This document shows positions 1 to 64,000 of a DNA stretch of 64,000 nt, in pieces; within the stretch, counting starts at the first letter, position 1, and every line of letters starts with the position of its first letter. Location of the stretch: NCBI RefSeq assembly GCF_022809715.1, contig NZ_CP094460.1, forward strand, positions 868,001-932,000, given 5' to 3'. Under the pieces are notes generated by a model. The model did no database searches. It was not told where the DNA came from and saw nothing but the letters and a program-made list of their open reading frames with translations. The DNA comes from Burkholderia pyrrocinia. GTDB lineage: Bacteria; Pseudomonadota; Gammaproteobacteria; Burkholderiales; Burkholderiaceae. The position numbers and the translations under genes were made by a program.

Positions 1-2165
1 GCGAGCAGTTCCGCGTGGCGCGGCTTCATCCCGCCGTTGCCGCACACGTACAGGTTCCAGCCCTTCTCGGTCGCGATGATGCCGACGTCCTTGCCCTGCG
101 CTTCCGCGCACTCGCGCGTGCAGCCCGACACGCCGAACTTGATCTTGTGCGGCGCGCGCAGGCCCTTGTAGCGATTCTCGAGGTCGATCGCGAGGCCGAC
201 CGAATCGTCGACGCCGTAGCGGCACCACGTCGAGCCGACGCACGACTTCACGGTGCGCAGCGCCTTGCCGTACGCATGCCCCGATTCGAAGCCGGCCGCG
301 ATCAGCTCTTCCCAGATCGACGGCAGCTGCTCGACGCGCGCACCGAACAGGTCGACGCGCTGGCCGCCGGTGATCTTCGTATAGAGCCCGTACTTCTGCG
401 CGACCTGGCCGACCGCGATCAGCCCTTCCGGCGTGACCTCGCCGCCCGGCATGCGCGGCACGACCGAGTACGTGCCGTCGCGCTGGATGTTCGCGAGGTA
501 GTAGTCGTTCGAATCCTGCAGCCCCGCATGTTCCTTCTTCAGCACGAACTCGTTGAAGCACGACGCGAGAATGCCCGCGACGGCCGGCTTGCACACGTCG
601 CAGCCGAGCCCGCGGCCGTGCTTCGCGAGCAGTTCGTCGAACGTCGTGATGCCTTCGACGCGGACCAGGTGGAACAGCTCCTGGCGCGAATGCGGGAAGT
701 GCTCGCACAGATGGTTGTTGACCGCGAGGCCCTGCTTCTTCATCTCGGCCTTCATGATCTGCGTGACGAGCGGCACGCAGCCGCCGCACGACGTGCCGGC
801 GCCCGTGCACGACTTCAGCGCGCCGAGGCTGGTCGCGCCGTCGGCGACCGCCGTGCAGATCTGCGACTTCGACACGTTGTTGCACGAGCAGATCTGGGCG
901 CCGTCCGGCAGCGCGTCGACGCCGATCGCCGGCTTCGCCGCGCCGTCCGACGACGGCAGGATCAGGAATTCGGGCGATTCGGGCAGCTCGATGCGGTTCA
1001 GCATCATCTGCAGCAGCGTGCCGTATTCGGCCGCGTCGCCGACCATCACCGCACCGTGCAGAAACTTGCCGCAGTCGGACACCACGAGCTTCTTGTAGAC
1101 CTGCCGGCGCTCGTCCGCGTACTGGTAGGTGCGGCTGCCGGCCGTCGTGCCGTGCGCGTCGCCGATGCTCGCGACGTCGACGCCCATCAGCTTCAGCTTC
1201 GTGCTCATGTCGGCGCCGGCGAACGCGGGTGCGTCGTTCGCGTCGCTGCCCAGCTGCTTCGCGACCACGCGCGCCATGTCGTAGCCGGGGGCAACGAGGC
1301 CGTACACCATGCCGTTCCACGCCGCGCATTCGCCGATCGCGTAGATGTCGGCGTCGCTGGTGCGGCATGCGTCGTCGATCGCGACGCCGCCGCGCGGGCC
1401 GATGTCGAGCCCGCATGCCCGCGCCAGCTCGTCGCGCGCGCGGATGCCGGCCGAAAACACGATCATGTCGGCATCGAGGTGCGTGCCGTCGGCGAACGCC
1501 ATCCGGTGCGTGCCTTCCTCGCCGTCGACGATCTCGAGCGTGTTCCTGCCCGTATGCACGGTCACGCCGAGCGCCTCGATCTTCGCGCGCAGCATCCGGC
1601 CGCCGCCGTCGTCGACCTGCACGGCCATCAGGCGCGGCGCAAATTCGACGACGTGCGTGTCGAGCCCCATGTCGCGCAGCGCCTTCGCGCATTCGAGGCC
1701 GAGCAGCCCGCCGCCGACCACGACGCCGCGCTTCGCGTGTGTGCCGCACGCCTGCATCGCTTCGAGATCCTCGATCGTCCGGTACACGAAGCAGCCCGCG
1801 CGATCATGCCCCGGCATCGGCGGCACGAACGGGCGCGAGCCCGTCGCGAGCACCAGCTTGTCGTACGCGAGCGTTTCGCCCGACGCGAGCGTGACCGTAT
1901 GCGCAGCGCGGTCGATCGATGCGACGCGCGCGTTCAGGCGCAGGTCGAATTGCGGATGACGCTCGAAGAAACCGGGTTCGACGAGCGACAGGTCGTCCGC
2001 CGACTTGCCCGCGAAGAATTCGGACAGGTGCACGCGATCGTAGGCCGGGCGCGGCTCCTCGCCGAGCACGGTGACCTGCAGCGCGCCCGTCGTGCCCGCT
2101 TCCGCCGCGACGCATTCGAGCAGCTTGTGGCCGACCATGCCGTGGCCGATGACGATGAGTTTCAT
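1..2165 (-). CDS. nirB: NAD(P)H nitrite reductase large subunit, 3' end beyond window
   Basis: Cytoplasmic assimilatory nitrite reductase, reducing nitrite to ammonium with NAD(P)H. The protein starts MKLIVIGHGMVGHKLLE (FAD-binding GxGxxG). A second nucleotide-binding motif, VVGGGLLGLECAKAL, lies near residue 150, followed by the bacterioferritin-like [2Fe-2S] region. The sirohaem/[4Fe-4S] ligands are visible near the window start as CVGSTWC and CTREC. About 721 codons are present; the family has roughly 815-860, so the C-terminus lies to the left, where nirD would be expected. It ends 21 bp from the upstream transporter gene on the same strand and is probably co-transcribed from the regulated leader at 3526-3677. 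The ATG at 2165 gives the canonical N-terminus. Confidence 0.95.
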   Translation of the reverse strand, partial: MKLIVIGHGMVGHKLLECVAAEAGTTGALQVTVLGEEPRPAYDRVHLSEFFAGKSADDLSLVEPGFFERHPQFDLRLNARVASIDRAAHTVTLASGETLAYDKLVLATGSRPFVPPMPGHDRAGCFVYRTIEDLEAMQACGTHAKRGVVVGGGLLGLECAKALRDMGLDTHVVEFAPRLMAVQVDDGGGRMLRAKIEALGVTVHTGRNTLEIVDGEEGTHRMAFADGTHLDADMIVFSAGIRARDELARACGLDIGPRGGVAIDDACRTSDADIYAIGECAAWNGMVYGLVAPGYDMARVVAKQLGSDANDAPAFAGADMSTKLKLMGVDVASIGDAHGTTAGSRTYQYADERRQVYKKLVVSDCGKFLHGAVMVGDAAEYGTLLQMMLNRIELPESPEFLILPSSDGAAKPAIGVDALPDGAQICSCNNVSKSQICTAVADGATSLGALKSCTGAGTSCGGCVPLVTQIMKAEMKKQGLAVNNHLCEHFPHSRQELFHLVRVEGITTFDELLAKHGRGLGCDVCKPAVAGILASCFNEFVLKKEHAGLQDSNDYYLANIQRDGTYSVVPRMPGGEVTPEGLIAVGQVAQKYGLYTKITGGQRVDLFGARVEQLPSIWEELIAAGFESGHAYGKALRTVKSCVGSTWCRYGVDDSVGLAIDLENRYKGLRAPHKIKFGVSGCTRECAEAQGKDVGIIATEKGWNLYVCGNGGMKPRHAELL

Positions 2166-2186
2166 GATGACGTTTCCTTCGGTCGA

Positions 2187-3512
2187 TCAGTTCGCGACGC
2201 TGCCCGCGGCCAGCGCGCGGTCGCGCAGCTCGGCCTCGCGTGCCTTGTGTTCTTCGCTGAAGCGCACGGCCATCGCGCACAGCGCGGTCGCGGTGACGGC
2301 CAGGCCCAGCAGGCTCAGCGTGTGCTGCACGTCGCCGACGCCCTTCAGCAGGAAGCTCGCGGCGACCGCGCCGACGTTGCCGCCCGCGCCGACGATCCCC
2401 GCGACGCCGCCGAGCGCCTTGCGGTCGATGAACGGCACCAGCGCGTAGGTCGCGCCGCAGGCCATGTGCGTGAACAGGCCGAAGGTCAGCATCGCGAAGA
2501 GCGCGATACCGACGCCTTGCGCATGCGAGAACCAGATCAGCCCGAGCCCTTCGCCGACGATCAGCGCGCACAGCAGCGTCGCGCGCACGTCGAGGCTGCG
2601 GCGCGCGGCGATCTTGTCGGACAGCCAGCCGCCGAGCGCGCGGGCGAACAGCGCGAGCAGCCCGAACATGCCGACCGCGAAACCCGCGTCCTTCAGCGAC
2701 AGGCTGAAGTGATCGACGTAGTACAGCGCGGCGATGTTGTGGATGAACACCTCGACGCCGAAGCACGCACCGTACGTGACGAACAGCATCCACACGCGAT
2801 AGTTGCCGCACGCGGCAGCGAAGCTCGCCCAGCCGCCCTTCTTGCCGCTGTCGATCGTCACGCCTTCCTTGCGCAGCGCGACGAAGTCGCCTTGCGGGCA
2901 ATCCTGCGTGAAGCGCCAGTACGCCCAGGCCATCACGAGCATCGCGACGCCCGGCACGACCAGCGCGATGCGCCACGACGAGCTTTCGCCGAAACCGAGC
3001 ATCAGGCCGGCGGCGACCAGCAGCGGCATCAGCGCCTGCGTCGCACCCGCGCCCGCATTGCCCCAGCCGGCCGTCGTCGCGTTCGCGGTGCCGACCACGT
3101 TCGGCGCGAACATCACCGACGTGTGGTACTGCGTGATCACGAAGCCCGCGCCGATCGCGCCGATGCCGAGCCGGCAGATCAGGAACGTCAGGTAGTCATG
3201 CGCGAACGGCACGGCGAACACGGGAATCGCGCCGAGCAGCAGCAGGCCGGCATAGATGCGGCGCGGGCCGAAGCGGTCGCACAGCGGGCCGACGAGCAGC
3301 CGCACGGCGATCGTCGCGGCCACCGCGGCGATGTTGATGTTGGCGACCTGCGCCGCCGTCAGATGAAATTCGCGTGCGATGAGCGGCATCAGCGGCGCGC
3401 ATGCGAACCACGCGAAGAAGCACACGAAAAACGCCATCCACGTCAGGTGGAACGCGCGCATCGGCGCGGTGCGGAGGCTGAAGAGATCGATACGGGTAGC
3501 TTTGTCGGTCAT
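2187..3512 (-). CDS. nasA: NarK/NasA-family nitrate/nitrite transporter
   Basis: Major facilitator of 441 aa with about 12 membrane segments, for nitrate uptake and/or nitrite export at the inner membrane. Both nitrate-signature regions are visible: a glycine-rich GWGNAGAGATQA in the first half and GIVGAGGNVGAVAAS in the second. The start MTDKATRIDLFSLRTAPMRAF is chosen because the reading frame runs further upstream only through the terminator hairpin of the leader. nirB follows 21 bp downstream. Expression should need sigma-54/NtrC transcription plus NasT read-through of the leader terminator that ends about 15 nt before the ATG. The symbol is assigned by context; narK is an equally used name. 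Confidence 0.93.
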   Translation of the reverse strand: MTDKATRIDLFSLRTAPMRAFHLTWMAFFVCFFAWFACAPLMPLIAREFHLTAAQVANINIAAVAATIAVRLLVGPLCDRFGPRRIYAGLLLLGAIPVFAVPFAHDYLTFLICRLGIGAIGAGFVITQYHTSVMFAPNVVGTANATTAGWGNAGAGATQALMPLLVAAGLMLGFGESSSWRIALVVPGVAMLVMAWAYWRFTQDCPQGDFVALRKEGVTIDSGKKGGWASFAAACGNYRVWMLFVTYGACFGVEVFIHNIAALYYVDHFSLSLKDAGFAVGMFGLLALFARALGGWLSDKIAARRSLDVRATLLCALIVGEGLGLIWFSHAQGVGIALFAMLTFGLFTHMACGATYALVPFIDRKALGGVAGIVGAGGNVGAVAASFLLKGVGDVQHTLSLLGLAVTATALCAMAVRFSEEHKAREAELRDRALAAGSVAN

Positions 3513-3525
3513 GTCATCCGCCAAA

Positions 3526-3650
3526 CGAAAAACGGCGTCCTGCGCACCCGGTCTCGTCGAGACCCGATGCGTAGGACGCCGTTGCCCATGAAGCCCGTTG
3601 CCGGGCGCGTATGTATTCGGTACTGCGGACGAATCGCCATTGACGCGTCC
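3526..3650 (-). promoter_or_regulatory. ANTAR (NasT) leader RNA with intrinsic terminator, upstream of nasA-nirB
   Basis: Read on the minus strand. Hairpin P1 (3650-3627) has arms GGACGCGTC and GATTCGTCC (one wobble, one mismatch) around the six-base loop AATGGC. Hairpin P2 (3587-3574) has arms GGGC and GUCC around the loop AACGGC. Both loops have A at position 1 and G at position 4, the known ANTAR recognition pattern. The bases AACGGCGTCCT, which form the P2 loop and 3' arm, are also the 5' arm of a perfect 11-bp stem with AGGACGCCGTT (3583-3573 with 3541-3531), followed by five U. This is an intrinsic terminator. P2 and the terminator are therefore mutually exclusive, as in ANTAR antitermination. 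An inner GGTCTC/GAGACC stem extends the terminator. Confidence 0.85.
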
Positions 3651-3660
3651 GAACCAGCCT

Positions 3661-3677
3661 ACGCAAACGCCGTGCCA
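3661..3677 (-). promoter_or_regulatory. sigma-54 (-24/-12) promoter for nasA-nirB
   Basis: On the minus strand TGGCACG, four bases, then TTTGC: a full match to the -24 box with GG and GC twelve bases apart. The implied transcription start (about 3651) falls at the first base before ANTAR hairpin P1, which supports both calls. Confidence 0.82.
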
Positions 3678-3778
3678 TGTCGGCCCGAATCGCGCCGGCA
3701 TCCCCGCTGCACAAGGCTCGCCGGCCAGCATGCGCCGCGCTCCGGCACGCGGCGCACGATACGCCGCGATGCAGCGAG

Positions 3779-3793
3779 GCACAGATGTGGTGC
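3779..3793. promoter_or_regulatory. NtrC-type enhancer site 1
   Basis: GCAC, seven bases, GTGC: the core of the NtrC consensus (TGCACC-N5-GGTGCA). It lies between the two divergent sigma-54 promoters and 21 bp centre-to-centre from a second site, two helical turns, as is typical for paired NtrC enhancers. Confidence 0.68.
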
Positions 3794-3799
3794 GCTGCA

Positions 3800-3814
3800 G
3801 CACTGTCGCCGTGC
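3800..3814. promoter_or_regulatory. NtrC-type enhancer site 2
   Basis: A second GCAC-N7-GTGC core, in phase with the first. The pair is about 145 bp from the leftward and 180 bp from the rightward predicted start, normal enhancer distances for both. Confidence 0.68.
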
Positions 3815-3949
3815 GACATTGCGGTGCGCGCTGACGGGGCACGATGCACGCCGACGCGGCATTGCATCTGCCTGCGCGCCGCTGCCGCGCGCACGCGCGC
3901 GGCCGTCACACGGCCGTCGCGCCGCGCTCCCGCCGCGCATCGCGCCGGT

Positions 3950-3965
3950 TGGCCCGGATATTGCT
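3950..3965 (+). promoter_or_regulatory. sigma-54 promoter for cobA(-nasTS)
   Basis: TGGCCCG, GATA, TTGCT: one mismatch in the -24 box, with GG and GC twelve bases apart. The predicted start near 3976 lies a few bases before the first ANTAR-type hairpin of the cobA leader, mirroring the leftward promoter. Confidence 0.75.
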
Positions 3966-3980
3966 GAACTCCATGCATCA

Positions 3981-4098
3981 CACCGGCAACGGCGCCGGTG
4001 GGCAGTTCCCGCAAAACCATGCCCGTCATTCACGGCGGGCCCGTCAGGACAACGGCGTCCCTCCCGTGCGCGGCACGGCCGGATGCCGGACTGTTTCT
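3981..4098 (+). promoter_or_regulatory. second ANTAR (NasT) leader RNA, upstream of cobA
   Basis: P1 (3981-4000) is a perfect 7-bp stem, CACCGGC with GCCGGTG, around the loop AACGGC. P2 (4047-4060) is GGAC with GTCC around the same loop AACGGC. Both loops have A1 and G4, and the linker is 46 nt (39 nt in the leftward leader). The terminator is less clear: GTCC of P2 can instead pair with GGAC at 4088-4091, enclosing small GC hairpins and followed by TGTTTCT. The hairpin pair is well supported; the terminator is an inference. Confidence 0.65.
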
Positions 4099-4166
4099 AC
4101 CGCCCGCCGCCGCCCCGCAGAAAACGCGCTATCGACGGCCGCACGCACGCGGCACAGGAACACGAC

Positions 4167-4928
4167 ATGACGACAGGCAAAGTCACCTTGCTGGGCGCCG
4201 GCCCCGGCGACCTCGATCTCCTCACGCTGAAGGCCGTGAAAGCACTGGCCGCCGCCGACGTGCTGCTGCTCGACGATCTCGTCGCGCCCGGCATCGCCGA
4301 ACTCGCCCCACAGGCGCGCGTGATCCGCGTCGGCAAGCGCGGCGGCTGCCGCTCCACGCCGCAGGCATTCATCGAGCGGCTGATGCGCCGCTACGCGCTG
4401 CGCGGCGCGCACGTGGTGCGCGTGAAGGGCGGCGACGCGCTGCTGTTCGGGCGCGCCGGCGAAGAACTCGCGACGCTGCGCGCCGCCGCGATTCCGGTCG
4501 AGATCGTCAACGGCATCTCGTCGGGATTCGCGGTCGCCGCGAGCCTCGGCATCTCGCTCACGCACCGCGAGCACTGCCAGGGCGTCACCTTCGTCACCGC
4601 GCACCGCCAGGACCACGGCGAACCCGACTGGTCGCGACTCGCGGCGGCCGGCACCACGCTCGCGATCTACATGGGGATGAGCCGCGTCGACAGCATTGCG
4701 GCGGGGCTGCTCGCCGCGCTGCCGGCATCGACGCCGGCCGCGGCCGTGCAATGGGCCGGCACGCCCGACGAGCGCCGCTGGACCGGCACGCTCGGCACTC
4801 TCGCGCGCGGCATCGACGAAGCGCGGCTCGGCAGTCCGGCCGTGATCCTCGTCGGCGGCGCGATCGGCGAGGCGGCCGTGCGGCATGAGGATGCCGCACG
4901 CGACGCGGCGCTGGTCCGGGCCGCGTAG
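4167..4928 (+). CDS. cobA: uroporphyrinogen-III C-methyltransferase
   Basis: SUMT, which makes precorrin-2 from uroporphyrinogen III with S-adenosylmethionine, the committed step to sirohaem. NirB (this window) and assimilatory sulfite reductases need sirohaem. The 253-aa protein has the family motifs in order: LLGAGPGDLDLLTLKA at the N-terminus, VRVKGGDALLFGRAGEE near residue 90, GISSGFAVAASLGISLTHRE near 120 and IYMGMS near 168. The ATG at 4167 is the first codon giving the canonical N-terminus; the frame is open further upstream only by chance. The gene has its own sigma-54 promoter and ANTAR leader, so cofactor supply looks coupled to nitrate reductase production. It is followed by nasT after 165 bp. 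Confidence 0.94.
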   Translation: MTTGKVTLLGAGPGDLDLLTLKAVKALAAADVLLLDDLVAPGIAELAPQARVIRVGKRGGCRSTPQAFIERLMRRYALRGAHVVRVKGGDALLFGRAGEELATLRAAAIPVEIVNGISSGFAVAASLGISLTHREHCQGVTFVTAHRQDHGEPDWSRLAAAGTTLAIYMGMSRVDSIAAGLLAALPASTPAAAVQWAGTPDERRWTGTLGTLARGIDEARLGSPAVILVGGAIGEAAVRHEDAARDAALVRAA

Positions 4929-5093
4929 CATGCGCTGCATCACGCGGCGCCGGCCGCCCGCCTCTTCCGAATCCATTGGCCGCGTTCGCGCCGGCCGCCG
5001 GTCGCGCACGCGCGGTATCGGAACCGCGTCACGACTCGGCCGTCACATGCCGTTCGCGCGCCGCGCCGACCTTCTGCCGCTGCCGCTCGCCTC

Positions 5094-5690
5094 ATGAGTT
5101 CGTCCGCCCTGCCCACCCGCCTGCGCGTGCTGCTCGTCACCGACACCGACAAGCCGATCGGCGAACTCGGCGACGCGCTCGCGCGCCTCGGCTACGAGAT
5201 GCTGAACGACGTCGCGACGCCCGCGCGCCTGCCGGCGGCCGTCGAGGAACAGCGCCCCGACGTCGTGATCATCGATACCGATTCGCCGTCGCGCGACACG
5301 CTCGAGCAGCTCGCGGTGATGAACGCGACCGCGCCGCGCCCCGTGCTGATGTTCAGCCACGACGGCGACCAGGCGCTGATCCGCGCGGCGGTCGGCGCCG
5401 GCGTCAGCGCGTATCTCGTCGAAGGATTGTCGGCCGAGCGCCTCGCGCCGATTCTCGAAGTCGCGCTCGCGCGCTTCTCGCACGACGATGCGCTGCGCCG
5501 CCGGCTCGCCGACGTCGAGCGCGAACTCGCGGAGCGCAAGCTGATCGACCGCGCGAAACGCGTGCTGATGGACCAGCGCAGGCTGTCCGAGCACGATGCG
5601 TATGCAGCGCTGCGCAAGCGCGCGATGGATCAGGGCCTGCGCATCGTCGACATCGCGCGGCAGTTGCTCGATGCGTCACCCCAGCCATGA
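5094..5690 (+). CDS. nasT: ANTAR-domain response regulator/antiterminator NasT
   Basis: 198-aa cytoplasmic RNA-binding antiterminator. Residues 1-130 form a receiver-like domain (LRVLLVTDTDKPIGEL, DVVIIDTDSPSRDTLEQL). The last 55 residues, after the coiled coil DVERELAERKLIDRAK, are the ANTAR module with VLMDQRRLSEHDAYAALRKR. In NasST systems, NasS holds NasT until nitrate or nitrite binds, and freed NasT then binds paired hexaloop hairpins in target leaders. Two such leaders lie 1-1.5 kb away on either side of 3800. The stop overlaps the nasS start (ATGA), so the two are translationally coupled. Confidence 0.92.
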   Translation: MSSSALPTRLRVLLVTDTDKPIGELGDALARLGYEMLNDVATPARLPAAVEEQRPDVVIIDTDSPSRDTLEQLAVMNATAPRPVLMFSHDGDQALIRAAVGAGVSAYLVEGLSAERLAPILEVALARFSHDDALRRRLADVERELAERKLIDRAKRVLMDQRRLSEHDAYAALRKRAMDQGLRIVDIARQLLDASPQP

Positions 5691-6748
5691 CCGCCATGAA
5701 TACTTCGCCTCCCGCCGCGCCGGAACGCGCGCATCTTCGCCTCGGGTTCGTCGCGCTCAGCGACGCGGCCCCGCTGATCGTCGCGCAGCGCCTGAACCTC
5801 GGTGCACCGCACGGCCTGACGCTCGAACTGAACCGCCAGCCGTCGTGGGCCGCCGTGCGCGACAAGCTGCTGAGCGGCGAGCTCGACGCCGCGCACGCGC
5901 TGTACGGGCTCGTCTGCGGGCTGCAGCTCGGCATCGGCGGCCCGCAGGCGGACATGGCCGCGCTGATGGTGCTGAACCGCAACGGCCAGGCCATCTCGTT
6001 CTCGCGTGGCCTCGCCGACGCGTACCGCGAGAGCGGCAGCGTGCGCGACGCACTCGCGACGCTCGGCCGCAAGCCGCTGCTCGCGCAGACCTTCCCGACC
6101 GGCACGCACGCGATGTGGCTGAACCACTGGCTCGCATCGCACGGCGTCGATCCGCTGCGCGACGTGCGCAGCGTCGTGATCCCGCCGCCCGAGATGGTCG
6201 CCGCGCTCGCGGGCGGCGAGCTCGACGGCTTCTGCGCGGGCGAGCCGTGGCATGCGGTCGCCGAAGCGTGCCAGGCCGGCCGCACCGTCGCCGTCACGAG
6301 CGAGATCTGGCCCGAACATCCGGAGAAGGTGCTCGCGGCCCGCCGCGACTTCGTCTCGCTGTATCCGGCCACCGCACGCGCGCTGATCCGCACGCTCGTC
6401 GATGCCTGCGCGTGGCTCGACAGCGCCGCGCACCGCCGCGAGGCGGCCGACTGGCTCGCGTCGCCCGACGCGATCGGCGTGCCGGCGCGGCTGATCGCGC
6501 CGCGCCTGCTCGGCGACTACGGCGCGGGGCCGTTCGCGGAGCCGCCGCTACCGATCCGCTTCCACGACGGCGGCGCCGTGAACCGGCCCGATCCGCTCGA
6601 CGGCCGGTGGTTCCTGGCCCAATACCGGCGCTGGGGCATGCTCGACGGTTCGCACGACGACGCGGGGATCGCCGCGGCGATCGCGCAGACCGCGTTGTAT
6701 GATGCTGCGGTCGCCGAACGCGGCGCAGCGGGCCCGTCGCAAGCGTGA
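5687..6748 (+). CDS. nasS: nitrate/nitrite-sensing protein NasS
   Basis: 353 aa related to the substrate-binding proteins of nitrate ABC transporters (NrtA/NasF) but without a signal peptide: it begins MTAMNTSPPAAPERAHLRLGF, so it should act in the cytoplasm. Motifs seen include LRLGFVALSDAAPLIVAQ, DAAHALYGLVCGLQLGIGG, TFPTGTHAMWLNHWL and ELDGFCAGEPWHAVA. It is the ligand-sensing inhibitor of NasT. The ATG overlaps the nasT stop by four bases; an in-frame ATG at 5696 is an alternative. No transporter permease genes are nearby, which fits a sensor rather than a transport role. Confidence 0.91.
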   Translation: MTAMNTSPPAAPERAHLRLGFVALSDAAPLIVAQRLNLGAPHGLTLELNRQPSWAAVRDKLLSGELDAAHALYGLVCGLQLGIGGPQADMAALMVLNRNGQAISFSRGLADAYRESGSVRDALATLGRKPLLAQTFPTGTHAMWLNHWLASHGVDPLRDVRSVVIPPPEMVAALAGGELDGFCAGEPWHAVAEACQAGRTVAVTSEIWPEHPEKVLAARRDFVSLYPATARALIRTLVDACAWLDSAAHRREAADWLASPDAIGVPARLIAPRLLGDYGAGPFAEPPLPIRFHDGGAVNRPDPLDGRWFLAQYRRWGMLDGSHDDAGIAAAIAQTALYDAAVAERGAAGPSQA

Positions 6749-6874
6749 TGCGCGCCGCGTGACGCAGTTGGCGCGCGCTCAGGAGCCGCGCCAAGCCGAT
6801 CCGGGCCACCCGGCGGCTTCCGGCATGCGTCGCACGGACGCACCGCATTGCCACTCCGTCCCCGATCCGAACCG

Positions 6875-7474
6875 ATGCCGAAACGAACACGCGCGCCGCT
6901 CGACGTGCTGCTCACCGAAATCCGCGCGTGCCGCGCATGCGAAGCCGAGTTGCCGCTCGGCCCACGCCCGGTCGTGCGCGCGCATCGCGACGCGCGGATC
7001 CTGATCGTCGGGCAGGCGCCGGGTGCGCGCGTCCATGCAAGCGGCATCCCGTGGGACGACGCGAGCGGCAAGCGGCTGCGCGGCTGGCTCGACGTCGATG
7101 CCGATACCTTCTACGACGAGACGCGCTTCGCGATCGTGCCGATGGGTTTCTGCTACCCGGGCCGCGGCGCGAGCGGCGACAACCCGCCGCGCCCCGAATG
7201 CGCGCAACTGTGGATCGACCGGCTGGTTGCCGAGTTGCCTTCGGTCCGGCTGACGCTGCTGATCGGCCAGTACGCGCAGCGGCATTTCCTGCGCGACACG
7301 CGCAAGGCGACGCTGACCGACACCGTGCACGCATGGCGCGACTACGGCCCCGGCGTGCTGCCGCTGCCGCATCCGTCGCCGCGCAACCAGGCGTGGTTCA
7401 AGCACCATCCGTGGTTCGACGCCGACGTCGTGCCCGAGCTGCGCCGCCGGGTCGCGCCGCTGGTTGCGGGTTGA
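6875..7474 (+). CDS. uracil-DNA glycosylase family protein
   Basis: 199 aa of the UDG superfamily (YqfB/UdgX-like small group). The N-terminal CRACEAELPLGPRPVVR resembles the family-4 cysteine region, but only one CxxC (CRAC) is obvious and the full four-Cys iron-sulfur set is not evident. The uracil-pocket region is ILIVGQAPGARVHASGIPWDDASG, and the C-terminal catalytic region is PLPHPSPRNQAWFKHHPWF. The exact lesion specificity cannot be assigned. The ATG at 6875 was chosen over an upstream TTG at 6848. It stands alone on the + strand after nasS, with a 126-bp gap. Confidence 0.82.
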   Translation: MPKRTRAPLDVLLTEIRACRACEAELPLGPRPVVRAHRDARILIVGQAPGARVHASGIPWDDASGKRLRGWLDVDADTFYDETRFAIVPMGFCYPGRGASGDNPPRPECAQLWIDRLVAELPSVRLTLLIGQYAQRHFLRDTRKATLTDTVHAWRDYGPGVLPLPHPSPRNQAWFKHHPWFDADVVPELRRRVAPLVAG

Positions 7475-7566
7475 TCGCGCGGCCCGGCCCATCCCCGCCT
7501 ATCCCCGCCGCGCCCGGTTCGCTGTACCATCGCGGCTCAACCGCGTCACGAACCGCAGAATCCTTC

Positions 7567-8508
7567 ATGCCATCCACCGCCCCGCCGCGCCTGTACGGGA
7601 TGCCCGAACGCAGCGACCGGCTCGATTTCTACATCCGCGACCAGGCGTCGCGCCAGGCGATCACCGAGCCGCACCGGCACGCGTATTTCCAGATCCAGTT
7701 CAACCTCGGCGGCGACACCGAGCAGCGGATCGGCGGCGTCACGCGGCCGTTTCCGCGCGGCGCGCTCGCGTTCGTGCTGCCGCACCGCGAGCACCTGATC
7801 CCGCATCCGGAAGGCGCGCACTTCATCGTGATCAACTTCAGCCAGGCGTTCCTGCGCGCCGATCTCGACGTCGATCCGCTCGATCTCGAGGACGTGCCCG
7901 CGCACCGTTTTCCCGAGCTGACGCCGTTCCGCTTCCAGGAGCATCTCGATTTCATCCTGACCGGCGACACGTACGACGAAGCACGCCGCCTCGCGCTGTG
8001 CATGCTCGATACCGATCGCGTGCGCACCTTCGGCTCGACCACGCTGCTGCGCGGCTACCTGCTGCAGCTGATCGGGCTCGTCTGCACGCAGTACGCGGGC
8101 GCGCTCGACAAGCTCGCGCAGCGCGGCGCCCAGCGCGCGGGCCGGCGCGACGCGCTCGCGCGCGTGCTGCGGCACGTGCGTGCGAACCTGACCCGCGAGG
8201 ACCTGACGCTCGCCGCGACCGCCGAGGCCGCGTTCCTGTCGCCGAACTACCTCGCGCACCTGGTCCGCAAGGAAACCGGCAGCACGTTCACCGATCTCGT
8301 GACCGAGCGCCGGATCGCGCTCGCGCAATCGCTGCTGGCCCACACGAGCCGGCGCATCGCGGACATCGCGCGCTCGGTCGGCTTTCGCGACGAAGGATAT
8401 TTCGCGCGGCGCTTCCGCGCGCGGGTCGGCGTGTCACCGAAGGCGTACCGCGACGCGAACGCCGCGTTGCCGAACGGCGACGACGCACCGGCATCCGCCG
8501 ACGCGTAG
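7567..8508 (+). CDS. AraC-family transcriptional regulator
   Basis: 313 aa. Residues about 20-110 form a cupin-like ligand-binding region (TEPHRHAYFQIQFNLGGDT, HREHLIPHPEGAHFIVINF). The last 110 residues hold the double helix-turn-helix: LTLAATAEAAFLSPNYLAHLVRKETG and RRIADIARSVGFRDEGYFARRFRARVGVSPKAYR, the AraC signature. It is followed on the same strand by a fumarylacetoacetate hydrolase-family gene that it may control; a strong hairpin at 8574-8606 lies between them. Confidence 0.93.
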   Translation: MPSTAPPRLYGMPERSDRLDFYIRDQASRQAITEPHRHAYFQIQFNLGGDTEQRIGGVTRPFPRGALAFVLPHREHLIPHPEGAHFIVINFSQAFLRADLDVDPLDLEDVPAHRFPELTPFRFQEHLDFILTGDTYDEARRLALCMLDTDRVRTFGSTTLLRGYLLQLIGLVCTQYAGALDKLAQRGAQRAGRRDALARVLRHVRANLTREDLTLAATAEAAFLSPNYLAHLVRKETGSTFTDLVTERRIALAQSLLAHTSRRIADIARSVGFRDEGYFARRFRARVGVSPKAYRDANAALPNGDDAPASADA

Positions 8509-8573
8509 TTTTGTCCCGGTAAAACGCAGTTGTGTCGCATCCGGCCGCACGCGCGTCGGGTATCGTTGCACGC

Positions 8574-8606
8574 ATGCCGGCCCGTGCGCCGCACGGGCGC
8601 CGGCAT
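8574..8606 (+). promoter_or_regulatory. strong hairpin in the 5' leader of the FAH gene
   Basis: Arms ATGCCGG and CCGGCAT enclose a second stem CCCGTGC/GCACGGG with a three-base loop. There is no U tract, so it is not an obvious terminator. It ends 28 bases before the next start codon. Confidence 0.45.
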
Positions 8607-8634
8607 CCGTCTACCCACCGAACGAGGCCATCCG

Positions 8635-9333
<699 letters not shown>

Positions 9334-9376
9334 CGGATCGAAGAGGCACGCACGCGGGCCGATGCAGCGCCCGACG

Positions 9377-9404
9377 TGCGTTGTGCGTTGTGCGTTGTGC
9401 GTTG
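9377..9404 (+). repeat. 4 x 7-bp tandem repeat (TGCGTTG)
   Basis: Four perfect TGCGTTG units just after the FAH gene, next to an imperfect inverted repeat (ACGCACG near 9352 with CGTGCGT near 9375). It is intergenic and between convergent genes. Confidence 0.6.
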
Positions 9405-9438
9405 CGGCTCTGGCCGGCCGCAACGGCATTCCGGTTGC

Positions 9439-9984
9439 TCAGTCGTAGCGGCGCAGGAATGTGTCGGCGACGGCCGGCGGATTCAGCGCTTTCGCCGATT
9501 CGTTTTCCAGCGCCTCGGCTGCGTCGTCGTCGCTGATCGACACGAACAGCGTGATGGCGTCCCTTGCTTCGCCCGTGCCGAACAGGCCGTCGCGATCGAG
9601 CAGCCGCAACGCCTCGATCATGTCGGTGTGGAGTTGCCGGGAGAACTCCGCGAACCTCGACCGGACAAACGTCGGGCTCAGCACCTCGTCGGCCAGCTTG
9701 CCGCAGATCGCGTTGAACGGCGACGCTTCCGCCGCCGCGTACGCCCATTCGGGACAGCCCCACACGTACCACGGATCCGGATCGTCGTCCGCGACCGCCT
9801 GTTGCGCGCGGACCCGGCTCAGCCCTTCGACCGAATTGGCCGCCGGCACCACCGTCATCGCGCCGCTGTCCGTATAAAGCGCGAACGCGTAGAAATGCTC
9901 GTCCGGGTGCAACGCCCGCAGCGCCTTGAACGTCGCCCTCGCGGCGTCGGCAATTTCCCGCTGGAAATCAGAAAAGTCGATCAT
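9439..9984 (-). CDS. DUF4303-like protein of unknown function
   Basis: 181-aa soluble protein, MIDFSDFQREIADAARATFKALRALHPDEHFYAFALYTDSGAMTVVPAANS onward. The pattern (N-terminal helix, then HFYAFALYTD and a WxxxCPEWAY segment, then a helical C-terminus) is that of DUF4303, found with SMI1/immunity-type proteins. No catalytic residues are evident. A 3.75-copy 8-bp repeat sits directly before its ribosome-binding site (GAGG), eight bases before the ATG. The repeat changes spacing, not frame. Confidence 0.75.
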   Translation of the reverse strand: MIDFSDFQREIADAARATFKALRALHPDEHFYAFALYTDSGAMTVVPAANSVEGLSRVRAQQAVADDDPDPWYVWGCPEWAYAAAEASPFNAICGKLADEVLSPTFVRSRFAEFSRQLHTDMIEALRLLDRDGLFGTGEARDAITLFVSISDDDAAEALENESAKALNPPAVADTFLRRYD

Positions 9985-9991
9985 CGCATCC

Positions 9992-10021
9992 TCGCCCAGT
10001 CGCCCAGTCGCCCAGTCGCCC
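9992..10021 (-). repeat. 8-bp tandem repeat upstream of the DUF4303 gene
   Basis: On the + strand TCGCCCAG repeated three times plus TCGCCC. On the gene strand it reads CTGGGCGA units that run straight into GAGGATGCGATG, the ribosome-binding region and start codon. Confidence 0.75.
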
Positions 10022-10124
10022 TTCGCGCGTCGGGGAATACGGCTCGCGGATGGTTCGTCGTCTCCCGGCGTTCGATGAATTGTCCGCCAATCGCGCGCGG
10101 CGCGGTAGCGGGCCGCATCCGTGT

Positions 10125-11336
10125 TCACTGCCCGGCGTCCCGCGCGTCGAACACGCGCACGCAGACGGCGGCCGCGAGCGCGATCGCCGCCGACAGCAGC
10201 ATCATCGCGAGCGGCGCATAACCCGCGTTGCCGGCGGTCAGCACCGCGCCCGTCAACGAAGACAGCGCGGCGCCGCCGGCGATCGTCATCGCGCCGGCCA
10301 GCCCCGACGCGCTGCCCGCCAGCTCCGGCCGCACCGACACCGCACCGGCATGCGCGCCGGGATTGGTCAGCCCGTTGCCGATGCCGACCAGCACGCACGG
10401 CCCGAACCACGCGATCGCATGCGTCACGCCGCCAAATACCAGCGCGAGGCCGATCAGCGGCCCCGCGCACGCGACGACACGACCGCACAGGATCGTCGTC
10501 GCCAGCGCGTAGCGGCGTGCGAAACGCGCGGCCAGAAAGCTGCCGCACACGAAACCGGCGGTGATCGTCCCCATGTAGAAACCGATCTCCGCCGGCGCGA
10601 TGCCGAACAGCGTTTTTGCGGCGAGCGGCGCGCCGGCCAGGAACGCGTAGAACGAGCCCGTCGAAAACGCCATGCAGAGCGCATAGGCCCAGAAACGGCG
10701 GGCGCGGAGCAGCGCCGGATACGCGCGAAGCTGCCGCCCGAGACTCGACGACCGGTTCGTGTGCGTTTCGACGAGATCGAACGCGCACCAGCCGAACAGC
10801 ACGACGCCGGCCGCGCCGAGCAACCAGAAGCTCGCGCGCCAGCCCACCGTTTGATCGAGCACGCCGCCGAGCGTCGGGCCAAGCATCGGCGCGAACGCGG
10901 CCGCCATCGCCGCATAGCCGATCCGGCTCGCCGCACGGCTGCCGCCGCCGGTGTCGCGGATCGTCGCCATCGACACCGGATAGACCGACGTGATCGCCGC
11001 CTGCATCAGCCGGCACGCGAGAAACACGCGGATATCGGTCGCCATCGCGCAGCCGAGCGAGCCGAGCGCGAACACGCCGACGCTCGCCAGCACGATCGGC
11101 CTTCGCCCGAACCGGTCCGACAGCGGCCCCATCACGAACTCGAGCGATGCCGCCACCGCCGCGTACCCGCCGAGCGACAGCGCGACGAGCGCATAGTCGG
11201 CGCGCAGGTCGCGCGCGATCGCCGGCAGCGACGGCAGGAACAAGCTCAGCGGCAGCACCGAGAACGCGCACAGCAGGATCAGCGTCGCGTGTCGCGGCGA
11301 CGCCGCAGCGGAATCGATCGGCAGGTTCGGTTGCAA
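10125..11336 (-). CDS. Bcr/CflA-type multidrug efflux MFS transporter
   Basis: 403 aa with 12 predicted membrane segments, a drug:H+ antiporter of the inner membrane. The N-terminal half has LSLFLPSLPAIARDL and GPLSDRFGRRPIVLAS (MFS motif A, residues about 69-84). RLMQAAITSVYPVSMATIRDTGGG and a TM5 APMLGPTLGGVLDQTVGWRASFW follow, the antiporter motif C (gxxxGPxxGG). The start MQPNLPIDSAAASPRH is the first ATG. It stands alone and marks the conserved left border of the lower-GC island. Confidence 0.9.
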   Translation of the reverse strand: MQPNLPIDSAAASPRHATLILLCAFSVLPLSLFLPSLPAIARDLRADYALVALSLGGYAAVAASLEFVMGPLSDRFGRRPIVLASVGVFALGSLGCAMATDIRVFLACRLMQAAITSVYPVSMATIRDTGGGSRAASRIGYAAMAAAFAPMLGPTLGGVLDQTVGWRASFWLLGAAGVVLFGWCAFDLVETHTNRSSSLGRQLRAYPALLRARRFWAYALCMAFSTGSFYAFLAGAPLAAKTLFGIAPAEIGFYMGTITAGFVCGSFLAARFARRYALATTILCGRVVACAGPLIGLALVFGGVTHAIAWFGPCVLVGIGNGLTNPGAHAGAVSVRPELAGSASGLAGAMTIAGGAALSSLTGAVLTAGNAGYAPLAMMLLSAAIALAAAVCVRVFDARDAGQ

Positions 11337-11506
11337 GCGAATGTCCTCCGCGCACGCGCCGCGTGGGGGTGCGCAATGGAAAAAAGTTCTTCGCGGATTT
11401 CTGGGGGGCGTGAGAAAGACCGTCTGAGGTCGGCCAGAAGCGGGCGTTCGACATCGCTGGTCGGATCGTTGACAATGCGGCTGTCGACCACGCCGAGATC
11501 GGAAGA

Positions 11507-11761
11507 ATGGATAACGATCGGGTGTTTTTGCTGCCGTGTGGAATCGACCTCAGGGTTGAGGACGGAATCGCAAGTATCGAATCCAATTTGCCGGACGCAC
11601 TACCTAGCTTTAGCGATCCCGTAGAGAATGGGCGCATCGTCGGGGTTGTTGAAGGCGTCGAGCAATTGTTGCTTTCGCTCGCGCGTGTCGGTATCGATTT
11701 GTCCAATCCGCAGTTCGCGCGGGCAATCAACGACTGCGTAGCCAACCTTCAATCAGGCTGA
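11507..11761 (+). CDS. small hypothetical protein
   Basis: 84 aa, MDNDRVFLLPCGIDLRVEDG onward, with no recognised domain. GC and codon use are lower than in the flanking core genes, and it opens the accessory island. It has no signal peptide and one amphipathic helix near VEGVEQLLLSLARVGIDL. The ATG is close to a GGAAGA purine run. It may be an immunity or leftover cassette gene, given its neighbours; this is inference only. Confidence 0.5.
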   Translation: MDNDRVFLLPCGIDLRVEDGIASIESNLPDALPSFSDPVENGRIVGVVEGVEQLLLSLARVGIDLSNPQFARAINDCVANLQSG

Positions 11762-11885
11762 TCGGCGAATTTCCGCGTGCGGCCAGGAGCTGCCACGCGA
11801 CGACCAAGCCTCAAAGGCGACGCTCATACTTCAGATATGCTCGAGGTTGGCATCCTGTTTCTAACAGTATGAGGCGTAGAACGAT

Positions 11886-12293
11886 ATGGTTGAAGGCTGG
11901 CACGGAGACGATTACATCGTCCTATTTGCAGACGATGAGGCATTGGCCACGGCGAGCGCCTGCGGATTCGACACGGCGCTTCCCGGCTTCTCAGTCTTGG
12001 GGCTCCGAGGTTGGCAAGATTTCATCGTCCAGGATGAGGCCGGGGCGACTTTCACCATCCCCAGCGTTCCGCTGGATACGCGTTACCTTGCATCTTTCAA
12101 TCTTCCGGTTCCGTATGACCTGGAGCCTGATCCGCGACTCGCTGGAAAGGTCAAATGGCTAGTAAAACCACTGATTTTCGGTGGAACCGCAGACGCAGAG
12201 GAGAACGTGTCATGGGTTACGCATCAGCAGCACGGAGAGCTCGTGCGATGGTGGAATGAGCAGTACAGGTTCGCCAAGGCCTCGCAGGCTTGA
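11886..12293 (+). CDS. hypothetical protein, immunity-like
   Basis: 135-aa acidic soluble protein beginning MVEGWHGDDYIVLFADDEAL. The C-terminal part contains GGTADAEENVSWVTHQQHGELVRWWNEQYR, an arrangement I associate with stand-alone immunity-type proteins of polymorphic toxin loci; the family could not be fixed by eye. No toxin gene is present in the window. It lies in lower-GC DNA between two other small orphan genes, and a GGCCGGGAGCGGTCAG sequence follows its stop. Confidence 0.6.
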   Translation: MVEGWHGDDYIVLFADDEALATASACGFDTALPGFSVLGLRGWQDFIVQDEAGATFTIPSVPLDTRYLASFNLPVPYDLEPDPRLAGKVKWLVKPLIFGGTADAEENVSWVTHQQHGELVRWWNEQYRFAKASQA

Positions 12294-12405
12294 CGACGCA
12301 ATCGCCTTGGATAGGCCGGGAGCGGTCAGCAGCCCTCGCGTCTTGTATTGGGAACAATAACAACAGCGACCGACGCTATTCTCAACGACTACCGAGAGTG
12401 GATCC

Positions 12406-12759
12406 GTGATGCCCGATTTACTTAATGAAACTGAGCGACCAACATGGTTTGCTTATCCGCGCCACTTTGCCCGGGCAGTTGAACTGAATATCCTCAATCT
12501 AGAGCCGTGGCAGCTACTTGAGGGAAAATGGCTCCGCGTTCGGCTAGAAGGGCTGGCTAAGCGATATCCCGATCGGCAGTTGGTCCCTTTCTTCCGAGAT
12601 ACGGGTAGCGATGACATAGCCTGTTGGGAGGCGGGCAAGGGCGAACGAGTGCAGATCGTTCACGACTTCGCGTCGGCAGGGTGGGAATGCGCCGGCGAGT
12701 TCGAAAATTTCCTAGCCTGGTACAAGGCCACCGTAGACATCGCATTGGACTTTGAGTGA
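12406..12759 (+). CDS. hypothetical protein, SMI1/KNR4 (SUKH)-like immunity candidate
   Basis: 117 aa from a GTG (ATG alternative at 12409). The middle and end, ACWEAGKGERVQIVHDFASAG and EFENFLAWYKATVDIALDFE, have the shape of the C-terminal half of SUKH/SMI1 proteins (buried Asp-x-x-Cys-Trp strand, then a Phe-Leu-x-Trp helix). Such genes often act as orphan immunity proteins in toxin cassettes. The assignment is by pattern only. It is followed by 270 bp of non-coding DNA carrying one copy of a 17-bp repeat. Confidence 0.6.
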   Translation: MMPDLLNETERPTWFAYPRHFARAVELNILNLEPWQLLEGKWLRVRLEGLAKRYPDRQLVPFFRDTGSDDIACWEAGKGERVQIVHDFASAGWECAGEFENFLAWYKATVDIALDFE

Positions 12760-12820
12760 CCGCTTCCGGGATAGCCGTGGGGGCGGCTCCGGGTCGGTTT
12801 CCGCCGGTCACCACCGGCAG

Positions 12821-12837
12821 TTGCCGGCCAGGAACGG
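12821..12837 (+). repeat. 17-bp repeat, left copy
   Basis: TTGCCGGCCAGGAACGG, identical to 17491-17507 in the same orientation. The two copies bracket the Gabija genes and the recombinase. The surrounding 270 bp (12760-13029) hold no gene that I can support, but do contain an inverted repeat GGACG/CGTCC. Confidence 0.7.
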
Positions 12838-13029
12838 ACGTTAGCGTGCATAAGTCGAGCGTCCGAACCGCGACTCAAATCAGTCATCGGGATTCGTCGT
12901 CGGTGTGGACTAGTAGGGCAATCATGCTGATGCCCGTCGTTATGGATCGGCCTCGAGAGCTCCCGCTCCGTGGTCACAGCAGGAGTATCCGCCGAGCGCG
13001 CCGAGTTTACTAACAACACGGTCAACGTT

Positions 13030-14796
13030 TCATTGTTTGCCTAAAAAGCCGGCCCCAACAAACCGACTTGGACGGTTCCTGTAATCGCGCATGTCTGGGG
13101 CGTACATCAGGTATTTTTGAGCTCGAGTCAGCCCTACATAGAACAGTCGCTGAGCTTCAGCAAACTCCTCTTCGGTCCTGAGTTGATAGAAGGGAATGCT
13201 CCCTTCGTTCAGATCAACCATCGCAACTGCACTGAACTCTCGGCCTTTTGCGGCGTGGAACGTCAAGAGCTTTACTGCGCGCTTTGGTCGCGCGAGAATT
13301 CCCATTTCCTCAATAGAGAGAGATTCTGGATCAATATTGTTTTTGCGGACATCGCGTTCCATTTCCTCCACCGACTCGCGAAGCGCCTCGACCTCGTGTG
13401 TGCAGATGTAACCTTCGGCCACAAGGTGTGCTGATACGCGTGCAGCAAGTAAATACAAGAACTCCATTCCACCAGTAGAACGATCTCGAGCATTGGCGGC
13501 ATCAGACAAAATTTGGTAGATTAGCCTTCGGCCGTCATATGTGAAGAGTCGGTGAGGTGCCCGATTTGCGACCTCTAATATCATGTCGTAGAGGGACCGT
13601 TCGACGCCCACCAGTGCTTCAAAATCTGGCTCGCACAGGTGGCCGCAGATTCTCTCTGCGACCGTTGCGAATAACCTCTGTCGCCTGTAGGGTCGAGCGC
13701 CCGGTCCGAGAACAGGTATGCCCCGGATTCGAAGCTCTTTCGCGATTGGCATCAACTTGAACCAGGAGTTGGCCAGAACCACCGACTCACCAGGTGGGAT
13801 ACCCAATTCCGCAATTCGCGGTAAGAAAAAATCGGTCACGGCATGGGTTGGGTTACTAGCGATTACTAAATCCGTCTGGAGAGCAAGTCCTTTATGTCGG
13901 CCCTCCGCCGTCATCGCTGGGACCCTGGGGAAAATCGCATTGGCATCGTCAATGATTGCGGGAGCAGACCGGAAGTTTCCCGACAGTGCGAAGTCGCGAA
14001 GCGCGCCGATGCGCTCAGCAAAGCTTTCCGCCAGATCCGGTGCGGCGCCCGCAAAACCAAAAATGGACTGGTAAAGGTCTCCCACCAAAAAGAACTTGGT
14101 GTTCCCTCGCCTGTGAACCTCTTCGAAGATGGCAACCTGGAGGTCCGTTGTGTCTTGAAACTCGTCCACCAGGATCCAGGCAAAGCGGGCCGAAAGGTGG
14201 TTACAGATTTCCGGATAAGTTAGGCAGAGAGTCAGAGAGTGATACAACAGACTCGCGAAGTCGACCTGTCGACGCTCATACATTAACCGCCAAAAATGGC
14301 TAGCTTCTGCGGGGCTGATGGTCCCAGACACGATGGGAGGACCGACAGTAAATTTTTCAGCGGTGATTCGGAGTTGGCCGAATTCATCCGTATCGCGCCC
14401 AGTAGCACGTTTACCAAACGCGGATCGCGTCTCCTGGACAAGACTTTCGAACTCTTCGCTATCTTGCCCGATGACCTTGAATCCGTGCTGAAAGTGAGGG
14501 AGTCGGTGTGAGTATGGTCGAAAAATGTTGTTAAGGCAGAACGCGTGGATAGTAGAAATGTCCAGAGCCCATTCGTCGCGGACGCCCAACGATCTTCTCA
14601 CACGCGATTCAATCTCGTGAACTGCCGCATTTGTGTACGTGATGCAGGCAACGCTCCGTGGAGTGGACTCCACTTCCTCGAGACAGCGCCCCAGCTTGGC
14701 GGTAATTACACTCGTCTTTCCGGAACCCGGACACGCGGTGAGGAACACCGAGCTATCGCACTCGACAGCGTCACGCTGTTCGTTCGTGAGTCTCAT
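13030..14796 (-). CDS. gajB: Gabija protein GajB (UvrD-like helicase)
   Basis: 588-aa superfamily 1 helicase, one half of the Gabija anti-phage complex with GajA. Motifs are LTACPGSGKTSVITAKL (Walker A, near residue 20), ITYTNAAVHEIESR (Ia), AWILVDEFQDTTDLQ (motif II), FLVGDLYQSIFGFAGA (III), NFRSAPAIIDDANAIF (IV), LLTFHAAKGREFSAVAMVD (V) and RLFYVGLTRAQKYL (VI). All are intact. The start MRLTNEQRDAVE overlaps the gajA stop (ATGA), so ATG 14796 is preferred over 14811. It is longer than the ~500-aa type member. Lower GC than the flanks suggests horizontal acquisition. Confidence 0.88.
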   Translation of the reverse strand: MRLTNEQRDAVECDSSVFLTACPGSGKTSVITAKLGRCLEEVESTPRSVACITYTNAAVHEIESRVRRSLGVRDEWALDISTIHAFCLNNIFRPYSHRLPHFQHGFKVIGQDSEEFESLVQETRSAFGKRATGRDTDEFGQLRITAEKFTVGPPIVSGTISPAEASHFWRLMYERRQVDFASLLYHSLTLCLTYPEICNHLSARFAWILVDEFQDTTDLQVAIFEEVHRRGNTKFFLVGDLYQSIFGFAGAAPDLAESFAERIGALRDFALSGNFRSAPAIIDDANAIFPRVPAMTAEGRHKGLALQTDLVIASNPTHAVTDFFLPRIAELGIPPGESVVLANSWFKLMPIAKELRIRGIPVLGPGARPYRRQRLFATVAERICGHLCEPDFEALVGVERSLYDMILEVANRAPHRLFTYDGRRLIYQILSDAANARDRSTGGMEFLYLLAARVSAHLVAEGYICTHEVEALRESVEEMERDVRKNNIDPESLSIEEMGILARPKRAVKLLTFHAAKGREFSAVAMVDLNEGSIPFYQLRTEEEFAEAQRLFYVGLTRAQKYLMYAPDMRDYRNRPSRFVGAGFLGKQ

Positions 14797-16613
14797 GGTT
14801 GAGACAACCATTCAACAGCTTCCCGGATATACGGGGGAATGGATGTTGCTGTCGCGATGTTTCGCGCTGCAACTTGCGCGAAGCGAGCCTTCCCATACCG
14901 CTTCGCCGTGCTGAGGACCTTGCCCCTGCATCTTTCGGCAAGCTCTTTCGCACCGTCACTTCCAGGTTCGAGCGTTTTCCATTCCTCGCGCCAGCGTCGC
15001 AGTTGTGCCGCCACCGCGACTGCACCGAGCGATGAAGCCGTCCGTGCGAACATCTCGATATTTCCATACATCGTAACGGCACGCTCAAACGTTGTGGCAT
15101 TCGCGAACACCTTTACGTACTTGCTTTCGAGTCTAGAGAGGTCCGGCGCGTTAAACGGCGCCTCCTCTTCACTGAGCCCCGACTCGGCGGCGTCTGAAGG
15201 CGTTAGGTCACCATCGGCGATGATTGCACATTTCTTCGGTAGCCCATACTTTGAGAAGAGCTTTGCGTAGACGTCGAAGTGAACCCCGTAGATGGGAATT
15301 ACGGTAATGCCTTCACGGTCTAGGTCGCGCCCCAGTACCTGGTTCACTAGGGCGGGAATCAAGAGCAGTTCAGCGGGCCCCTCGACCAAGATCACCTTTC
15401 TTGCGAAAAGCAGGCCCGATTTGGTTGCATCCAAATAGCGTTCTAAGTCAGCAACATCATCGTCGGAGAGGTTGTCGCAGGCAGACGGTACCGAAGAGTG
15501 TGAGCATCCAGTGCCAACATTCGTTAACGCGACGAATTTGTTTAACCCAGCCTGTGCCGTGATGTGAGTGCTGTGTGTGGTCAGAATAGTCTGGAATGGC
15601 AGCCCTTCCAGCGCGGCGTAGAGGGAGAGTTGCAATTGAGGGTGCAGATGGGCTTCCGGTTCTTCGAACAGTATGAGTTGCCCTGCTGAGTTTTCTTGCT
15701 GGAGTCGTCGCTTAAAGTACTCGATGAGGATGGCGATGTAGAGAACATTGTTAACGCCAAGGCCATTCGAGCTTGGATCTGCATCAGTGACTGCGTCATT
15801 GGAGAGCAGAAGCCGGAGCGCCCGCACCACTGACTGAAATGTAGGCTCTGCCAAGCCGACATCAATGGTCATTTCGAACGCAGGGCCGGCGACCTCATTG
15901 AACGACTTATCAACGGCGCGGGCGAGCTTCGTGATAGTGTCCGACGACGATATTGTACCGTTCGCCTTTTCCAGTGCAGTGACAAGCTTCTGCTTCTCTG
16001 CATCCGTGATAGCAGACGCCTCAATGAGTTTCACGAAGGGCGACGACCGAGGTTGCCGGAGATCGCTCTCCACATCACGGAGTGCCGGGAGAAATACAAC
16101 CTGGAAGGCCTGGAGGTCAGAGAACCGGATCCCGAACCCAACATCTTCGTCCCAATCAATTTTTGCGAGGTTTATCTCGGCGTCACCTCCCCCTTGCAGT
16201 TCCCACTGATAGTCAGAAAGTACAAGCTTTCCGAGGGTTGGGTCCGCGGCCGCCAGTCGTTCGCGGATGCTCGGCCGAGGCCGAAAACGATAAATCAGAC
16301 GAGCTCGGTTCGATTCAACACTCCACGCTCCAGCGAGAGCTTCCTCGTTAACCTTCCCCGCATAGTCAGTTATTTCGAGGCCAATTAATACCTCGGCAGG
16401 CTTGCCAATATCAATGGCGGTTGATATATCGCGCATCGACAAACTACGATACGTCGATGGGAGATTTGCGTCTATGCAAAGCCGAATCGCATGGAGAAAT
16501 GCAGACTTGCCGGTGTTGTTCTCCCCGATGACGCAACTGATATTGTTGTCCAAGGATATATCGAGGTGCTGGAAGGCTCGAAAGTTGCGAATTACGACAC
16601 GGCTGATTCTCAC
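14793..16613 (-). CDS. gajA: Gabija protein GajA (OLD-family ATPase/TOPRIM nuclease)
   Basis: 606-aa class-2 OLD nuclease. The ABC-type ATPase N-terminal part starts MRISRVVIRNFRAFQHLDISL with Walker A GENNTGKSAF (residues about 32-41), Walker B QLILFEEPEAHLHPQLQ and H-loop ILTTHSTHI. The C-terminal TOPRIM has VILVEGPAELLLIPALV (catalytic Glu) and CAIIADGDLTPSD (DxD). In Gabija the GajA tetramer cuts phage DNA and is gated by nucleotide; GajB joins it. Both catalytic centres look complete. It is first in a two-gene leftward operon. The 224 bp upstream to the recombinase gene hold its promoter. Confidence 0.9.
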   Translation of the reverse strand: MRISRVVIRNFRAFQHLDISLDNNISCVIGENNTGKSAFLHAIRLCIDANLPSTYRSLSMRDISTAIDIGKPAEVLIGLEITDYAGKVNEEALAGAWSVESNRARLIYRFRPRPSIRERLAAADPTLGKLVLSDYQWELQGGGDAEINLAKIDWDEDVGFGIRFSDLQAFQVVFLPALRDVESDLRQPRSSPFVKLIEASAITDAEKQKLVTALEKANGTISSSDTITKLARAVDKSFNEVAGPAFEMTIDVGLAEPTFQSVVRALRLLLSNDAVTDADPSSNGLGVNNVLYIAILIEYFKRRLQQENSAGQLILFEEPEAHLHPQLQLSLYAALEGLPFQTILTTHSTHITAQAGLNKFVALTNVGTGCSHSSVPSACDNLSDDDVADLERYLDATKSGLLFARKVILVEGPAELLLIPALVNQVLGRDLDREGITVIPIYGVHFDVYAKLFSKYGLPKKCAIIADGDLTPSDAAESGLSEEEAPFNAPDLSRLESKYVKVFANATTFERAVTMYGNIEMFARTASSLGAVAVAAQLRRWREEWKTLEPGSDGAKELAERCRGKVLSTAKRYGKARFAQVAARNIATATSIPPYIREAVEWLSQP

Positions 16614-16837
16614 GACGTCTCTCTCTCGAAGGCAATGCTAGAGATGATAGATCGAACCCGTGAAATTGGGCCGAATTTTGGGGTAGATAACTGATGTTAT
16701 TTGTCGGCGTCAGAAGGACCGCTAGCCAACTGGAAGCCGTCGCTGGAGTCCTGTAAATCGAATGACCGCGGCGGGTCGGGTTGCGACCGCCCGACGCGGC
16801 GCACACTTAATCTCCCTTCGCTTGAAAGGAGATTGTC

Positions 16838-17464
16838 ATGGAATCCGAGAATGTCGTGGTTGTCCACCGCGTGCCGTGGAACAAGGGCAAGCTCACCGGG
16901 CAGAAGCCACCGTTAAAGCTTCGGGAAATCTGGGCGATCCGGACGAGACTTCAGATGGCGTCGAACATTCGTGAGCTCGCGATGTTCAATCTCGCGATTG
17001 ATAGCAAGCTGCGGGCGTGCGACCTCACGCGGTTACGGGTCCAGGATGTCCGTCACGGAAGCCAAGTGGCGTCGAGAGCGACAGTCATGCAGCAGAAGAC
17101 CCAGCGGCCGGTGCAATTTGAGATCACGGAACAGACTCGTGAGAGCCTCGAAGCGTGGGTCGAAACCCGGGGACTGAAGGCGGCGGATTTTCTGTTCCCG
17201 AGCCGGATTCATACGTCACCGCACCTGTCGACGCGGCAATATGCCCGGCTGGTACACGGCTGGGTCGCATCGATTGGCCTCGACGATACCGCATACGGTA
17301 CCCACACGATGCGCCGCACGAAAGCTTCGCTGATCTACCGGCGGACAAAGAACCTTCGGGCGGTGCAGTTGCTGCTCGGACACACAAAGCTGGAAAGCAC
17401 GGTTCGCTACCTGGGAATCGAGGTCGACGATGCCCTCGAGATGGCGGAGCAGACCGAGGTTTGA
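16838..17464 (+). CDS. tyrosine-type site-specific recombinase, catalytic-domain only
   Basis: 208 aa. The catalytic set is visible: first Arg in SKLRACDLTRLRVQDV, His-x-x-Arg in YGTHTMRRTKASLIY, and His plus nucleophile Tyr in LLGHTKLESTVRYLGIE. The usual N-terminal arm-binding and much of the core-binding domain are missing (family full length is 300-400 aa). The N-terminus instead has a short basic stretch, VPWNKGKLTGQKPPLKLRE. Such short recombinases are common as orphans in Burkholderia and Pseudomonas. It sits between the Gabija pair and the FRG/PLD pair and could have moved either. Confidence 0.88.
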   Translation: MESENVVVVHRVPWNKGKLTGQKPPLKLREIWAIRTRLQMASNIRELAMFNLAIDSKLRACDLTRLRVQDVRHGSQVASRATVMQQKTQRPVQFEITEQTRESLEAWVETRGLKAADFLFPSRIHTSPHLSTRQYARLVHGWVASIGLDDTAYGTHTMRRTKASLIYRRTKNLRAVQLLLGHTKLESTVRYLGIEVDDALEMAEQTEV

Positions 17465-17490
17465 TCGCGTCTTGGCCGGCGAGCGGTCGC

Positions 17491-17507
17491 TTGCCGGCCA
17501 GGAACGG
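17491..17507 (+). repeat. 17-bp repeat, right copy
   Basis: TTGCCGGCCAGGAACGG, the second copy of the sequence at 12821. It begins 27 bases after the recombinase stop codon. The rest of 17508-17792 holds no gene; a tRNA-T-loop-like stretch lies at 17586-17620. Confidence 0.7.
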
Positions 17508-17585
17508 TCTCTCAGGCACTGTCAGCGAGCGGCGGCTTATGAGCGACCAAGAGCCCATAAGGCAAGTAGTGCGTGTGGTTGGGAT

Positions 17586-17620
17586 CAGAGGGTTGTTGCT
17601 TCGAATCCTATCGGGGGCCG
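17586..17620 (+). other. possible decayed tRNA 3' end
   Basis: GGGTTGTTGCTTCGAATCC followed by TATCGGGGGCC resembles the T-arm and acceptor end of a bacterial tRNA (TTCGAATC loop motif). The T-stem does not pair cleanly, there is no CCA, and no 5' half is evident. It may be a remnant of an integration site. Confidence 0.25.
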
Positions 17621-17792
17621 GTTAGTAGTCGCTGACCCCGTTGTTTTTACACGACGCAACGAGATCGCGCGCGATGTATTCCTCTGCATGGCAAGCCGCA
17701 TCCCATGCAATCCGCCGGTGTCCGGAAATTGATTGCCGCAGGGCGATTCGTTCAGGGCTATTATCTTGCTGTTTTCATCTGAAAGGGCGGCC

Positions 17793-18530
17793 ATGGAGAA
17801 TGATCCACCTGAAGAGATTTCATCGATGACTATCAAGTCGATACACGATCTCATTTCCTATACGGACACCATAGGCGCCGCGTACGGTCCGGTCGTATAC
17901 CGAGGGCAATCTGTACGAGGCAACTTGCTGCCATCCATTGCGCGAGCCAATCCCCACGAGAATACAACCGACGAGGAACGAGCGCTTATCGAACAGATGC
18001 AACGTGTCGGAGTAACGCGCATTCCCGCCCACGTCACCCGTACTATCGATCTGCTTGTACTCGCGCAACACTTCGGGATGAAGACGCGACTACTTGATTG
18101 GACAACAAATCCTCTCGCAGCGCTTTGGTTCGCGTGCGCAGGGAATTCAAAGGGCAAGCGTCGCGGGGACCGCTACGTGTATCTTCTCGACGCCAAAGAC
18201 CGCTTTGTGCCCGAGACGCCTGACTTTGATCCATTCGATATAGACGCGACTAAATTGATTGAACCTCGGCTGAGTAACGATCGAATCGTTGCGCAGCACG
18301 GGTGCTTCACCGTCCATCGATACTCGAAGCGATCTCAATGCTTCGTTCCGCTTGAACGGCAAAGCTTGGCGATCAAGCAACTCAGTGAATTTGTAATTCC
18401 ATCAAGGTACGTCGATTCCATTCTAGCTTCGTTGGATCGGGTCGGTATAAATCAGAGTACACTGTTCCCAGACCTTGAGGGGTTGTGTCGGTACTTAACG
18501 TGGCGGCACGAGTCCCGCGAATTCTTGTGA
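17793..18530 (+). CDS. FRG-domain protein
   Basis: 245 aa. The FRG domain (PF08867 type) is clear: VVYRGQSVRGNLLPSIAR (the YRGQ hallmark, near residue 33), LVLAQHFGMKTRLLDWTTNPLAALWFAC (near 90), then HGCFTVHR and FVIPSRYVDSILASLDRVGINQSTLFPDLEGL. FRG proteins are of unknown enzymatic function and are frequent in phage-defence islands. The ATG at 17793 follows an AAAGGGCGG purine tract; ATG 17826 is the alternative. It is the first of two rightward island genes, 338 bp before a PLD-like nuclease gene. Confidence 0.85.
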   Translation: MENDPPEEISSMTIKSIHDLISYTDTIGAAYGPVVYRGQSVRGNLLPSIARANPHENTTDEERALIEQMQRVGVTRIPAHVTRTIDLLVLAQHFGMKTRLLDWTTNPLAALWFACAGNSKGKRRGDRYVYLLDAKDRFVPETPDFDPFDIDATKLIEPRLSNDRIVAQHGCFTVHRYSKRSQCFVPLERQSLAIKQLSEFVIPSRYVDSILASLDRVGINQSTLFPDLEGLCRYLTWRHESREFL

Positions 18531-18630
18531 TCTGCACGCCGCGTTCGGGGGAGGTTTCCGCATGGATTATGATGCGTCATCAAACATCAAAGCGCTCCGG
18601 GCGGGAGACTCGATATACAACGTATACTCG

Positions 18631-18646
18631 GATTATTGCGATAATC
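18631..18646 (+). promoter_or_regulatory. palindrome upstream of the PLD-like gene
   Basis: GATTAT-TGCG-ATAATC, a perfect 6-bp inverted repeat inside the 338-bp FRG/PLD gap. It lies next to AT-rich promoter-like DNA (ATATAC, GTATAC). It may be an operator. No gene is seen in the gap. Confidence 0.35.
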
Positions 18647-18868
18647 GCGAGAACGTAAGTGAATAGTTTGCGATACGGTGGACGTCCGATAACGTGCTGC
18701 ACGTATCGCTGTCATTGGATAACGATCACACATCCTACCGGATACGACACATGCCTGAGCTAGAATTGCCTGCTGCGCGATGTTTGGCAAGAGCACCAGC
18801 GCTACCGCGAGCGTCGATCGCGTGACCAATTTTCGCGACCTGTGAAGCTCGAACTTTCAGAGAAAAAA

Positions 18869-20140
18869 ATGCCTGGATTATATGCAAATCGCAATCACCA
18901 AAGGGACTTTGTCCGAAATGCACTGTTCGATTCAGCGCGTTCGGCATGCAACGTTTACATTGCTGTGGCGTTCTTTACCGAAGCCTCCGTCGTTGAAGAA
19001 TTGGTTGCCTCAGGTTGCAGCGTTCGACTGATCGTTAGGTTGGGTTTTCCGACCAACCCGCACGCGTTGGAACGTCTGATGACAAATCCTCGCGTGCAGA
19101 TGCGGTACTTCACCGGCCATAGCTTTCATCCGAAGCTATATATCTTTGGAGACGAGATTGCCTTCGTCGGCTCAGCGAACCTCACAGGATCGGCCATTCT
19201 GACCAATCAAGAGATCGTCGTGGGCATTGGTCGAGACGATGATCGATTCGCAGACCTCTCTTACATTTTTTCCGAGTATTGGGAGGAAGCGAGGGTATTG
19301 GGTGACGTTGATTTAAAGGGCTACAAGCAGTTCTTCAATAAATTTCAGCAGCACCAAGCAGCCGCGGAACAGCTAGGGCAACAGGTTCTTAACCAGTTCG
19401 GCGACTTCTCACCGGCGAACATCACTCGCGACAGACCCAAGTTAACAAGCCAAGGGATGTATCTCGAAGAGTTTCGCAAGACATACCAAGAGAGCCTATC
19501 TGCATTCAATATTGTCCGCTACGCGTACGAAGCTACTGGGTATAGGAAAGCCGACGATAGCCTTATCCCTTTGCGCCTTGAAATAGATTCATTCATCAGC
19601 TTCGTTCGTGAACGCAAAGCCCAAGGCGATGCATGGCGGCAGGCGCCACTTCGTTCTATCTCGGACCAAATACGGATAATCAATGATCTCGTGCAAGAAT
19701 GGAGTGAGACGCCTTGGGAGTACTTCGAGCGTACAGTAGTACACGAGACCTATCCTCGACTCATGGAAGTATTTGAATCACATGATTCAATCGAGAATAC
19801 GCTGCCAGAACAACTGTTCGACGCCCTGTGTACCCTGCACTCGTTCCATGATAGATTTAGATTCTTCGAGGGTGGAATGTCAACTTGGAAGTCCACGTTT
19901 GTGGCGATCAATGACGCTAAAAAGGTTCGTGACTCTCTGACATATCTTGTGTTTGGGACTGATAGCGTCGAGCAACGAATGGCCAATTTAATTTTCAATC
20001 CACAATACAAACTCGCCGAATTCGGGCGCGCAAATGTCCAAGAATTGATCGGCTGGTGTAATCGTGAGCAACTTCCGGTCATCAATGGACGAACAACCAA
20101 GGTTCTTCGATTTTTCGGGTCGGAAGTCGCTCAACTGTGA
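18869..20140 (+). CDS. phospholipase D-like domain protein, single HKD motif
   Basis: 423 aa from ATG 18869 (GTG 18842 would add nine residues). The N-terminal 170 residues form one PLD-like half: NVYIAVAFFTEASVVEELV, then HPKLYIFGDEIAFVGSANLTGSAI, a HxK...D...GSxN catalytic motif. With only one HKD, the active enzyme should be a dimer, as in bacterial Nuc-type nucleases and the PLD subunits of restriction or DISARM-like systems. The remaining 250 residues (helical, with WSETPWEYFERTVVHETYPRLMEVF) are not recognised. Codon use is AT-richer than in the core genes. It is probably a nuclease partner of the upstream FRG gene. Confidence 0.85.
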   Translation: MPGLYANRNHQRDFVRNALFDSARSACNVYIAVAFFTEASVVEELVASGCSVRLIVRLGFPTNPHALERLMTNPRVQMRYFTGHSFHPKLYIFGDEIAFVGSANLTGSAILTNQEIVVGIGRDDDRFADLSYIFSEYWEEARVLGDVDLKGYKQFFNKFQQHQAAAEQLGQQVLNQFGDFSPANITRDRPKLTSQGMYLEEFRKTYQESLSAFNIVRYAYEATGYRKADDSLIPLRLEIDSFISFVRERKAQGDAWRQAPLRSISDQIRIINDLVQEWSETPWEYFERTVVHETYPRLMEVFESHDSIENTLPEQLFDALCTLHSFHDRFRFFEGGMSTWKSTFVAINDAKKVRDSLTYLVFGTDSVEQRMANLIFNPQYKLAEFGRANVQELIGWCNREQLPVINGRTTKVLRFFGSEVAQL

Positions 20141-20433
20141 AACTGGATCTCCGCTGTCTTAAGTAGGTGGGGCAGCGGACGGCCGACGACTTTGATCCGA
20201 TGGCTCAAACGGGTCGGCAAGCGACACCCACTGAATTCCACGAAGCCCCCCAAAAAAGCCCCCGAACGAGTCGTGGGCGCATGAGTGCCCGCTCGGCACC
20301 GCTACCGGACCCTGCGCCAGCGTACAACTACGATAAAGAACGCCGCTTTCACGCGGAACGGCTCCTGAATGCCCGGCCGTCTGCCAGCGATACTGGACGA
20401 TGACAGGCGCACGACACCGGCCACGTCAACACC

Positions 20434-21993
20434 CTACCGCACCCGCACCGACACGAACTTCCTCGCGTTATTACGCTGGATCAGCAGCGCGATCACGGTG
20501 CCGTTCGCTTCGAGCGACTGCACGTCGTCCGGCGTCTCGAGCAGCGTGTCGTTGATCTCGAGCACGACATCGCCCGGCTGGATGCCCGCCCTCGCTGCCG
20601 GGCCGTGCACCGCGTCCACCATCATCCCGACAGCGAGCCCCGTCGAGCGGCGCTCGTCGTCGCTCAGCGCATGCATCGTCAGCCCCAGGCGATCGCCGCC
20701 TTCGCCCGCCCCCGGCCCCGGCCGTGCAGCGGCCTTCGGCGCAACCATGCCGACTGTCGTGCCCGCGCTGCCGGCCGCGTCGTCGGCGCCCGTGATCGTC
20801 AGCATCACCGGCGCGCGCTTGCGAATCACCCGCAGCGACACCTTCTCGCCGGGTGACAGCGCGGCGGCCAGGTCGTTCAGTTCGGCCGAGCGGCCGATCG
20901 GCTTGTCGCCCAGCTTCACGATCACGTCGCCGGGCTTCACGCCGGCCGCGGCGGCCGGCGAGCCGGGCGCGACGCCGTTGACGAGCGCGCCCGCCGGACG
21001 CGGCAGCCCGAACGCCGCGGCCAGCCCGATGCCGACATCCTGCACGTCGACGCCGAACGCGTTGACTGACGGCGCGCCCTGCGCCTGAGCCTGAGCCTGC
21101 GCCTGTTGCGCCTGCATCTGCGTCTGTAGCTGCGCACGCACCTTTGCCGCGAACGCGATCGGGATCGCGAACGTCATGCTCGCGTAGCGGTCAGCGCCCG
21201 TATAGACCTGCACCGCAATACCGATCACGTCGCCCGCGCGATTGAACACGGGGCCGCCCGAGTTGTCGGGATTTGGCGCGATATCGGTTTCGAAGAACGG
21301 AAACGCGCTGCCGTCCGGCAGCCGGTGCGACGTCGCGCTGACGATGCCGGCCGTGACCGTATTGCCCGATCCGTCCGGCGCGCCGATCGTCATCACCGGT
21401 TCGCCCGCACGCACCTTCGCCGAATCGCCGACACGCACGAACGGCAGCTTCGTTCCGCTGACACGCAACACGGCGACATCGCTTTGCGGATCGACGGCCA
21501 GCACCGTCGCCTTGAATTCGCGGCGGTCGGTGAGCCGCACCGTCACGTCGGTCGCATCGTCGACCACGTGCGCGGACGTCAGGATCAGGCCGTCGGCGCT
21601 GACGATGAAGCCCGAGCCGCTGCCCGATACCGCACGCAGCGCCGTGTCGGGCGGCGGCGCCTGCGAGCCCTGCGCGGGCGCCGGCGCGCCGCGCCGGAAG
21701 AACGCGGCGAGCGGATCGTCGGGATCGAGCATCGCGAAGGACGGTCCGCCGGCCTGCTGGTCGGGCGCGGCGGTCATGATGGTCACGACCGCCGGGCCGT
21801 AGCGATCGACGATCGCCGGAAAATCGACCGGCATCGCGTAAGGCGCGGCGGCCGGCCTTTCCTTCATGGCAGGTTTGACGGGCGGTGCGAGGGTCCCCGC
21901 CATGGCCGCTGGCGGCGGTAGCAAGAAACCGGCAAACACGCCGCCGATCAACGCGGTGCGAAGCACGGCGCGAGCAAGCGTCTGGCGAACCAC
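20434..21993 (-). CDS. HtrA/DegP-type periplasmic serine protease
   Basis: 519 aa: signal peptide (VRQTLARAVLRTALIGGVFAGFL), trypsin-like protease domain, then two PDZ domains. Catalytic His is in LTSAHVVDDATDV, Asp in DPQSDVAVLRV and Ser in NPDNSGGPVFN. The last is unusual: HtrA proteins have Gly-Asn-Ser, here Asp-Asn-Ser. PDZ1 includes GVKPGDVIVKLGDKPI and PDZ2 AGIQPGDVVLEINDTLL. A Gln-Ala repeat (AQAQAQAQ) links protease and PDZ1. The GTG start at 21993 has a strong GGGGGAGG ribosome-binding site; upstream extension would spoil the signal peptide. It restores core-genome GC to the right of the island. Confidence 0.88.
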   Translation of the reverse strand: MVRQTLARAVLRTALIGGVFAGFLLPPPAAMAGTLAPPVKPAMKERPAAAPYAMPVDFPAIVDRYGPAVVTIMTAAPDQQAGGPSFAMLDPDDPLAAFFRRGAPAPAQGSQAPPPDTALRAVSGSGSGFIVSADGLILTSAHVVDDATDVTVRLTDRREFKATVLAVDPQSDVAVLRVSGTKLPFVRVGDSAKVRAGEPVMTIGAPDGSGNTVTAGIVSATSHRLPDGSAFPFFETDIAPNPDNSGGPVFNRAGDVIGIAVQVYTGADRYASMTFAIPIAFAAKVRAQLQTQMQAQQAQAQAQAQGAPSVNAFGVDVQDVGIGLAAAFGLPRPAGALVNGVAPGSPAAAAGVKPGDVIVKLGDKPIGRSAELNDLAAALSPGEKVSLRVIRKRAPVMLTITGADDAAGSAGTTVGMVAPKAAARPGPGAGEGGDRLGLTMHALSDDERRSTGLAVGMMVDAVHGPAARAGIQPGDVVLEINDTLLETPDDVQSLEANGTVIALLIQRNNARKFVSVRVR

Positions 21994-22208
21994 GGTGCAC
22001 CTCCCCCGGCAGTCGCGGCGCCGACTTGCGCGAGACGCGCAGGCACCCGACAAGCACCGGTACACGCATCCATTTATACTCCACGCGGCCCGATGAAACA
22101 TACGAATCGAAACCCGCATGCCGGGTGATTCAGCGGCCGCGGAGCCGCGACGGCGTTCGTTTCGAACAAAGCACGCGATTCGTCAATCCGCACAAGTCCG
22201 GCGACCGC

Positions 22209-23681
22209 TCAATCCCCGCCGACCCGCTCCGCGATCGCCGACAACGTCCGCAACATCGGCTCGAACGCATCGGCCGACGTATTGCCGAAACCGAGCACGA
22301 GCCCGTTGGCCGCCGACTCCGCATGAATCGAAAACCCCGACAGCGGAAACGGGCCGATGCCATGCGCGCGCGCCGCGTCGACGATCGCGCGGTCGCGGTA
22401 ACGCGCGGGCAGCCGCAGCGCGAGATGCAATCCGCACGGCCCGCCCTCGACCTGGTGCGGCACGCTCAGGCTGCCGTCGAGCGCGGCGAGCAGCAACCGC
22501 CGCCGGTCGCGATACAACCGACGCATCCGCCCCAGATGCCGGCCGTACTCGCCTGTCTCGATGAAATCCGCCAGCGCGAGCTGCACGTGGCGCGTCCCGC
22601 CGCGCAGCATCTCCGGCAACACCGACCGCACGGCGGTCAGCAACGCCTCGGGCAGCACCAGAAAGCCGATCCGCAGCGCCGGAAACATCGTCTTGCTGAA
22701 CGAGCCGAGGTAGACCACCGGCGAATCGGGCGCGAGCCCGTGCATCGCGCCGATCGGCTCGCCGGTGTGGCGGAATTCGCTGTCGTAGTCGTCCTCGATG
22801 ATCCACGCGCGATGCCGGCGCGCGGCATCGATCAGCGCGAGCCGGCGCGAGATCGACAGCACGGCGCCGGTCGGAAACTGGTTCGACGGCGTCGTATAGA
22901 CGAGGCGCGGCGTCCGCTCGCACCAGTCGTCCTCTTCCGCGCGCAGCCCTTCGGCGTCGACCGGCATCGGCACGACATCGAGGTCGGCCGCCTGCATCGC
23001 GGTGCGCGCGCCGCGATAGCCGGGCTCCTCGACCCACACCGTCTCGCCCGGGTTCGTCAGCAACTGCGCGCACAGCGCAATCGCACCCTGCGCGCCTTCG
23101 GTGATCACGATCTGCTCGGGATCGCAGCGCACGCCGCGCGTCACGGCCAGGTGACGCGCGATCGATTCGCGCAGCGCGCGTTCGCCGAGCGGATCGCCAT
23201 AGGCGAGCAAGTCGCGGGCGGCACGGCGCAGCGCGCGGTCGATCGCGTGCCGCCACGCATCCACCGGGAAATGCGACAGCGCGGGCACGCCCGGCCGGAA
23301 GCCCTCCGATTCGCCGCGGCCGACGAGGCTCGGGCGAATCCGGCCGAGCCGCTGCGCGACGGCCGGCGGCGCGGCACGCCGGCGCGGCGGCCCCGGCCGC
23401 GACAGCCCGACCACGCGCGTGCCGCGGCGGTCGGACTGCAGGAAGCCTTCGGCGACGAGCTGCTCGTAGACGGCGGCCGTCGTGTTGCGCGACACGCCGA
23501 GCGTCTCGGCCAGCGCGCGTGTGCCGGGCAGCCGCGTGCCGGCGGGCATCGCGCCGCCGAGAATCGCGTCGCGCACGCGGCGCAGCAACTGGCGCTGCAG
23601 CGAAGGCGCGCCGGGCGTGCGCGCCAGCGGCGCGTCGAGCGGCAGCAACGGAGAGTCGCCGGAAGGCAAGACAGTCGTCAT
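22209..23681 (-). CDS. MocR/PdxR-type GntR regulator with aminotransferase domain
   Basis: 490 aa. The N-terminal winged helix (LQRQLLRRVRDAILGGAMPAGTRLPGTRALAETLGVSRNTTAAVYEQLVAEGFL) is fused to a fold-type I aminotransferase domain with ITEGAQGAIALCAQLL, WIIEDDYDSEFR and the PLP-lysine motif YLGSFSKTMFP. Such proteins use PLP or an amino-acid adduct as effector and usually regulate the divergent gene, here the double-GNAT protein starting 170 bp away. The ATG at 23681 gives a standard N-terminus. Confidence 0.9.
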   Translation of the reverse strand: MTTVLPSGDSPLLPLDAPLARTPGAPSLQRQLLRRVRDAILGGAMPAGTRLPGTRALAETLGVSRNTTAAVYEQLVAEGFLQSDRRGTRVVGLSRPGPPRRRAAPPAVAQRLGRIRPSLVGRGESEGFRPGVPALSHFPVDAWRHAIDRALRRAARDLLAYGDPLGERALRESIARHLAVTRGVRCDPEQIVITEGAQGAIALCAQLLTNPGETVWVEEPGYRGARTAMQAADLDVVPMPVDAEGLRAEEDDWCERTPRLVYTTPSNQFPTGAVLSISRRLALIDAARRHRAWIIEDDYDSEFRHTGEPIGAMHGLAPDSPVVYLGSFSKTMFPALRIGFLVLPEALLTAVRSVLPEMLRGGTRHVQLALADFIETGEYGRHLGRMRRLYRDRRRLLLAALDGSLSVPHQVEGGPCGLHLALRLPARYRDRAIVDAARAHGIGPFPLSGFSIHAESAANGLVLGFGNTSADAFEPMLRTLSAIAERVGGD

Positions 23682-23770
23682 CGGAACATCGCAGCGTGAA
23701 AGTGTCGGAGCACGGCGCACGGCTAGTGGCGCCCGTGGCGTGGCACCATAAATTTGCCGATCTGTGGCGC

Positions 23771-23799
23771 TTTTCATGGTACCTCACCGCGACTACGAT
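23771..23799 (+). promoter_or_regulatory. candidate sigma-70 promoter for the double-GNAT gene
   Basis: TTTTCA, 17 bases, TACGAT. The start would be near 23806, so the in-frame ATG at 23807 would be leaderless and the TTG at 23849 is more likely the start. Confidence 0.35.
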
Positions 23800-23848
23800 C
23801 GTCTGCATGCCGGCATGTCGCCGGCCGCCAACCGAAGCGAGATCGACC

Positions 23849-25051
23849 TTGTCCACGCTCACCAACGCCTTCCAGCAACCCATCGGCCACCCCGTTCCCG
23901 ACTGGTCCGCGCGCCCACGCCCCGAGCGCATCGTGCTCGAGGGCCGCTACTGCCGGCTCGAGCCGCTCGACGCCGAGCGTCACGCGGCCGACCTGTATGC
24001 GGCCTACGCGCAGGCGCCCGACGGCAGCGACTGGACCTATCTCGCGCACGGGCCGTACGCCGACGAGTCGGGCTACCGCGACTACGCGCGCGGCGCGCAG
24101 GCAAGCGCCGATCCGCTGCACTACACGGTGATCGACGTTGCCACGGGCCGTGCGGTCGGCACGCTCGCGCTGATGCGCATCGATCCGGCCAACGGCGTGA
24201 TCGAGGTCGGCTCCGTCACGTTCTCGCCGCTGCTCAAGCGCACGCCCGTGTCGACCGAAGCGCAGTACCTGCTGATGAAGTATGCGTTCGACACGCTCGG
24301 CTACCGGCGCTACGAATGGAAGTGCGACGACCTGAACGCGCCGTCGCGTAAGGCGGCCGCGCGGCTCGGCTTCCGCTACGAAGGCACGTTCCGGCAGGCG
24401 ATCGTCTACAAGGGCCGCAGTCGCGACACCGCGTGGTATTCGATCGTCGACGGCGAATGGCCGGCTGTACGCGCCGCGTTCGACGCGTGGCTCGCGCCGG
24501 AGAACTTCGACGCACAGGGCGAGCAGCGCCGGTCGCTCACCGCGATCCGCCACGCGCAGGCGAACGCGCGCGACGCGGCCGCCCGCGCGAACGACGCGAC
24601 GCGCGTCACGGTGCGCCCGCTCGTCGCCGCCGACGAAGCTGCGTGGCGCCCGCTGTGGCAGGGTTATCAGAAGTTCTACGACACCGCGCTGAGCGATGCC
24701 GTGTTCGCGACGACGTGGGCGCGCCTGATGGATCCCGCCGAGCCGATGTTCGTGCTCGGTGCATTCGACGCATCGGGCGCGCTGGTCGGGATTGTGCATT
24801 CGATCTACCACCGCTCGTGCTGGACCGAAGGGCCGTACTGCTACCTGCAGGACCTGTACACGGCGCCCGACGCACGCGGGCAAGGCGCGGGCGGCGCGCT
24901 GATCGAGGCCGTGTACGAACGCGCCCGCGAAGCCGGCGCGAGCCGCGTGTACTGGCTCACGCATGAAACCAACACGACCGCGCGCGCGCTGTACGACAGG
25001 CTCGCGAACAATGCCGGGTTCATCCAGTACCGGCACGATCTGAAGAAGTAG
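23849..25051 (+). CDS. tandem GNAT acetyltransferase fusion
   Basis: 400 aa with two GNAT domains. Domain 1 (about residues 25-220) is the RimJ/YdaF-like type: LEGRYCRLEPLDAERHAADLY, EVGSVTFSPLLKRTPVSTEAQYLLMKYAFDTLGYRRYEWKCDDLNAPSRKAAARLGFRYEG. Domain 2 (about 250-400) has LQDLYTAPDARGQGAGGALIEAVYERAREAGASRVYWLTHETNTTARALYDRLANNAGF, with the acetyl-CoA loop RGQGAGG. The two domains are usually separate genes. The start is a TTG (MSTLTNAFQQPIGH after initiation); ATG 23807 is the alternative. Divergent from and probably controlled by the MocR gene. Confidence 0.87.
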   Translation: MSTLTNAFQQPIGHPVPDWSARPRPERIVLEGRYCRLEPLDAERHAADLYAAYAQAPDGSDWTYLAHGPYADESGYRDYARGAQASADPLHYTVIDVATGRAVGTLALMRIDPANGVIEVGSVTFSPLLKRTPVSTEAQYLLMKYAFDTLGYRRYEWKCDDLNAPSRKAAARLGFRYEGTFRQAIVYKGRSRDTAWYSIVDGEWPAVRAAFDAWLAPENFDAQGEQRRSLTAIRHAQANARDAAARANDATRVTVRPLVAADEAAWRPLWQGYQKFYDTALSDAVFATTWARLMDPAEPMFVLGAFDASGALVGIVHSIYHRSCWTEGPYCYLQDLYTAPDARGQGAGGALIEAVYERAREAGASRVYWLTHETNTTARALYDRLANNAGFIQYRHDLKK

Positions 25052-25075
25052 CGCGGTGTAGTGGCCGGCCGGCGT

Positions 25076-25651
25076 TCAGTCGAGAACGTCGGCCGGGTCC
25101 CGTGAAGCGTCGTCCTCGGGCACAACGTCCGCCCGCGCCGCACCGGCCGCGCACGGCACCGACGCCGGACAGATCATCTCGTCGCCATTCGCGGGCACGG
25201 GCCGCCGCACCGGCCGGAACACCGGCTCGCCGGGCTCGATCGGCCGCCCCGAGATCGCACAGCGGCCCGGCTGCAATGCGACACGCAGGCGCCAGCGCTG
25301 CTCGCCGTAATGGCAACGGCCGCTCTCGACCCAGCGAATCAGCAACCCGTCATCGCCGGCCTCCAGCACCGTGACGAACAGTTGCGGGCGCAACGGCGAC
25401 ATCGCGGCTGCGGCATGCCCCCGAACCGGCGCGGGGCCGATCGTCACGAGCGGATGCCCGACGCCGCCGCCGTGCAGTGGCATCGCATCGTGTTCGCCAG
25501 ATGCCGGCGCTTCGCACGACACATCTTCTTCGCAGATCGGGCTTTCCATGGTGTTCGGCATGCTTGAAGGATTGACGTGCAGGTTGAACGGCACCGGCGC
25601 TAGTCCGATCGCCGCGCCGGCGACGGCGGCCGCGATCGGACTGGCGCACAT
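25076..25651 (-). CDS. DUF3331 domain-containing protein
   Basis: 191 aa from the first ATG; ATGs at 25561 and 25549 are plausible shorter starts and no strong ribosome-binding site decides. The C-terminal core IRWVESGRCHYGEQRWRLRVALQPGRCAISGRPIEPGEPVFRP has the C-x-Y ... G-x-C-x-x-SG spacing of DUF3331, a family largely confined to Burkholderia and relatives. The paired Cys suggest metal binding, but this is not shown. Convergent with the double-GNAT gene. Confidence 0.72.
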   Translation of the reverse strand: MCASPIAAAVAGAAIGLAPVPFNLHVNPSSMPNTMESPICEEDVSCEAPASGEHDAMPLHGGGVGHPLVTIGPAPVRGHAAAAMSPLRPQLFVTVLEAGDDGLLIRWVESGRCHYGEQRWRLRVALQPGRCAISGRPIEPGEPVFRPVRRPVPANGDEMICPASVPCAAGAARADVVPEDDASRDPADVLD

Positions 25652-25793
25652 GATACAAATTGAAGTTCACTTCAAGTAAAGGAAAAGTTGCGCAACGATG
25701 CGTTTCGCCGATCGCTGTAATGGGCCGGCGCGACAGCGACGGCATCCTGATCTAAGCTGTCGGCTTCGCCCCGACGCCGCCGCGTACATACGC

Positions 25794-26531
25794 ATGCCGA
25801 CTGCCTCCCCCGCTGACGCCACGCTTCCGCTCGACTCGGTCTGGTCGACCTTCCTCCACCGCAAGGCCGCCGTGCGCACCTTCATCGCCGGGTACTGCGC
25901 CGCGCGCGACCGGCGCGACGCGCCGCTGCACGACAGCCCGGACGGCCACGTCGTACAGTTCGATGGCGGCATGGGCCGGCCTTTCGAGCATTTCATGATC
26001 GAGGGCGCGCCCGTGTGCAGCGACGGCCCGTTCGCCGTCGGCGCATGGATCACGCGCTATGGCGCCGCACCGCTGCCGCCCGCGCTGCAAGGCAGGACGC
26101 GCCGGCTGTCGGACGAGCATTTCATGGCCGCCGATATCGGCGTGCTGTCCGGCGACGACGCCCTCGCGAAAGCACTCGCCTGTCGCACGTCGGGCGACAT
26201 CGACGCGTTCAATGCGAGCGCCCCATTTCCGCCGTTCCGGCCGAATCCGGCCGCGTTCCTGTTCACGCAACGGCTGGACGGGCAAATCGCGGCCACCGCG
26301 CGCTACGGCTTCGCGTCGGCGCGCGATATCGTCGTCGACCGGGTCGGGACGGCGGACGCATACCGGCGCCGTGGCCTCGCAATGCAGTTGCTCGCCGCGA
26401 TCGTCGCGCACGCGCGCCAACGTGGCGCGCGGCGTGTGTGGCTCGTGTCGACCGAGGCCGGTCAGCCGCTGTACCGCGCCGCCGGATTCACGCCGCTCGC
26501 GCCGGTCGCGGTGGACGAAGTCGTCGCCTGA
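25794..26531 (+). CDS. GNAT-family acetyltransferase
   Basis: 245 aa. The GNAT core is in the last 90 residues: IAATARYGFASARDIVVDRVGTADAYRRRGLAMQLLAAIVAHARQRGARRVWLVSTEAGQPLYRAAGFTPLA, with the acetyl-CoA-binding RRRGLA loop. The first 150 residues are an unrecognised N-terminal region (FEHFMIEGAPVCSDGPFAVGAWITRYGAAPLPPALQG). The substrate is unknown. The ATG at 25794 gives the family-like N-terminus. Single gene. Confidence 0.83.
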   Translation: MPTASPADATLPLDSVWSTFLHRKAAVRTFIAGYCAARDRRDAPLHDSPDGHVVQFDGGMGRPFEHFMIEGAPVCSDGPFAVGAWITRYGAAPLPPALQGRTRRLSDEHFMAADIGVLSGDDALAKALACRTSGDIDAFNASAPFPPFRPNPAAFLFTQRLDGQIAATARYGFASARDIVVDRVGTADAYRRRGLAMQLLAAIVAHARQRGARRVWLVSTEAGQPLYRAAGFTPLAPVAVDEVVA

Positions 26532-26569
26532 GCGCGCTTCGAATCGCACCAATGCCGTTCGTCTCGCGA

Positions 26570-26593
26570 TTCGTCTCATTTCGCTGAGACGAA
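26570..26593 (+). promoter_or_regulatory. inverted-repeat activator site upstream of butanediol dehydrogenase
   Basis: Perfect 9-bp arms TTCGTCTCA and TGAGACGAA with a six-base spacer, flanked by two more CGTCTC half-sites (26560 and 26602). The position, about 190 bp before a candidate sigma-54 promoter, fits an AcoR-family enhancer-binding protein. Confidence 0.55.
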
Positions 26594-26745
26594 CGTCCCG
26601 GCGTCTCACCCGGCCCGCGACTGCGCAACCGCAGCAAATTCACGCACGGACTCTCGTCATATCGCTTCCTGAGAAGCGTATAGCGCAATAGTGCGTCGCA
26701 CACTTCCGCCCCTGCCCGACCACCCCGCACCGCACCGATTCACGC

Positions 26746-26761
26746 TGGCCCCGTTCCTGCA
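26746..26761 (+). promoter_or_regulatory. candidate sigma-54 promoter for butanediol dehydrogenase
   Basis: TGGCCCC, GTTC, CTGCA: GG and GC twelve bases apart but three consensus mismatches. The implied start is near 26772, leaving a 70-nt leader. The 26532-26843 gap holds no gene. Confidence 0.45.
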
Positions 26762-26843
26762 TACCGTTCGATCGCGCAATCGCGCGACGGGCGCACCGGC
26801 AGCGACGCCTCACGCCCGACGACAACCTGACGGAGACAGCAAC

Positions 26844-27941
26844 GTGAGTACACCGGCACCGACTACCGCCCGCAGCATGAAAGCCGCCGTCTGGCGCGGC
26901 CGCCACGACATCCGCGTCGAAGAGGTTCCCGTTCCGGAGCGCCCGCCGGCCGGCTGGGTCACGATTCGCGTGCACTGGTGCGGCATCTGCGGCTCCGATC
27001 TGCACGAATACGTCGCGGGCCCCGTGTTCATCCCGGTCGATGCGCCGCATCCGCTGACGGGCCTGAAGGGCCAGTGCATCCTCGGCCACGAGTTCAGCGG
27101 CGAGATCGCCGAACTCGGCGCGGGCGTGACGGGCTTCGCGGTCGGCGACCGCGTGACGGCCGACGCGTGCCAGCATTGCGGCACCTGCTGGTATTGCAGG
27201 CACGGGCTGTACAACATCTGCGAAAACCTCGCGTTCACCGGGCTGATGAACAACGGCGCGTTCGCCGAATACGTGAACGTGCCGGCCGAGCTGCTGTACA
27301 AGCTGCCCGACAACTTCCCGACCGAAGCCGGCGCGCTGATCGAACCGCTCGCGGTCGGGCTGCACGCGGTGAAGAAGGCCGGCAACATCGTCGGGCAGAC
27401 CGTCGTCGTGGTCGGCGCGGGCACGATCGGCCTGTGCACGATCATGTGCGCGAAGGCCGCCGGCGCCGGGCGCGTGATCGCGCTCGAAATGTCGGCCGCG
27501 CGCAAGCAGAAGGCGCTGGAAGTCGGCGCGAGCGTCGTCATCGATCCGAAGACGTCCGACGCGATCGCGGAAGTCAAGGCGCTGACGGGCGGCTACGGCG
27601 CCGACGTGTCGTTCGAGTGCATCGGGCACACGGCCACCGCGAAGCTGGCGATCGACGTGATCCGCAAGGCCGGCAAGTCGGTGATGGTCGGCATCTTCGA
27701 GGAGCCGACGTCGTTCAACTTCTTCGACATCGTGTCGACCGAGAAGGAAGTGATCGGCTCGCTCGCATACAACGGCGAATTCGCGGACGTGATCCGCTTC
27801 ATCGCGGACGGCCGCATCGACGTGCAGCCGCTCATCACCGGACGCATCGCGCTCGGCGACATCGTCACGCAAGGCTTCGAAGAACTGGTCAACCACAAGG
27901 ACCGGAACGTGAAGATCATCGTCCAGCCTGCCGTCGCCTGA
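26844..27941 (+). CDS. bdhA: zinc-dependent 2,3-butanediol/alcohol dehydrogenase
   Basis: 365-aa medium-chain dehydrogenase that should interconvert 2,3-butanediol and acetoin with NAD(H). The catalytic zinc region is VHWCGICGSDLHEYVAGPVFIP and GHEFSGEIAELG. Structural zinc Cys are in CQHCGTCWYCRHGLYNIC, and the Rossmann motif is VVVVGAGTIGLCTIM. The N-terminus GPVFIPVDAPHPLTG is typical of the butanediol dehydrogenase group rather than sorbitol dehydrogenase. GTG 26844 is preceded by CGGAG. The upstream inverted repeat and sigma-54-like box suggest AcoR-type control, which is common for acetoin/butanediol genes. Confidence 0.85.
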   Translation: MSTPAPTTARSMKAAVWRGRHDIRVEEVPVPERPPAGWVTIRVHWCGICGSDLHEYVAGPVFIPVDAPHPLTGLKGQCILGHEFSGEIAELGAGVTGFAVGDRVTADACQHCGTCWYCRHGLYNICENLAFTGLMNNGAFAEYVNVPAELLYKLPDNFPTEAGALIEPLAVGLHAVKKAGNIVGQTVVVVGAGTIGLCTIMCAKAAGAGRVIALEMSAARKQKALEVGASVVIDPKTSDAIAEVKALTGGYGADVSFECIGHTATAKLAIDVIRKAGKSVMVGIFEEPTSFNFFDIVSTEKEVIGSLAYNGEFADVIRFIADGRIDVQPLITGRIALGDIVTQGFEELVNHKDRNVKIIVQPAVA

Positions 27942-28380
27942 CGGCGCACGCGGCCGCGGCTGCGGCAACGATTCGTGCCGCGGCACGCGTGCCGTTGTTC
28001 CTCCCGCAAGAGTCGCCCCGGACATGGGCGACGCAAACGTTTGCCGAACGATTCCCCTCCAGCGCCCTCTTCCCTGCTGTCGTCATCCGAAGCGATTTCA
28101 AGCCGTTCTCCGGCCATACACGGCGATTCAAAACATTCGCAATCCAAACCATTAGCCGCAACACCCCACCCGTCGAACCAGAGATCAGGGTTTCCCCCGA
28201 GTCAAGCACGATTCATCCGGTGTCGACAGGAAGGTGGCGCAAGGCGATCCTGTGCAACGCGCGATCCGGCATCCCGGTCAGGATCGTTGCCGCCGCGTGA
28301 CGGCGAAATACCTGTTGAACCTCACGGCGCAACGGCGCCGACAGGCCGAGAACCCGGGCCTACCCGGGATAGCTTGCAAA

Positions 28381-28394
28381 CATGACGCGTCATG
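28381..28394. promoter_or_regulatory. 14-bp palindrome at the start codon of the sensor kinase gene
   Basis: CATGACGCGTCATG, a perfect palindrome whose last three bases are the ATG of the kinase gene. It could be an operator. The 27942-28391 gap otherwise shows only GC-rich inverted repeats (for example GTGCCGCGGCAC) and no gene. Confidence 0.4.
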
Positions 28395-30329
28395 AATATG
28401 TCATTTAATCGGGAATACGCAAACAACGGTCGATCGCTGACGATCCAGCAGAAGACGCATATCGGCTTCGCGCTCGTCACCACGCTGCTGGCCTTGCTGT
28501 GCGGCACGATCGTCTGGGGAAGTTTCCGGCAATACCGGCAGGAAAACGCCGACCTGCAAGGCTTCGAATTAATCCACGGCGCGATGGTCGCGGCCAACAT
28601 GATCTCGGCCGAGCGCGGCCCGACGAACGACCTGCTGGTACGCCTGCAGCACGACGAAGCGACGGAAGTGCGCAACCTGCTCGCCGCGCGTGCGCGATCC
28701 GACGAGGCGCTCGAACACTTTCGCGCCGGCATCGGGCAGGCGAGCGCACTCGACGATCGCAAGCGCGGCAACCTGCTGCACGCGCTCGACGCGATCCGGG
28801 TCACGCTCGCCGACGCACGCGCGGAAGTCGACGCGCTCGACGCACGGCCGCTCGCGTCACGGACCGTTCACGATATCCAGCACGCGCAGGCGCACCTGTT
28901 CCGGGCCGTCGACACGGTTTCGTTACTGATCGACGGCGCGATGACCGATACGGCAATGCGCGACCCGCACACGTCGGGCGCGATCCTGCTGGCGCGGTTG
29001 CTGAGCGACCTCCGGGAATACGCGGGGCGCACGGGTTCGCTGCTCATTGCCCCGATGTTCGCGCGGCAGCCGCTCGACCGCGCGCAGTTCGCGGACATCA
29101 TGCGGATGCGCGGACGCATCGAGCAATTGCGCGCATTGGTCGACGGCGCGATCGGCGCGCAGCTCGACGATGTCGACGTGGCGCGCGAGTATGCACAGCT
29201 CAACACGGCGTTCGACACTCATCTTCTCCCGCTTGTCGACACGATCGTCGCGAACGGCCAGACTGGCGCCTACACGATGAGCGCCACCGATTTTTCCAGG
29301 ACGATCGTCCCGTACTTCCGGCCGTGCGAACTGCTGCGCGACCGTGTCATCGACGTTGCCCGGCGTCGTGTCATTTCGGACCGGAACACGGCCCGGATCA
29401 AGGTTGCGATGTCGGCGTTCGCGACGGCGCTCAGCATCGCGATCCTGTTCTCGCTCGCGCGCGGCACGCAGCGGCTGCTGTCGAAGCCGCTCGATACGCT
29501 CGGCCGCCGGATCATCGCGCTCAGCAACGGCGATACGGCTCACGTCGCGATGCCGCGCGGAATCGCGCCCGAGATCACCCGCATTCATCAAGCGCTGGAG
29601 ACCTTGCGCAACGCTTACGTACGCCGCGACATGCTCGAGCGCCAGCGCAACGACATGCTGACGCTGTTCTCGCACGACATGCGCGCGCCGCTGACGTCGC
29701 TGATCATCCTGATCGCCACGCAGGAACAGCATGCGGACGACGCGCAGAAGAAGCGGCAGTTCGCGAGAATCGGCAAACTCGTGCGGCACACGCTGGCGAT
29801 GGCCGACGGTTTCGCTCAGCTGTCGCGTGCGGAGGCCAGCGAATACGAGCGCGTGCCGGTCAACCTCGCCGACCTGATGAACGAGGCGCGCGACGCGGTC
29901 TGGCCGCACGCGCACCAGAAGCTCATTTCGATGGACGACGTGCCGCGCCGCGACGACGCGATCGTGCTCGGCGACCCGGCCCTGCTGTCGCGCGCGCTGA
30001 TCAACCTGCTGGACAACGCGATCAAGTACAGCGCATCGCTGACGAGCGTCGAATGCCGGGTCGAGCCGAGCGCCGACGGCAAGACCGTGCGCTGCACGAT
30101 TCGCGACAGCGGATGCGGGATCAGCAGCACGGACCAGACGCGGCTGTTCGAGCGCTACCGGCGCTTTCGCACCGCAGGACAACCGGAAACCGGCGGCGTC
30201 GGGCTCGGCATGGCGTTCGTCAAGGCGGTCGTCGAACGGCACGCAGGCGAGATCCACGTGCATAGCGTCGTGCGGCACGGCACCACGGTCACGATCACGC
30301 TGCCGGCAGCCCCAATGCGTGATGCGTGA
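28392..30329 (+). CDS. orphan membrane histidine kinase
   Basis: 645 aa: a transmembrane helix near residues 22-43, a periplasmic all-helical sensor region of about 290 residues (ISAERGPTNDLLVRL, LLSDLREYAGRTGSLL), a second helix near 336-358, a HAMP-like linker, then kinase. The H-box is LTLFSHDMRAPLTSL (His about 428), N-box INLLDNAIKYSAS, G1 IRDSGCGIS and G2 GGVGLGMAFVKAVV. All look intact. The sensor region resembles nitrate- or amino-acid-type four-helix sensors, but the ligand is unknown. No response regulator is adjacent on either side. Confidence 0.9.
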   Translation: MNMSFNREYANNGRSLTIQQKTHIGFALVTTLLALLCGTIVWGSFRQYRQENADLQGFELIHGAMVAANMISAERGPTNDLLVRLQHDEATEVRNLLAARARSDEALEHFRAGIGQASALDDRKRGNLLHALDAIRVTLADARAEVDALDARPLASRTVHDIQHAQAHLFRAVDTVSLLIDGAMTDTAMRDPHTSGAILLARLLSDLREYAGRTGSLLIAPMFARQPLDRAQFADIMRMRGRIEQLRALVDGAIGAQLDDVDVAREYAQLNTAFDTHLLPLVDTIVANGQTGAYTMSATDFSRTIVPYFRPCELLRDRVIDVARRRVISDRNTARIKVAMSAFATALSIAILFSLARGTQRLLSKPLDTLGRRIIALSNGDTAHVAMPRGIAPEITRIHQALETLRNAYVRRDMLERQRNDMLTLFSHDMRAPLTSLIILIATQEQHADDAQKKRQFARIGKLVRHTLAMADGFAQLSRAEASEYERVPVNLADLMNEARDAVWPHAHQKLISMDDVPRRDDAIVLGDPALLSRALINLLDNAIKYSASLTSVECRVEPSADGKTVRCTIRDSGCGISSTDQTRLFERYRRFRTAGQPETGGVGLGMAFVKAVVERHAGEIHVHSVVRHGTTVTITLPAAPMRDA

Positions 30330-30471
30330 CCAACGCGCCGGCGGCGAACGGCCGTTGCAACACCGCAGCCCGGCGCGATTCTTCGATATACTGGACCGAA
30401 CCCTTTTCAGGGCAACCGCGGGCAACCACGCCCGTCGCGCGTTCGCCCCAACCTGCGTGGAATTGCGTACC

Positions 30472-31128
30472 GTGAAACCGCGAGCCGGCCTGATTCTCGA
30501 ACTCTTCGTCAACCTGCTGCTGCCCTGGGTCGCGTACCGGGTCGCGCATCCGTATTTCGGCGAAACCGGCGCGCTTTACGCGTCGGCGGTTCCGCCGATC
30601 ATCTGGTCGATCGTCGAATTCGTCCGCTCGCGCCGCGTCGACGCGGTGGCGGCCGTCGTGCTGCTCGGCATCGCGCTGTCGATCGCCGGAATGGCGTTCG
30701 GCGGCAGCCCGCGCACGCTGCTGATGCGCGAGTCGCTCGCGTCGGGCACGATCGGCATCGTGTTCCTGCTGTCCCTGTTCCGCGAACGTCCGCTGATCTT
30801 CTATCTGGCCCGCGCCACCGTGGCGCGGGAAATGGCCGGCGGCGCCGCGCACTTCGAATCGGTCTGGGCAGCACAGCCGGGGCTGCGGCAGATGCTCCGC
30901 CGGATGACCCTCGTATGGGGCACCTTCATGACGCTGGAGATGCTGCTGCGCTGCTGGATGGTCGTGACCTGGCCCGTCGAGCGCGTGCTGGTCGTGTCGC
31001 CGATCATGGGCTACACCGTGTTCGGCTGTCTGCTGATGTGGACATTCTGGTACCGGCGGCGGATGCGCGTGCGCAACAGCGTCGACATCCCGACCCGCGA
31101 CGGCGTCACCGAGGTCGCCGGTCGCTGA
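30472..31128 (+). CDS. VC0807-family integral membrane protein
   Basis: 218 aa with about five hydrophobic segments. VKPRAGLILELFVNLLLPWVAYRVAHPYFGETGALYASAVPPIIWSIVEFVRSRRVDAVA is the N-terminal pattern of the VC0807 family (unknown function). WGTFMTLEMLLRCWMVVTWPVERVLVVSPIMGYTVFG lies near the C-terminus. Start GTG 30472 is chosen because it opens the conserved region; GTG 30457 is possible. Independent of the kinase gene (142-bp gap). Confidence 0.75.
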   Translation: MKPRAGLILELFVNLLLPWVAYRVAHPYFGETGALYASAVPPIIWSIVEFVRSRRVDAVAAVVLLGIALSIAGMAFGGSPRTLLMRESLASGTIGIVFLLSLFRERPLIFYLARATVAREMAGGAAHFESVWAAQPGLRQMLRRMTLVWGTFMTLEMLLRCWMVVTWPVERVLVVSPIMGYTVFGCLLMWTFWYRRRMRVRNSVDIPTRDGVTEVAGR

Positions 31129-31217
31129 CGGCCGACCGGCCGGCGCCGGCCCGGCGGCATGTCGCCGCGCCTGCTGTATGATGCGCGGCGTCTTGTCCGA
31201 CCTATGCGTTTCCTGTC

Positions 31218-32084
31218 ATGTCCCTTTCGCTCCTTCCGTGCGCCACGATCTGGCTCGCCCTGTTCGCGGCCGCCGCACTCGTGTGGCATCGCCCGCAGCA
31301 CGGCCTGAGCCTCATTCTGGCCGTGCTCGGCTATGCCGGCGCGCTGGCGTTCGGCAAGCTCGAACCGGTCGCGCTGGCGCCGCTAGCGCTGCTGGCCGCG
31401 GCCGCGTGGGGCGTGTCACCCGCGCGCCCGCTCGCGGTGCGGATCGCCGCGCACGCGGTATTTGCCGCGCTCGCGATCGCGCTGAGCCTGCACCTGATCC
31501 CCGGTTTCCACAATCCGCTCGTGATCGCCCCGACGCGCTTCACGCCGGACGCCGTGCCGTTCACGATGTACCTGAATCTCGACAAGCCGCTGGTCGGCCT
31601 GTGGCTGCTGTGGGTGCTGCCGTGGGTCGCACCCGATGTCGCGCTGTCGCGCGCGCTGCGCACGGGCGCAGTGGCGGCCGTCGCGACGGCCGCCGCATGT
31701 CTGGCCGGCGCGCTCGCGTTCGGGATGGTCGGCTGGGCGCCCAAATGGCCGGCGTCGGGCTGGCTGTGGCTCGTGAACAACCTGCTGCTCGTGACGCTCG
31801 CCGAGGAAGCGCTGTTCCGCGGCTACGTGCAAGGCGGGCTGACGCGCGCGCTCCGCGCGTTCGCATGGGGCCCGTGGGCCGCGCTCGCGATCGGCGCAGT
31901 ACTGTTCGGCGCCGCGCACGCGGCCGGCGGCTGGCAATGGATCGTGCTCGGCACGGCGGCCGGCGTCGGCTACGGCCTCGCGTGGCGGCGCGGCGGACTG
32001 CTCGCCTCCGCGCTCGCGCATGCGGGGCTGAACGTCGTCCACTTCGGCCTGTTCACCTACCCGATGCTCGACGCCGCGCGCTGA
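31218..32084 (+). CDS. CPBP-family intramembrane metalloprotease
   Basis: 288 aa with about eight membrane helices. The CPBP (Abi/CAAX protease) motifs are present in order: LLLVTLAEEALFRGYVQGGL (EExxxR, catalytic Glu pair), AVLFGAAHAAGG (FxxxH) and LASALAHAGLNVVHF (HxxxN). Substrates of bacterial members are mostly unknown; some handle prenylated peptides or act as bacteriocin immunity proteins. No bacteriocin gene is adjacent. Convergent with the aldo/keto reductase gene. Confidence 0.9.
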   Translation: MSLSLLPCATIWLALFAAAALVWHRPQHGLSLILAVLGYAGALAFGKLEPVALAPLALLAAAAWGVSPARPLAVRIAAHAVFAALAIALSLHLIPGFHNPLVIAPTRFTPDAVPFTMYLNLDKPLVGLWLLWVLPWVAPDVALSRALRTGAVAAVATAAACLAGALAFGMVGWAPKWPASGWLWLVNNLLLVTLAEEALFRGYVQGGLTRALRAFAWGPWAALAIGAVLFGAAHAAGGWQWIVLGTAAGVGYGLAWRRGGLLASALAHAGLNVVHFGLFTYPMLDAAR

Positions 32085-32120
32085 TCCCGGCGCGCGGCGC
32101 CGCCCGTCGAGATACCGCGC

Positions 32121-33101
32121 TCAGTTGAACCCGGCGATCGCGTGCGGCACGTACGGGCCTTCGAGCTTGGCGATCTCGTCGTCGGTCAGTTTCAACTCGA
32201 GCGCGCCGAGCGCATCGTCCAGCTGCTGCGGCTTCGAGATGCCGACGATCGGCGCGGTGACGCCGCGCTTTTGCGCGACCCATGCGAGCGCGACCTGCGC
32301 GCGCGGCACGTTGCGCGCGGCGGCAATCGCGGCGACAGCGTCGACGACCGCCTTGTCCGCATCGGCCGTCGCGTCGTACAGCCGCTGGCCGACGTCGTCC
32401 TTCTGCTGCCGTTCCGACGATTCGTCCCAGTTGCGCGTCAGGCGGCCACGCGCGAGCGGGCTCCACGGAATCACCGCGATGCCCTCGGCTTCGCACAGCG
32501 GCAGCATTTCCCGCTCTTCCTCGCGATACAGCAGGTTCAGGTGGTTCTGCATGCTGACGAAGCGGGTCCAGCCGTTCTGCTTCGACGTGTACAGCGCCTT
32601 CGCGAACTGCCACGCGAACATCGACGACGCACCGATATAGCGCGCCTTGCCGGCCTTCACGACGTCGTGCAGCGCCTCGAGCGTCTCCTCGATCGGCGTG
32701 CCGTAATCCCAGCGATGAATCTGGTAGAGGTCGACGTAATCGGTGCCGAGCCGCTTCAGGCTCTGGTCGATGTCGGTCATGATCGCCTTGCGCGACAGGC
32801 CCGCGCCGTTCGGCCCCGGCCGCATCCGGTAGAACACCTTGGTCGCGATCACGATGTCGTCACGCTTCGTGAAATCGCGCAGCGCGCGGCCGACGATCTC
32901 CTCCGACGTGCCGTCCGAATACATGTTCGCGGTATCGAAGAAGTTGATGCCGGCTTCGACCGCCCGCTGGATGATCGGGCGGCTTTCCGCTTCCGGCAGC
33001 GTCCACGGATGCGTGCCGCGCGACGGCTCGCCGAACGTCATGCAGCCCAGCACCAGTTTCGATACTTCCAGCCCGGTCGATCCGAATTTCACGTATTCCA
33101 T
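32121..33101 (-). CDS. aldo/keto reductase
   Basis: 326-aa NADPH-dependent oxidoreductase of the AKR superfamily (YajO/Tas-like). MEYVKFGSTGLEVSKLVLGCMTFGEP opens the barrel. The tetrad is visible: Asp and Tyr in FFDTANMYSDGTSEE, Lys in VIATKVFYR and His in DLYQIHRWDYGTP. The C-terminal cofactor region is VAQKRGVTAPIVGISKPQQLDDAL. The ATG at 33101 begins the fold directly; the longer frame upstream is not conserved-looking. Single gene. Confidence 0.92.
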   Translation of the reverse strand: MEYVKFGSTGLEVSKLVLGCMTFGEPSRGTHPWTLPEAESRPIIQRAVEAGINFFDTANMYSDGTSEEIVGRALRDFTKRDDIVIATKVFYRMRPGPNGAGLSRKAIMTDIDQSLKRLGTDYVDLYQIHRWDYGTPIEETLEALHDVVKAGKARYIGASSMFAWQFAKALYTSKQNGWTRFVSMQNHLNLLYREEEREMLPLCEAEGIAVIPWSPLARGRLTRNWDESSERQQKDDVGQRLYDATADADKAVVDAVAAIAAARNVPRAQVALAWVAQKRGVTAPIVGISKPQQLDDALGALELKLTDDEIAKLEGPYVPHAIAGFN

Positions 33102-33293
33102 CGCACGCCTCGTCATTGAAGTTGAGCTTGCGGCCGGATGCGCGCCACCGTTCGGCGCGCAGGGCGCGAACGGTGCGCCGCGCATCCGCCAGACGTCGCA
33201 TGTTATCCCGCGCCGCGCAAACGCGTATGACGCGCACGCCGGCACGCTGCGCGCATCGGGTGCACGGTCGCAACGCGGAAAAGGACGGGCGGG

Positions 33294-33965
33294 TTACTTG
33301 ACCTGGTCGGCGATCGGCTGCAGGAACGCGGAGAAGCCGGTCAACATGATCTGCACGCCGATGCACAGCAGCAGGAACGCCGACACGCGCATCGCGACCT
33401 TGGTGCCTTCGGTGCCGAGGTAGCGCGACAGCAGCGCGGCGCGGCTGTAGGTTTGCCAGATCACCACGGCGACGAGCACGGACACGGCAATCGATACGAT
33501 GCTCGACAGCATGAACTCCGACAGCTTGTGCGTGCGGTTCGCATTCAGCGCGATCGCGGTCGAGATCGAGCCGGGGCCGACCGTCAGCGGCACGGTCAGC
33601 GGGAAGAACGCGCGCGTCATGATCGCGTTCGCATCGATCGGCTTGACCGGCGTGTCGCCGCCGCCCGGCACGTCGGGCTCGTTCAGCATCTGCCAGCCCG
33701 CCACCGCGACCGCCAGGCCGCCGCCGATCCGCAGCGCCTCCATCGAGATCCCGAAGAAATGCAGCACGGGCGTGCCGGCGAAGAACGCGACCATCAGCAC
33801 GATGAATGCGTTGAACGCCACCTTCCTCGCGAGCAGGTCGCGCTCGTGCTCGGTGAGCGCCTCGGTCCGCTCGAGAAACAGGAACGCGATGCCGATCGGA
33901 TTGATGATGCCGATCAGGCCGGTGAAGCCGAACAGGATCTCGGAGATAAGGCGGTTGACGATCAT
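33294..33965 (-). CDS. MarC-family membrane protein
   Basis: 223 aa with six predicted membrane segments. FGFTGLIGIINPIGIAFLFLERT near the start and FFPLTVPLTVGPGSISTAIALNANR in the middle are the paired NP and GPG motifs of MarC/YchE proteins, whose function is not established (the antibiotic-resistance role was withdrawn). The ATG at 33965 is used; an upstream ATG would add a Pro-rich tail. It lies 127 bp downstream of the enoyl-CoA hydratase gene. Confidence 0.9.
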   Translation of the reverse strand: MIVNRLISEILFGFTGLIGIINPIGIAFLFLERTEALTEHERDLLARKVAFNAFIVLMVAFFAGTPVLHFFGISMEALRIGGGLAVAVAGWQMLNEPDVPGGGDTPVKPIDANAIMTRAFFPLTVPLTVGPGSISTAIALNANRTHKLSEFMLSSIVSIAVSVLVAVVIWQTYSRAALLSRYLGTEGTKVAMRVSAFLLLCIGVQIMLTGFSAFLQPIADQVK

Positions 33966-34092
33966 CGGGCGAAGAATCGGTCGGGGCTGGGCCGGCAGCG
34001 TGCCGGGGGTCACGCATTGTAGAGCAAGCGCCCGCGCCCGAGACGCAAAATGCGGCCGGGCGCGCTTAGCCGCCGATCGTCGTGCTTTGCCC

Positions 34093-34893
34093 TTACTCGG
34101 CGCCCGCTTCCCACGCCGGCGGCCGCTTCGCGAAGAACGCGGCGAAACCCTCCTTCGCCTCCGGCGTCGCCCGCACGCGGGAGATCGTCTGCGCGGTGAA
34201 CGCCGCGCGCTCGTCCGACGGCGGATACTCGCCGATCGCGTCGAAGAAGCGCTTGATTTCCATCAGCGCGTTCGGGCCGTTGCGGCCCAGTTCCGCGAGC
34301 GTCCGTTCGAGCGCTTCGTCGAGCGCGTCGAGCGGCACGGCCTGGTGGATCAGGCCGATCGCGACGGCTTCGCCGGCGGCGAGCTGCGTCGCGGTCAGCG
34401 CGAGCCGACGCGCCTGGCGCTGGCCGACCGCCTCGACCAGATACGGGCCGATCACGGCCGGCAGGATTCCGAAACGCGCCTCGCTCACCGAAAAGCGCGC
34501 ATGGTCGCTCGCGATCACGATGTCGCAGGCCGCGCACAGGCCCACGCCGCCGCCGAACGCGTGGCCCTGCACGCGTGCCACCGTCGGCTTCGGGCACTGC
34601 CGGATCGCGCGCATCATCGCGGCGAACCGCTGCGCGTCGCGCAGGTTCGCTGCCGCATCGTTCGCGCTCGCGCGCTGCATCCACTGCAGGTCGGCGCCCG
34701 CGCAGAATGCGCGGCCATCCGAGCGCAGCACGATCGCGCGCACGTCGTCGCGCCGGCCGAGCGCCGTGAATGCGTCGGTCAGCTCGGCGATCATCGTCTC
34801 GTCGAACGCGTTGAGCACGTCGCCGCGCTGCAGCGCCACGGTCGCGATGCCGCGCGCATCGACCGCGACGGCCAGGGTCTTCAATTCATCCAT
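34093..34893 (-). CDS. enoyl-CoA hydratase/isomerase family protein
   Basis: 266-aa crotonase-fold enzyme. The oxyanion-hole motifs are RAFCAGADLQWMQRA (residues about 73-87) and GHAFGGGVGLCAACDIVIAS (about 120-139), and the acidic catalytic region is SEARFGILPAVIGPYL. It lies 38 bp downstream of paaK on the same strand. It may therefore serve phenylacetate beta-oxidation, but the sequence looks closer to methylglutaconyl-CoA hydratase-like proteins, so no paa symbol is given. A GAGGAAA ribosome-binding site precedes ATG 34893. Confidence 0.87.
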   Translation of the reverse strand: MDELKTLAVAVDARGIATVALQRGDVLNAFDETMIAELTDAFTALGRRDDVRAIVLRSDGRAFCAGADLQWMQRASANDAAANLRDAQRFAAMMRAIRQCPKPTVARVQGHAFGGGVGLCAACDIVIASDHARFSVSEARFGILPAVIGPYLVEAVGQRQARRLALTATQLAAGEAVAIGLIHQAVPLDALDEALERTLAELGRNGPNALMEIKRFFDAIGEYPPSDERAAFTAQTISRVRATPEAKEGFAAFFAKRPPAWEAGAE

Positions 34894-34931
34894 CGAACAG
34901 GTTTCCTCGGGTAGAACGGCAAACATCGGAA

Positions 34932-36254
<1,323 letters not shown>

Positions 36255-36323
36255 CGGGGTGCTCCTCCAATGGAGTGATGTCGTTATCGTGTTCGGGGTA
36301 ATCGGAGTGGCCGGGGCCGGCGG

Positions 36324-37880
36324 CTACGACCGGAACGTGCGGCCGGCCGCATGCAGCGCGGCGATGCGCGGCGACACGCGATAGCGGTCCTCGCCGTAGC
36401 TCGCCGCCAGGTTCGACAGCACGCGAAACACACGCCCGATGCCGATCGCATCGGCCCACGCGAGCGGGCCGCATGGGTAGTTCACGCCCTTCTCCATCGC
36501 GAGATCGAGATCGGCGGGCGAGCACACGCCCTGGTTCACCGTGTCGGCCGCCTCGTTCGCGAGCATCGCGACGGTGCGCATCGCGATCATCCCCGGCACG
36601 TCGGCCACGCCGACGACGCGAAAGCCCGCCTGCTGGAACAGACCGACCGCGTCCGCATAGGCGGCATCGCTGCACTGGAGCGCACGTGTCAGCGCAACGA
36701 GCCCGGCCTGCGCGTAATCGCGCGCGAGGTCGACGAGCACGAGATCGGCCACGCCCGTTTGCGCGGCGCGCGCGGTGGCCGTGCGGCCGTCGGTCAGCGC
36801 GATCGACGCGCGGCCGGCCATCGCGAGCAGGTCGTCCGGATGCGCGCCGGCTGGCCGTGCGAGCGCGACGCGTTCGGCGAAGCGTGTGTGCAGCGCGGCA
36901 GCCGGGCCATCCTGCGCGTACAGCATGACATCCGACGGTGCATCGCGCGGCGGCTCGAGATCGGGCGCGGGCGGCGTCGCGCCGTCCGTATACGAATAGA
37001 AGCCGCGCCCCGACTTGCGCCCGAGGAAACCCGCGTTCACGAGCTCCTGCTGGATCAGCGACGGCGTGTAGCGCGGGTCGTTGAAATACGCGCGGAACAC
37101 CGACTCGGTCACCGCGAGGTTCACGTCGTGGCCGATCAGGTCCATCAGCTCGAACGGCCCCATCCGGAAGCCGCCGGCCTCGCGCATCACCGCGTCGATC
37201 GACGCCGGCGCGCCGCCCTGCTCGTTCAGCACGCGCAGCGCCTCCGCGTAATACGGCCGCGCGACGCGGTTCACGATGAAGCCCGGCGTCGATTTCGCCA
37301 TCACGGGTTGTTTGCCCCACGCGGCCGCGGTCGCATACAGGACCTGCGCAACGTCGGGCGCGGTCGCCAGCCCGCTGACCACCTCGACGAGCGCCATCAG
37401 CGGCGCCGGGTTGAAGAAATGCAGGCCGGCGACGCGCTGCGGCACGCGCAGCCCGGCCGCGATCGACGTGATCGAGATCGACGACGTGTTGGTCGCCAGC
37501 AGGCACGCGTCGTCGACATGGCGTTCGAGCGTCGCGAAAATGTCGCGCTTCACGTCGAGCCGTTCGGCCGCCGCCTCGACGATCAGCGCGGCGCCCGCCA
37601 GATCGGCCAGCGCGCGCACCGCGCGGATCCGGTTGCCGGCCGCGTCGGCCTGTGCCGGTTCGAGCCGCCCCTTCTCCGCGAGCCGCGCGAACTGCGCGCG
37701 GATGCCGGCCAGCGCGTTGTCGCAGGCCGCTTCGTTCAGGTCGTACAGCAGCACCGAATGGCCGGCCGCCGCCGCGACCTGTGCAATGCCCGCGCCCATC
37801 GCGCCGGCGCCGATCACGCCGACGATGGCCGACGGCGCCAGCGCGCCCGAGTTCACCGAATGTGCAGAGGAAACAGCCAT
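36324..37880 (-). CDS. paaH: 3-hydroxyacyl-CoA dehydrogenase
   Basis: 518-aa NAD-dependent dehydrogenase. IVGVIGAGAMGAGIAQVAAAAGHSVLLYD is the Rossmann site. LHFFNPAPLMALVEVVSG holds the catalytic His, with STPGFIVNRVARPYYAEALRVLNE after it. A second, degenerate C-terminal dehydrogenase domain (GVCSPADLDLAMEKGVNYPCGPLAWAD) is characteristic of PaaH. It oxidises 3-hydroxyadipyl-CoA in the phenylacetate pathway. First gene of the paaH-paaK run. The -10 box and TetR-type operator are directly upstream. Confidence 0.93.
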   Translation of the reverse strand: MAVSSAHSVNSGALAPSAIVGVIGAGAMGAGIAQVAAAAGHSVLLYDLNEAACDNALAGIRAQFARLAEKGRLEPAQADAAGNRIRAVRALADLAGAALIVEAAAERLDVKRDIFATLERHVDDACLLATNTSSISITSIAAGLRVPQRVAGLHFFNPAPLMALVEVVSGLATAPDVAQVLYATAAAWGKQPVMAKSTPGFIVNRVARPYYAEALRVLNEQGGAPASIDAVMREAGGFRMGPFELMDLIGHDVNLAVTESVFRAYFNDPRYTPSLIQQELVNAGFLGRKSGRGFYSYTDGATPPAPDLEPPRDAPSDVMLYAQDGPAAALHTRFAERVALARPAGAHPDDLLAMAGRASIALTDGRTATARAAQTGVADLVLVDLARDYAQAGLVALTRALQCSDAAYADAVGLFQQAGFRVVGVADVPGMIAMRTVAMLANEAADTVNQGVCSPADLDLAMEKGVNYPCGPLAWADAIGIGRVFRVLSNLAASYGEDRYRVSPRIAALHAAGRTFRS

Positions 37881-37915
37881 CGCTTGCGATCCGTCATGAA
37901 GTGGAAGTGCGAGCG

Positions 37916-37936
37916 ATTATAAACCGACCGGTCGGT
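37916..37936 (-). promoter_or_regulatory. PaaR-type operator and -10 box upstream of paaH
   Basis: A perfect palindrome ACCGACCGGTCGGT (37923-37936) abuts TATAAT on the minus strand (37921-37916), so a bound TetR-family repressor would cover the promoter. The motif matches the CCGACCGGTCGG sites of PaaR in Burkholderia. A partial half-site (ACCGAAAGGTC) lies near 38034. The rest of 37937-38430 contains no gene I can support. Confidence 0.72.
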
Positions 37937-38430
37937 AGATTTATGTCAGGGCGAGCCCGAATTTGTCGTGCAAGAGACCGTTACGGAAACTGCAAAGACA
38001 AAAAATTGAAGAATTGGGGCACTTTTTGTAAACCGAAAGGTCAATGAAAGCATTCGAATATGAGATTGCGGCCCCCAAACGCCTGATAAAATTCGACAAC
38101 TCGACGGATTTCAGGGGGAAACCGCGTGTCACGCCGCCACCGATGTCCATCGTCCGCCACCCTTCCGGGGCCGGAACCGAGCCTCCGGCCGGCGTGTCTT
38201 CACGATTGTTCGCCCTGCCATCGGCGGCCAGCCTCATCGAACCGTTTCACCCAGCGACGGGCTCCAGCCCGCCCGCGCCCCTCGCCGCCTCACGGCGGCG
38301 AACTCAAGGCAGCGCCATTACGCGCGGCCACCCTTCGGTTTCATCGTCCTCGTTCGGCGGATAGTACGGCCGGGCTTCGTCACCCCGTGACGGCGCGTCG
38401 CGCGCCGCCACTCGCATAAGGAAACCCTCC

Positions 38431-39519
38431 ATGCCGCTCTCGTCCAACCAGCTCCCGCGCTGGACCCTCTGGGCCCCGCTTGCCGCATGGCTGGTACTCG
38501 CGCTGTCGCGCGCCGTGCCGGCCGAAGGCCTCGTCATCGCGCTGTTCGCCGCCGCACTGGCCGGCGCCGTGTTCGCCGCCGTCCACCATGCGGAAGTCGT
38601 CGCGCACCGCGTCGGCGAACCGTTCGGCACGCTCGTGCTCGCGGTCGCCGTGACCGTCATCGAAGTCGCGCTGATCGTGTCGGTGATGCTCGGCGCGGGC
38701 CCGGAGAAATCGGGCCTCGCGCGCGACACCGTGTTCGCCGCCGTGATGATCATCTGCAACGGCATCGTCGGCATCTGCCTGCTGGTCGGCGCGTGGAAGC
38801 ACGGCGAACAGGACTTCCAGGGGCGCGGCGCGAGCAAGGCGCTCGCGGTGCTGGCTTCGCTGTCGGTGCTGTCGCTCGTGATGCCGAATTACCTGAACGC
38901 CGCACCGGGCCCGTTCTTTTCGAAATCGCAGCTCGCGTTCGCCGGCGTGTCGTCGCTCGTGCTGTACGGCGCATTCGTGTTCGTGCAGACCGTGCGTCAC
39001 CGCGACTACTTCCTCACCGAGCACGACAGCGCGAACGAATCGGTGCACGCGGCGCCGCCGAGCAACCGAACCGCGGCGATCAGCATGCTGCTGCTGTTCG
39101 CGAGCCTCGTCGCGGTCGTGCTGCTCGCGAAGCTGCTGTCGCCGGCCGTCGAGCACGCGGTGCTGAAGCTCGGCGCGCCGGAAGCCGCGGTCGGCATCGT
39201 GATCGCCGCGCTCGTGCTGCTGCCGGAAGGGCTCGCGGCCGTCACCGCCGCGCGCGCGAACCGCCTGCAGACCAGCATGAACCTCGCGCTCGGCTCGGCG
39301 CTCGCGAGCATCGGGTTGACGATCCCGACCGTCGCGGCCGTATTCATCTGGATCGGCCAGCCGCTCACGCTCGGCATCGGCGCGATGGAAACCGTGCTGC
39401 TGGCGCTCACCTTGCTGGTCAGCACGCTGACGCTCAGCCAGGGGCGCACGACGGTGCTGCACGGCGTCGTGCACCTGTCGCTGTTCGCCGCGTACCTGTT
39501 CCTGTCGATCACTCACTGA
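38431..39519 (+). CDS. chaA: calcium/proton antiporter (CaCA family)
   Basis: 362 aa with about eleven membrane segments. VLAVAVTVIEVALIVSVML (first alpha repeat, residues about 70-88) and VIAALVLLPEGLAAVTAARANRLQTSMNLALGSALASIGLTIPTV (second repeat) are the conserved acidic cation-binding regions of ChaA/CAX exchangers. It should export Ca2+ or Na+/K+ for H+ at the inner membrane. A GGAAA ribosome-binding site precedes ATG 38431. A strong terminator follows within 12 bases of the stop. The upstream DNA was checked for a yybP-ykoY riboswitch without success. Confidence 0.9.
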   Translation: MPLSSNQLPRWTLWAPLAAWLVLALSRAVPAEGLVIALFAAALAGAVFAAVHHAEVVAHRVGEPFGTLVLAVAVTVIEVALIVSVMLGAGPEKSGLARDTVFAAVMIICNGIVGICLLVGAWKHGEQDFQGRGASKALAVLASLSVLSLVMPNYLNAAPGPFFSKSQLAFAGVSSLVLYGAFVFVQTVRHRDYFLTEHDSANESVHAAPPSNRTAAISMLLLFASLVAVVLLAKLLSPAVEHAVLKLGAPEAAVGIVIAALVLLPEGLAAVTAARANRLQTSMNLALGSALASIGLTIPTVAAVFIWIGQPLTLGIGAMETVLLALTLLVSTLTLSQGRTTVLHGVVHLSLFAAYLFLSITH

Positions 39520-39530
39520 CGCCAATATGC

Positions 39531-39572
39531 GCGCGGCCCGGCGGATCGCCTCCGCCGGGCCGCGCGTTTTTG
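39531..39572 (+). terminator. intrinsic terminator after the antiporter gene
   Basis: GCGCGGCCCGGCGGA pairs perfectly with TCCGCCGGGCCGCGC (15 bp, five-base loop), followed by GTTTTTG. Confidence 0.88.
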
Positions 39573-39609
39573 CTTCCTTTCACAGACCTTCGTCCACGTC
39601 ACGCCACAG

Positions 39610-39720
39610 CTACCGGACCGGAATCACGAGATGCTGGCCCGCCAGGATCAGGTTCGGATTGGCGAGGTTGTTGCGGCGCTGGATTGCTTGCCATCGCGGC
39701 GCCGCAAGCTTCCGGATTGA
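39610..39720 (-). pseudogene. LysM domain remnant
   Basis: On the minus strand WQAIQRRNNLANPNLILAGQHLVIPVR-stop is the C-terminal half of a LysM (peptidoglycan-binding) repeat. The N-terminal half and any start codon are missing; upstream the frame runs into the LysR gene's antisense. It appears to be the tail of a deleted gene, between the antiporter terminator and a LysR gene. Confidence 0.6.
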
Positions 39721-39745
39721 AAACCTGTGACACGGCCCGAACGTG

Positions 39746-40654
39746 CTACGCCGCCGCGCCGCCCTGCTCCTGCGCGAGAAACCGCTCGACCATCGCGTTG
39801 AACACGGGCAGCGCCGGGTTGTCGTTGTCCGCCCGCCACGCGAGATACAGCTCCGCTGCGGCGTCGACGTCAGCGAGCGGCCGGAACACCACGCCGTCCA
39901 CATGCAGCTCGCGCGCCGACGCCGGTACGAGCGCCGCGCCGAGCCCAGCCCGCACGAGGCCGAGGATCGTATGCGTCTGCCCGACGTAATGCAGGTAGTT
40001 CGGCAGCCGCCCGGCGTTCGCGAACAGGCCGGAGATCATGTCGTGGAAATACTTCCCCTCGTTCGGCGAATACGCGATGAACGGCTGCCGGTCGAGATCG
40101 TCGGGGCCGATGCGCTCGCACGCGGCGAGCGGCGCGCCTTGCGCGACCGCGACCAGCATCGGTTCGCGCCGCACGAGCCGGTATTCGAGCGGCTGGCGCG
40201 CGGCGCGCTGGCGCACGAAACCCGCGTCGAGCATCCGCGACGCGAGCGCGTCGATCTGCACGGTCGACACCATCTCGCGCAATTCGACGTCGACGTCCGG
40301 CAGCGCGTGCGCGGCGTGCGCCAGCAGCATCGGGATCATCCGGTACGCGCTGACGGCCGTGAAGCCGAGCGTGATGCGGCCGGCCCCGCCGTGCGCGACG
40401 CGCTGCGCGGCCTGCTCGGCCCGCGCGGAGAATTCGAGGATGTGCCGCGCATCGCGCAGGAAACGCTCGCCGGCCGCGGTCAGGCTCACCTGCCGGCTGC
40501 TGCGTTCGAGCAGCGCGATGCCGAGCGCGTGCTCGAGCAACTGGATCTGCCGGCTGAGCGGCGGCTGCGTCATGAAGAGCCGCCTGGCCGCGCGGCCGAA
40601 ATGAAGCTCCTCGGCCACCGCGACGAAGCAGCGAAGCTGGTGCAGTTCAATCAT
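39746..40654 (-). CDS. LysR-family transcriptional regulator
   Basis: 302 aa. The N-terminal winged helix MIELHQLRCFVAVAEELHFGRAARRLFMTQPPLSRQIQLLEHALGIALLERSSRQVSLT is followed by a periplasmic-binding-fold effector domain from about residue 90. The HTH with LHFGRAARRL and QPPLSRQI is of the BenM/CatR/TsaR group. No divergent catabolic operon is adjacent (another LysR gene lies upstream on the same strand), so the target is unknown. Confidence 0.92.
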   Translation of the reverse strand: MIELHQLRCFVAVAEELHFGRAARRLFMTQPPLSRQIQLLEHALGIALLERSSRQVSLTAAGERFLRDARHILEFSARAEQAAQRVAHGGAGRITLGFTAVSAYRMIPMLLAHAAHALPDVDVELREMVSTVQIDALASRMLDAGFVRQRAARQPLEYRLVRREPMLVAVAQGAPLAACERIGPDDLDRQPFIAYSPNEGKYFHDMISGLFANAGRLPNYLHYVGQTHTILGLVRAGLGAALVPASARELHVDGVVFRPLADVDAAAELYLAWRADNDNPALPVFNAMVERFLAQEQGGAAA

Positions 40655-40755
40655 CCAGATTTTGTATCGATCGATGGTCTTTCGAGGTTAGACCGATATC
40701 GATACGATTTCCATGCTCGGTTGCACCTGATGCGCGGCCGCGCCCGCCCACACCG

Positions 40756-41724
40756 TCAAGCGCGCTTGCGGCCGCCCGGCATCTGCTCGACCGTCAGACG
40801 GTCGAGTTCGCGCAGGTCGTTCTCCAGCGCGGGCGTGAGCGTCGTGCGCAGGTGATCGAGGAACGTGCGGATCTTCGCATCGAGATAACGGCGCGTCGCG
40901 TAGACGGCGTACACGCTCACCGTCTGCAGCCGGTACTCGGGCAGCACGCGGATCAGCCGCCCGGCGCGGATGTCGTCGAGCACCGTATACAGTGCGACGC
41001 ACGCGATCCCGCGCCCGGCGCGCACCGCGACGCACAGCGCGTCCGGCACGTTGACCTGGAACGGTGCCGGCTGCAGTTCGTAGACGGCCACTTCTTCGTC
41101 ATTGCGCTCGAGCCGCCATTCGCCGGCCGGCGATGCAGGCGTATCGAGGCGCAGGCACACGTGGTTCGGCAAATCGTCGGGCGACTGCGGCGTGCCGTGC
41201 CGCGCGAGGTATTCGCGCGACGCGACGAGCACGCTGCAGCTCGTGCCGCAGGTCTGCGCGACGTAACCCGAATCGGGCAACTGCGACGCCGTCACGATCG
41301 ACACGTCGTAGCCTTCCTCGACGAGATTCGGCATCCGCTGCGCGAGCGTCAGCTCGACCGACACGTCGGGGTTGTCCTCCTGGTAGCGGACGATCGACGA
41401 CACGACATGACTCTGCCCGAGCCCCGTCATCGCATGAATGCGCATCTTGCCGCTCGGCCGCAGCAGTGCGTTGCGCGCCTCCGCGTTCGCGTAGTCGATT
41501 TCCGCGAGGATCGATTTCGCGCGCTCGAAATAGCGTTCGCCGCTTTCGGTAAGGCCGAGATGGCGCGTCGTGCGATGCAGCAGGCGCGTCTGTACGTGCG
41601 CTTCGAGGTTCGATACCGCGCGGGAGACCTGCGCGGTAGTCGCGTCGATTTCCTTCGCGACCGCCGTAAAACTGCCGGCTTCGACAACGCGCACGAACAG
41701 GCGCATGTTTTCGAGCATGTCCAT
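40756..41724 (-). CDS. LysR-family transcriptional regulator
   Basis: 322 aa, MDMLENMRLFVRVVEAGSFTAVAKEIDATTAQVSRAVSNLEAHVQTRLLHRTTRHLGLTESG as HTH, then an effector domain with PDVSVELTLAQRMPNLVEEGYDVSIVTA. It belongs to the CrgA/DmlR-like group, often repressors of the neighbouring gene. The 366-bp region to the right (41725-42090) holds no supported gene but carries the promoter and operator of the HPP gene. Confidence 0.92.
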   Translation of the reverse strand: MDMLENMRLFVRVVEAGSFTAVAKEIDATTAQVSRAVSNLEAHVQTRLLHRTTRHLGLTESGERYFERAKSILAEIDYANAEARNALLRPSGKMRIHAMTGLGQSHVVSSIVRYQEDNPDVSVELTLAQRMPNLVEEGYDVSIVTASQLPDSGYVAQTCGTSCSVLVASREYLARHGTPQSPDDLPNHVCLRLDTPASPAGEWRLERNDEEVAVYELQPAPFQVNVPDALCVAVRAGRGIACVALYTVLDDIRAGRLIRVLPEYRLQTVSVYAVYATRRYLDAKIRTFLDHLRTTLTPALENDLRELDRLTVEQMPGGRKRA

Positions 41725-42015
41725 TGATTTGGCTTGGGGAGAGTCAGTGGGGAGGCGTCGGTGGCGCTCGCGTCAGGTGGGGAACGGAGCGCGGCCGCGA
41801 ACCACGCCGAATCGATGAGCACCGTGCCGGGGGAAAGGCGGGAGAGCGGGCATCGCGTACGTGGTTCTGGTATGTCGGGGATTCAGTGGGCGGAATTGTA
41901 CGCCGCCGCAGACAAATTTGCGCTATTGCCAACCACCCAAGCTTTCGTCCGATGAAAGGTTTATGCAAGGCGCGTACGTCGTGCGCGCGCAACGGCTTGA
42001 TGCAGCGCGACAATT

Positions 42016-42034
42016 TGTATCACAACACGATATA
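42016..42034 (+). promoter_or_regulatory. MarR-type operator overlapping the HPP gene promoter
   Basis: TGTATCA-CAACA-CGATATA, an imperfect version (15 of 19 bases: 12 of 14 in the arms, 3 of 5 in the spacer) of the palindrome before the marR gene at 43324. It overlaps a good -10 hexamer (TATAAT, 42031-42036), so a bound protein would block transcription. Confidence 0.6.
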
Positions 42035-42090
42035 ATTCCGCCCTTGTCGCCGCACATACCCGCGCTGTCATTTTTACCGCTTACCCGTCC

Positions 42091-43263
42091 ATGTCGTCAG
42101 GCTCCTCTTCGTCGCACCGCACGTTGCGTCAATGGCTGCACAGTTTCATTCCCCATCCGATGTCGCTCGGCTGGCGCGAGCGACTGCGTTCATGCACGGG
42201 CGCGCTCGTCGGCATCGCGACGGTCGGCGTCACGATGCGGTGGCTGCCCGGCGTGCCGGGCCTCGTGCCGCTGCTCGTCGCGCCGATGGGGGCATCGGCC
42301 GTGCTGTTGTTCGCGGTGCCGGCGAGTCCGCTCGCGCAGCCGTGGTCGATCATCGGCGGCAATCTCGTCGCGGCGACGGTCGGGGTCGCGTGCGCGTTAT
42401 GGATCGCCGATCCGATTACGGCCGCCGCGGTCGCGATCGCATGCGCGATCGGCGGCATGTTCGCGCTGCGCTGCGTGCACCCGCCGTCGGGCGCCGTCGC
42501 GCTCACGGCCGTGGTCGGCGGCCCGGCGATCCATTCGCTCGGATTCAGTTTCGTGCTGGAGCCGATCGCACTGCAATCGGCGATCCTGCTGTCGGCCGCG
42601 CTCGCGTATCACGCGCTGACCGGGCACCGCTACCCGCATGGCGGCGCGCGCGCCGAAGCGAAACCACGGGCAGGCGCCGCGCCGGCGCGCGGCGGCTTCA
42701 CGCGCGGCGACCTCGACGCGGTGCTGAAGCGTCGCGGCGAATGGCTCGACGTCGATCCGGATGATCTCGAAACGCTGCTGCGCGAAACCGAGATGCAGGC
42801 CTATACACGCACGTTCGGCCAGCTCAAGTGCGCCGACCTGATGACGAAGAATGCGATCGAGGTCGCGCCGTCGACGTCGGTGACGGCCGCGCTCACGCTG
42901 CTCGACCGCCACCGCGTGAAGGCGCTGCCGGTCGTCGACGGCGAAGGCCGCCTGGCCGGCATCGTCACGCGCGCCGACCTCACGCGCCAGCTGCGCCGCC
43001 CGACCCCGCTGTGGCAACGCCTGTCCGCACGGCTGCCGCAATCGTTCGGCGGCCAGCCCGCGAGCGTCGCGGCGGTGATGACGCGCGACGTTGCGTTCGT
43101 GCAGGAAACGATGCCGATCACCGCGCTCGTGCCGCTGTTCACGCATTCGGGCCATCACCATATTCCGGTCGTCGACGCGTCACGCCAGCTCGTCGGGATC
43201 ATTACGCAGACGGATCTCGTCACGGGCCTTTACCAGCAGACGCAGATGCTCGAGGCCGCTTAA
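42091..43263 (+). CDS. HPP-family membrane protein with CBS pair
   Basis: 390 aa. Residues about 1-185 are the HPP domain with four or five membrane helices, and FALRCVHPPSGAVALTAVVGG carries the HPP motif. After a linker (TRGDLDAVLKRRGEWLDVDPDDLETLLRETE) come two CBS domains: CADLMTKNAIEVAPSTSV...VVDGEGRLAGIVTRADLTR and VAAVMTRDVAFVQETMPI...VVDASRQLVGIITQTDLV. CBS pairs bind adenosine nucleotides. HPP proteins are implicated in nitrite transport in cyanobacteria and plastids, but the role here is unproven. It shares an operator motif with the following marR gene. Confidence 0.9.
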   Translation: MSSGSSSSHRTLRQWLHSFIPHPMSLGWRERLRSCTGALVGIATVGVTMRWLPGVPGLVPLLVAPMGASAVLLFAVPASPLAQPWSIIGGNLVAATVGVACALWIADPITAAAVAIACAIGGMFALRCVHPPSGAVALTAVVGGPAIHSLGFSFVLEPIALQSAILLSAALAYHALTGHRYPHGGARAEAKPRAGAAPARGGFTRGDLDAVLKRRGEWLDVDPDDLETLLRETEMQAYTRTFGQLKCADLMTKNAIEVAPSTSVTAALTLLDRHRVKALPVVDGEGRLAGIVTRADLTRQLRRPTPLWQRLSARLPQSFGGQPASVAAVMTRDVAFVQETMPITALVPLFTHSGHHHIPVVDASRQLVGIITQTDLVTGLYQQTQMLEAA

Positions 43264-43323
43264 CGCAAGCGCAACGCGCCGACGCAACGCGGAATGCAGT
43301 CATTCCGCATTAATTCGGCCATT

Positions 43324-43342
43324 TATATCATATTGTGATATA
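43324..43342 (+). promoter_or_regulatory. palindromic MarR-type operator upstream of marR
   Basis: TATATCA-TATTG-TGATATA, perfect 7-bp arms, 38 bp before the marR start. A near copy precedes the HPP gene at 42016. Confidence 0.7.
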
Positions 43343-43379
43343 TTTATCGCTTCCGAAACCGACTGCCCGACCGACCTCG

Positions 43380-43793
43380 ATGAACGATACCAGACGCGCG
43401 CTGAACAAAAGCGATTTCCAGCAACTGTCCGAGTTCCGCTACCAGATGCGCCGCTTCGAGCGCTTCTCCGAACGCGCCGCGCAAAGCGAAGGCGTGACGC
43501 CGCTGCAATACCTGCTGCTGCTGCACATCAAGGGTTATCCGCATCGCGAATGGGCAACCATCGGCGAGCTCGCGGAACGCCTGCAGGCGCAGCATCACGG
43601 CGTCGTCGCGCTGGTGACGCGCTGCGAAGCGCTCGGGCTCGTGAAGCGCAAGACGAGCGAAGCCGACCGCCGGCAGGTCGAGGTCCATCTCGAACAAGCC
43701 GGCGAGACGCTGCTCACCCGCCTCGCGGCGATGCATCGCGCCGAGCTGAAGTCGCTCAAGGGCACGTTCCAGGTTCCCCAGATCGATTACTGA
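43380..43793 (+). CDS. MarR-family transcriptional regulator
   Basis: 137 aa. The winged HTH spans about residues 35-110: EGVTPLQYLLLLHIKG, EWATIGELAERLQAQHHGVVALVTRCEALGLVKRKTSEADRRQVEVHLEQAGE. It is 21 bp upstream of the ClC gene and probably autoregulates from the perfect palindrome 38 bp before its ATG, and also controls the upstream HPP gene through the related site at 42016. Confidence 0.9.
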   Translation: MNDTRRALNKSDFQQLSEFRYQMRRFERFSERAAQSEGVTPLQYLLLLHIKGYPHREWATIGELAERLQAQHHGVVALVTRCEALGLVKRKTSEADRRQVEVHLEQAGETLLTRLAAMHRAELKSLKGTFQVPQIDY

Positions 43794-43814
43794 CCCCTTG
43801 CTTTTACCACTCCG

Positions 43815-45602
43815 ATGAACGCACCGCACAAACGCGATTTCTCGACCAACGAACGCCTGCCCAGGATCGCGTTGCTTGCCGCCGGGATCGGCCTGCTCAG
43901 CACGCTCGCCGCGTTCGTGCTGTTGAGCCTGATCCACCTGTTCACGAACCTGTTCTTCTTCCAGCAGCTCTCGTTCGCCGACCGCTCTCCGGCGAACCAT
44001 ACGCTCGGCGCATGGGTGATCGTCGTGCCGGTGATCGGCGGGTTGATCGTCGGGATGATGGCGCGCTTCGGTTCGGAAAAGATTCGCGGCCACGGCATTC
44101 CGGAAGCGATCGAGGCGATCCTGTTCGGCAAGAGCCGCATGTCGCCTAAGGTCGCGATTCTCAAGCCGCTGTCGTCCGGCGTCGTGATCGGCAGCGGCGG
44201 CCCGTTCGGCGCCGAAGGCCCGATCATCATGACGGGCGGCGCGCTCGGCTCGCTGATCGCGCAGTGCGTACACGTGACCGCGGCCGAGCGCAAGACGCTG
44301 CTCGTCGCCGGTGCGGCCGCAGGGATGACGGCCGTGTTCGGCACGCCGGTCGCCGCGGTGCTGCTCGCGGTCGAACTGCTGCTGTTCGAATGGCGTCCGC
44401 GCAGTTTCCTGCCGGTTGCACTCGCGTGCGCGGTGGCCGGTTTCGCACGCGCGCTGTTGTTCGGCGTCGATCCGCTGTTTCCGCTCGCCACGGCCGCGCC
44501 GACGCCCATCGCGCTGCTGTCGTGCATCGTCGCGGGCCTGTTGTCGGGCATGCTCGCCTGCGGCCTGTCGGCTGCGCTGTACCACGTCGAGGACACCTTC
44601 GCGAAGCTGCCCGTGCACTGGATGTGGTGGCCCGCGCTCGGCGCGATCGTGATCGGCATCGGCGGCTGGCTCGAACCGCGCGCGCTCGGCGTCGGCTACG
44701 ACGTGATCGGTGATCTGCTGCACCAGCACATCGCGTTGAAGATCGCGCTCGCGCTGCTGATCGTGAAGGCCGTGATGTGGGTGATCGCACTCGGCTCGGG
44801 TACGTCGGGCGGTGTGCTCGCCCCGCTGCTGATGCTCGGCGCCGGCCTCGGCACCGTGCTGTCGCCGGTGCTGCCGGGCGGCGATCCGGCGCTGTGGCCG
44901 CTCGTGTGCATGGCCGCGACGCTCGGCGCAACGCTCGGCGCGCCGCTGACCGCGATCGTGTTCGCGTTCGGCCTCACGCACGACGCCAACGCGCTGCTGC
45001 CGCTGCTCGCGGCGACGCTCGTCGCGCACGGCTTCGCGACCGTCGTGATGAAGCGCTCGATCATGACGGAAAAGATCGCGCGCCGCGGCTATCATATCTA
45101 CCGCGAATACGGCGTCGATCCGCTCGAGCGGCATGACGTCGGCGAAGTGATGACGTCCGCCGACCGGCTCGTCGCGATCGACGGCGCGGCGACGCTCGAT
45201 GCCGTCGACACGCAGTACTTCGGCGCGAAGCAGACGCACCGTGCGTACCCGGTCGTGCAGAACGGCCGCCTGCTCGGCCTCGTCGATCGCGCAACACTCG
45301 ACGCGCAGCGCGCACACGCCGCGGCCGACACGCCGATCTCGGCCGCGTTCGCAGACCGCGTGCCCGCCGTCGCGCTTGCGCACGAGACGTGCCGCGTCGT
45401 CGCATCGCGTCTCGCGATGCTCGGCCTCGAACGCCTGCCGGTCGTCGACGACGAGCAATCGCTGCGCATCACGGGCATCGTGTCGCGCAGCGACCTGATC
45501 AAGCCCGCGCTCCAGCACTTCGATGACGAACAGAAGCGCGAGCGCTTCCGTCCGATCGTCCCGGTCAACCTGCGCGACATCGGCACGCGCAAGGCCGGCT
45601 GA
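43815..45602 (+). CDS. ClC-type chloride channel/exchanger with CBS pair
   Basis: 595 aa: ClC membrane domain (residues about 15-430) followed by two CBS domains (about 448-575). GSGGPFGAEGP (residues 126-136) matches the selectivity-filter pair: the usual GSGIP is GSGGP and GREGP is GAEGP, but the gating Glu (about 134) is kept. Downstream motifs are AAAGMTAVFGTPVAAVLLAVEL and GSGTSGGVLAPLLMLGAGLG (GxFxP-like). Bacterial ClCs with C-terminal CBS pairs are less common than short ClcA. It is in one unit with marR and next to another CBS-carrying membrane gene. Confidence 0.92.
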   Translation: MNAPHKRDFSTNERLPRIALLAAGIGLLSTLAAFVLLSLIHLFTNLFFFQQLSFADRSPANHTLGAWVIVVPVIGGLIVGMMARFGSEKIRGHGIPEAIEAILFGKSRMSPKVAILKPLSSGVVIGSGGPFGAEGPIIMTGGALGSLIAQCVHVTAAERKTLLVAGAAAGMTAVFGTPVAAVLLAVELLLFEWRPRSFLPVALACAVAGFARALLFGVDPLFPLATAAPTPIALLSCIVAGLLSGMLACGLSAALYHVEDTFAKLPVHWMWWPALGAIVIGIGGWLEPRALGVGYDVIGDLLHQHIALKIALALLIVKAVMWVIALGSGTSGGVLAPLLMLGAGLGTVLSPVLPGGDPALWPLVCMAATLGATLGAPLTAIVFAFGLTHDANALLPLLAATLVAHGFATVVMKRSIMTEKIARRGYHIYREYGVDPLERHDVGEVMTSADRLVAIDGAATLDAVDTQYFGAKQTHRAYPVVQNGRLLGLVDRATLDAQRAHAAADTPISAAFADRVPAVALAHETCRVVASRLAMLGLERLPVVDDEQSLRITGIVSRSDLIKPALQHFDDEQKRERFRPIVPVNLRDIGTRKAG

Positions 45603-46099
45603 CACATCCCGCATGCGCGAGCAACGTGCCCTCGCCTCACCTCGCTGCACGATGCGGCGCGCGCCTCGCGCACCGCATCGCATTCCGCTGCTTCCCGCGT
45701 TTAAAGTTGGTTAACAATCCGACCGACGAAAGTTTGTCATCATGGTCCTCATGCGACGGGGCCAACACAATCAAGCCATTCCACTTCGCGATCGGATAAA
45801 GAGTCGCGGCACGGCATGCAGACACATGCCGCTCGCCGCGACCGTCATGTCACCACACGACCGGGCAGCGCGCCGACCGGGCAACGCATGACGTCGTTGC
45901 CGCATCGCCCGTCCACCAACGGGCCGCACACGATGCATGCCGCGCCGCAGCAGAGTGCACAGCACCGCAGCCGCCGTTTGGCAAGCGCGTTAACAACTTG
46001 TTTCGGAATAGCCGGAACCGTGCTTGTCCGCTGCGATCTCACTAGCACGCAGTACTGCTGCGCATCCCACTCAATCAATCACGACTCGAGGGAGATAAC

Positions 46100-46435
46100 G
46101 TGAACGTGAAATACTTACCGCTCATCGCATTGACCGTGGCATTTTCTGCTCATGCAGCCGATTCTGCCCTGCAGAACGTGGGACAAAGTCAGAAACCCGC
46201 CGACCAGGTGGCGCAGTGCATCGCGAAGACCTGGGCCGACAAGTCGCAGCAACAGGTGACGTCGCAGTATGAACTGGCGAACGGCCTCGCGATGGCAGTT
46301 TATGCACCGGGCCAGCAGCCGCCGAATGGCGCCGCTGCCGTGGTGCGCCCGGCCAACGCCGCAAACGCGAAGACCTGGGTCGGTTTCCGCGGCGGCGATG
46401 CGTCGTCGGCCGGCGACATCAACGCCTGCCTGTAA
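46100..46435 (+). CDS. small secreted protein
   Basis: 111 aa from GTG 46100, with GAGGGAGA as ribosome-binding site. A signal peptide, MNVKYLPLIALTVAFSAHA, ends in an Ala-x-Ala-type site. The mature ~90 residues (ADSALQNVGQSQKPADQVAQCIAKTWADKS... GFRGGDASSAGDINACL) contain two Cys that could pair in the periplasm. No known domain is recognised; similar short proteins are widespread in Burkholderia. The preceding 497 bp (45603-46099) hold no supported gene. Confidence 0.75.
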   Translation: MNVKYLPLIALTVAFSAHAADSALQNVGQSQKPADQVAQCIAKTWADKSQQQVTSQYELANGLAMAVYAPGQQPPNGAAAVVRPANAANAKTWVGFRGGDASSAGDINACL

Positions 46436-46484
46436 CGAGACGAGAACAGGCGCTCCGGATGGCCTTGCGCCATCCGCTTGCGAC

Positions 46485-46515
46485 AAGCCCCGCTTCGGCG
46501 GGGCTTTTCTTTTTG
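46485..46515. terminator. bidirectional intrinsic terminator
   Basis: AAGCCCCGC and GCGGGGCTT with a TTCG loop, then TTCTTTTT on the + strand and A-rich symmetry on the other. It separates two convergent genes. Confidence 0.85.
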
Positions 46516-46527
46516 TGCCGCCCGCGC

Positions 46528-46848
46528 TTACAGGTAGCTGCAGACGTAGTCGAGCGTCTCGAGCACTTCGATGTCGAAGCGGCTCTTGCCCGGCACCGAG
46601 AACGATTCGCCGGCGCCGTAGGTCTGCCATTCGCTGCTGCCGTCGAGCTTCACGCGGCACTTGCCGGCCTGCACTTCCATCAATTCGGGCGCGTCCGTAC
46701 CGAAGTTGAGCGCGCACGGCAGGATCACGCCGAGCGTCTTGCGCGTGCCGTCCGGGAAGAGCACGGTATGCGACACGCACTTGCCGTCGAAATAGACGTT
46801 CGCGCGCTTGACGACCGATACGTTGTCGAATTGGGTTGCACTGGTCAT
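46528..46848 (-). CDS. ppnP: pyrimidine/purine nucleoside phosphorylase
   Basis: 106-aa cupin of the YaiE/PpnP family (formerly DUF1255), which phosphorolyses several nucleosides. [29 protein letters not shown] and [50 protein letters not shown] match the whole family length. ATG 46848. Single gene; convergent with the secreted-protein gene over a shared terminator. Confidence 0.93.
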
Positions 46849-47053
46849 GTGATGCCTCTGCTTGCTGGATGCCGGATGGCGATGTTGTTGGAAGCCGGCC
46901 GGAGCGGCGGGCCGGCCGCTATGATACCGGCTCGCGCGGCGTGCGCCGGAACTGCGCGCCCGGCGGGCAAGCGTCGTGCCGTTCAAACGACAGCGCGGCG
47001 CACCATATCGTCAGGATGACTACGCGATGACGGTCGCTTCCCGAGATGCCGGC

Positions 47054-47956
47054 TCACCGCAGCCCCTTGCGTCGCGCCGAATCGCGCAGGCAGTCGAGCA
47101 GCATCGCCGCGGCCGGCGTCAGCGGGCTGTCGCGGCGCGTGACGACCTGCACCGACACGGCCGGCAAACGCTCGCGAATCGGCAGCACCGTCAACTGATC
47201 GCGTGCCCACTCGCCCTGAAGCAGTTGCTCGGGCATCGACGCGATCAGGTCGCAACCCGTCATCAGGCTGTGCGCGAGCCCGAAGCTCGGGCATTCGACG
47301 ATGCGCGCCGGCACCGGCAACCCGTGCGCGACGAACGAATTGAACAGCGCCTGCGTCGAGCTTTCCGGTGACGGATTCATCAGCCAGTCGGCCTCGACGA
47401 GATCGGCGAGCGACGTGGCCGACGCGAGCGGATGCTCGTTGCGCGCGACGATCAGCGAGCGGCTCGCATAAAGCTCCGCATGATCGAACTCGGCCGCCAG
47501 CAATTCGGGCACGACGACAGCCACCGCAAAATCGAGCGAGCCGTCGTGCAGGCGCGGCAGCGCCACGCCCGGAAACCCTTCGATCAGGTTGACGCGCGCC
47601 ACCGGAAAGCGGCGCCGGAACGCGCGAAACGCATCGGGCAGGATCGTCACCGCGGCGGCCGGCGTGATCGCCGCCGCGACGGAGCCCGTCGTCGCCCCCT
47701 GCGCCTGCTCGATGTCGTCGCGAGCGCGCTGCATCTCGGCGACGATCAGCCGCGCGCGCACCTGCAATTGCTGGCCGAACGCGGTGAGCTGCACGCCGCG
47801 CGCGGTGCGCACGACGAGCGACACGCCGAGCGCGATCTCCAGCTCCTTGACCGCCTTCGTCAGCGCCGCCGGCGACACGTTCAGGCGGCGCGCGGCCGCG
47901 CGAATGCTCCCCTCTTCCGCGACGGTGACGAACGCTTTCAGCTGATGGTATTTCAT
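47054..47956 (-). CDS. LysR-family transcriptional regulator
   Basis: 300 aa: MKYHQLKAFVTVAEEGSIRAAARRLNVSPAALTKAVKELEIALGVSLVVRTARGVQLT is the HTH, with an effector domain after it (NLIEGFPGVALPRLHDGSLDFAVAV). It is divergent from the M20 amidohydrolase/MHS transporter pair (183-bp gap), the usual arrangement for control of a catabolic pair. Confidence 0.93.
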   Translation of the reverse strand: MKYHQLKAFVTVAEEGSIRAAARRLNVSPAALTKAVKELEIALGVSLVVRTARGVQLTAFGQQLQVRARLIVAEMQRARDDIEQAQGATTGSVAAAITPAAAVTILPDAFRAFRRRFPVARVNLIEGFPGVALPRLHDGSLDFAVAVVVPELLAAEFDHAELYASRSLIVARNEHPLASATSLADLVEADWLMNPSPESSTQALFNSFVAHGLPVPARIVECPSFGLAHSLMTGCDLIASMPEQLLQGEWARDQLTVLPIRERLPAVSVQVVTRRDSPLTPAAAMLLDCLRDSARRKGLR

Positions 47957-48138
47957 GGCGGCGATGCGTGATCCGTGGAAACCCGGTACCCGGCCGTACG
48001 CGCCGGTTCAGGGTATTCCCGAGCGGCAACCGGTGGTGAGCACCAAAGCAATTTAGCAGCTTCTGGTGCGCAAAAGAAATTTATATGCTTGCACGTCATA
48101 TGCGCGTCAAACGCCCCACCGGTCCCACAGGAGACACC

Positions 48139-49323
48139 ATGTTGCAAGCCGTGAACCCCGTCATCCCCGGCATCGCCGCGATCGCCCCCGAGCTGGTCGA
48201 GGTGCGCCGCCGCATCCACGCTCATCCCGAACTCGCGTTCGAAGAGACGCTCACGAGCGATCTCGTCGCCGAGCTGCTCACCGGCTGGGGTTATGAAGTG
48301 CATCGCGGCATCGGCAAGACGGGCGTCGTCGGCGTGCTGCGCGAAGGACAAGGCACACGCACGGTCGGCCTGCGCGCCGACATGGACGCGCTGCCGCTCG
48401 CGGAAGCCACGGGCTTGCCGTACGCGAGCCGCCACGCTAACAAGATGCACGCATGCGGCCACGACGGTCACACCGCGATGCTGTTGTGCGCGGCGCGCCA
48501 CCTCGCGGCGACGCGCCAGTTCTCCGGCACGCTGAACCTGATCTTCCAGCCGGCCGAGGAAAACTTCGGCGGCGCGAAGGCGATGATGGACGACGGCCTG
48601 TTCGACCGCTTCCCGTGCGATGCGATCTTCGCGATCCACAACATGCCGGGCCGCGCGGCCGGCGACATGGCCTTCCGCACCGGCGCCGCGATGGCGTCGG
48701 CCGACCGCGTGACGATCACGCTGCGCGGCGTCGGCGGCCACGGCGCGATGCCGCATTTCGCGCGCGATCCGATGTCGGCCGCGGGCAGCATCATGGTCGC
48801 GCTGCAGACGATCGTCGCGCGCGAGGTCGACGCGCAGCATGCGGCCGTGATCACGGTCGGCAGCGTGCAGGCCGGCGAGACGTTCAACATCATTCCCGAA
48901 ACCGTCGTGATGAAGCTGTCGGTGCGCGCGCTGAACGCCGACGTGCGTGCGCTGCTCGCGCGCCGCATCGAAGCGCTCGTGAAAGGCCAGGCGGAAAGCT
49001 TCGGCATCGCCGCGGAAGTCGACTACGACTACGGCTACCCGGTGCTCGTCAACCACGCGGAACCGACCGCGTTCGCGGCCGACATCGCGCGCCGGATGCT
49101 CGGCGCCGAGCGGGTCGAAACCGAGGCCGCACCGCTGATGGGCAGCGAGGATTTCGCATTCATGCTGGAAGCGCGCCCCGGCTGCTATGCATTCATCGGC
49201 AACGGGATCGGCAGCAAGGGCGGCTGCATGGTGCACAACCCCGGCTACGACTTCAACGACGACATCCTCGCGATCGGCGCGAGCTACTGGGTTCGCGTCG
49301 CCGAAGCCTGGCTCGCGGCCTGA
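48139..49323 (+). CDS. M20-family amidohydrolase (hippurate hydrolase-like)
   Basis: 394-aa metallohydrolase cleaving N-acyl amino acids or similar amides. The motifs are RRRIHAHPELAFEE, GLRADMDALPL, HACGHDGHTAMLL (metal His/Asp), FQPAEENFGGAKAMMDDGLF (catalytic Glu pair) and PLMGSEDFAFML. This is the Cys-His aminoacylase/IAA-amino acid hydrolase layout, with the metal-binding Cys of HACGHDGH. AGGAGA precedes ATG 48139. It is followed after 43 bp by an MHS transporter likely to import its substrate. Confidence 0.92.
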   Translation: MLQAVNPVIPGIAAIAPELVEVRRRIHAHPELAFEETLTSDLVAELLTGWGYEVHRGIGKTGVVGVLREGQGTRTVGLRADMDALPLAEATGLPYASRHANKMHACGHDGHTAMLLCAARHLAATRQFSGTLNLIFQPAEENFGGAKAMMDDGLFDRFPCDAIFAIHNMPGRAAGDMAFRTGAAMASADRVTITLRGVGGHGAMPHFARDPMSAAGSIMVALQTIVAREVDAQHAAVITVGSVQAGETFNIIPETVVMKLSVRALNADVRALLARRIEALVKGQAESFGIAAEVDYDYGYPVLVNHAEPTAFAADIARRMLGAERVETEAAPLMGSEDFAFMLEARPGCYAFIGNGIGSKGGCMVHNPGYDFNDDILAIGASYWVRVAEAWLAA

Positions 49324-49366
49324 CGGCCCTTCACCACGCAGTTTCGCGCTTACCCGGGGGAATCCC

Positions 49367-50686
49367 ATGGAAACGTCTGCCCTTCCGTTCGCCGGCACGC
49401 CGGCCGATGCCCGCGCCGCCGCGAAGAAACGCCGGCTGATCGCGGCCGCCGCCGTCGGCAACGCGCTCGAGTTCTACGACTTCACGGTCTACAGCTTCTT
49501 CGCGATCCTGATCGGCAAGCTGTTCTTCCCGGTGCATTCGTCGTTCGGACAGCTGATGCTCGCGGTCGCGAGCTTCGGCGTCGGCTTCGTCACGCGTCCG
49601 CTCGGCGGGCTCGTGATCGGCATGTATGCCGACCGCGCGGGCCGCAAGAAGGCGATGATCCTGACGCTGCTGCTGATGGCGCTCGGCACCGCGATGATCG
49701 CGGTCACGCCGACCTTCGCGCAGATCGGCCTCGCGGCGCCGCTGCTGCTCGTGCTCGCGCGCCTGCTGCAGGGGTTCGCGTCGGGCGGCGAAGTCGGCGC
49801 GTCGACGACGCTGCTGCTCGAACAGGCGCCGCAGCATCGACGCGGCTTCTACGCGTCGTTCCAGTTCTCCAGCCAGGGGCTCGCCGCGCTTGCGGGCGCG
49901 CTCACCGGCGTCGCGCTGACGTCGACGCTGAATGCCGCGCAGCTCGAAAGCTGGGGCTGGCGCGTGCCGTTCATCATCGGCACGCTGTTCGTGCCGATCG
50001 GCTATTGGTTGCGCCGCACCGTCGAGGAAGTGCCGGCCGCTACGCCTGCCGCCGCGCACGACGAGCCGGTCGCGTCGCTGCCGCTCGCCGACGTGCTGCG
50101 CCATCACGGCAAGGCCGTGTTCGCGGGCCTCGGCGTGACGATCGGCGGCACGTCGATCCACTACATCATCGTGTTCTACATGGCGATCTACGGCGTGCAG
50201 GTGCTGCACCTGCCGACCTGGCTGTCGATGACGGCCGGCTGCGTCGCCGGCGCGATCCTGATGTTCGTGACGCCGATCGGCGGCCACCTGTCCGACGTGT
50301 ACGGGCGCAACCGGATCGTCTGGTGGACGCGCATCGTGCTGATGGCCGCGATCTACCCGGCGTTCATCGCGCTGAACCGCTGGCCGGGCGCCGCGTCGCT
50401 GCTGTCGATCATCGCGGCGCTGTCGATCGTGCATGCGATCAACATCGGCGCAACGGGTGCGATGCTCGGCGAACTGTTCCCGCGTGCGGTGCGCGCGACC
50501 GGCGGCGCGCTCGTGTACAGCGTCGGCGTCGCGATCTTCGGCGGCTTCGCGCAGTTCTTCGTCACGTGGCTGATCGCGGCAACCGGCAACCCGAATGCAC
50601 CCGCTTGGTATGCGATCGGCTGCGGCGTGCTCACGCTGCTCGCGATACGTTGCATGGACGAAAAGGCCGGGAAGTCGCTCGATTGA
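49367..50686 (+). CDS. MHS-type (metabolite:H+ symporter) MFS transporter
   Basis: 439 aa with 12 membrane helices. AAAVGNALEFYDFTVYSFFAILIGKLFFP is the ShiA/ProP-type N-terminus with the Glu-Phe-Tyr-Asp motif. GVGFVTRPLGGLVIGMYADRAGRKKAMILTLLLMALGTAMI (motif A) and LLQGFASGGEVGASTTLLLEQAP follow. GGGGGAA precedes ATG 49367. Together with the amidohydrolase and divergent LysR gene it forms an uptake-and-hydrolysis unit for an unknown N-acylated or amide substrate. Confidence 0.92.
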   Translation: METSALPFAGTPADARAAAKKRRLIAAAAVGNALEFYDFTVYSFFAILIGKLFFPVHSSFGQLMLAVASFGVGFVTRPLGGLVIGMYADRAGRKKAMILTLLLMALGTAMIAVTPTFAQIGLAAPLLLVLARLLQGFASGGEVGASTTLLLEQAPQHRRGFYASFQFSSQGLAALAGALTGVALTSTLNAAQLESWGWRVPFIIGTLFVPIGYWLRRTVEEVPAATPAAAHDEPVASLPLADVLRHHGKAVFAGLGVTIGGTSIHYIIVFYMAIYGVQVLHLPTWLSMTAGCVAGAILMFVTPIGGHLSDVYGRNRIVWWTRIVLMAAIYPAFIALNRWPGAASLLSIIAALSIVHAINIGATGAMLGELFPRAVRATGGALVYSVGVAIFGGFAQFFVTWLIAATGNPNAPAWYAIGCGVLTLLAIRCMDEKAGKSLD

Positions 50687-50747
50687 GCGGCGGCCGATGC
50701 ACGGCACGCGATTGACGCGGTGCGTGCGCGTCGGGCATGATCGCTCC

Positions 50748-50834
50748 ATGCGCCACGCCACGACCACTTCTTCGACCACGACGCGCACGACCGCCTTCGG
50801 CGGGCTCGTGCGGCAAGTGCGCGCAAGGTCGTAG
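50748..50834 (+). CDS. putative Thr-rich leader peptide
   Basis: A 28-codon ORF, MRHATTTSSTTTRTTAFGG..., with eight Thr codons in its first 15, six of them in two runs of three. A TTGACG / CATGAT promoter (50712-50717, 50736-50741, 18-bp spacing) would start transcription at or next to its ATG. A stable hairpin (CGGACGGAG/CTCCGTCCG, 50867-50895) lies between it and the next gene. The form is that of an amino-acid attenuation peptide, but the hairpin has no U run and the downstream gene is not a Thr gene. Confidence 0.3.
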   Translation: MRHATTTSSTTTRTTAFGGLVRQVRARS

Positions 50835-50918
50835 CGCCACCGATTCCTCACAGGCCCCGCCGGTTCCGGACGGAGTCTTTCCGCTTCTCCGTCCGTACCG
50901 GTCACTCAGGAGAATGCG

Positions 50919-51461
50919 ATGTCCGAAGCCCCTTCCCCCAAACGCGCGCTGCTCGTCGTCGACATGCAGGTCGGGCTGTTTCATGGCCTCGATCGTCCGC
51001 ACGACGGCGACCGTGTGCTCGCGAACATCAACCGGCTGATCGGCTGCGCACACGAAGCCGGTGCGCCCGTGTTCGCCGTGCGTCACACCGGGCCCGCCGG
51101 CTCGCCGATTGCACCCGGCTCGCCGCTCACAGCACTGCTGCCGGAACTCGCGATCGATCCCGCGCGCGATACCGTGTTCGACAAGACGCGGCCGAGCTGC
51201 TTCGCGGGCACACGACTCGCCGAGTGGCTGCGCGCGGCCAACATCGGAGAACTCGTCGTCACCGGGATGAAGACGCAGTACTGCGTCGATACGACCTGCC
51301 GCGCGGCCGCCGATCTCGGCTTTCGAGCGGTGCTCGTTGCCGACGCGCACACCTGCATGGATACGCCGGCCCTGTCGGCCGAGCGGATCGTCGCGCATCA
51401 CAATGCGACGCTCGACGGCCCGTTCGCGATGCTGACGACGACCGACGCGTGCGTGTTCTGA
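50919..51461 (+). CDS. isochorismatase-like cysteine hydrolase
   Basis: 180 aa of the isochorismatase superfamily (nicotinamidase-like). Catalytic Asp is in RALLVVDMQVGLF (residue about 15), Lys in TVFDKTRPSCF, and the nucleophile Cys in VVTGMKTQYCVDTTCRAAADLG. The cis-peptide region before it is intact. The substrate is not determinable. AGGAGAATGCG precedes ATG 50919. Single gene with an unusual 5' leader (hairpin and Thr-rich ORF). Confidence 0.9.
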   Translation: MSEAPSPKRALLVVDMQVGLFHGLDRPHDGDRVLANINRLIGCAHEAGAPVFAVRHTGPAGSPIAPGSPLTALLPELAIDPARDTVFDKTRPSCFAGTRLAEWLRAANIGELVVTGMKTQYCVDTTCRAAADLGFRAVLVADAHTCMDTPALSAERIVAHHNATLDGPFAMLTTTDACVF

Positions 51462-51490
51462 CCGGCACCAGCCTCACGCCGTAAACGCAA

Positions 51491-51521
51491 CAACGCACGG
51501 ACGATTACCGCCCGTGCGTTG
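51491..51521. terminator. inverted repeat between convergent genes
   Basis: CAACGCACGG and CCGTGCGTTG, perfect 10-bp arms with an 11-base loop. T-rich sequence follows only weakly on either side; it probably ends both the hydrolase and the porin transcripts. Confidence 0.6.
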
Positions 51522-51538
51522 CTTGGTAGCTACCCCGC

Positions 51539-52642
51539 TCAGAACGTATGCATCATCCCCACATACGCCCCCGTCTGCGACTCGCCCGTCAGCGGGCTCG
51601 TGCCCGACGTCGCGTCGCGCGGCGTCGCGAGCAGCGAGAAGTTCGAGTTGCCGCCGTTGCGCACGTACGCGACCGTACCGTACAGGAACGTGCGCTTCGA
51701 CAGGTTGTACGTGGTGCCGAGCACGTACATCATCGCGTGGCCCGACGGATCGTGCGACGCATCGCCGCCGCCGTCGCCGACCTTCACGTAGTACCCGCCG
51801 CCCGTCACCGCCCACTGCGGCGTCGCGGTGTAGGTCGCGCCGAGCCAGTAGTGATCGGCGCGATCGGCGACACCGGCCGGGCTGTCCGGCGCCTGGTAGT
51901 GCGTATACGCGCCCTGGATCTTGAACTTCGACACCTTCACGTTCGCGCCGACGAAATACTCGCGCGACGCGGTGAAGATGTTGCTGAACTTGCCGTTGTT
52001 GTCGCGCAGTTCGTCGTAGATGCCGCGCACGTCGAGCACCGGCGAGTGGTACGAGATCATGATCCCGTCCGAGCGGCCGAAATCGTCGGCGGCGCCGTAG
52101 TTGAAGCCGCGCGACTGGTTGCCGAACGCGTATTGCGCCTGCACGTCGAAGCCGCCGATCACCGGGCTGTGATATTCGATGTTGTTGCTGCTTTGCTGCC
52201 AGTTGCGGCCGCGCACGAGCGATGCCGACGAAAACGCCTGCTGCACGAACGGATCGAATTCCCACACGCCGTCGCTGTCGATGAACAGGTTGCGGCCGGC
52301 CTGCAGCTGGCCCCACGTGTCGCTCTTCAGGCCGACATACGCGCGCCGCGACCACATGCGGCCGCCGCCGGTCTGGCCGTTCATCACCTGGAACGCGGTT
52401 TCGAGGTTGAAGACCGTCGACAGCCCGCCGCCCAGATCCTCGATGCCCTTCAGCCCGAACATGCTGGTGCCCCAGTCGCCGCTTTCCGCGCTCCAGCGCG
52501 ACTTGCTGCCGTTCGGCGTCGCGATGTGGTTCAGGTATTCGACGCCGCCGTCGACACGGCCGTAAAGCGTCACGCTCGTTTGTGCAAAAGCGGCCGCCGG
52601 TGTGGCGGCCGCGATCAGCCATGCGAAATGTTTGAGTCGCAA
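51539..52642 (-). CDS. Gram-negative porin (OmpC-like)
   Basis: 367-aa outer-membrane trimeric porin. A signal peptide, MRLKHFAWLIAAATPAAAFA, is followed by QTSVTLYGRVDGGVEYLN, the standard Burkholderia porin N-terminus. The chain ends in YVGMMHTF with the terminal Phe needed for barrel assembly. Strand-like repeats (GLKGIEDLGGGLSTVFNLE, RRAYVGLKSDTWGQLQAGR) run through it. Same strand as the glucose dehydrogenase operon, 63 bp after doxX. Confidence 0.94.
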   Translation of the reverse strand: MRLKHFAWLIAAATPAAAFAQTSVTLYGRVDGGVEYLNHIATPNGSKSRWSAESGDWGTSMFGLKGIEDLGGGLSTVFNLETAFQVMNGQTGGGRMWSRRAYVGLKSDTWGQLQAGRNLFIDSDGVWEFDPFVQQAFSSASLVRGRNWQQSSNNIEYHSPVIGGFDVQAQYAFGNQSRGFNYGAADDFGRSDGIMISYHSPVLDVRGIYDELRDNNGKFSNIFTASREYFVGANVKVSKFKIQGAYTHYQAPDSPAGVADRADHYWLGATYTATPQWAVTGGGYYVKVGDGGGDASHDPSGHAMMYVLGTTYNLSKRTFLYGTVAYVRNGGNSNFSLLATPRDATSGTSPLTGESQTGAYVGMMHTF

Positions 52643-52705
52643 AATGATGCCCCCTCGGAGTCTCGACCTTCCAGCGCGCGCCCCATGCGCGCGCCACGGG
52701 CCCGT

Positions 52706-53125
52706 TTATCCGCGATCGATCGAAAAACGTCCGGGGCCCGCCGCGCAGAGCGCGAGCAGGCCGCCCGAGATCGCGATGTTCTTGTAGAAATGAATCATGT
52801 TGTTGATCTGCTCGCCGCCCGTCATCGTCCAGTAGTGGTGGCCGATGATGGCGGTGCCGATCGTATACAGCGCAAGCAGCAGCGCGAGCGGCCGCGTCTG
52901 GAAGCCGGCCAGGATCGCGACCCCGGCGAACAGCTCCATCGCGACGGAGATGGCCGCGGACACGATCGGCGCGGGTGCGCCTTCCGAACCCATGAACGCG
53001 ATGGTACCGGGGAAGTCGACGATCTTCTTCCAGCCGAACATCACGAACAGGATCATGAGCAGGATCCGGGCAAGCAGCAGCAGCACATCGCGCTGGGACG
53101 CGAGAAACGGTTGATTCGGTGTCAT
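52706..53125 (-). CDS. DoxX-family membrane protein
   Basis: 139 aa with four membrane helices: LLLLARILLMILFVMFGWKKIVDF (helix 1, the DoxX signature RILLxxLFxxFGxxKI), GAPAPIVSAAISVAMELFAGVAILAGF, LALLLALYTIGTAIIGHHYW and IHFYKNIAISGGLLALCAAG. The ATG at 53125 is chosen. It lies 191 bp downstream of the cytochrome c subunit of glucose dehydrogenase on the same strand; a role as a quinone/electron-transfer partner is suggested only by position. Confidence 0.88.
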   Translation of the reverse strand: MTPNQPFLASQRDVLLLLARILLMILFVMFGWKKIVDFPGTIAFMGSEGAPAPIVSAAISVAMELFAGVAILAGFQTRPLALLLALYTIGTAIIGHHYWTMTGGEQINNMIHFYKNIAISGGLLALCAAGPGRFSIDRG

Positions 53126-53316
53126 GGTGTCGATCAACGAAAAACGATGCGCGGCTCGCGCACCGGATTGCCAATGAACCGGGACGGGCAGCCGCCTGCA
53201 CTGCCCGCCCCGCTCTGCAACAACCGGCATCGGGGTCCGCCCGATGTGCTGTGCCCCTCCTCTCGTTCGATGCCGCTCTTCTTCGATGTTGCGCTGCGAC
53301 GCCGTCGCGCGCCGCG

Positions 53317-54594
53317 TCAACGCAGCTTCGCGACGTCCTGCTCGGTCACCTTCGCGGCCGGATTGCCGAACTGCCCGGTCAGGTAGTTCGTCAGCGCGGC
53401 GATCTGCGCATCCGACAGCTCGTGGCGGAACGCCGGCATCCCGACGTCCTCGCTGCCGGCCTTGCGCTGCACGCCGTTCAGGATCACCTGCACGAGGTTG
53501 GTCGGATTCGGTGCGCCGACCGTCGAGTTGTGGAACAGCGGCGGGTAATACCCGTCCGGCGTGCCCTTGCCCTGCATCTGGTGGCAGGTCGCGCAGTTGC
53601 CGAGATACAGCCGCGCCGGATCGATGCCCGACGACGCGAGCGCGACGCCGCGCAGCTTCAGGCCATCCTCGGCCGGCTTGCCCCACGACGAGCGCGACTG
53701 CTTCGCGTCGCCGCTGGCGACGGCCGGCACCGTGCGGATGTACGTCGAGATCGCGCCGATGTCGGATTCCGTCATCTTCGAGAAGCTGTGCTCGATCGCC
53801 TCGGCCATCGGGCCGGCCGCCTGCGCGACGCCCGGCACGCTGCCGGTGCGCAGGTACTGCACGAGCTGCTGCTGCGTCCAGCCGCCGATCCCCGCGTTCG
53901 GGTCGGACGTGATGTTGTAGCCGTCCCAGCCCGCGAGCACCGAGCCCGACAGGAAGCTGCCGCCCGACTCGTCGAGCGATTTCTCCTGCATCGCGATGCC
54001 GCGCGGCGTGTGGCACGTGCTGCAGTGCGCGAGGCCCTGCACGAGATACGCGCCGCGGTTCCACTCGGCGCTCTGTGCCGGCTTCGGCTGGTACACGCCG
54101 TCCTTCAGGAACAGCCAGTTCCAGATCTTCAGCGGCCAGCGCATGCTCAGCAGCGCGGGAATCTCGTTCTTCGGCGGCGCCTGCTTGACCGGTTCGACGC
54201 CGTGCATGAAGTACGCATACAGCGCCTGCACGTCGTCGTCGTTGATCTTCGCGTACGACACGTACGGCATCGCCGGGTACAGGTTGTCGCCGTTCTTCGA
54301 GACGCCGTGGCGCACCGCGCGCTCGAAGTCGTCGAACGTCCAGTTGCCGATGCCCGTATCGGGATCGGGCGTGATGTTGCTCGTGTAGATCTTGCCGAGC
54401 ATCGGCACGGGCATCCCGAGGCCGCCCGCGAACGGCTTGCCGCCCTTCGCGGTGTGGCACGCCATGCAGTCGCCCGCGATCGCGAGGTATGCGCCGCGCT
54501 TGACCTGCGCCGGATCGGCCGCGTCGGCCGCGCGCGCGAGCCCCGGCAGCGCGAGGCAGCCGGCGAGGAGGAAGGTGAGAGTAGATTTCCGCAC
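53317..54594 (-). CDS. FAD-glucose dehydrogenase beta subunit (three-haem cytochrome c)
   Basis: 425 aa: signal peptide MRKSTLTFLLAGCLALPGLARA, then three haem-binding motifs, CMACH (residues about 43-47), CSTCH (about 190) and CATCH (about 330). It anchors the dehydrogenase to the membrane and passes electrons to the quinone pool. The length equals that of the beta subunit of the B. cepacia FAD-GDH complex. The GTG start lies two bases after the alpha-subunit stop, so translation is coupled. Related cytochrome subunits serve gluconate and sorbitol dehydrogenases. Confidence 0.92.
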   Translation of the reverse strand: MRKSTLTFLLAGCLALPGLARAADAADPAQVKRGAYLAIAGDCMACHTAKGGKPFAGGLGMPVPMLGKIYTSNITPDPDTGIGNWTFDDFERAVRHGVSKNGDNLYPAMPYVSYAKINDDDVQALYAYFMHGVEPVKQAPPKNEIPALLSMRWPLKIWNWLFLKDGVYQPKPAQSAEWNRGAYLVQGLAHCSTCHTPRGIAMQEKSLDESGGSFLSGSVLAGWDGYNITSDPNAGIGGWTQQQLVQYLRTGSVPGVAQAAGPMAEAIEHSFSKMTESDIGAISTYIRTVPAVASGDAKQSRSSWGKPAEDGLKLRGVALASSGIDPARLYLGNCATCHQMQGKGTPDGYYPPLFHNSTVGAPNPTNLVQVILNGVQRKAGSEDVGMPAFRHELSDAQIAALTNYLTGQFGNPAAKVTEQDVAKLR

Positions 54595-54596
54595 GG

Positions 54597-56216
54597 TCAG
54601 ACTTCCTTCTTCAGCGTGTCCGACATCCGCAGCGCGAGCGCCGCGATCGTCAGCGTCACGTTTACCGTACCGACGGTCGGCATCGTCGAGCTGCTCGAGA
54701 TGAACAGGTTCGGATGGTCGAACGTGCGGCAGTCCTTGTCGACGACCGAGTCGCGTGCATCCGCGCCCATGATCGTCGCGCCCGTGATGTGGTTGTTCGG
54801 CGCGAACTCGTCGTTGAAGACGACTTCGGTGCCGCCCAGCACCTTCGCGGCCGTCGCATAGACCTCGCGCGTGTGCACGGCGCCGCGCTTCACGTAGTCG
54901 TCGATCGCATACGTGATCTCGGGGCGCGGGATGCCGATCGCGTCGGTGGCCGTCTTGCTCGGCACGATGCGGTTCTCGGGTTGCGGCAGGATTTCGTGGA
55001 AGCAGTCGAACTGCACGTAGCGCGCGGAACGGTCGCGGATCTGCGCGTCGAGCTCCTCGGGCTTCATCAGCTTGCCGCCCTTGAAGATCTTCTGCGTCTC
55101 CTGGTTGATGCGCGACATGTTCGACAGGTGGATCTTCTTCGCGGCTTCGGTCGCGCGGAACGGGCCGTCGCGGAAACCGATCAGCGACGTCATTTCCTGC
55201 GGGCCGCGGCCCGGCCACAGCTTCTCGTTCGCGTAGAACGACACGCCGGTGCCCGGGTGGTCCATCAGGTTGCGGCCGACCATGTCGGAGCTGTTCGCCA
55301 CGCCGTTCGGGAAATCGCGGTTCGCCGACATCAGCAGGATCTTCGGCGTCTCGATGCCGTTCGCCGCAACCACGAAGTACTTGCCTTCGACGCGATGGTC
55401 GGCGCCGGACTTGTCCTTGTAGATCGCCGCGACGATGCGCTTGTTCGGGCCGGTTTCCAGCTTGTAGACGACCGCGTTCTCGATCAGCTTCGCACCGGCC
55501 TGCTCGGCCTTCTCGACGTGCACGATCCCGTTGTACATCGCGCCGATCGGGCAGATCGGCATGCAGTTGTTGTTCCCGCAACAGGTTGGCCGGCCGTCGT
55601 ACGGGCGGCTGTTGCGCGCGACCGGCTCGGTCACCACGTGGAACTTCGGGTCGTAGCCGTTGAGCGCGCTCTTGATCGTCTGCTCGTTGAACGACAACGG
55701 CAGCGGCGGCATCGGGTACGGCTGCCTGCGCGGCGAGTACAGGTCTTCCTCGGGGCCCGGGCCCCACACGCCGAGCTCTTCCTCGGCGCGCTGGTAATAA
55801 TGCTCGAGGTCGTCGTACTGGATCGGCCAGTCGCGGCCGACGCCGTACACGGTCTTCATCTTGAAGTCGTTCGGGATGAAGCGCCACGCGGACGCGGCCC
55901 AGTGCCACGTCGTGCCGCCCACCGCGCGGATGTACTGCGAGTTGAACTTGTGCTCGCCCTTCAGGACCAGGTAGTCGTTCGGCGGGCCGTATTCCGGATG
56001 CGGGGCCCACGGGCTCGACGGGTACGGCGCCATGAAATCGGTCTTGTCGGTCTGATTCCGAAAGCGCTCGACGATTTCCCAGCGCGGCATGCGCGGGCCG
56101 GCTTCCAGCAGGATCACCGACTTGCCCGCCATCGCGAGCTGGTGCGCCACGATCGCGCCTGCGACACCCGATCCGACGACGACGACGTCGGCCTTTTGCG
56201 TATCGGTATCGGCCAT
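54597..56216 (-). CDS. FAD-glucose dehydrogenase alpha subunit (GMC oxidoreductase)
   Basis: 539 aa, identical in length to the B. cepacia catalytic subunit. The FAD site is ADVVVVGSGVAGAIVAHQLAMAGKSVILLEAG. The Cys-rich segment PTCCGNNNCMPICPIGAMY (Cys about 212, 213, 218, 222) is the [3Fe-4S] cluster site special to this dehydrogenase group. The catalytic His/Asn region near the C-terminus is FAPNNHITGATIMG ... PTVGTVNVTLTIAALALRM. It oxidises glucose to gluconolactone in the periplasm, exported with its Tat-signal gamma partner. The ATG overlaps the gamma stop by one base. Confidence 0.94.
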   Translation of the reverse strand: MADTDTQKADVVVVGSGVAGAIVAHQLAMAGKSVILLEAGPRMPRWEIVERFRNQTDKTDFMAPYPSSPWAPHPEYGPPNDYLVLKGEHKFNSQYIRAVGGTTWHWAASAWRFIPNDFKMKTVYGVGRDWPIQYDDLEHYYQRAEEELGVWGPGPEEDLYSPRRQPYPMPPLPLSFNEQTIKSALNGYDPKFHVVTEPVARNSRPYDGRPTCCGNNNCMPICPIGAMYNGIVHVEKAEQAGAKLIENAVVYKLETGPNKRIVAAIYKDKSGADHRVEGKYFVVAANGIETPKILLMSANRDFPNGVANSSDMVGRNLMDHPGTGVSFYANEKLWPGRGPQEMTSLIGFRDGPFRATEAAKKIHLSNMSRINQETQKIFKGGKLMKPEELDAQIRDRSARYVQFDCFHEILPQPENRIVPSKTATDAIGIPRPEITYAIDDYVKRGAVHTREVYATAAKVLGGTEVVFNDEFAPNNHITGATIMGADARDSVVDKDCRTFDHPNLFISSSSTMPTVGTVNVTLTIAALALRMSDTLKKEV

Positions 56217-56719
56217 CAGGCTTGCCTCTCGATCGGTTTTTCGGCCCAGAAGCCGGGTTTGTTGGGGCAATACGAAGGGATCACGAGCGTATCGGATACG
56301 ACGCTGAACATTAATGCTTCTTCGTAGGTAATCACGACGTTGTCGACGATGCCGAGATACCACGCTTCAAGAATCTTCAGCGCGAGCGCTTCCTGATCGG
56401 GATTCAGCGAGCCGGACGCGAGTGCGCCGGCGAGTTGCGGCAGGCTGTCGGCCGTCTTGAACGAGCCCTGCTGCAACGCCTGCAGGAAGCGCTGGCCGAG
56501 CACGCGGCTCAGCCCCTTCTTGCCGGTCAATGCTTCGGAGAGCGTCATGAACGTATCGAGCGGCGCGGTGCCGGGTGCATCGGCCAGGGCCCGCAACGCC
56601 AGCGAGCCCGTGAGGCCCGCCGCCGTCAGCGCCAGTGCGCCCTGCAGCCATTGACGCCGCGTGATGCCGGTTGCTGCGTCGCCGTCGCGACGCGAGTGGG
56701 GGGTGTTGTCGTTGTGCAT
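56216..56719 (-). CDS. FAD-glucose dehydrogenase gamma (Tat hitch-hiker) subunit
   Basis: 167 aa. A Tat signal, TRRQWLQGALALTAAGLTGSLALRA (twin Arg, residues about 20-21), carries the leaderless alpha subunit across the membrane. The mature part (SEALTGKKGLSRVLGQRFLQALQQG...ALKILEAWYLGIVDNVVITYEEALMF) is the gluconate 2-dehydrogenase subunit 3 family. GAAGGAAA precedes ATG 56719. First gene of gamma-alpha-beta. The 56720-57029 gap holds its promoter region (a TATAAA near 56827 on the gene strand) and no gene. Confidence 0.92.
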   Translation of the reverse strand: MHNDNTPHSRRDGDAATGITRRQWLQGALALTAAGLTGSLALRALADAPGTAPLDTFMTLSEALTGKKGLSRVLGQRFLQALQQGSFKTADSLPQLAGALASGSLNPDQEALALKILEAWYLGIVDNVVITYEEALMFSVVSDTLVIPSYCPNKPGFWAEKPIERQA

Positions 56720-57029
56720 GTTTCCTTCTCTCGAACGCCGGATTCGGGAAAACCACGCTTGATATTTCTCAAACTTCGGCGCGGACCTGAAATGTACGCG
56801 CACAAATCGGATCGAACAATCTTTTTATAGTCCATTAAATGTTCCGCAATCCGAGACAATCGACATTTCGCTGCATTTTTGTGTCGTCGGCGCGACAAAT
56901 CTGCGACGGACGCGCCGGTGTCGCATGCCGACGACACACTGCGGCTGCGCGCGACGATGCGTGTGCATGGCGGTCGGTTAGAATCCCGTGCAATCAAACA
57001 GAAAGCTTCCCTCCGAGGGCAATCGAGCG

Positions 57030-57140
57030 TTGACTGCTCCCCTTCCTGGTGGAAGGCGATTCCCACTTCACTGAATGCAACCCGACATCGCCTCACAAAG
57101 AGACATGGGAATTACGCCTTCTCCATGGGCTGACACCGCC
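57030..57140 (-). ncRNA. predicted omega-RNA/right end of the tnpB element
   Basis: Downstream of tnpB on its strand, CCTTCC-ACCA-GGAAGG forms a hairpin followed by GGAGCAGTCAA, the typical right-end form of IS200/IS605 elements. In this family the omega-RNA covers the tnpB 3' end and right end and takes its guide from the flanking DNA. The first flanking bases would be CGCTCGATTGCCCTCG. The exact RNA 5' end cannot be set by eye. Confidence 0.45.
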
Positions 57141-58228
57141 AGTCCGGCGGCCAAAACGTTCCGCGCTGCGTTGATGTCGCGGTCGTGCGCCGTTTCGCAT
57201 CCTGGACAGACCCACACACGCACCTTCAACGGCAGCGTTGCGACGATATGCCCGCAATCAGCGCATCGCTTGCTGGACGGATACCAACGATCGATGCCGA
57301 TCAGCGTACGACCGTACCACGCAGCCTTGTACGTCAACTGTCGCACAAATTCCGACCAGCTTGCGTCGCTGATCGATTTCGCGAGCCTTCGGTTCTTCAG
57401 CATGTTTCTGACAGCGAGGCTTTCGATGGCGATCACTTGGTTTTCGTTGATCAACCGGGTCGAGAGCTTTTGCAGGAAGTCCCTGCGACAGTCTGCTATC
57501 CGAGCGTACATGCGTGCGACTTTGAGTCTCGCCTTTCTGCGATTGGCAGAACCCATCTGCTTCCTTGCCAATCGCCGTTGCAATTTGACGAGCATGGCCG
57601 CGTTCTTGCGCAACGCGTTCGGCGCGGCAATCTTCTCGCCCGTCGAAAGAACGACAAAATCTGTCAACCCGAAGTCGATGCCGACCTTACCGGTTGCTGC
57701 GGATTTGGTAGAAACCACGTCATCGCAAAGCATCGATACGTGGTATCGACCTGCCGTGTCTTTCGAGACCGTGACAGTCGTCACCCTTGTGCCTTTGGGG
57801 ATCGTGCGCGACCAGCGAATCGCAAGTGGTGCATCCATCTTCGCCAGCTTTAGCACAGTGCCGTCCCACCTGAAGGCGCTTGCCGTGTATTCGGCGGATT
57901 GTGTTCCGTCCTTGCGTCGGAAGTTTGGATACTTCGCGCGCTTGGCAAAAAAATTCACGAACGCCGTCTGCAAGTGGCGCAGCGCCTGCTGGAGCGGAAC
58001 CGAACTGATCTCATTCAGCCATGCATGCTCAGGTGTTTTCTTCAGCGCGGTGAGCGCGGCGGAGGTTTCGTGATAACCGATACGCGCCTGGTGCTGCTGC
58101 CATGCATCGGTACGCAATCGCAGCATGTGGTTATACACATAGCGCGCGCAGCCGAACGTCCGGGCAAGCATCGCTGCTTGCTCGGGCGTCGGGTAGAACC
58201 GGAATCGGTACGCGCGCTTGATATCCAT
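57068..58228 (-). CDS. tnpB: TnpB (IS200/IS605 family RNA-guided nuclease)
   Basis: 386 aa. The N-terminal RFRFYPTPEQAAMLARTFGCARYVYNHML is the OrfB HTH region. The RuvC-like core has KVGIDFGLTDFVVLS (first Asp, near residue 185), NQVIAIESLAVRNM (Glu) and CETAHDRDINAARNVLA (last Asp). A zinc ribbon lies between, SKRCADCGH and WVCPGCETAH. All catalytic residues are intact, so nuclease activity is expected. No tnpA (Y1 transposase) is adjacent, making this an IS1341-like solo element that depends on a transposase elsewhere. It sits between gdh and an alpha-2-macroglobulin gene. Confidence 0.93.
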   Translation of the reverse strand: MDIKRAYRFRFYPTPEQAAMLARTFGCARYVYNHMLRLRTDAWQQHQARIGYHETSAALTALKKTPEHAWLNEISSVPLQQALRHLQTAFVNFFAKRAKYPNFRRKDGTQSAEYTASAFRWDGTVLKLAKMDAPLAIRWSRTIPKGTRVTTVTVSKDTAGRYHVSMLCDDVVSTKSAATGKVGIDFGLTDFVVLSTGEKIAAPNALRKNAAMLVKLQRRLARKQMGSANRRKARLKVARMYARIADCRRDFLQKLSTRLINENQVIAIESLAVRNMLKNRRLAKSISDASWSEFVRQLTYKAAWYGRTLIGIDRWYPSSKRCADCGHIVATLPLKVRVWVCPGCETAHDRDINAARNVLAAGLAVSAHGEGVIPMSLCEAMSGCIQ

Positions 58229-58338
58229 ATCTCGCACCATGTCATAGGCTGGCGTCAACCTCAAGCTTTGACGCAGCAGCAAATCGGCCGCACCTCTTTC
58301 AGCCCCCAACCTGAAGGACAGGGTTTCCCGGAGCAAGC

Positions 58339-61300
58339 ATGATGAAGCAGCACGACAAACAGAACAAAGCGAAGCGAACCAACCACACCACACGGCTGCT
58401 CTGGCGCATCGGCGCCGTCGCGGCGCTCGGCGGTGCCGCGGCCCTGTCGCTGCATGCGCTCGCGGCGCGCACGGTGAGCGTGTCGCCGCAAGGCACCGTC
58501 ACCGAAGTCCGGCAGGCCGTCGTCAAGTTCGACGAACCGATGGTCGCGTTCGGCTCGGCATCCGCGCCGAATCCCGCGCGCGTGACCTGCAACGACTCGA
58601 CCGCCGCGCGCGGCCAGGGTCACTGGCTCGACGACAAGACCTGGGTTTACGATTTCGAAAACGACCTGCCGCCCGGCGTGCGCTGCTCGGTCGCGCTCAA
58701 CGACACGCTGCGCTCGGTCGCCGGCAATGCGGCCAGCGGCCCGCGCCGCTTCACGTTCCAGACGGGCGGCCCGTTCCCGGTGAACGTGCGCCCCGGCTCG
58801 CGCGAGATCGAGGAACGGCAGGTCTTCGTGATGAAGCTGAACGGCCCGGCCGAACCGCGCTCGGCGCTCGCGAACATCTGGTGCGAAGCGGCCGGCATCG
58901 GCAACCGCATTCCCGTCACGGCCGCCGACGACGATACGCGCAACGCTCTGCTCGACCATTTCGGGCTGAAGAAGGACGCCGCGCGCGTATTGACGCTGTC
59001 TTGCTCGCAGGCGCTGCCGGCGAGCGCCAAGATGCAGCTCGTATACGGCAAGGGCGTCGCGAGCCCGAGCGGCATCGCGAACGAAACCGAACGACGCTTC
59101 GATTTCACCGTACGCGCGCCGTTCGCCGCGAGCTTCTCGTGCGAACGCGAGAACGCGAAGGCGCCCTGCACGCCGCTGCGCCCGCTCACGCTGTCGTTCA
59201 ACGCGCCGATCTCGCGCAAGAACGCCGAGGCGATCAAGCTGCGCGGCTCCGACGGTTCGCTGTCGCCGACCTTCGCGGCCGACGACCGCAGCGAGGAAGT
59301 GACGACCGTCACGTTCAACCCGCCCTTGCCCGCGCAGGCTGCGCTGACGATCGAACTGCCGTCGGGCCTGCGCGACGTGACCGACCGCTCGCTGTCCAAC
59401 GCCGACCTGTTCCCGCTGGCGACGCGCACCGCGCCGATGCCGCCGCTCGCGAAATTCTCGTCGGGCACCTTCGGGATCGTCGAGCGCTTCGCCGAACCCG
59501 ATACGCCGGCGCTCGTGCCCGTCACGCTGCGCAACGTCGAGGCTGACCTGCATATCGCCGGCCTCAACGCGGGCGGCGCGCAGTTCGCGAACCTGAAGGT
59601 CGAGAACGACACCGCGATCCGCCAGTGGATGCGCACCGTCGACCGCTTCGACAACTGGTCGATGACGGCCGGCTCGATCGACAGCCAGATTCCGGGCCTG
59701 CTCCAACGCAAGGGCCAGCACCCCGTCTACGTGCCGCTCCAGGCCGGCGAAAAGCAGCCCGCGCCGAAGGATCGCCGCATCGACGTGCGCTCGCTGTCGC
59801 TGCTCAAGGGCGAGCCCGGCGCGCAGGCGCTGACGCTGCCGCAGGCCGACCCGAAGACGCTGCGCCCGTTCGAGATCGTCGGCGTGCCGATCGACAAGCC
59901 CGGCTTCTACGTGCTCGAACTCGCGTCACCCGCGCTCGGCCGCTCGCTGCTCGCGAAGCCGTCGAGCATGTACGTGCGCACCACCGTGCTCGTCACGAAC
60001 CTCGGCGTGCACCTGAAACAGGGCCGCGAGAACAACCTCGTGTGGGTCACGACGCTCGACAAGGGCAAGCCCGTGCCGAACGCGCAGATCCGCGTGTCGG
60101 ACTGCAACGGCGATGAAATCGCCGCGGGCAAGACCGATGCGCAGGGCCTGCTGAAGATCGATGGGCAGTTCGAACCGAAGCACGAATGCCGCTCGTCCGA
60201 GCGTTTCGACGACTACTTCGTGTCGGCGCGCGTCACCGATCCGAAGACGGGCCCCGACATGGCGTTCGTCAGCTCGGGCTGGAACCGCGGGATCGAATCC
60301 TGGCGCTTCAACGTGCCGACCGACACCGACAGCGCGCCGACCGTGCGCGCACACACAGTATTCGACCGCACGCTGCTGCGCGCAGGCGAAACCGTGTCGA
60401 TGAAGCATTTCATCCGTACCGAGACGCTGCAGAGCCTCGCGTTCCCGTCGCAATACCCGACGCGCGTGACGATCCGCCATCTCGGCACGGGCCAGACGTA
60501 CAAGCTGCCGCTCACGTGGGCCGCCGATCACAGCGCGGACACGCAGTTCACGCTGCCGCCGGCCGCGAAGCTCGGCGAATACAGCGTCGAGCTCGAAGGC
60601 GGCCCGGAAGATGCGCCGACCGCCACCTACTACAGCGGCAGCTTCCGCGTCGAGGCGTTCCGCCTGCCGGTGCTGAAGGGATCGATCGGCGCGCGCGACG
60701 CGCAGAAGAGCCCGCTCGTCGCGGTGAAGGAAGCGCCGCTCGCGGTGCAGATCGACTACGTGTCGGGCGGCGGCGCATCGAACCTGCCGGTGCAGGTGTC
60801 GGCGCTGATGAAGTGGGCGTCTCCGCCGTTCGCGGATCGCTTCGAGGACTTCAGCTTCACGCCGTATCGCGCCGACAAGAGCGACGGCAACGCCGACGAC
60901 GATACGCAGGACGGCGACAACGCGTCGTCGTCGAACAACGATCCCGACGCGACCAAGCTGATCGCCGACAAGCTGCCGCTGACGCTCGACCGCAACGGCG
61001 CGGGCTCGGTCACGCTCAAGGGCCTGCCCGACGTCGACGCACCGAAGCGCATCGCGCTCGAAGCGACGTTCTCCGACCCGAACGGCGAAGTGCAGACGAT
61101 CCGCGGCGACACGATCCTGTGGCCGGCCGCGGTGGTGGCAGGCATCAAGGCCGGCCGCTGGGTGTCGGTCGGCCAGCGCGTGCCCGTGCAGGCGCTCGCG
61201 GTCGACCTGCAGGGCAAGCCGCGCGCCTCGGTGCCGATCGAGATCAAGGGCGTCGCGCACATCACGACGTCGTCGCGCAAGCGGATGGTCGGCGGCTTCT

Positions 61301-64000
61301 ATGCGTACGACAACAAGAGCGACACGCGCGATCTCGGCGTGCTGTGCTCGGGCAAGACCGACGACAAGGGCCGCATGGCCTGCGACGCGACGCTCGAACA
61401 GGCCGGCAACGTGCAGCTGATCGCGGTTGCGAAGGACGGCGACGGCCGCACGTCGAACGCATCGACGTCGGTGTGGGTCACGCGCGAGGACGAACTCTGG
61501 TTCGGCGGCGACAACACCGACCGGATCGACGTGATCCCGGAAAAGACCTCGTACGAACCGGGCGAAACGGCCCGCTTCCAGGTGCGCATGCCGTTCCGCT
61601 ACGCGACCGCGCTCGTCGCGGTCGAACGCGGCGGCGTGATGGAAACGCACATCGTCGAGCTGAACGGCAAGAACCCGACCGTCGACCTGAAGGTCGGCGA
61701 ATCGTGGGGGCCGAACGTCTACGTGTCGGTGCTCGCGCTGCGCGGCCGGATTCGCGAAGTGCCGTGGTACTCGTTCTTCACGTGGGGCTGGAAAGCGCCG
61801 GTCGAATGGGCGCGCGCGTTCTGGCGCGAAGGCCGCCACTATGAGGCACCGACCGCGTTCGTCGACCTGTCGAAACCCGCGTTCCGCTACGGCCTCGGCG
61901 AGATCAAGGTCGGCACGGGCGTCCACCGTCTCGGCGTGACCGTGACGACCGACGCGACGCGCTACACGGTGCGCGGCAAGGCGCAGGCGCACGTGAAGGT
62001 CACGCTGCCGAACGGCCAGCCCGCGCCGGCCGGCACGCAGATCGCGGTCGCGGCCGTCGACGAGGCGCTGCTCGAACTGATGCCGAACAACAGCTGGGAC
62101 CTGCTCGACGCGATGCTGCGGCGGCGGGCATACGGCGTCGAGACGGCCACCGCGCAGATGGAAATCGTCGGCCGCCGCCACTTCGGCCGCAAGGCCGTGC
62201 CGGCCGGCGGCGGCGGCGGCAGCGCGCCGACGCGCGAGCTGTTCGACACGCTGCTGCTGTGGAACCCGCGCGTGACGCTCGACGCGAACGGCAGCGCGAG
62301 CGTCGAGGTGCCGCTGAACGACGCGCTCACGCGCTTCAGGATCGTCGCGATCGCGGCGGTCGGCCCCGACCGTTTCGGCACCGGCAGCACGTCGATCCGC
62401 AGCACGCAGGATCTGCAGCTGATCTCCGGCCTGCCGCCGCTCGTGCGCGAAGGCGACGCGTTCCGCGCGCAGGTCACGCTGCGCAACACGACCGACCGCG
62501 CGATGCAGGTCGTCGTGACGCCGCGCGTGACGGGCCTCGACGTCGCGCCGCAAACCGTGTCGCTCGCGGCCAATACGGCGACCGAGGTCGCGTGGACGAT
62601 CACCGTGCCCGAGCAGGCGCTCGACGCGGCCGGCGCGCTGAACTGGCGCATCGAAGCGGCCGAGCAAGGCGGCAAGCGCGCGTCCGACGCGCTGGCGGTC
62701 GCGCAGAAGGTCGTCCCTGCACTGCCGGTAACCGTGCAGCAGGCGACGCTCGCGCAGGTCGACGGCACGCTGACGGTGCCCGTGTCGGCACCGGCCGGCG
62801 CCGTCAGCAACGCACAGGGCACGCCGCGCGGCGGCATCGCCGTGTCGCTGCAGTCGAAGCTGGCCGACGGCCTGCCCGGCGTGCGCCGCTGGTTCGAGCG
62901 CTATCCGTACCGCTGCCTCGAACAGCAGGCGTCGCGCGCGATCGGCCTGCGCGACCCCGCGCAATGGCAGGCGCTGGTCGCACGCATGCCCGTCTATCTC
63001 GACAGCGACGGGCTCGCGAGCTACTTCCCGCCGTCGTCCGACGATTCGCACCACGGCAGCCCGACGCTGTCGTCGTACCTGCTCGTGCTGTCCGACGAGG
63101 CGAGCCGTGCCGACCCGCGCTTCGCGCTGCCGGAAGACCTGCGCACGCAGCTCGAAGCCGGGCTCGCGCGCTTCGTCGACGGCCGCCTCGAGCGCAACGC
63201 GTGGGCACCGCGCCAGGATCGCGACCTGCGCAAGCTCGCCGCGATCGAGGCGCTGTCGCGCTATGGTGCCGCGCAAGGCCGCATGCTCGGCTCGATCGAG
63301 ATCGCGCCGAACCAGTGGCCGACGTCGGCGGTGATCGACTATCACGCGATCCTGACGCGCGTGAAGGACATCCCGCAGCGCGACGAGAAACGCGCGCAGG
63401 TCGAACAGATCCTGCGCGCGCGCCTCACGTACCAGGGCACGCAGCTCGTGTTCTCGACCGCGCGCGACGACGACCTGTGGTGGCTGATGACGAGCAACGA
63501 GACCAACGCCGCGCGTCTCGCGATGGAATTCGCGGGCGACCCGGCGTGGAAGGACGAGATGCCGCGCATCACGGCCGGCCTGCTCGCGCTGCAGCGCCAG
63601 GGCGCGTGGCAGACGACGACGTCGAACGCGCTCGGGCTGCTCGCGGTCGAGCGCTTCTCGCGCACCTACGAGAGCACGCCCGTCTCCGGCGCGACGAAGG
63701 TCGCGCTCGGCGGCAACGAGCGCTCGATCTCGTGGTCGCAGGCGCCGGCCCCGGCCGACACGCCTGCATCGGCCACCGCCGCGACCCGCGCCGCCGCCGC
63801 GCGCAGCGTGCTGATGCCGTGGCCGCGCGCGTCGCAGGCACCGGCCACGCTGTCCGTCACGCAGGAAGGCACGGGCCGCCCGTGGGCGACGGTCGAGAGC
63901 CTCGCGGCCGTGCCGCTGCGCTCGCCGTTCGCGGCCGGCTACCGGATCACGAAGACCGTCACGCCGGTGTCGCCCGCCGTCAAGGGCGTGCTGACGCGCG
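58339..64000 (+). CDS. bacterial alpha-2-macroglobulin, 3' end beyond window
   Basis: 1887 codons in the window without a stop. The N-terminus MMKQHDKQNKAKRTNH is followed by one hydrophobic segment (LLWRIGAVAALGGAAALSLHALA), a signal-anchor; no lipobox Cys is seen, unlike YfhM. Repeated MG-type beta domains follow. The central MG part has RAHTVFDRTLLRAGETVSMKHFIR, and SYEPGETARFQVRMPF and FDTLLLWNPRVTLDANGSASVEVPLNDALTRFRIVA lead into the thioester domain, where RRWFERYPYRCLEQQASRAIG carries an intact CLEQ thioester (residues about 1526-1529). Such proteins trap foreign proteases in the periplasm and usually neighbour pbpC, which should lie to the right. The ribosome-binding site GGAG is in DNA next to the tnpB element. 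Confidence 0.92.
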   Translation, partial: MMKQHDKQNKAKRTNHTTRLLWRIGAVAALGGAAALSLHALAARTVSVSPQGTVTEVRQAVVKFDEPMVAFGSASAPNPARVTCNDSTAARGQGHWLDDKTWVYDFENDLPPGVRCSVALNDTLRSVAGNAASGPRRFTFQTGGPFPVNVRPGSREIEERQVFVMKLNGPAEPRSALANIWCEAAGIGNRIPVTAADDDTRNALLDHFGLKKDAARVLTLSCSQALPASAKMQLVYGKGVASPSGIANETERRFDFTVRAPFAASFSCERENAKAPCTPLRPLTLSFNAPISRKNAEAIKLRGSDGSLSPTFAADDRSEEVTTVTFNPPLPAQAALTIELPSGLRDVTDRSLSNADLFPLATRTAPMPPLAKFSSGTFGIVERFAEPDTPALVPVTLRNVEADLHIAGLNAGGAQFANLKVENDTAIRQWMRTVDRFDNWSMTAGSIDSQIPGLLQRKGQHPVYVPLQAGEKQPAPKDRRIDVRSLSLLKGEPGAQALTLPQADPKTLRPFEIVGVPIDKPGFYVLELASPALGRSLLAKPSSMYVRTTVLVTNLGVHLKQGRENNLVWVTTLDKGKPVPNAQIRVSDCNGDEIAAGKTDAQGLLKIDGQFEPKHECRSSERFDDYFVSARVTDPKTGPDMAFVSSGWNRGIESWRFNVPTDTDSAPTVRAHTVFDRTLLRAGETVSMKHFIRTETLQSLAFPSQYPTRVTIRHLGTGQTYKLPLTWAADHSADTQFTLPPAAKLGEYSVELEGGPEDAPTATYYSGSFRVEAFRLPVLKGSIGARDAQKSPLVAVKEAPLAVQIDYVSGGGASNLPVQVSALMKWASPPFADRFEDFSFTPYRADKSDGNADDDTQDGDNASSSNNDPDATKLIADKLPLTLDRNGAGSVTLKGLPDVDAPKRIALEATFSDPNGEVQTIRGDTILWPAAVVAGIKAGRWVSVGQRVPVQALAVDLQGKPRASVPIEIKGVAHITTSSRKRMVGGFYAYDNKSDTRDLGVLCSGKTDDKGRMACDATLEQAGNVQLIAVAKDGDGRTSNASTSVWVTREDELWFGGDNTDRIDVIPEKTSYEPGETARFQVRMPFRYATALVAVERGGVMETHIVELNGKNPTVDLKVGESWGPNVYVSVLALRGRIREVPWYSFFTWGWKAPVEWARAFWREGRHYEAPTAFVDLSKPAFRYGLGEIKVGTGVHRLGVTVTTDATRYTVRGKAQAHVKVTLPNGQPAPAGTQIAVAAVDEALLELMPNNSWDLLDAMLRRRAYGVETATAQMEIVGRRHFGRKAVPAGGGGGSAPTRELFDTLLLWNPRVTLDANGSASVEVPLNDALTRFRIVAIAAVGPDRFGTGSTSIRSTQDLQLISGLPPLVREGDAFRAQVTLRNTTDRAMQVVVTPRVTGLDVAPQTVSLAANTATEVAWTITVPEQALDAAGALNWRIEAAEQGGKRASDALAVAQKVVPALPVTVQQATLAQVDGTLTVPVSAPAGAVSNAQGTPRGGIAVSLQSKLADGLPGVRRWFERYPYRCLEQQASRAIGLRDPAQWQALVARMPVYLDSDGLASYFPPSSDDSHHGSPTLSSYLLVLSDEASRADPRFALPEDLRTQLEAGLARFVDGRLERNAWAPRQDRDLRKLAAIEALSRYGAAQGRMLGSIEIAPNQWPTSAVIDYHAILTRVKDIPQRDEKRAQVEQILRARLTYQGTQLVFSTARDDDLWWLMTSNETNAARLAMEFAGDPAWKDEMPRITAGLLALQRQGAWQTTTSNALGLLAVERFSRTYESTPVSGATKVALGGNERSISWSQAPAPADTPASATAATRAAAARSVLMPWPRASQAPATLSVTQEGTGRPWATVESLAAVPLRSPFAAGYRITKTVTPVSPAVKGVLTR

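Follow-up and report, generated by a model that had tools for sequence, protein, structure and literature searches.

Mirrored sigma-54 promoters and two predicted ANTAR leaders between nasA-nirB and cobA-nasT-nasS in a Burkholderia genome

The window, which is the whole 64-kb stretch of DNA that was analyzed, is part of the second contig (3.0 Mb) of a three-contig, 7.69-Mb genome. Its minus strand carries nasA (2187..3512), which encodes an MFS nitrate/nitrite transporter whose best NCBIfam match, to the NarK family, was under the cut-off of that family, and nirB (3..2165), which encodes the large subunit of nitrite reductase and extends beyond the window edge. The plus strand carries cobA (4167..4928), encoding the uroporphyrinogen-III C-methyltransferase, which produces the precursor of the NirB cofactor sirohaem. 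It is followed by nasT (5094..5690), encoding a receiver domain and an ANTAR domain (PF03861, 3.1e-17), and nasS (5687..6748), encoding an NMT1_2-type nitrate/nitrite sensor (PF13379, 1.8e-82). These domain matches bear out an earlier sequence-only reading, which had placed nasT and nasS downstream, and the two genes form a NasS-NasT pair, with an ANTAR-domain NasT beside an NMT1-type NasS. The order nasT then nasS was found in the window and in all 31 other divergent loci of the first set. The nearest named relative of NasT, among the best 80 of 107, was that of Burkholderia cepacia LK29 (97%). The NasT matches in genomes G091, G071, G122, G044, and G106 each carried one in-frame stop (TGA or TAG).

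The gap between nasA-nirB and cobA-nasT-nasS is the control region. Sigma-54 sites were sought by a scan of 12 fixed positions, with GG and GC obligatory. Only two sites with at most one mismatch were found on both strands of the window, and they are the two outward-facing sigma-54 promoters that had been proposed: TGGCACGGCGTTTGCG (3662..3677, minus strand) upstream of nasA, with a predicted start at about 3651, and TGGCCCGGATATTGCT (3950..3965, plus strand) upstream of cobA-nasT-nasS, with a predicted start at about 3976. When 4000 Markov-generated sequences of 654 bp were scanned, 1.1% had at least one site with at most one mismatch and none had one per strand. At a threshold of three mismatches, sigma-54 sites were present on both sides in all 32 divergent intergenic regions, that of the window included. 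No sigma-70-like site was found in a scan of 3400-5200.

Between the two promoters, a motif scan showed two NtrC-type sites of the form GCAC-N7-GTGC, at 3779..3793 and 3800..3814 (no strand assigned), in a conserved register 21 bp apart. This was the single such pair in the window and occurred in none of 100 shuffles, in agreement with the claim that the two promoters have a pair of sites in common; -24/-12 promoters with NtrC-type sites upstream are the arrangement of an NtrC/sigma-54 regulon. A chance origin of the sigma-54 and NtrC-type sites was ruled out by the shuffles and the Markov controls. Against an E. coli-type NtrC consensus, in a scan with locus L057 left out, both sites had 3-4 mismatches and other sites scored similarly. 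As judged by motif, the conserved putative NtrC-type feature is the GCAC-N7-GTGC core pair, rather than the full E. coli-type consensus.

Each predicted RNA starts with two hairpins. On the nasA side (minus strand), hairpin 1 (3626..3651) has the hexaloop AATGGC (3641-3636), has one internal stem mismatch, and is within the predicted minimum free energy (MFE) structure; hairpin 2, the putative antiterminator P2 (3574..3587), reads GGGC-AACGGC-GTCC, with its loop at 3583-3578. On the cobA side (plus strand), hairpin 1 (3981..4000) reads CACCGGC-AACGGC-GCCGGTG, with its loop at 3988-3993, and hairpin 2, the putative P2 (4047..4060), reads GGAC-AACGGC-GTCC, with its loop at 4051-4056. Thus, both loops of both leaders have A at position 1 and G at position 4, as the sequence-only reading had it, with a mismatch in nasA hairpin 1. 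Because of this mismatch, the AATGGC hairpin fails a strict rule of an uninterrupted 4-bp stem. The cobA leader of the window therefore passes a test for two strict hairpins, to which 110 random nt rise in 0.5% of cases, and the nasA leader fails it. When the window and the 31 divergent loci were counted, two or more strict hairpins were present in 28 of the 32 cobA leaders and in 29 of the 32 nasA leaders, the L057 nasA leader beginning at a wrong site in this count. The dual-hairpin RNA targets of EutV, AmiR, and NasR have two hairpins with A1/G4 hexaloops, at least three pairs in each, and a variable linker (Ramesh et al., 2012; excerpted text of PMC3369931). Both leaders likewise have at least three pairs per hairpin and a variable linker, with the internal mismatch in nasA hairpin 1.

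A terminator lies over hairpin 2 in both leaders, a feature that the sequence-only reading had passed over, as it had the inequality of the two terminators and the feedback suggested by nasT-nasS lying downstream of a NasT-type leader. The nasA terminator occupies 3528..3583 on the minus strand (stem 3583-3531, T-run 3532-3528), and the cobA terminator 4054..4096 on the plus strand (stem 4054-4087), where the tail GGACTGTTT is interrupted. On both sides, the loop and the 3' strand of hairpin 2 double as the 5' arm of the terminator, so hairpin 2 and the terminator are mutually exclusive. P2 therefore overlaps the terminator stem on both sides, with a strong T-run in nasA and an interrupted one in cobA. 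Such overlap with an intrinsic terminator is given for about 30% of the ANTAR matches from genomes with an ANTAR gene, and the matches are said to include Burkholderia (excerpted text of PMC3369931). The window resembles the EutV, AmiR, and NasR targets, as that text describes them, in its A1/G4 hexaloop hairpins and overlapping P2, and is unlike them in that one enhancer serves a divergent pair of such leaders, whose terminators are unequal. The predicted folds of the free leaders contained hairpin 1 and the terminator on both sides, and when the folds ended just past hairpin 2, the MFE structure was without hairpin 2. The predicted cost of forcing hairpin 2, computed for the window leaders only, was 5.2 kcal/mol for cobA versus 17.8 kcal/mol for nasA.

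The Infernal search from which the sequence-only reading had expected support returned no Rfam family at its gathering score anywhere in the window. The cobA leader gave the sub-threshold match with the most bits, to RF03032 narK (25.1 bits, E 0.021, gathering score 43.2), and the nasA leader was absent from the sub-threshold narK matches listed. RF00625 P11 scored 16.8 bits on the cobA side and 16.4 on the nasA side (gathering score 70). A mir-191 match over the palindrome of the nasA terminator (24.4 bits, E 0.0098, a lower E than that of narK) was taken as chance, as were sub-threshold mir-2766, b55, mir-2820, and mir-981 matches. The two RNA families were examined at their own loci (L247-L276). 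Two A1/G4 hairpins together with a sigma-54 site were found in 13 of 15 checked narK matches and in 12 of 15 checked P11 matches; 15 of the 17 listed P11 matches were checked, L277 and L278, on the opposite strand, being left out. No elements were recovered from L135, L251, and L259, which are short and at contig ends, and the offset was perhaps wrong there. These matches make both models seem to be a sigma-54 promoter followed by an ANTAR leader, so that RF03032 and RF00625 look like NasT-type ANTAR leaders including promoter DNA, and the analysis suggests a function for narK and P11. The window's leaders are like the two families in having a sigma-54 site and A1/G4 hexaloop hairpins, as the models and most checked matches do, and unlike their members in lying under both gathering scores.

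Two covariance models were built, R1 from both leader types and R2 from nasA leaders alone. In the whole genome, R1 found the two leaders of the window (E 1.2e-18 and 1.2e-15), followed by the nasA terminator read in antisense (E 0.005) and by one weak match (E 0.95). Since R1 was trained on both leaders, this search shows their uniqueness and is not proof of their nature. R2 gave the cobA leader of the window 21.1 bits (E 0.002), which was below the 31.1 bits that this search gave for the antisense strand of the nasA terminator. With strict filters, R1 matched in 132 genomes out of 200 from the family (E <= 0.01) and in 57 out of 300 from the order (E <= 0.001). From the wider sample, 28 loci (L116-L143, three of them from the same family) were checked; two hexaloop hairpins were found in 25 and a sigma-54 site in 24. 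The next long ORF matched NasA, NasS, or NirB (24-78% identity) in 27 of them, L135 being the remaining one. It was cobA in none of these loci, and the divergent partner of L123 was cobA (L149).

The uniqueness of the two leaders bears on which protein might read them. The third contig carries a gene for a second ANTAR protein, of the NIT-ANTAR (NasR-like) type, beside a formate/nitrite transporter (L103, 7848-9203), with a NIT domain (8.4e-50) and an ANTAR domain (4.6e-17) in one protein. In Klebsiella, NasR controls the nas operon through its leader (excerpted text of PMC3369931), so the leaders of the window might be read by this protein or shared with it. However, nasT and nasS are inside the cobA unit and the NIT-ANTAR gene lies on a separate contig, and no RNA target of the latter was found with R1 in the whole genome, where the next match was not convincing (E 0.95), although leaders of another type may escape R1. 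We give this reading little credence, and take NasT as the protein that would read both leaders.

Pairing was examined in a register-fixed set of leaders (A4), from which the cobA leaders of L038, L041, L054, L055, and L071 and the nasA leader of L057 were omitted; an alignment (A3) with hairpin 1 off-register between the two leader sets was not used. In the antiterminator structure of the cobA leaders (n=27), 98.3% of cells paired and both sides had changed in 5 of 11 pairs. In cobA hairpin 1 both sides had changed in 5 of 7 pairs, a count reached in none of 500 shuffles (n=27), and hairpin 2 never varies and so yields no covariation either way. With the terminator included (n=27), pairing was 95.6% and 8 of 20 pairs had both-side changes. 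Among the nasA leaders (n=31, 30 distinct), pairing was 93.7%, with both-side changes in 11 of 27 pairs and a count of further pair types that was matched or exceeded in 7 of 500 shuffles. Kinship among the sequences inflates the shuffle test for both leader sets, but when the structures were shifted by 1-3 columns, just 25-61% of cells paired.

The named loci were the best 80 of 107 NasT relatives from a scan of public genomes. The divergent nasA and cobA-nasT layout was found in 48 of these 80, with record titles of Burkholderia or Caballeronia; the 20 loci counted as Caballeronia-type include L221 (titled Burkholderia turbans) and L228 (B. peredens). All 48 had the NtrC-type pair in the exact 21-bp register. 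R1 matched all 48 on the nasA side and 47 of them on the cobA side, counts that are not independent because several of the genomes are, or are near, R1 training genomes. In the cobA leaders of the window and of 47 named loci (n=48), loop positions 1, 2, and 4 were A, A, and G in both hairpins, the search pattern for hairpin 2 itself requiring AA, and positions 3, 5, and 6 were variable. In the first set, L041 had the hairpin 1 loop AGCGGC. Among 28 Burkholderia cobA leaders, the window included, mean identity was 91-98% in the promoter, hairpins, and terminator arms (98% in the sigma-54 promoter) and 63-81% in the linker, tail, and flanks. In L193 (Burkholderia sp. Bp8963; 2900-3092), the sole case in 48, the sigma-54 site of cobA was kept and the whole ANTAR leader was lost, so that this locus is a natural leader deletion. 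In L244 (Caballeronia catudaia), the cobA leader and nasT were kept and nasA was not found alongside; the upstream sequence, by eye, resembles a different coding gene.

Less dependent evidence than the 48 named loci came from g20, a genus of the same family that is probably Paraburkholderia. Eight g20 regions (L147-L154) were fetched, of which five (L148, L149, L151, L152, and L153) have nirB divergent from cobA; no divergent cobA was present in the other three. Because the regions were fetched for their R1 matches, they test the cobA arm and not the choice of locus. Their cobA leaders, which are outside the training set, were matched in 5 of 5 cases both by R1 (38.9-61.3 bits) and by R2 (20.2-36.8 bits, E 1.9e-7 to 3.5e-3). 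Hairpin 2 was plain in all five, hairpin 1 was found by the strict rule in three (not in L151, and doubtful only in L152), and the paired NtrC-type site was found in four and not seen in L151. In these loci no nasT adjoins cobA, and nasT is on other contigs.

Published expression data from B. cenocepacia H111, a close relative, bear on the promoters. RNA-seq of an ntrC mutant after a shift to 0.3 mM NH4Cl showed log2 changes of -11.4 for the cobA orthologue, -8.1 for nasT, -4.2 for nasS, -6.6 for nasA, and -6.5 for nirB, and -11.1 for the small ORF I35_5549, whose number falls between those of the nasA and cobA orthologues; the mutant was unable to use nitrate (excerpted text of PMC5491218). 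We assigned the orthologues by gene order and annotation. As excerpted, these data support NtrC control of both arms, and they concern NtrC, not nitrate. They also fit a message joining cobA to nasT. A scan found no terminator-like site in the cobA-nasT gap of the window, and a sigma-54-like site (at most two mismatches) within 400 bp of nasT was present in 1 of the 48 divergent named loci.

The whole is, in our judgment, very probably explained by a two-key, two-arm switch. When nitrogen is limiting, NtrC would bind the common pair of sites and fire the two outward sigma-54 promoters. Each RNA would start with a two-hairpin ANTAR target, in which the terminator would replace hairpin 2 when no protein is bound. 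Nitrate or nitrite would free NasT from NasS, NasT would hold the two-hairpin form, and transcription would proceed into nasA-nirB and, in the opposite direction, into cobA-nasT-nasS. With both arms under one switch, nitrite reductase would rise together with the methylase that serves its sirohaem cofactor. No separate promoter was evident for nasT-nasS behind cobA, so NasT should increase its own supply; with its gene behind the cobA leader, it probably controls its own synthesis. We infer NasT binding and antitermination at both leaders, the two starts, a joint cobA-nasT-nasS transcript, and the feedback. A serial action of nitrogen limitation and nitrate on each arm had been suggested from sequence and is supported here, for the NtrC part by the H111 RNA-seq (excerpted text of PMC5491218).

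The two terminators of the window end differently, and this difference was followed across loci. After the nasA stem, TTTT was present in 28 of 28 Burkholderia loci, the window included; the nasA tail set also took in 5 of 20 Caballeronia-type tails. After the cobA stem, TTTT was present in none of 25 located Burkholderia tails; the other three of 28 (L172, L176, and L195) were not located by pattern and their printed ends are without TTTT. The cobA terminator of Burkholderia may therefore terminate poorly. TTTT followed the cobA stem in 8 of 20 Caballeronia-type leaders, whose units contain nasT, and in 5 of 5 g20 leaders, whose units do not. The tails thus appear to track gene content in part, namely whether nasT is in the cobA unit. 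Together, the tails and the lower predicted refolding cost suggest a leaky attenuator where the transcript also encodes the sensor pair.

If the cobA leader had instead decayed as a terminator in Burkholderia, cobA-nasT-nasS would answer to NtrC alone and nitrate control would be left to the nasA arm. The contrast in TTTT between the cobA and nasA tails is what such decay would leave; the loss of the entire leader in L193 agrees with it, as does the strong NtrC dependence of cobA and nasT in H111 at 0.3 mM NH4Cl, where nitrate is not mentioned (excerpted text of PMC5491218). However, a dead attenuator should drift, and in the 28 Burkholderia leaders the hairpins and terminator arms were better conserved than the linker and flanks. 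The difference in identity appears to argue against simple decay, as do compensatory changes across genera. A simple scan for five T in eight positions also flagged the cobA terminator of the window (tail GACTGTTTCT) and did not list the nasA terminator. We consider decay unlikely.

If the cobA leader worked without intrinsic termination, by way of Rho or translation or by titrating NasT as an abundant short RNA, this would likewise account for the interrupted cobA tail. An abundant leader RNA is also what the drop of 11.1 log2 in I35_5549 would be expected to reflect, this ORF being placed by its number (excerpted text of PMC5491218). However, TTTT is intact in all five g20 cobA leaders. In the window, the terminator stem is 79 nt away from the start codon of cobA and thus does not mask its ribosome site. 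We regard this mode of action as improbable, and retain intrinsic termination relieved by NasT at both leaders.

Within the two-key switch, we hypothesize a tight switch for the enzymes and a leaky switch for the regulator. In its full form, which we put forward tentatively and would sooner doubt than assert, one enhancer would serve two attenuators of different tightness: a tight one, with a long stem and a T-run, before the transport and reductase genes, and a leaky one, with a low switching cost and an interrupted tail, before cobA and the sensor pair. The leak would supply the first NasT and NasS molecules, and NasT would antiterminate its own message. The result would be a positive-feedback nitrate switch that is primed by nitrogen hunger alone, makes the cofactor before the enzyme, and could be bistable. 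Against different tightness stand the flagging of the window's cobA terminator by the simple scan and the refolding cost, which comes from the window only. The natural series of Burkholderia, Caballeronia, g20, and the leaderless L193 makes the role of the terminator leak directly testable.

The genome has two more close copies of the methylase, and a third, weaker match (33%). The two close copies are uroporphyrinogen methylase-type genes on the first contig (L102 and L100). One (44%) is in a sulphate-assimilation cluster with sulphite reductase, PAPS-reductase-type, GTPase, and DUF934 proteins, and the other (51%) is beside CobN and a NicO-type nickel transporter. Because the other close copies sit elsewhere, the copy before nasT is best understood as a dedicated nitrite-reduction copy, and this is what we infer for the window. 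The genome seems to hold pathway-specific methylase copies. In other loci of the family, such as L068 with L161, where a leader is found before nirB, the genes cobA, nirB, nasT, and nasS share a strand. In the loci examined in detail, nitrate-type cobA therefore either follows a nirB that has a leader at its head or has its own leader.

The sequence-only reading knew of no description of ANTAR control of cobA. Romeo et al. reportedly described in 2012 the NalA leader of the nirBD-PA1779-cobA operon of P. aeruginosa. Since the NalA-led operon contains cobA, control of this gene by an ANTAR protein has a precedent, and the suggestion that it is undescribed fails (Romeo et al.; excerpted text of PMC12830290). 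According to that text, a 2026 review, the NalA leader is sigma-54/NtrC-driven and NasT-antiterminated, so the link of sigma-54/NtrC, NasT, and an operon with cobA is already known. The present locus resembles NalA, as excerpted there, in its sigma-54/NtrC start, leader hairpin, NasT antitermination (here predicted), and cobA in the operon. Unlike NalA, with one leader and one operon with cobA inside, it has cobA behind its own divergent leader, an enhancer common with nasA, and nasT-nasS behind cobA.

In Paracoccus denitrificans, nasTS and nasABGHC are controlled by NtrC first and NasST second (excerpted texts of PMC3795266 and PMC5424462); NasT binds the nasA leader, which has two hairpins, HI and HII, and the NasS-NasT complex dissociates on nitrate or nitrite (excerpted text of PMC3795266). 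The window is similar in the proposed order NtrC then NasST and in its two-hairpin nasA leader, where NasT binding is predicted from sequence. Unlike the window's pair, nasTS of Paracoccus has its own NtrC-type promoter and, in the excerpted texts, is not described as behind a NasT-type leader. A term count found no mention of cobA in PMC5424462. Neither a description of a cobA gene with an ANTAR leader of its own nor any Burkholderia experiment with NasT was found in the open-licence literature, which misses most subscription journals. As far as that literature shows, the separate cobA leader (present also in g20, with nirB as partner), the enhancer common to two ANTAR leaders, the position of nasT-nasS behind the leakier leader, and the unequal terminators are new. 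If true, the arrangement would show how a cell adjusts the supply of a costly cofactor to the enzyme that uses it, and in what way a regulator acting by antitermination can be wired to its own leader.

Elsewhere in the window, at 13030-16613, a Gabija-type anti-phage pair was found on the minus strand, with gajA at 14793-16613 (top PADLOC score 1058.8 bits) and gajB at 13030-14811 (top PADLOC score 919 bits).
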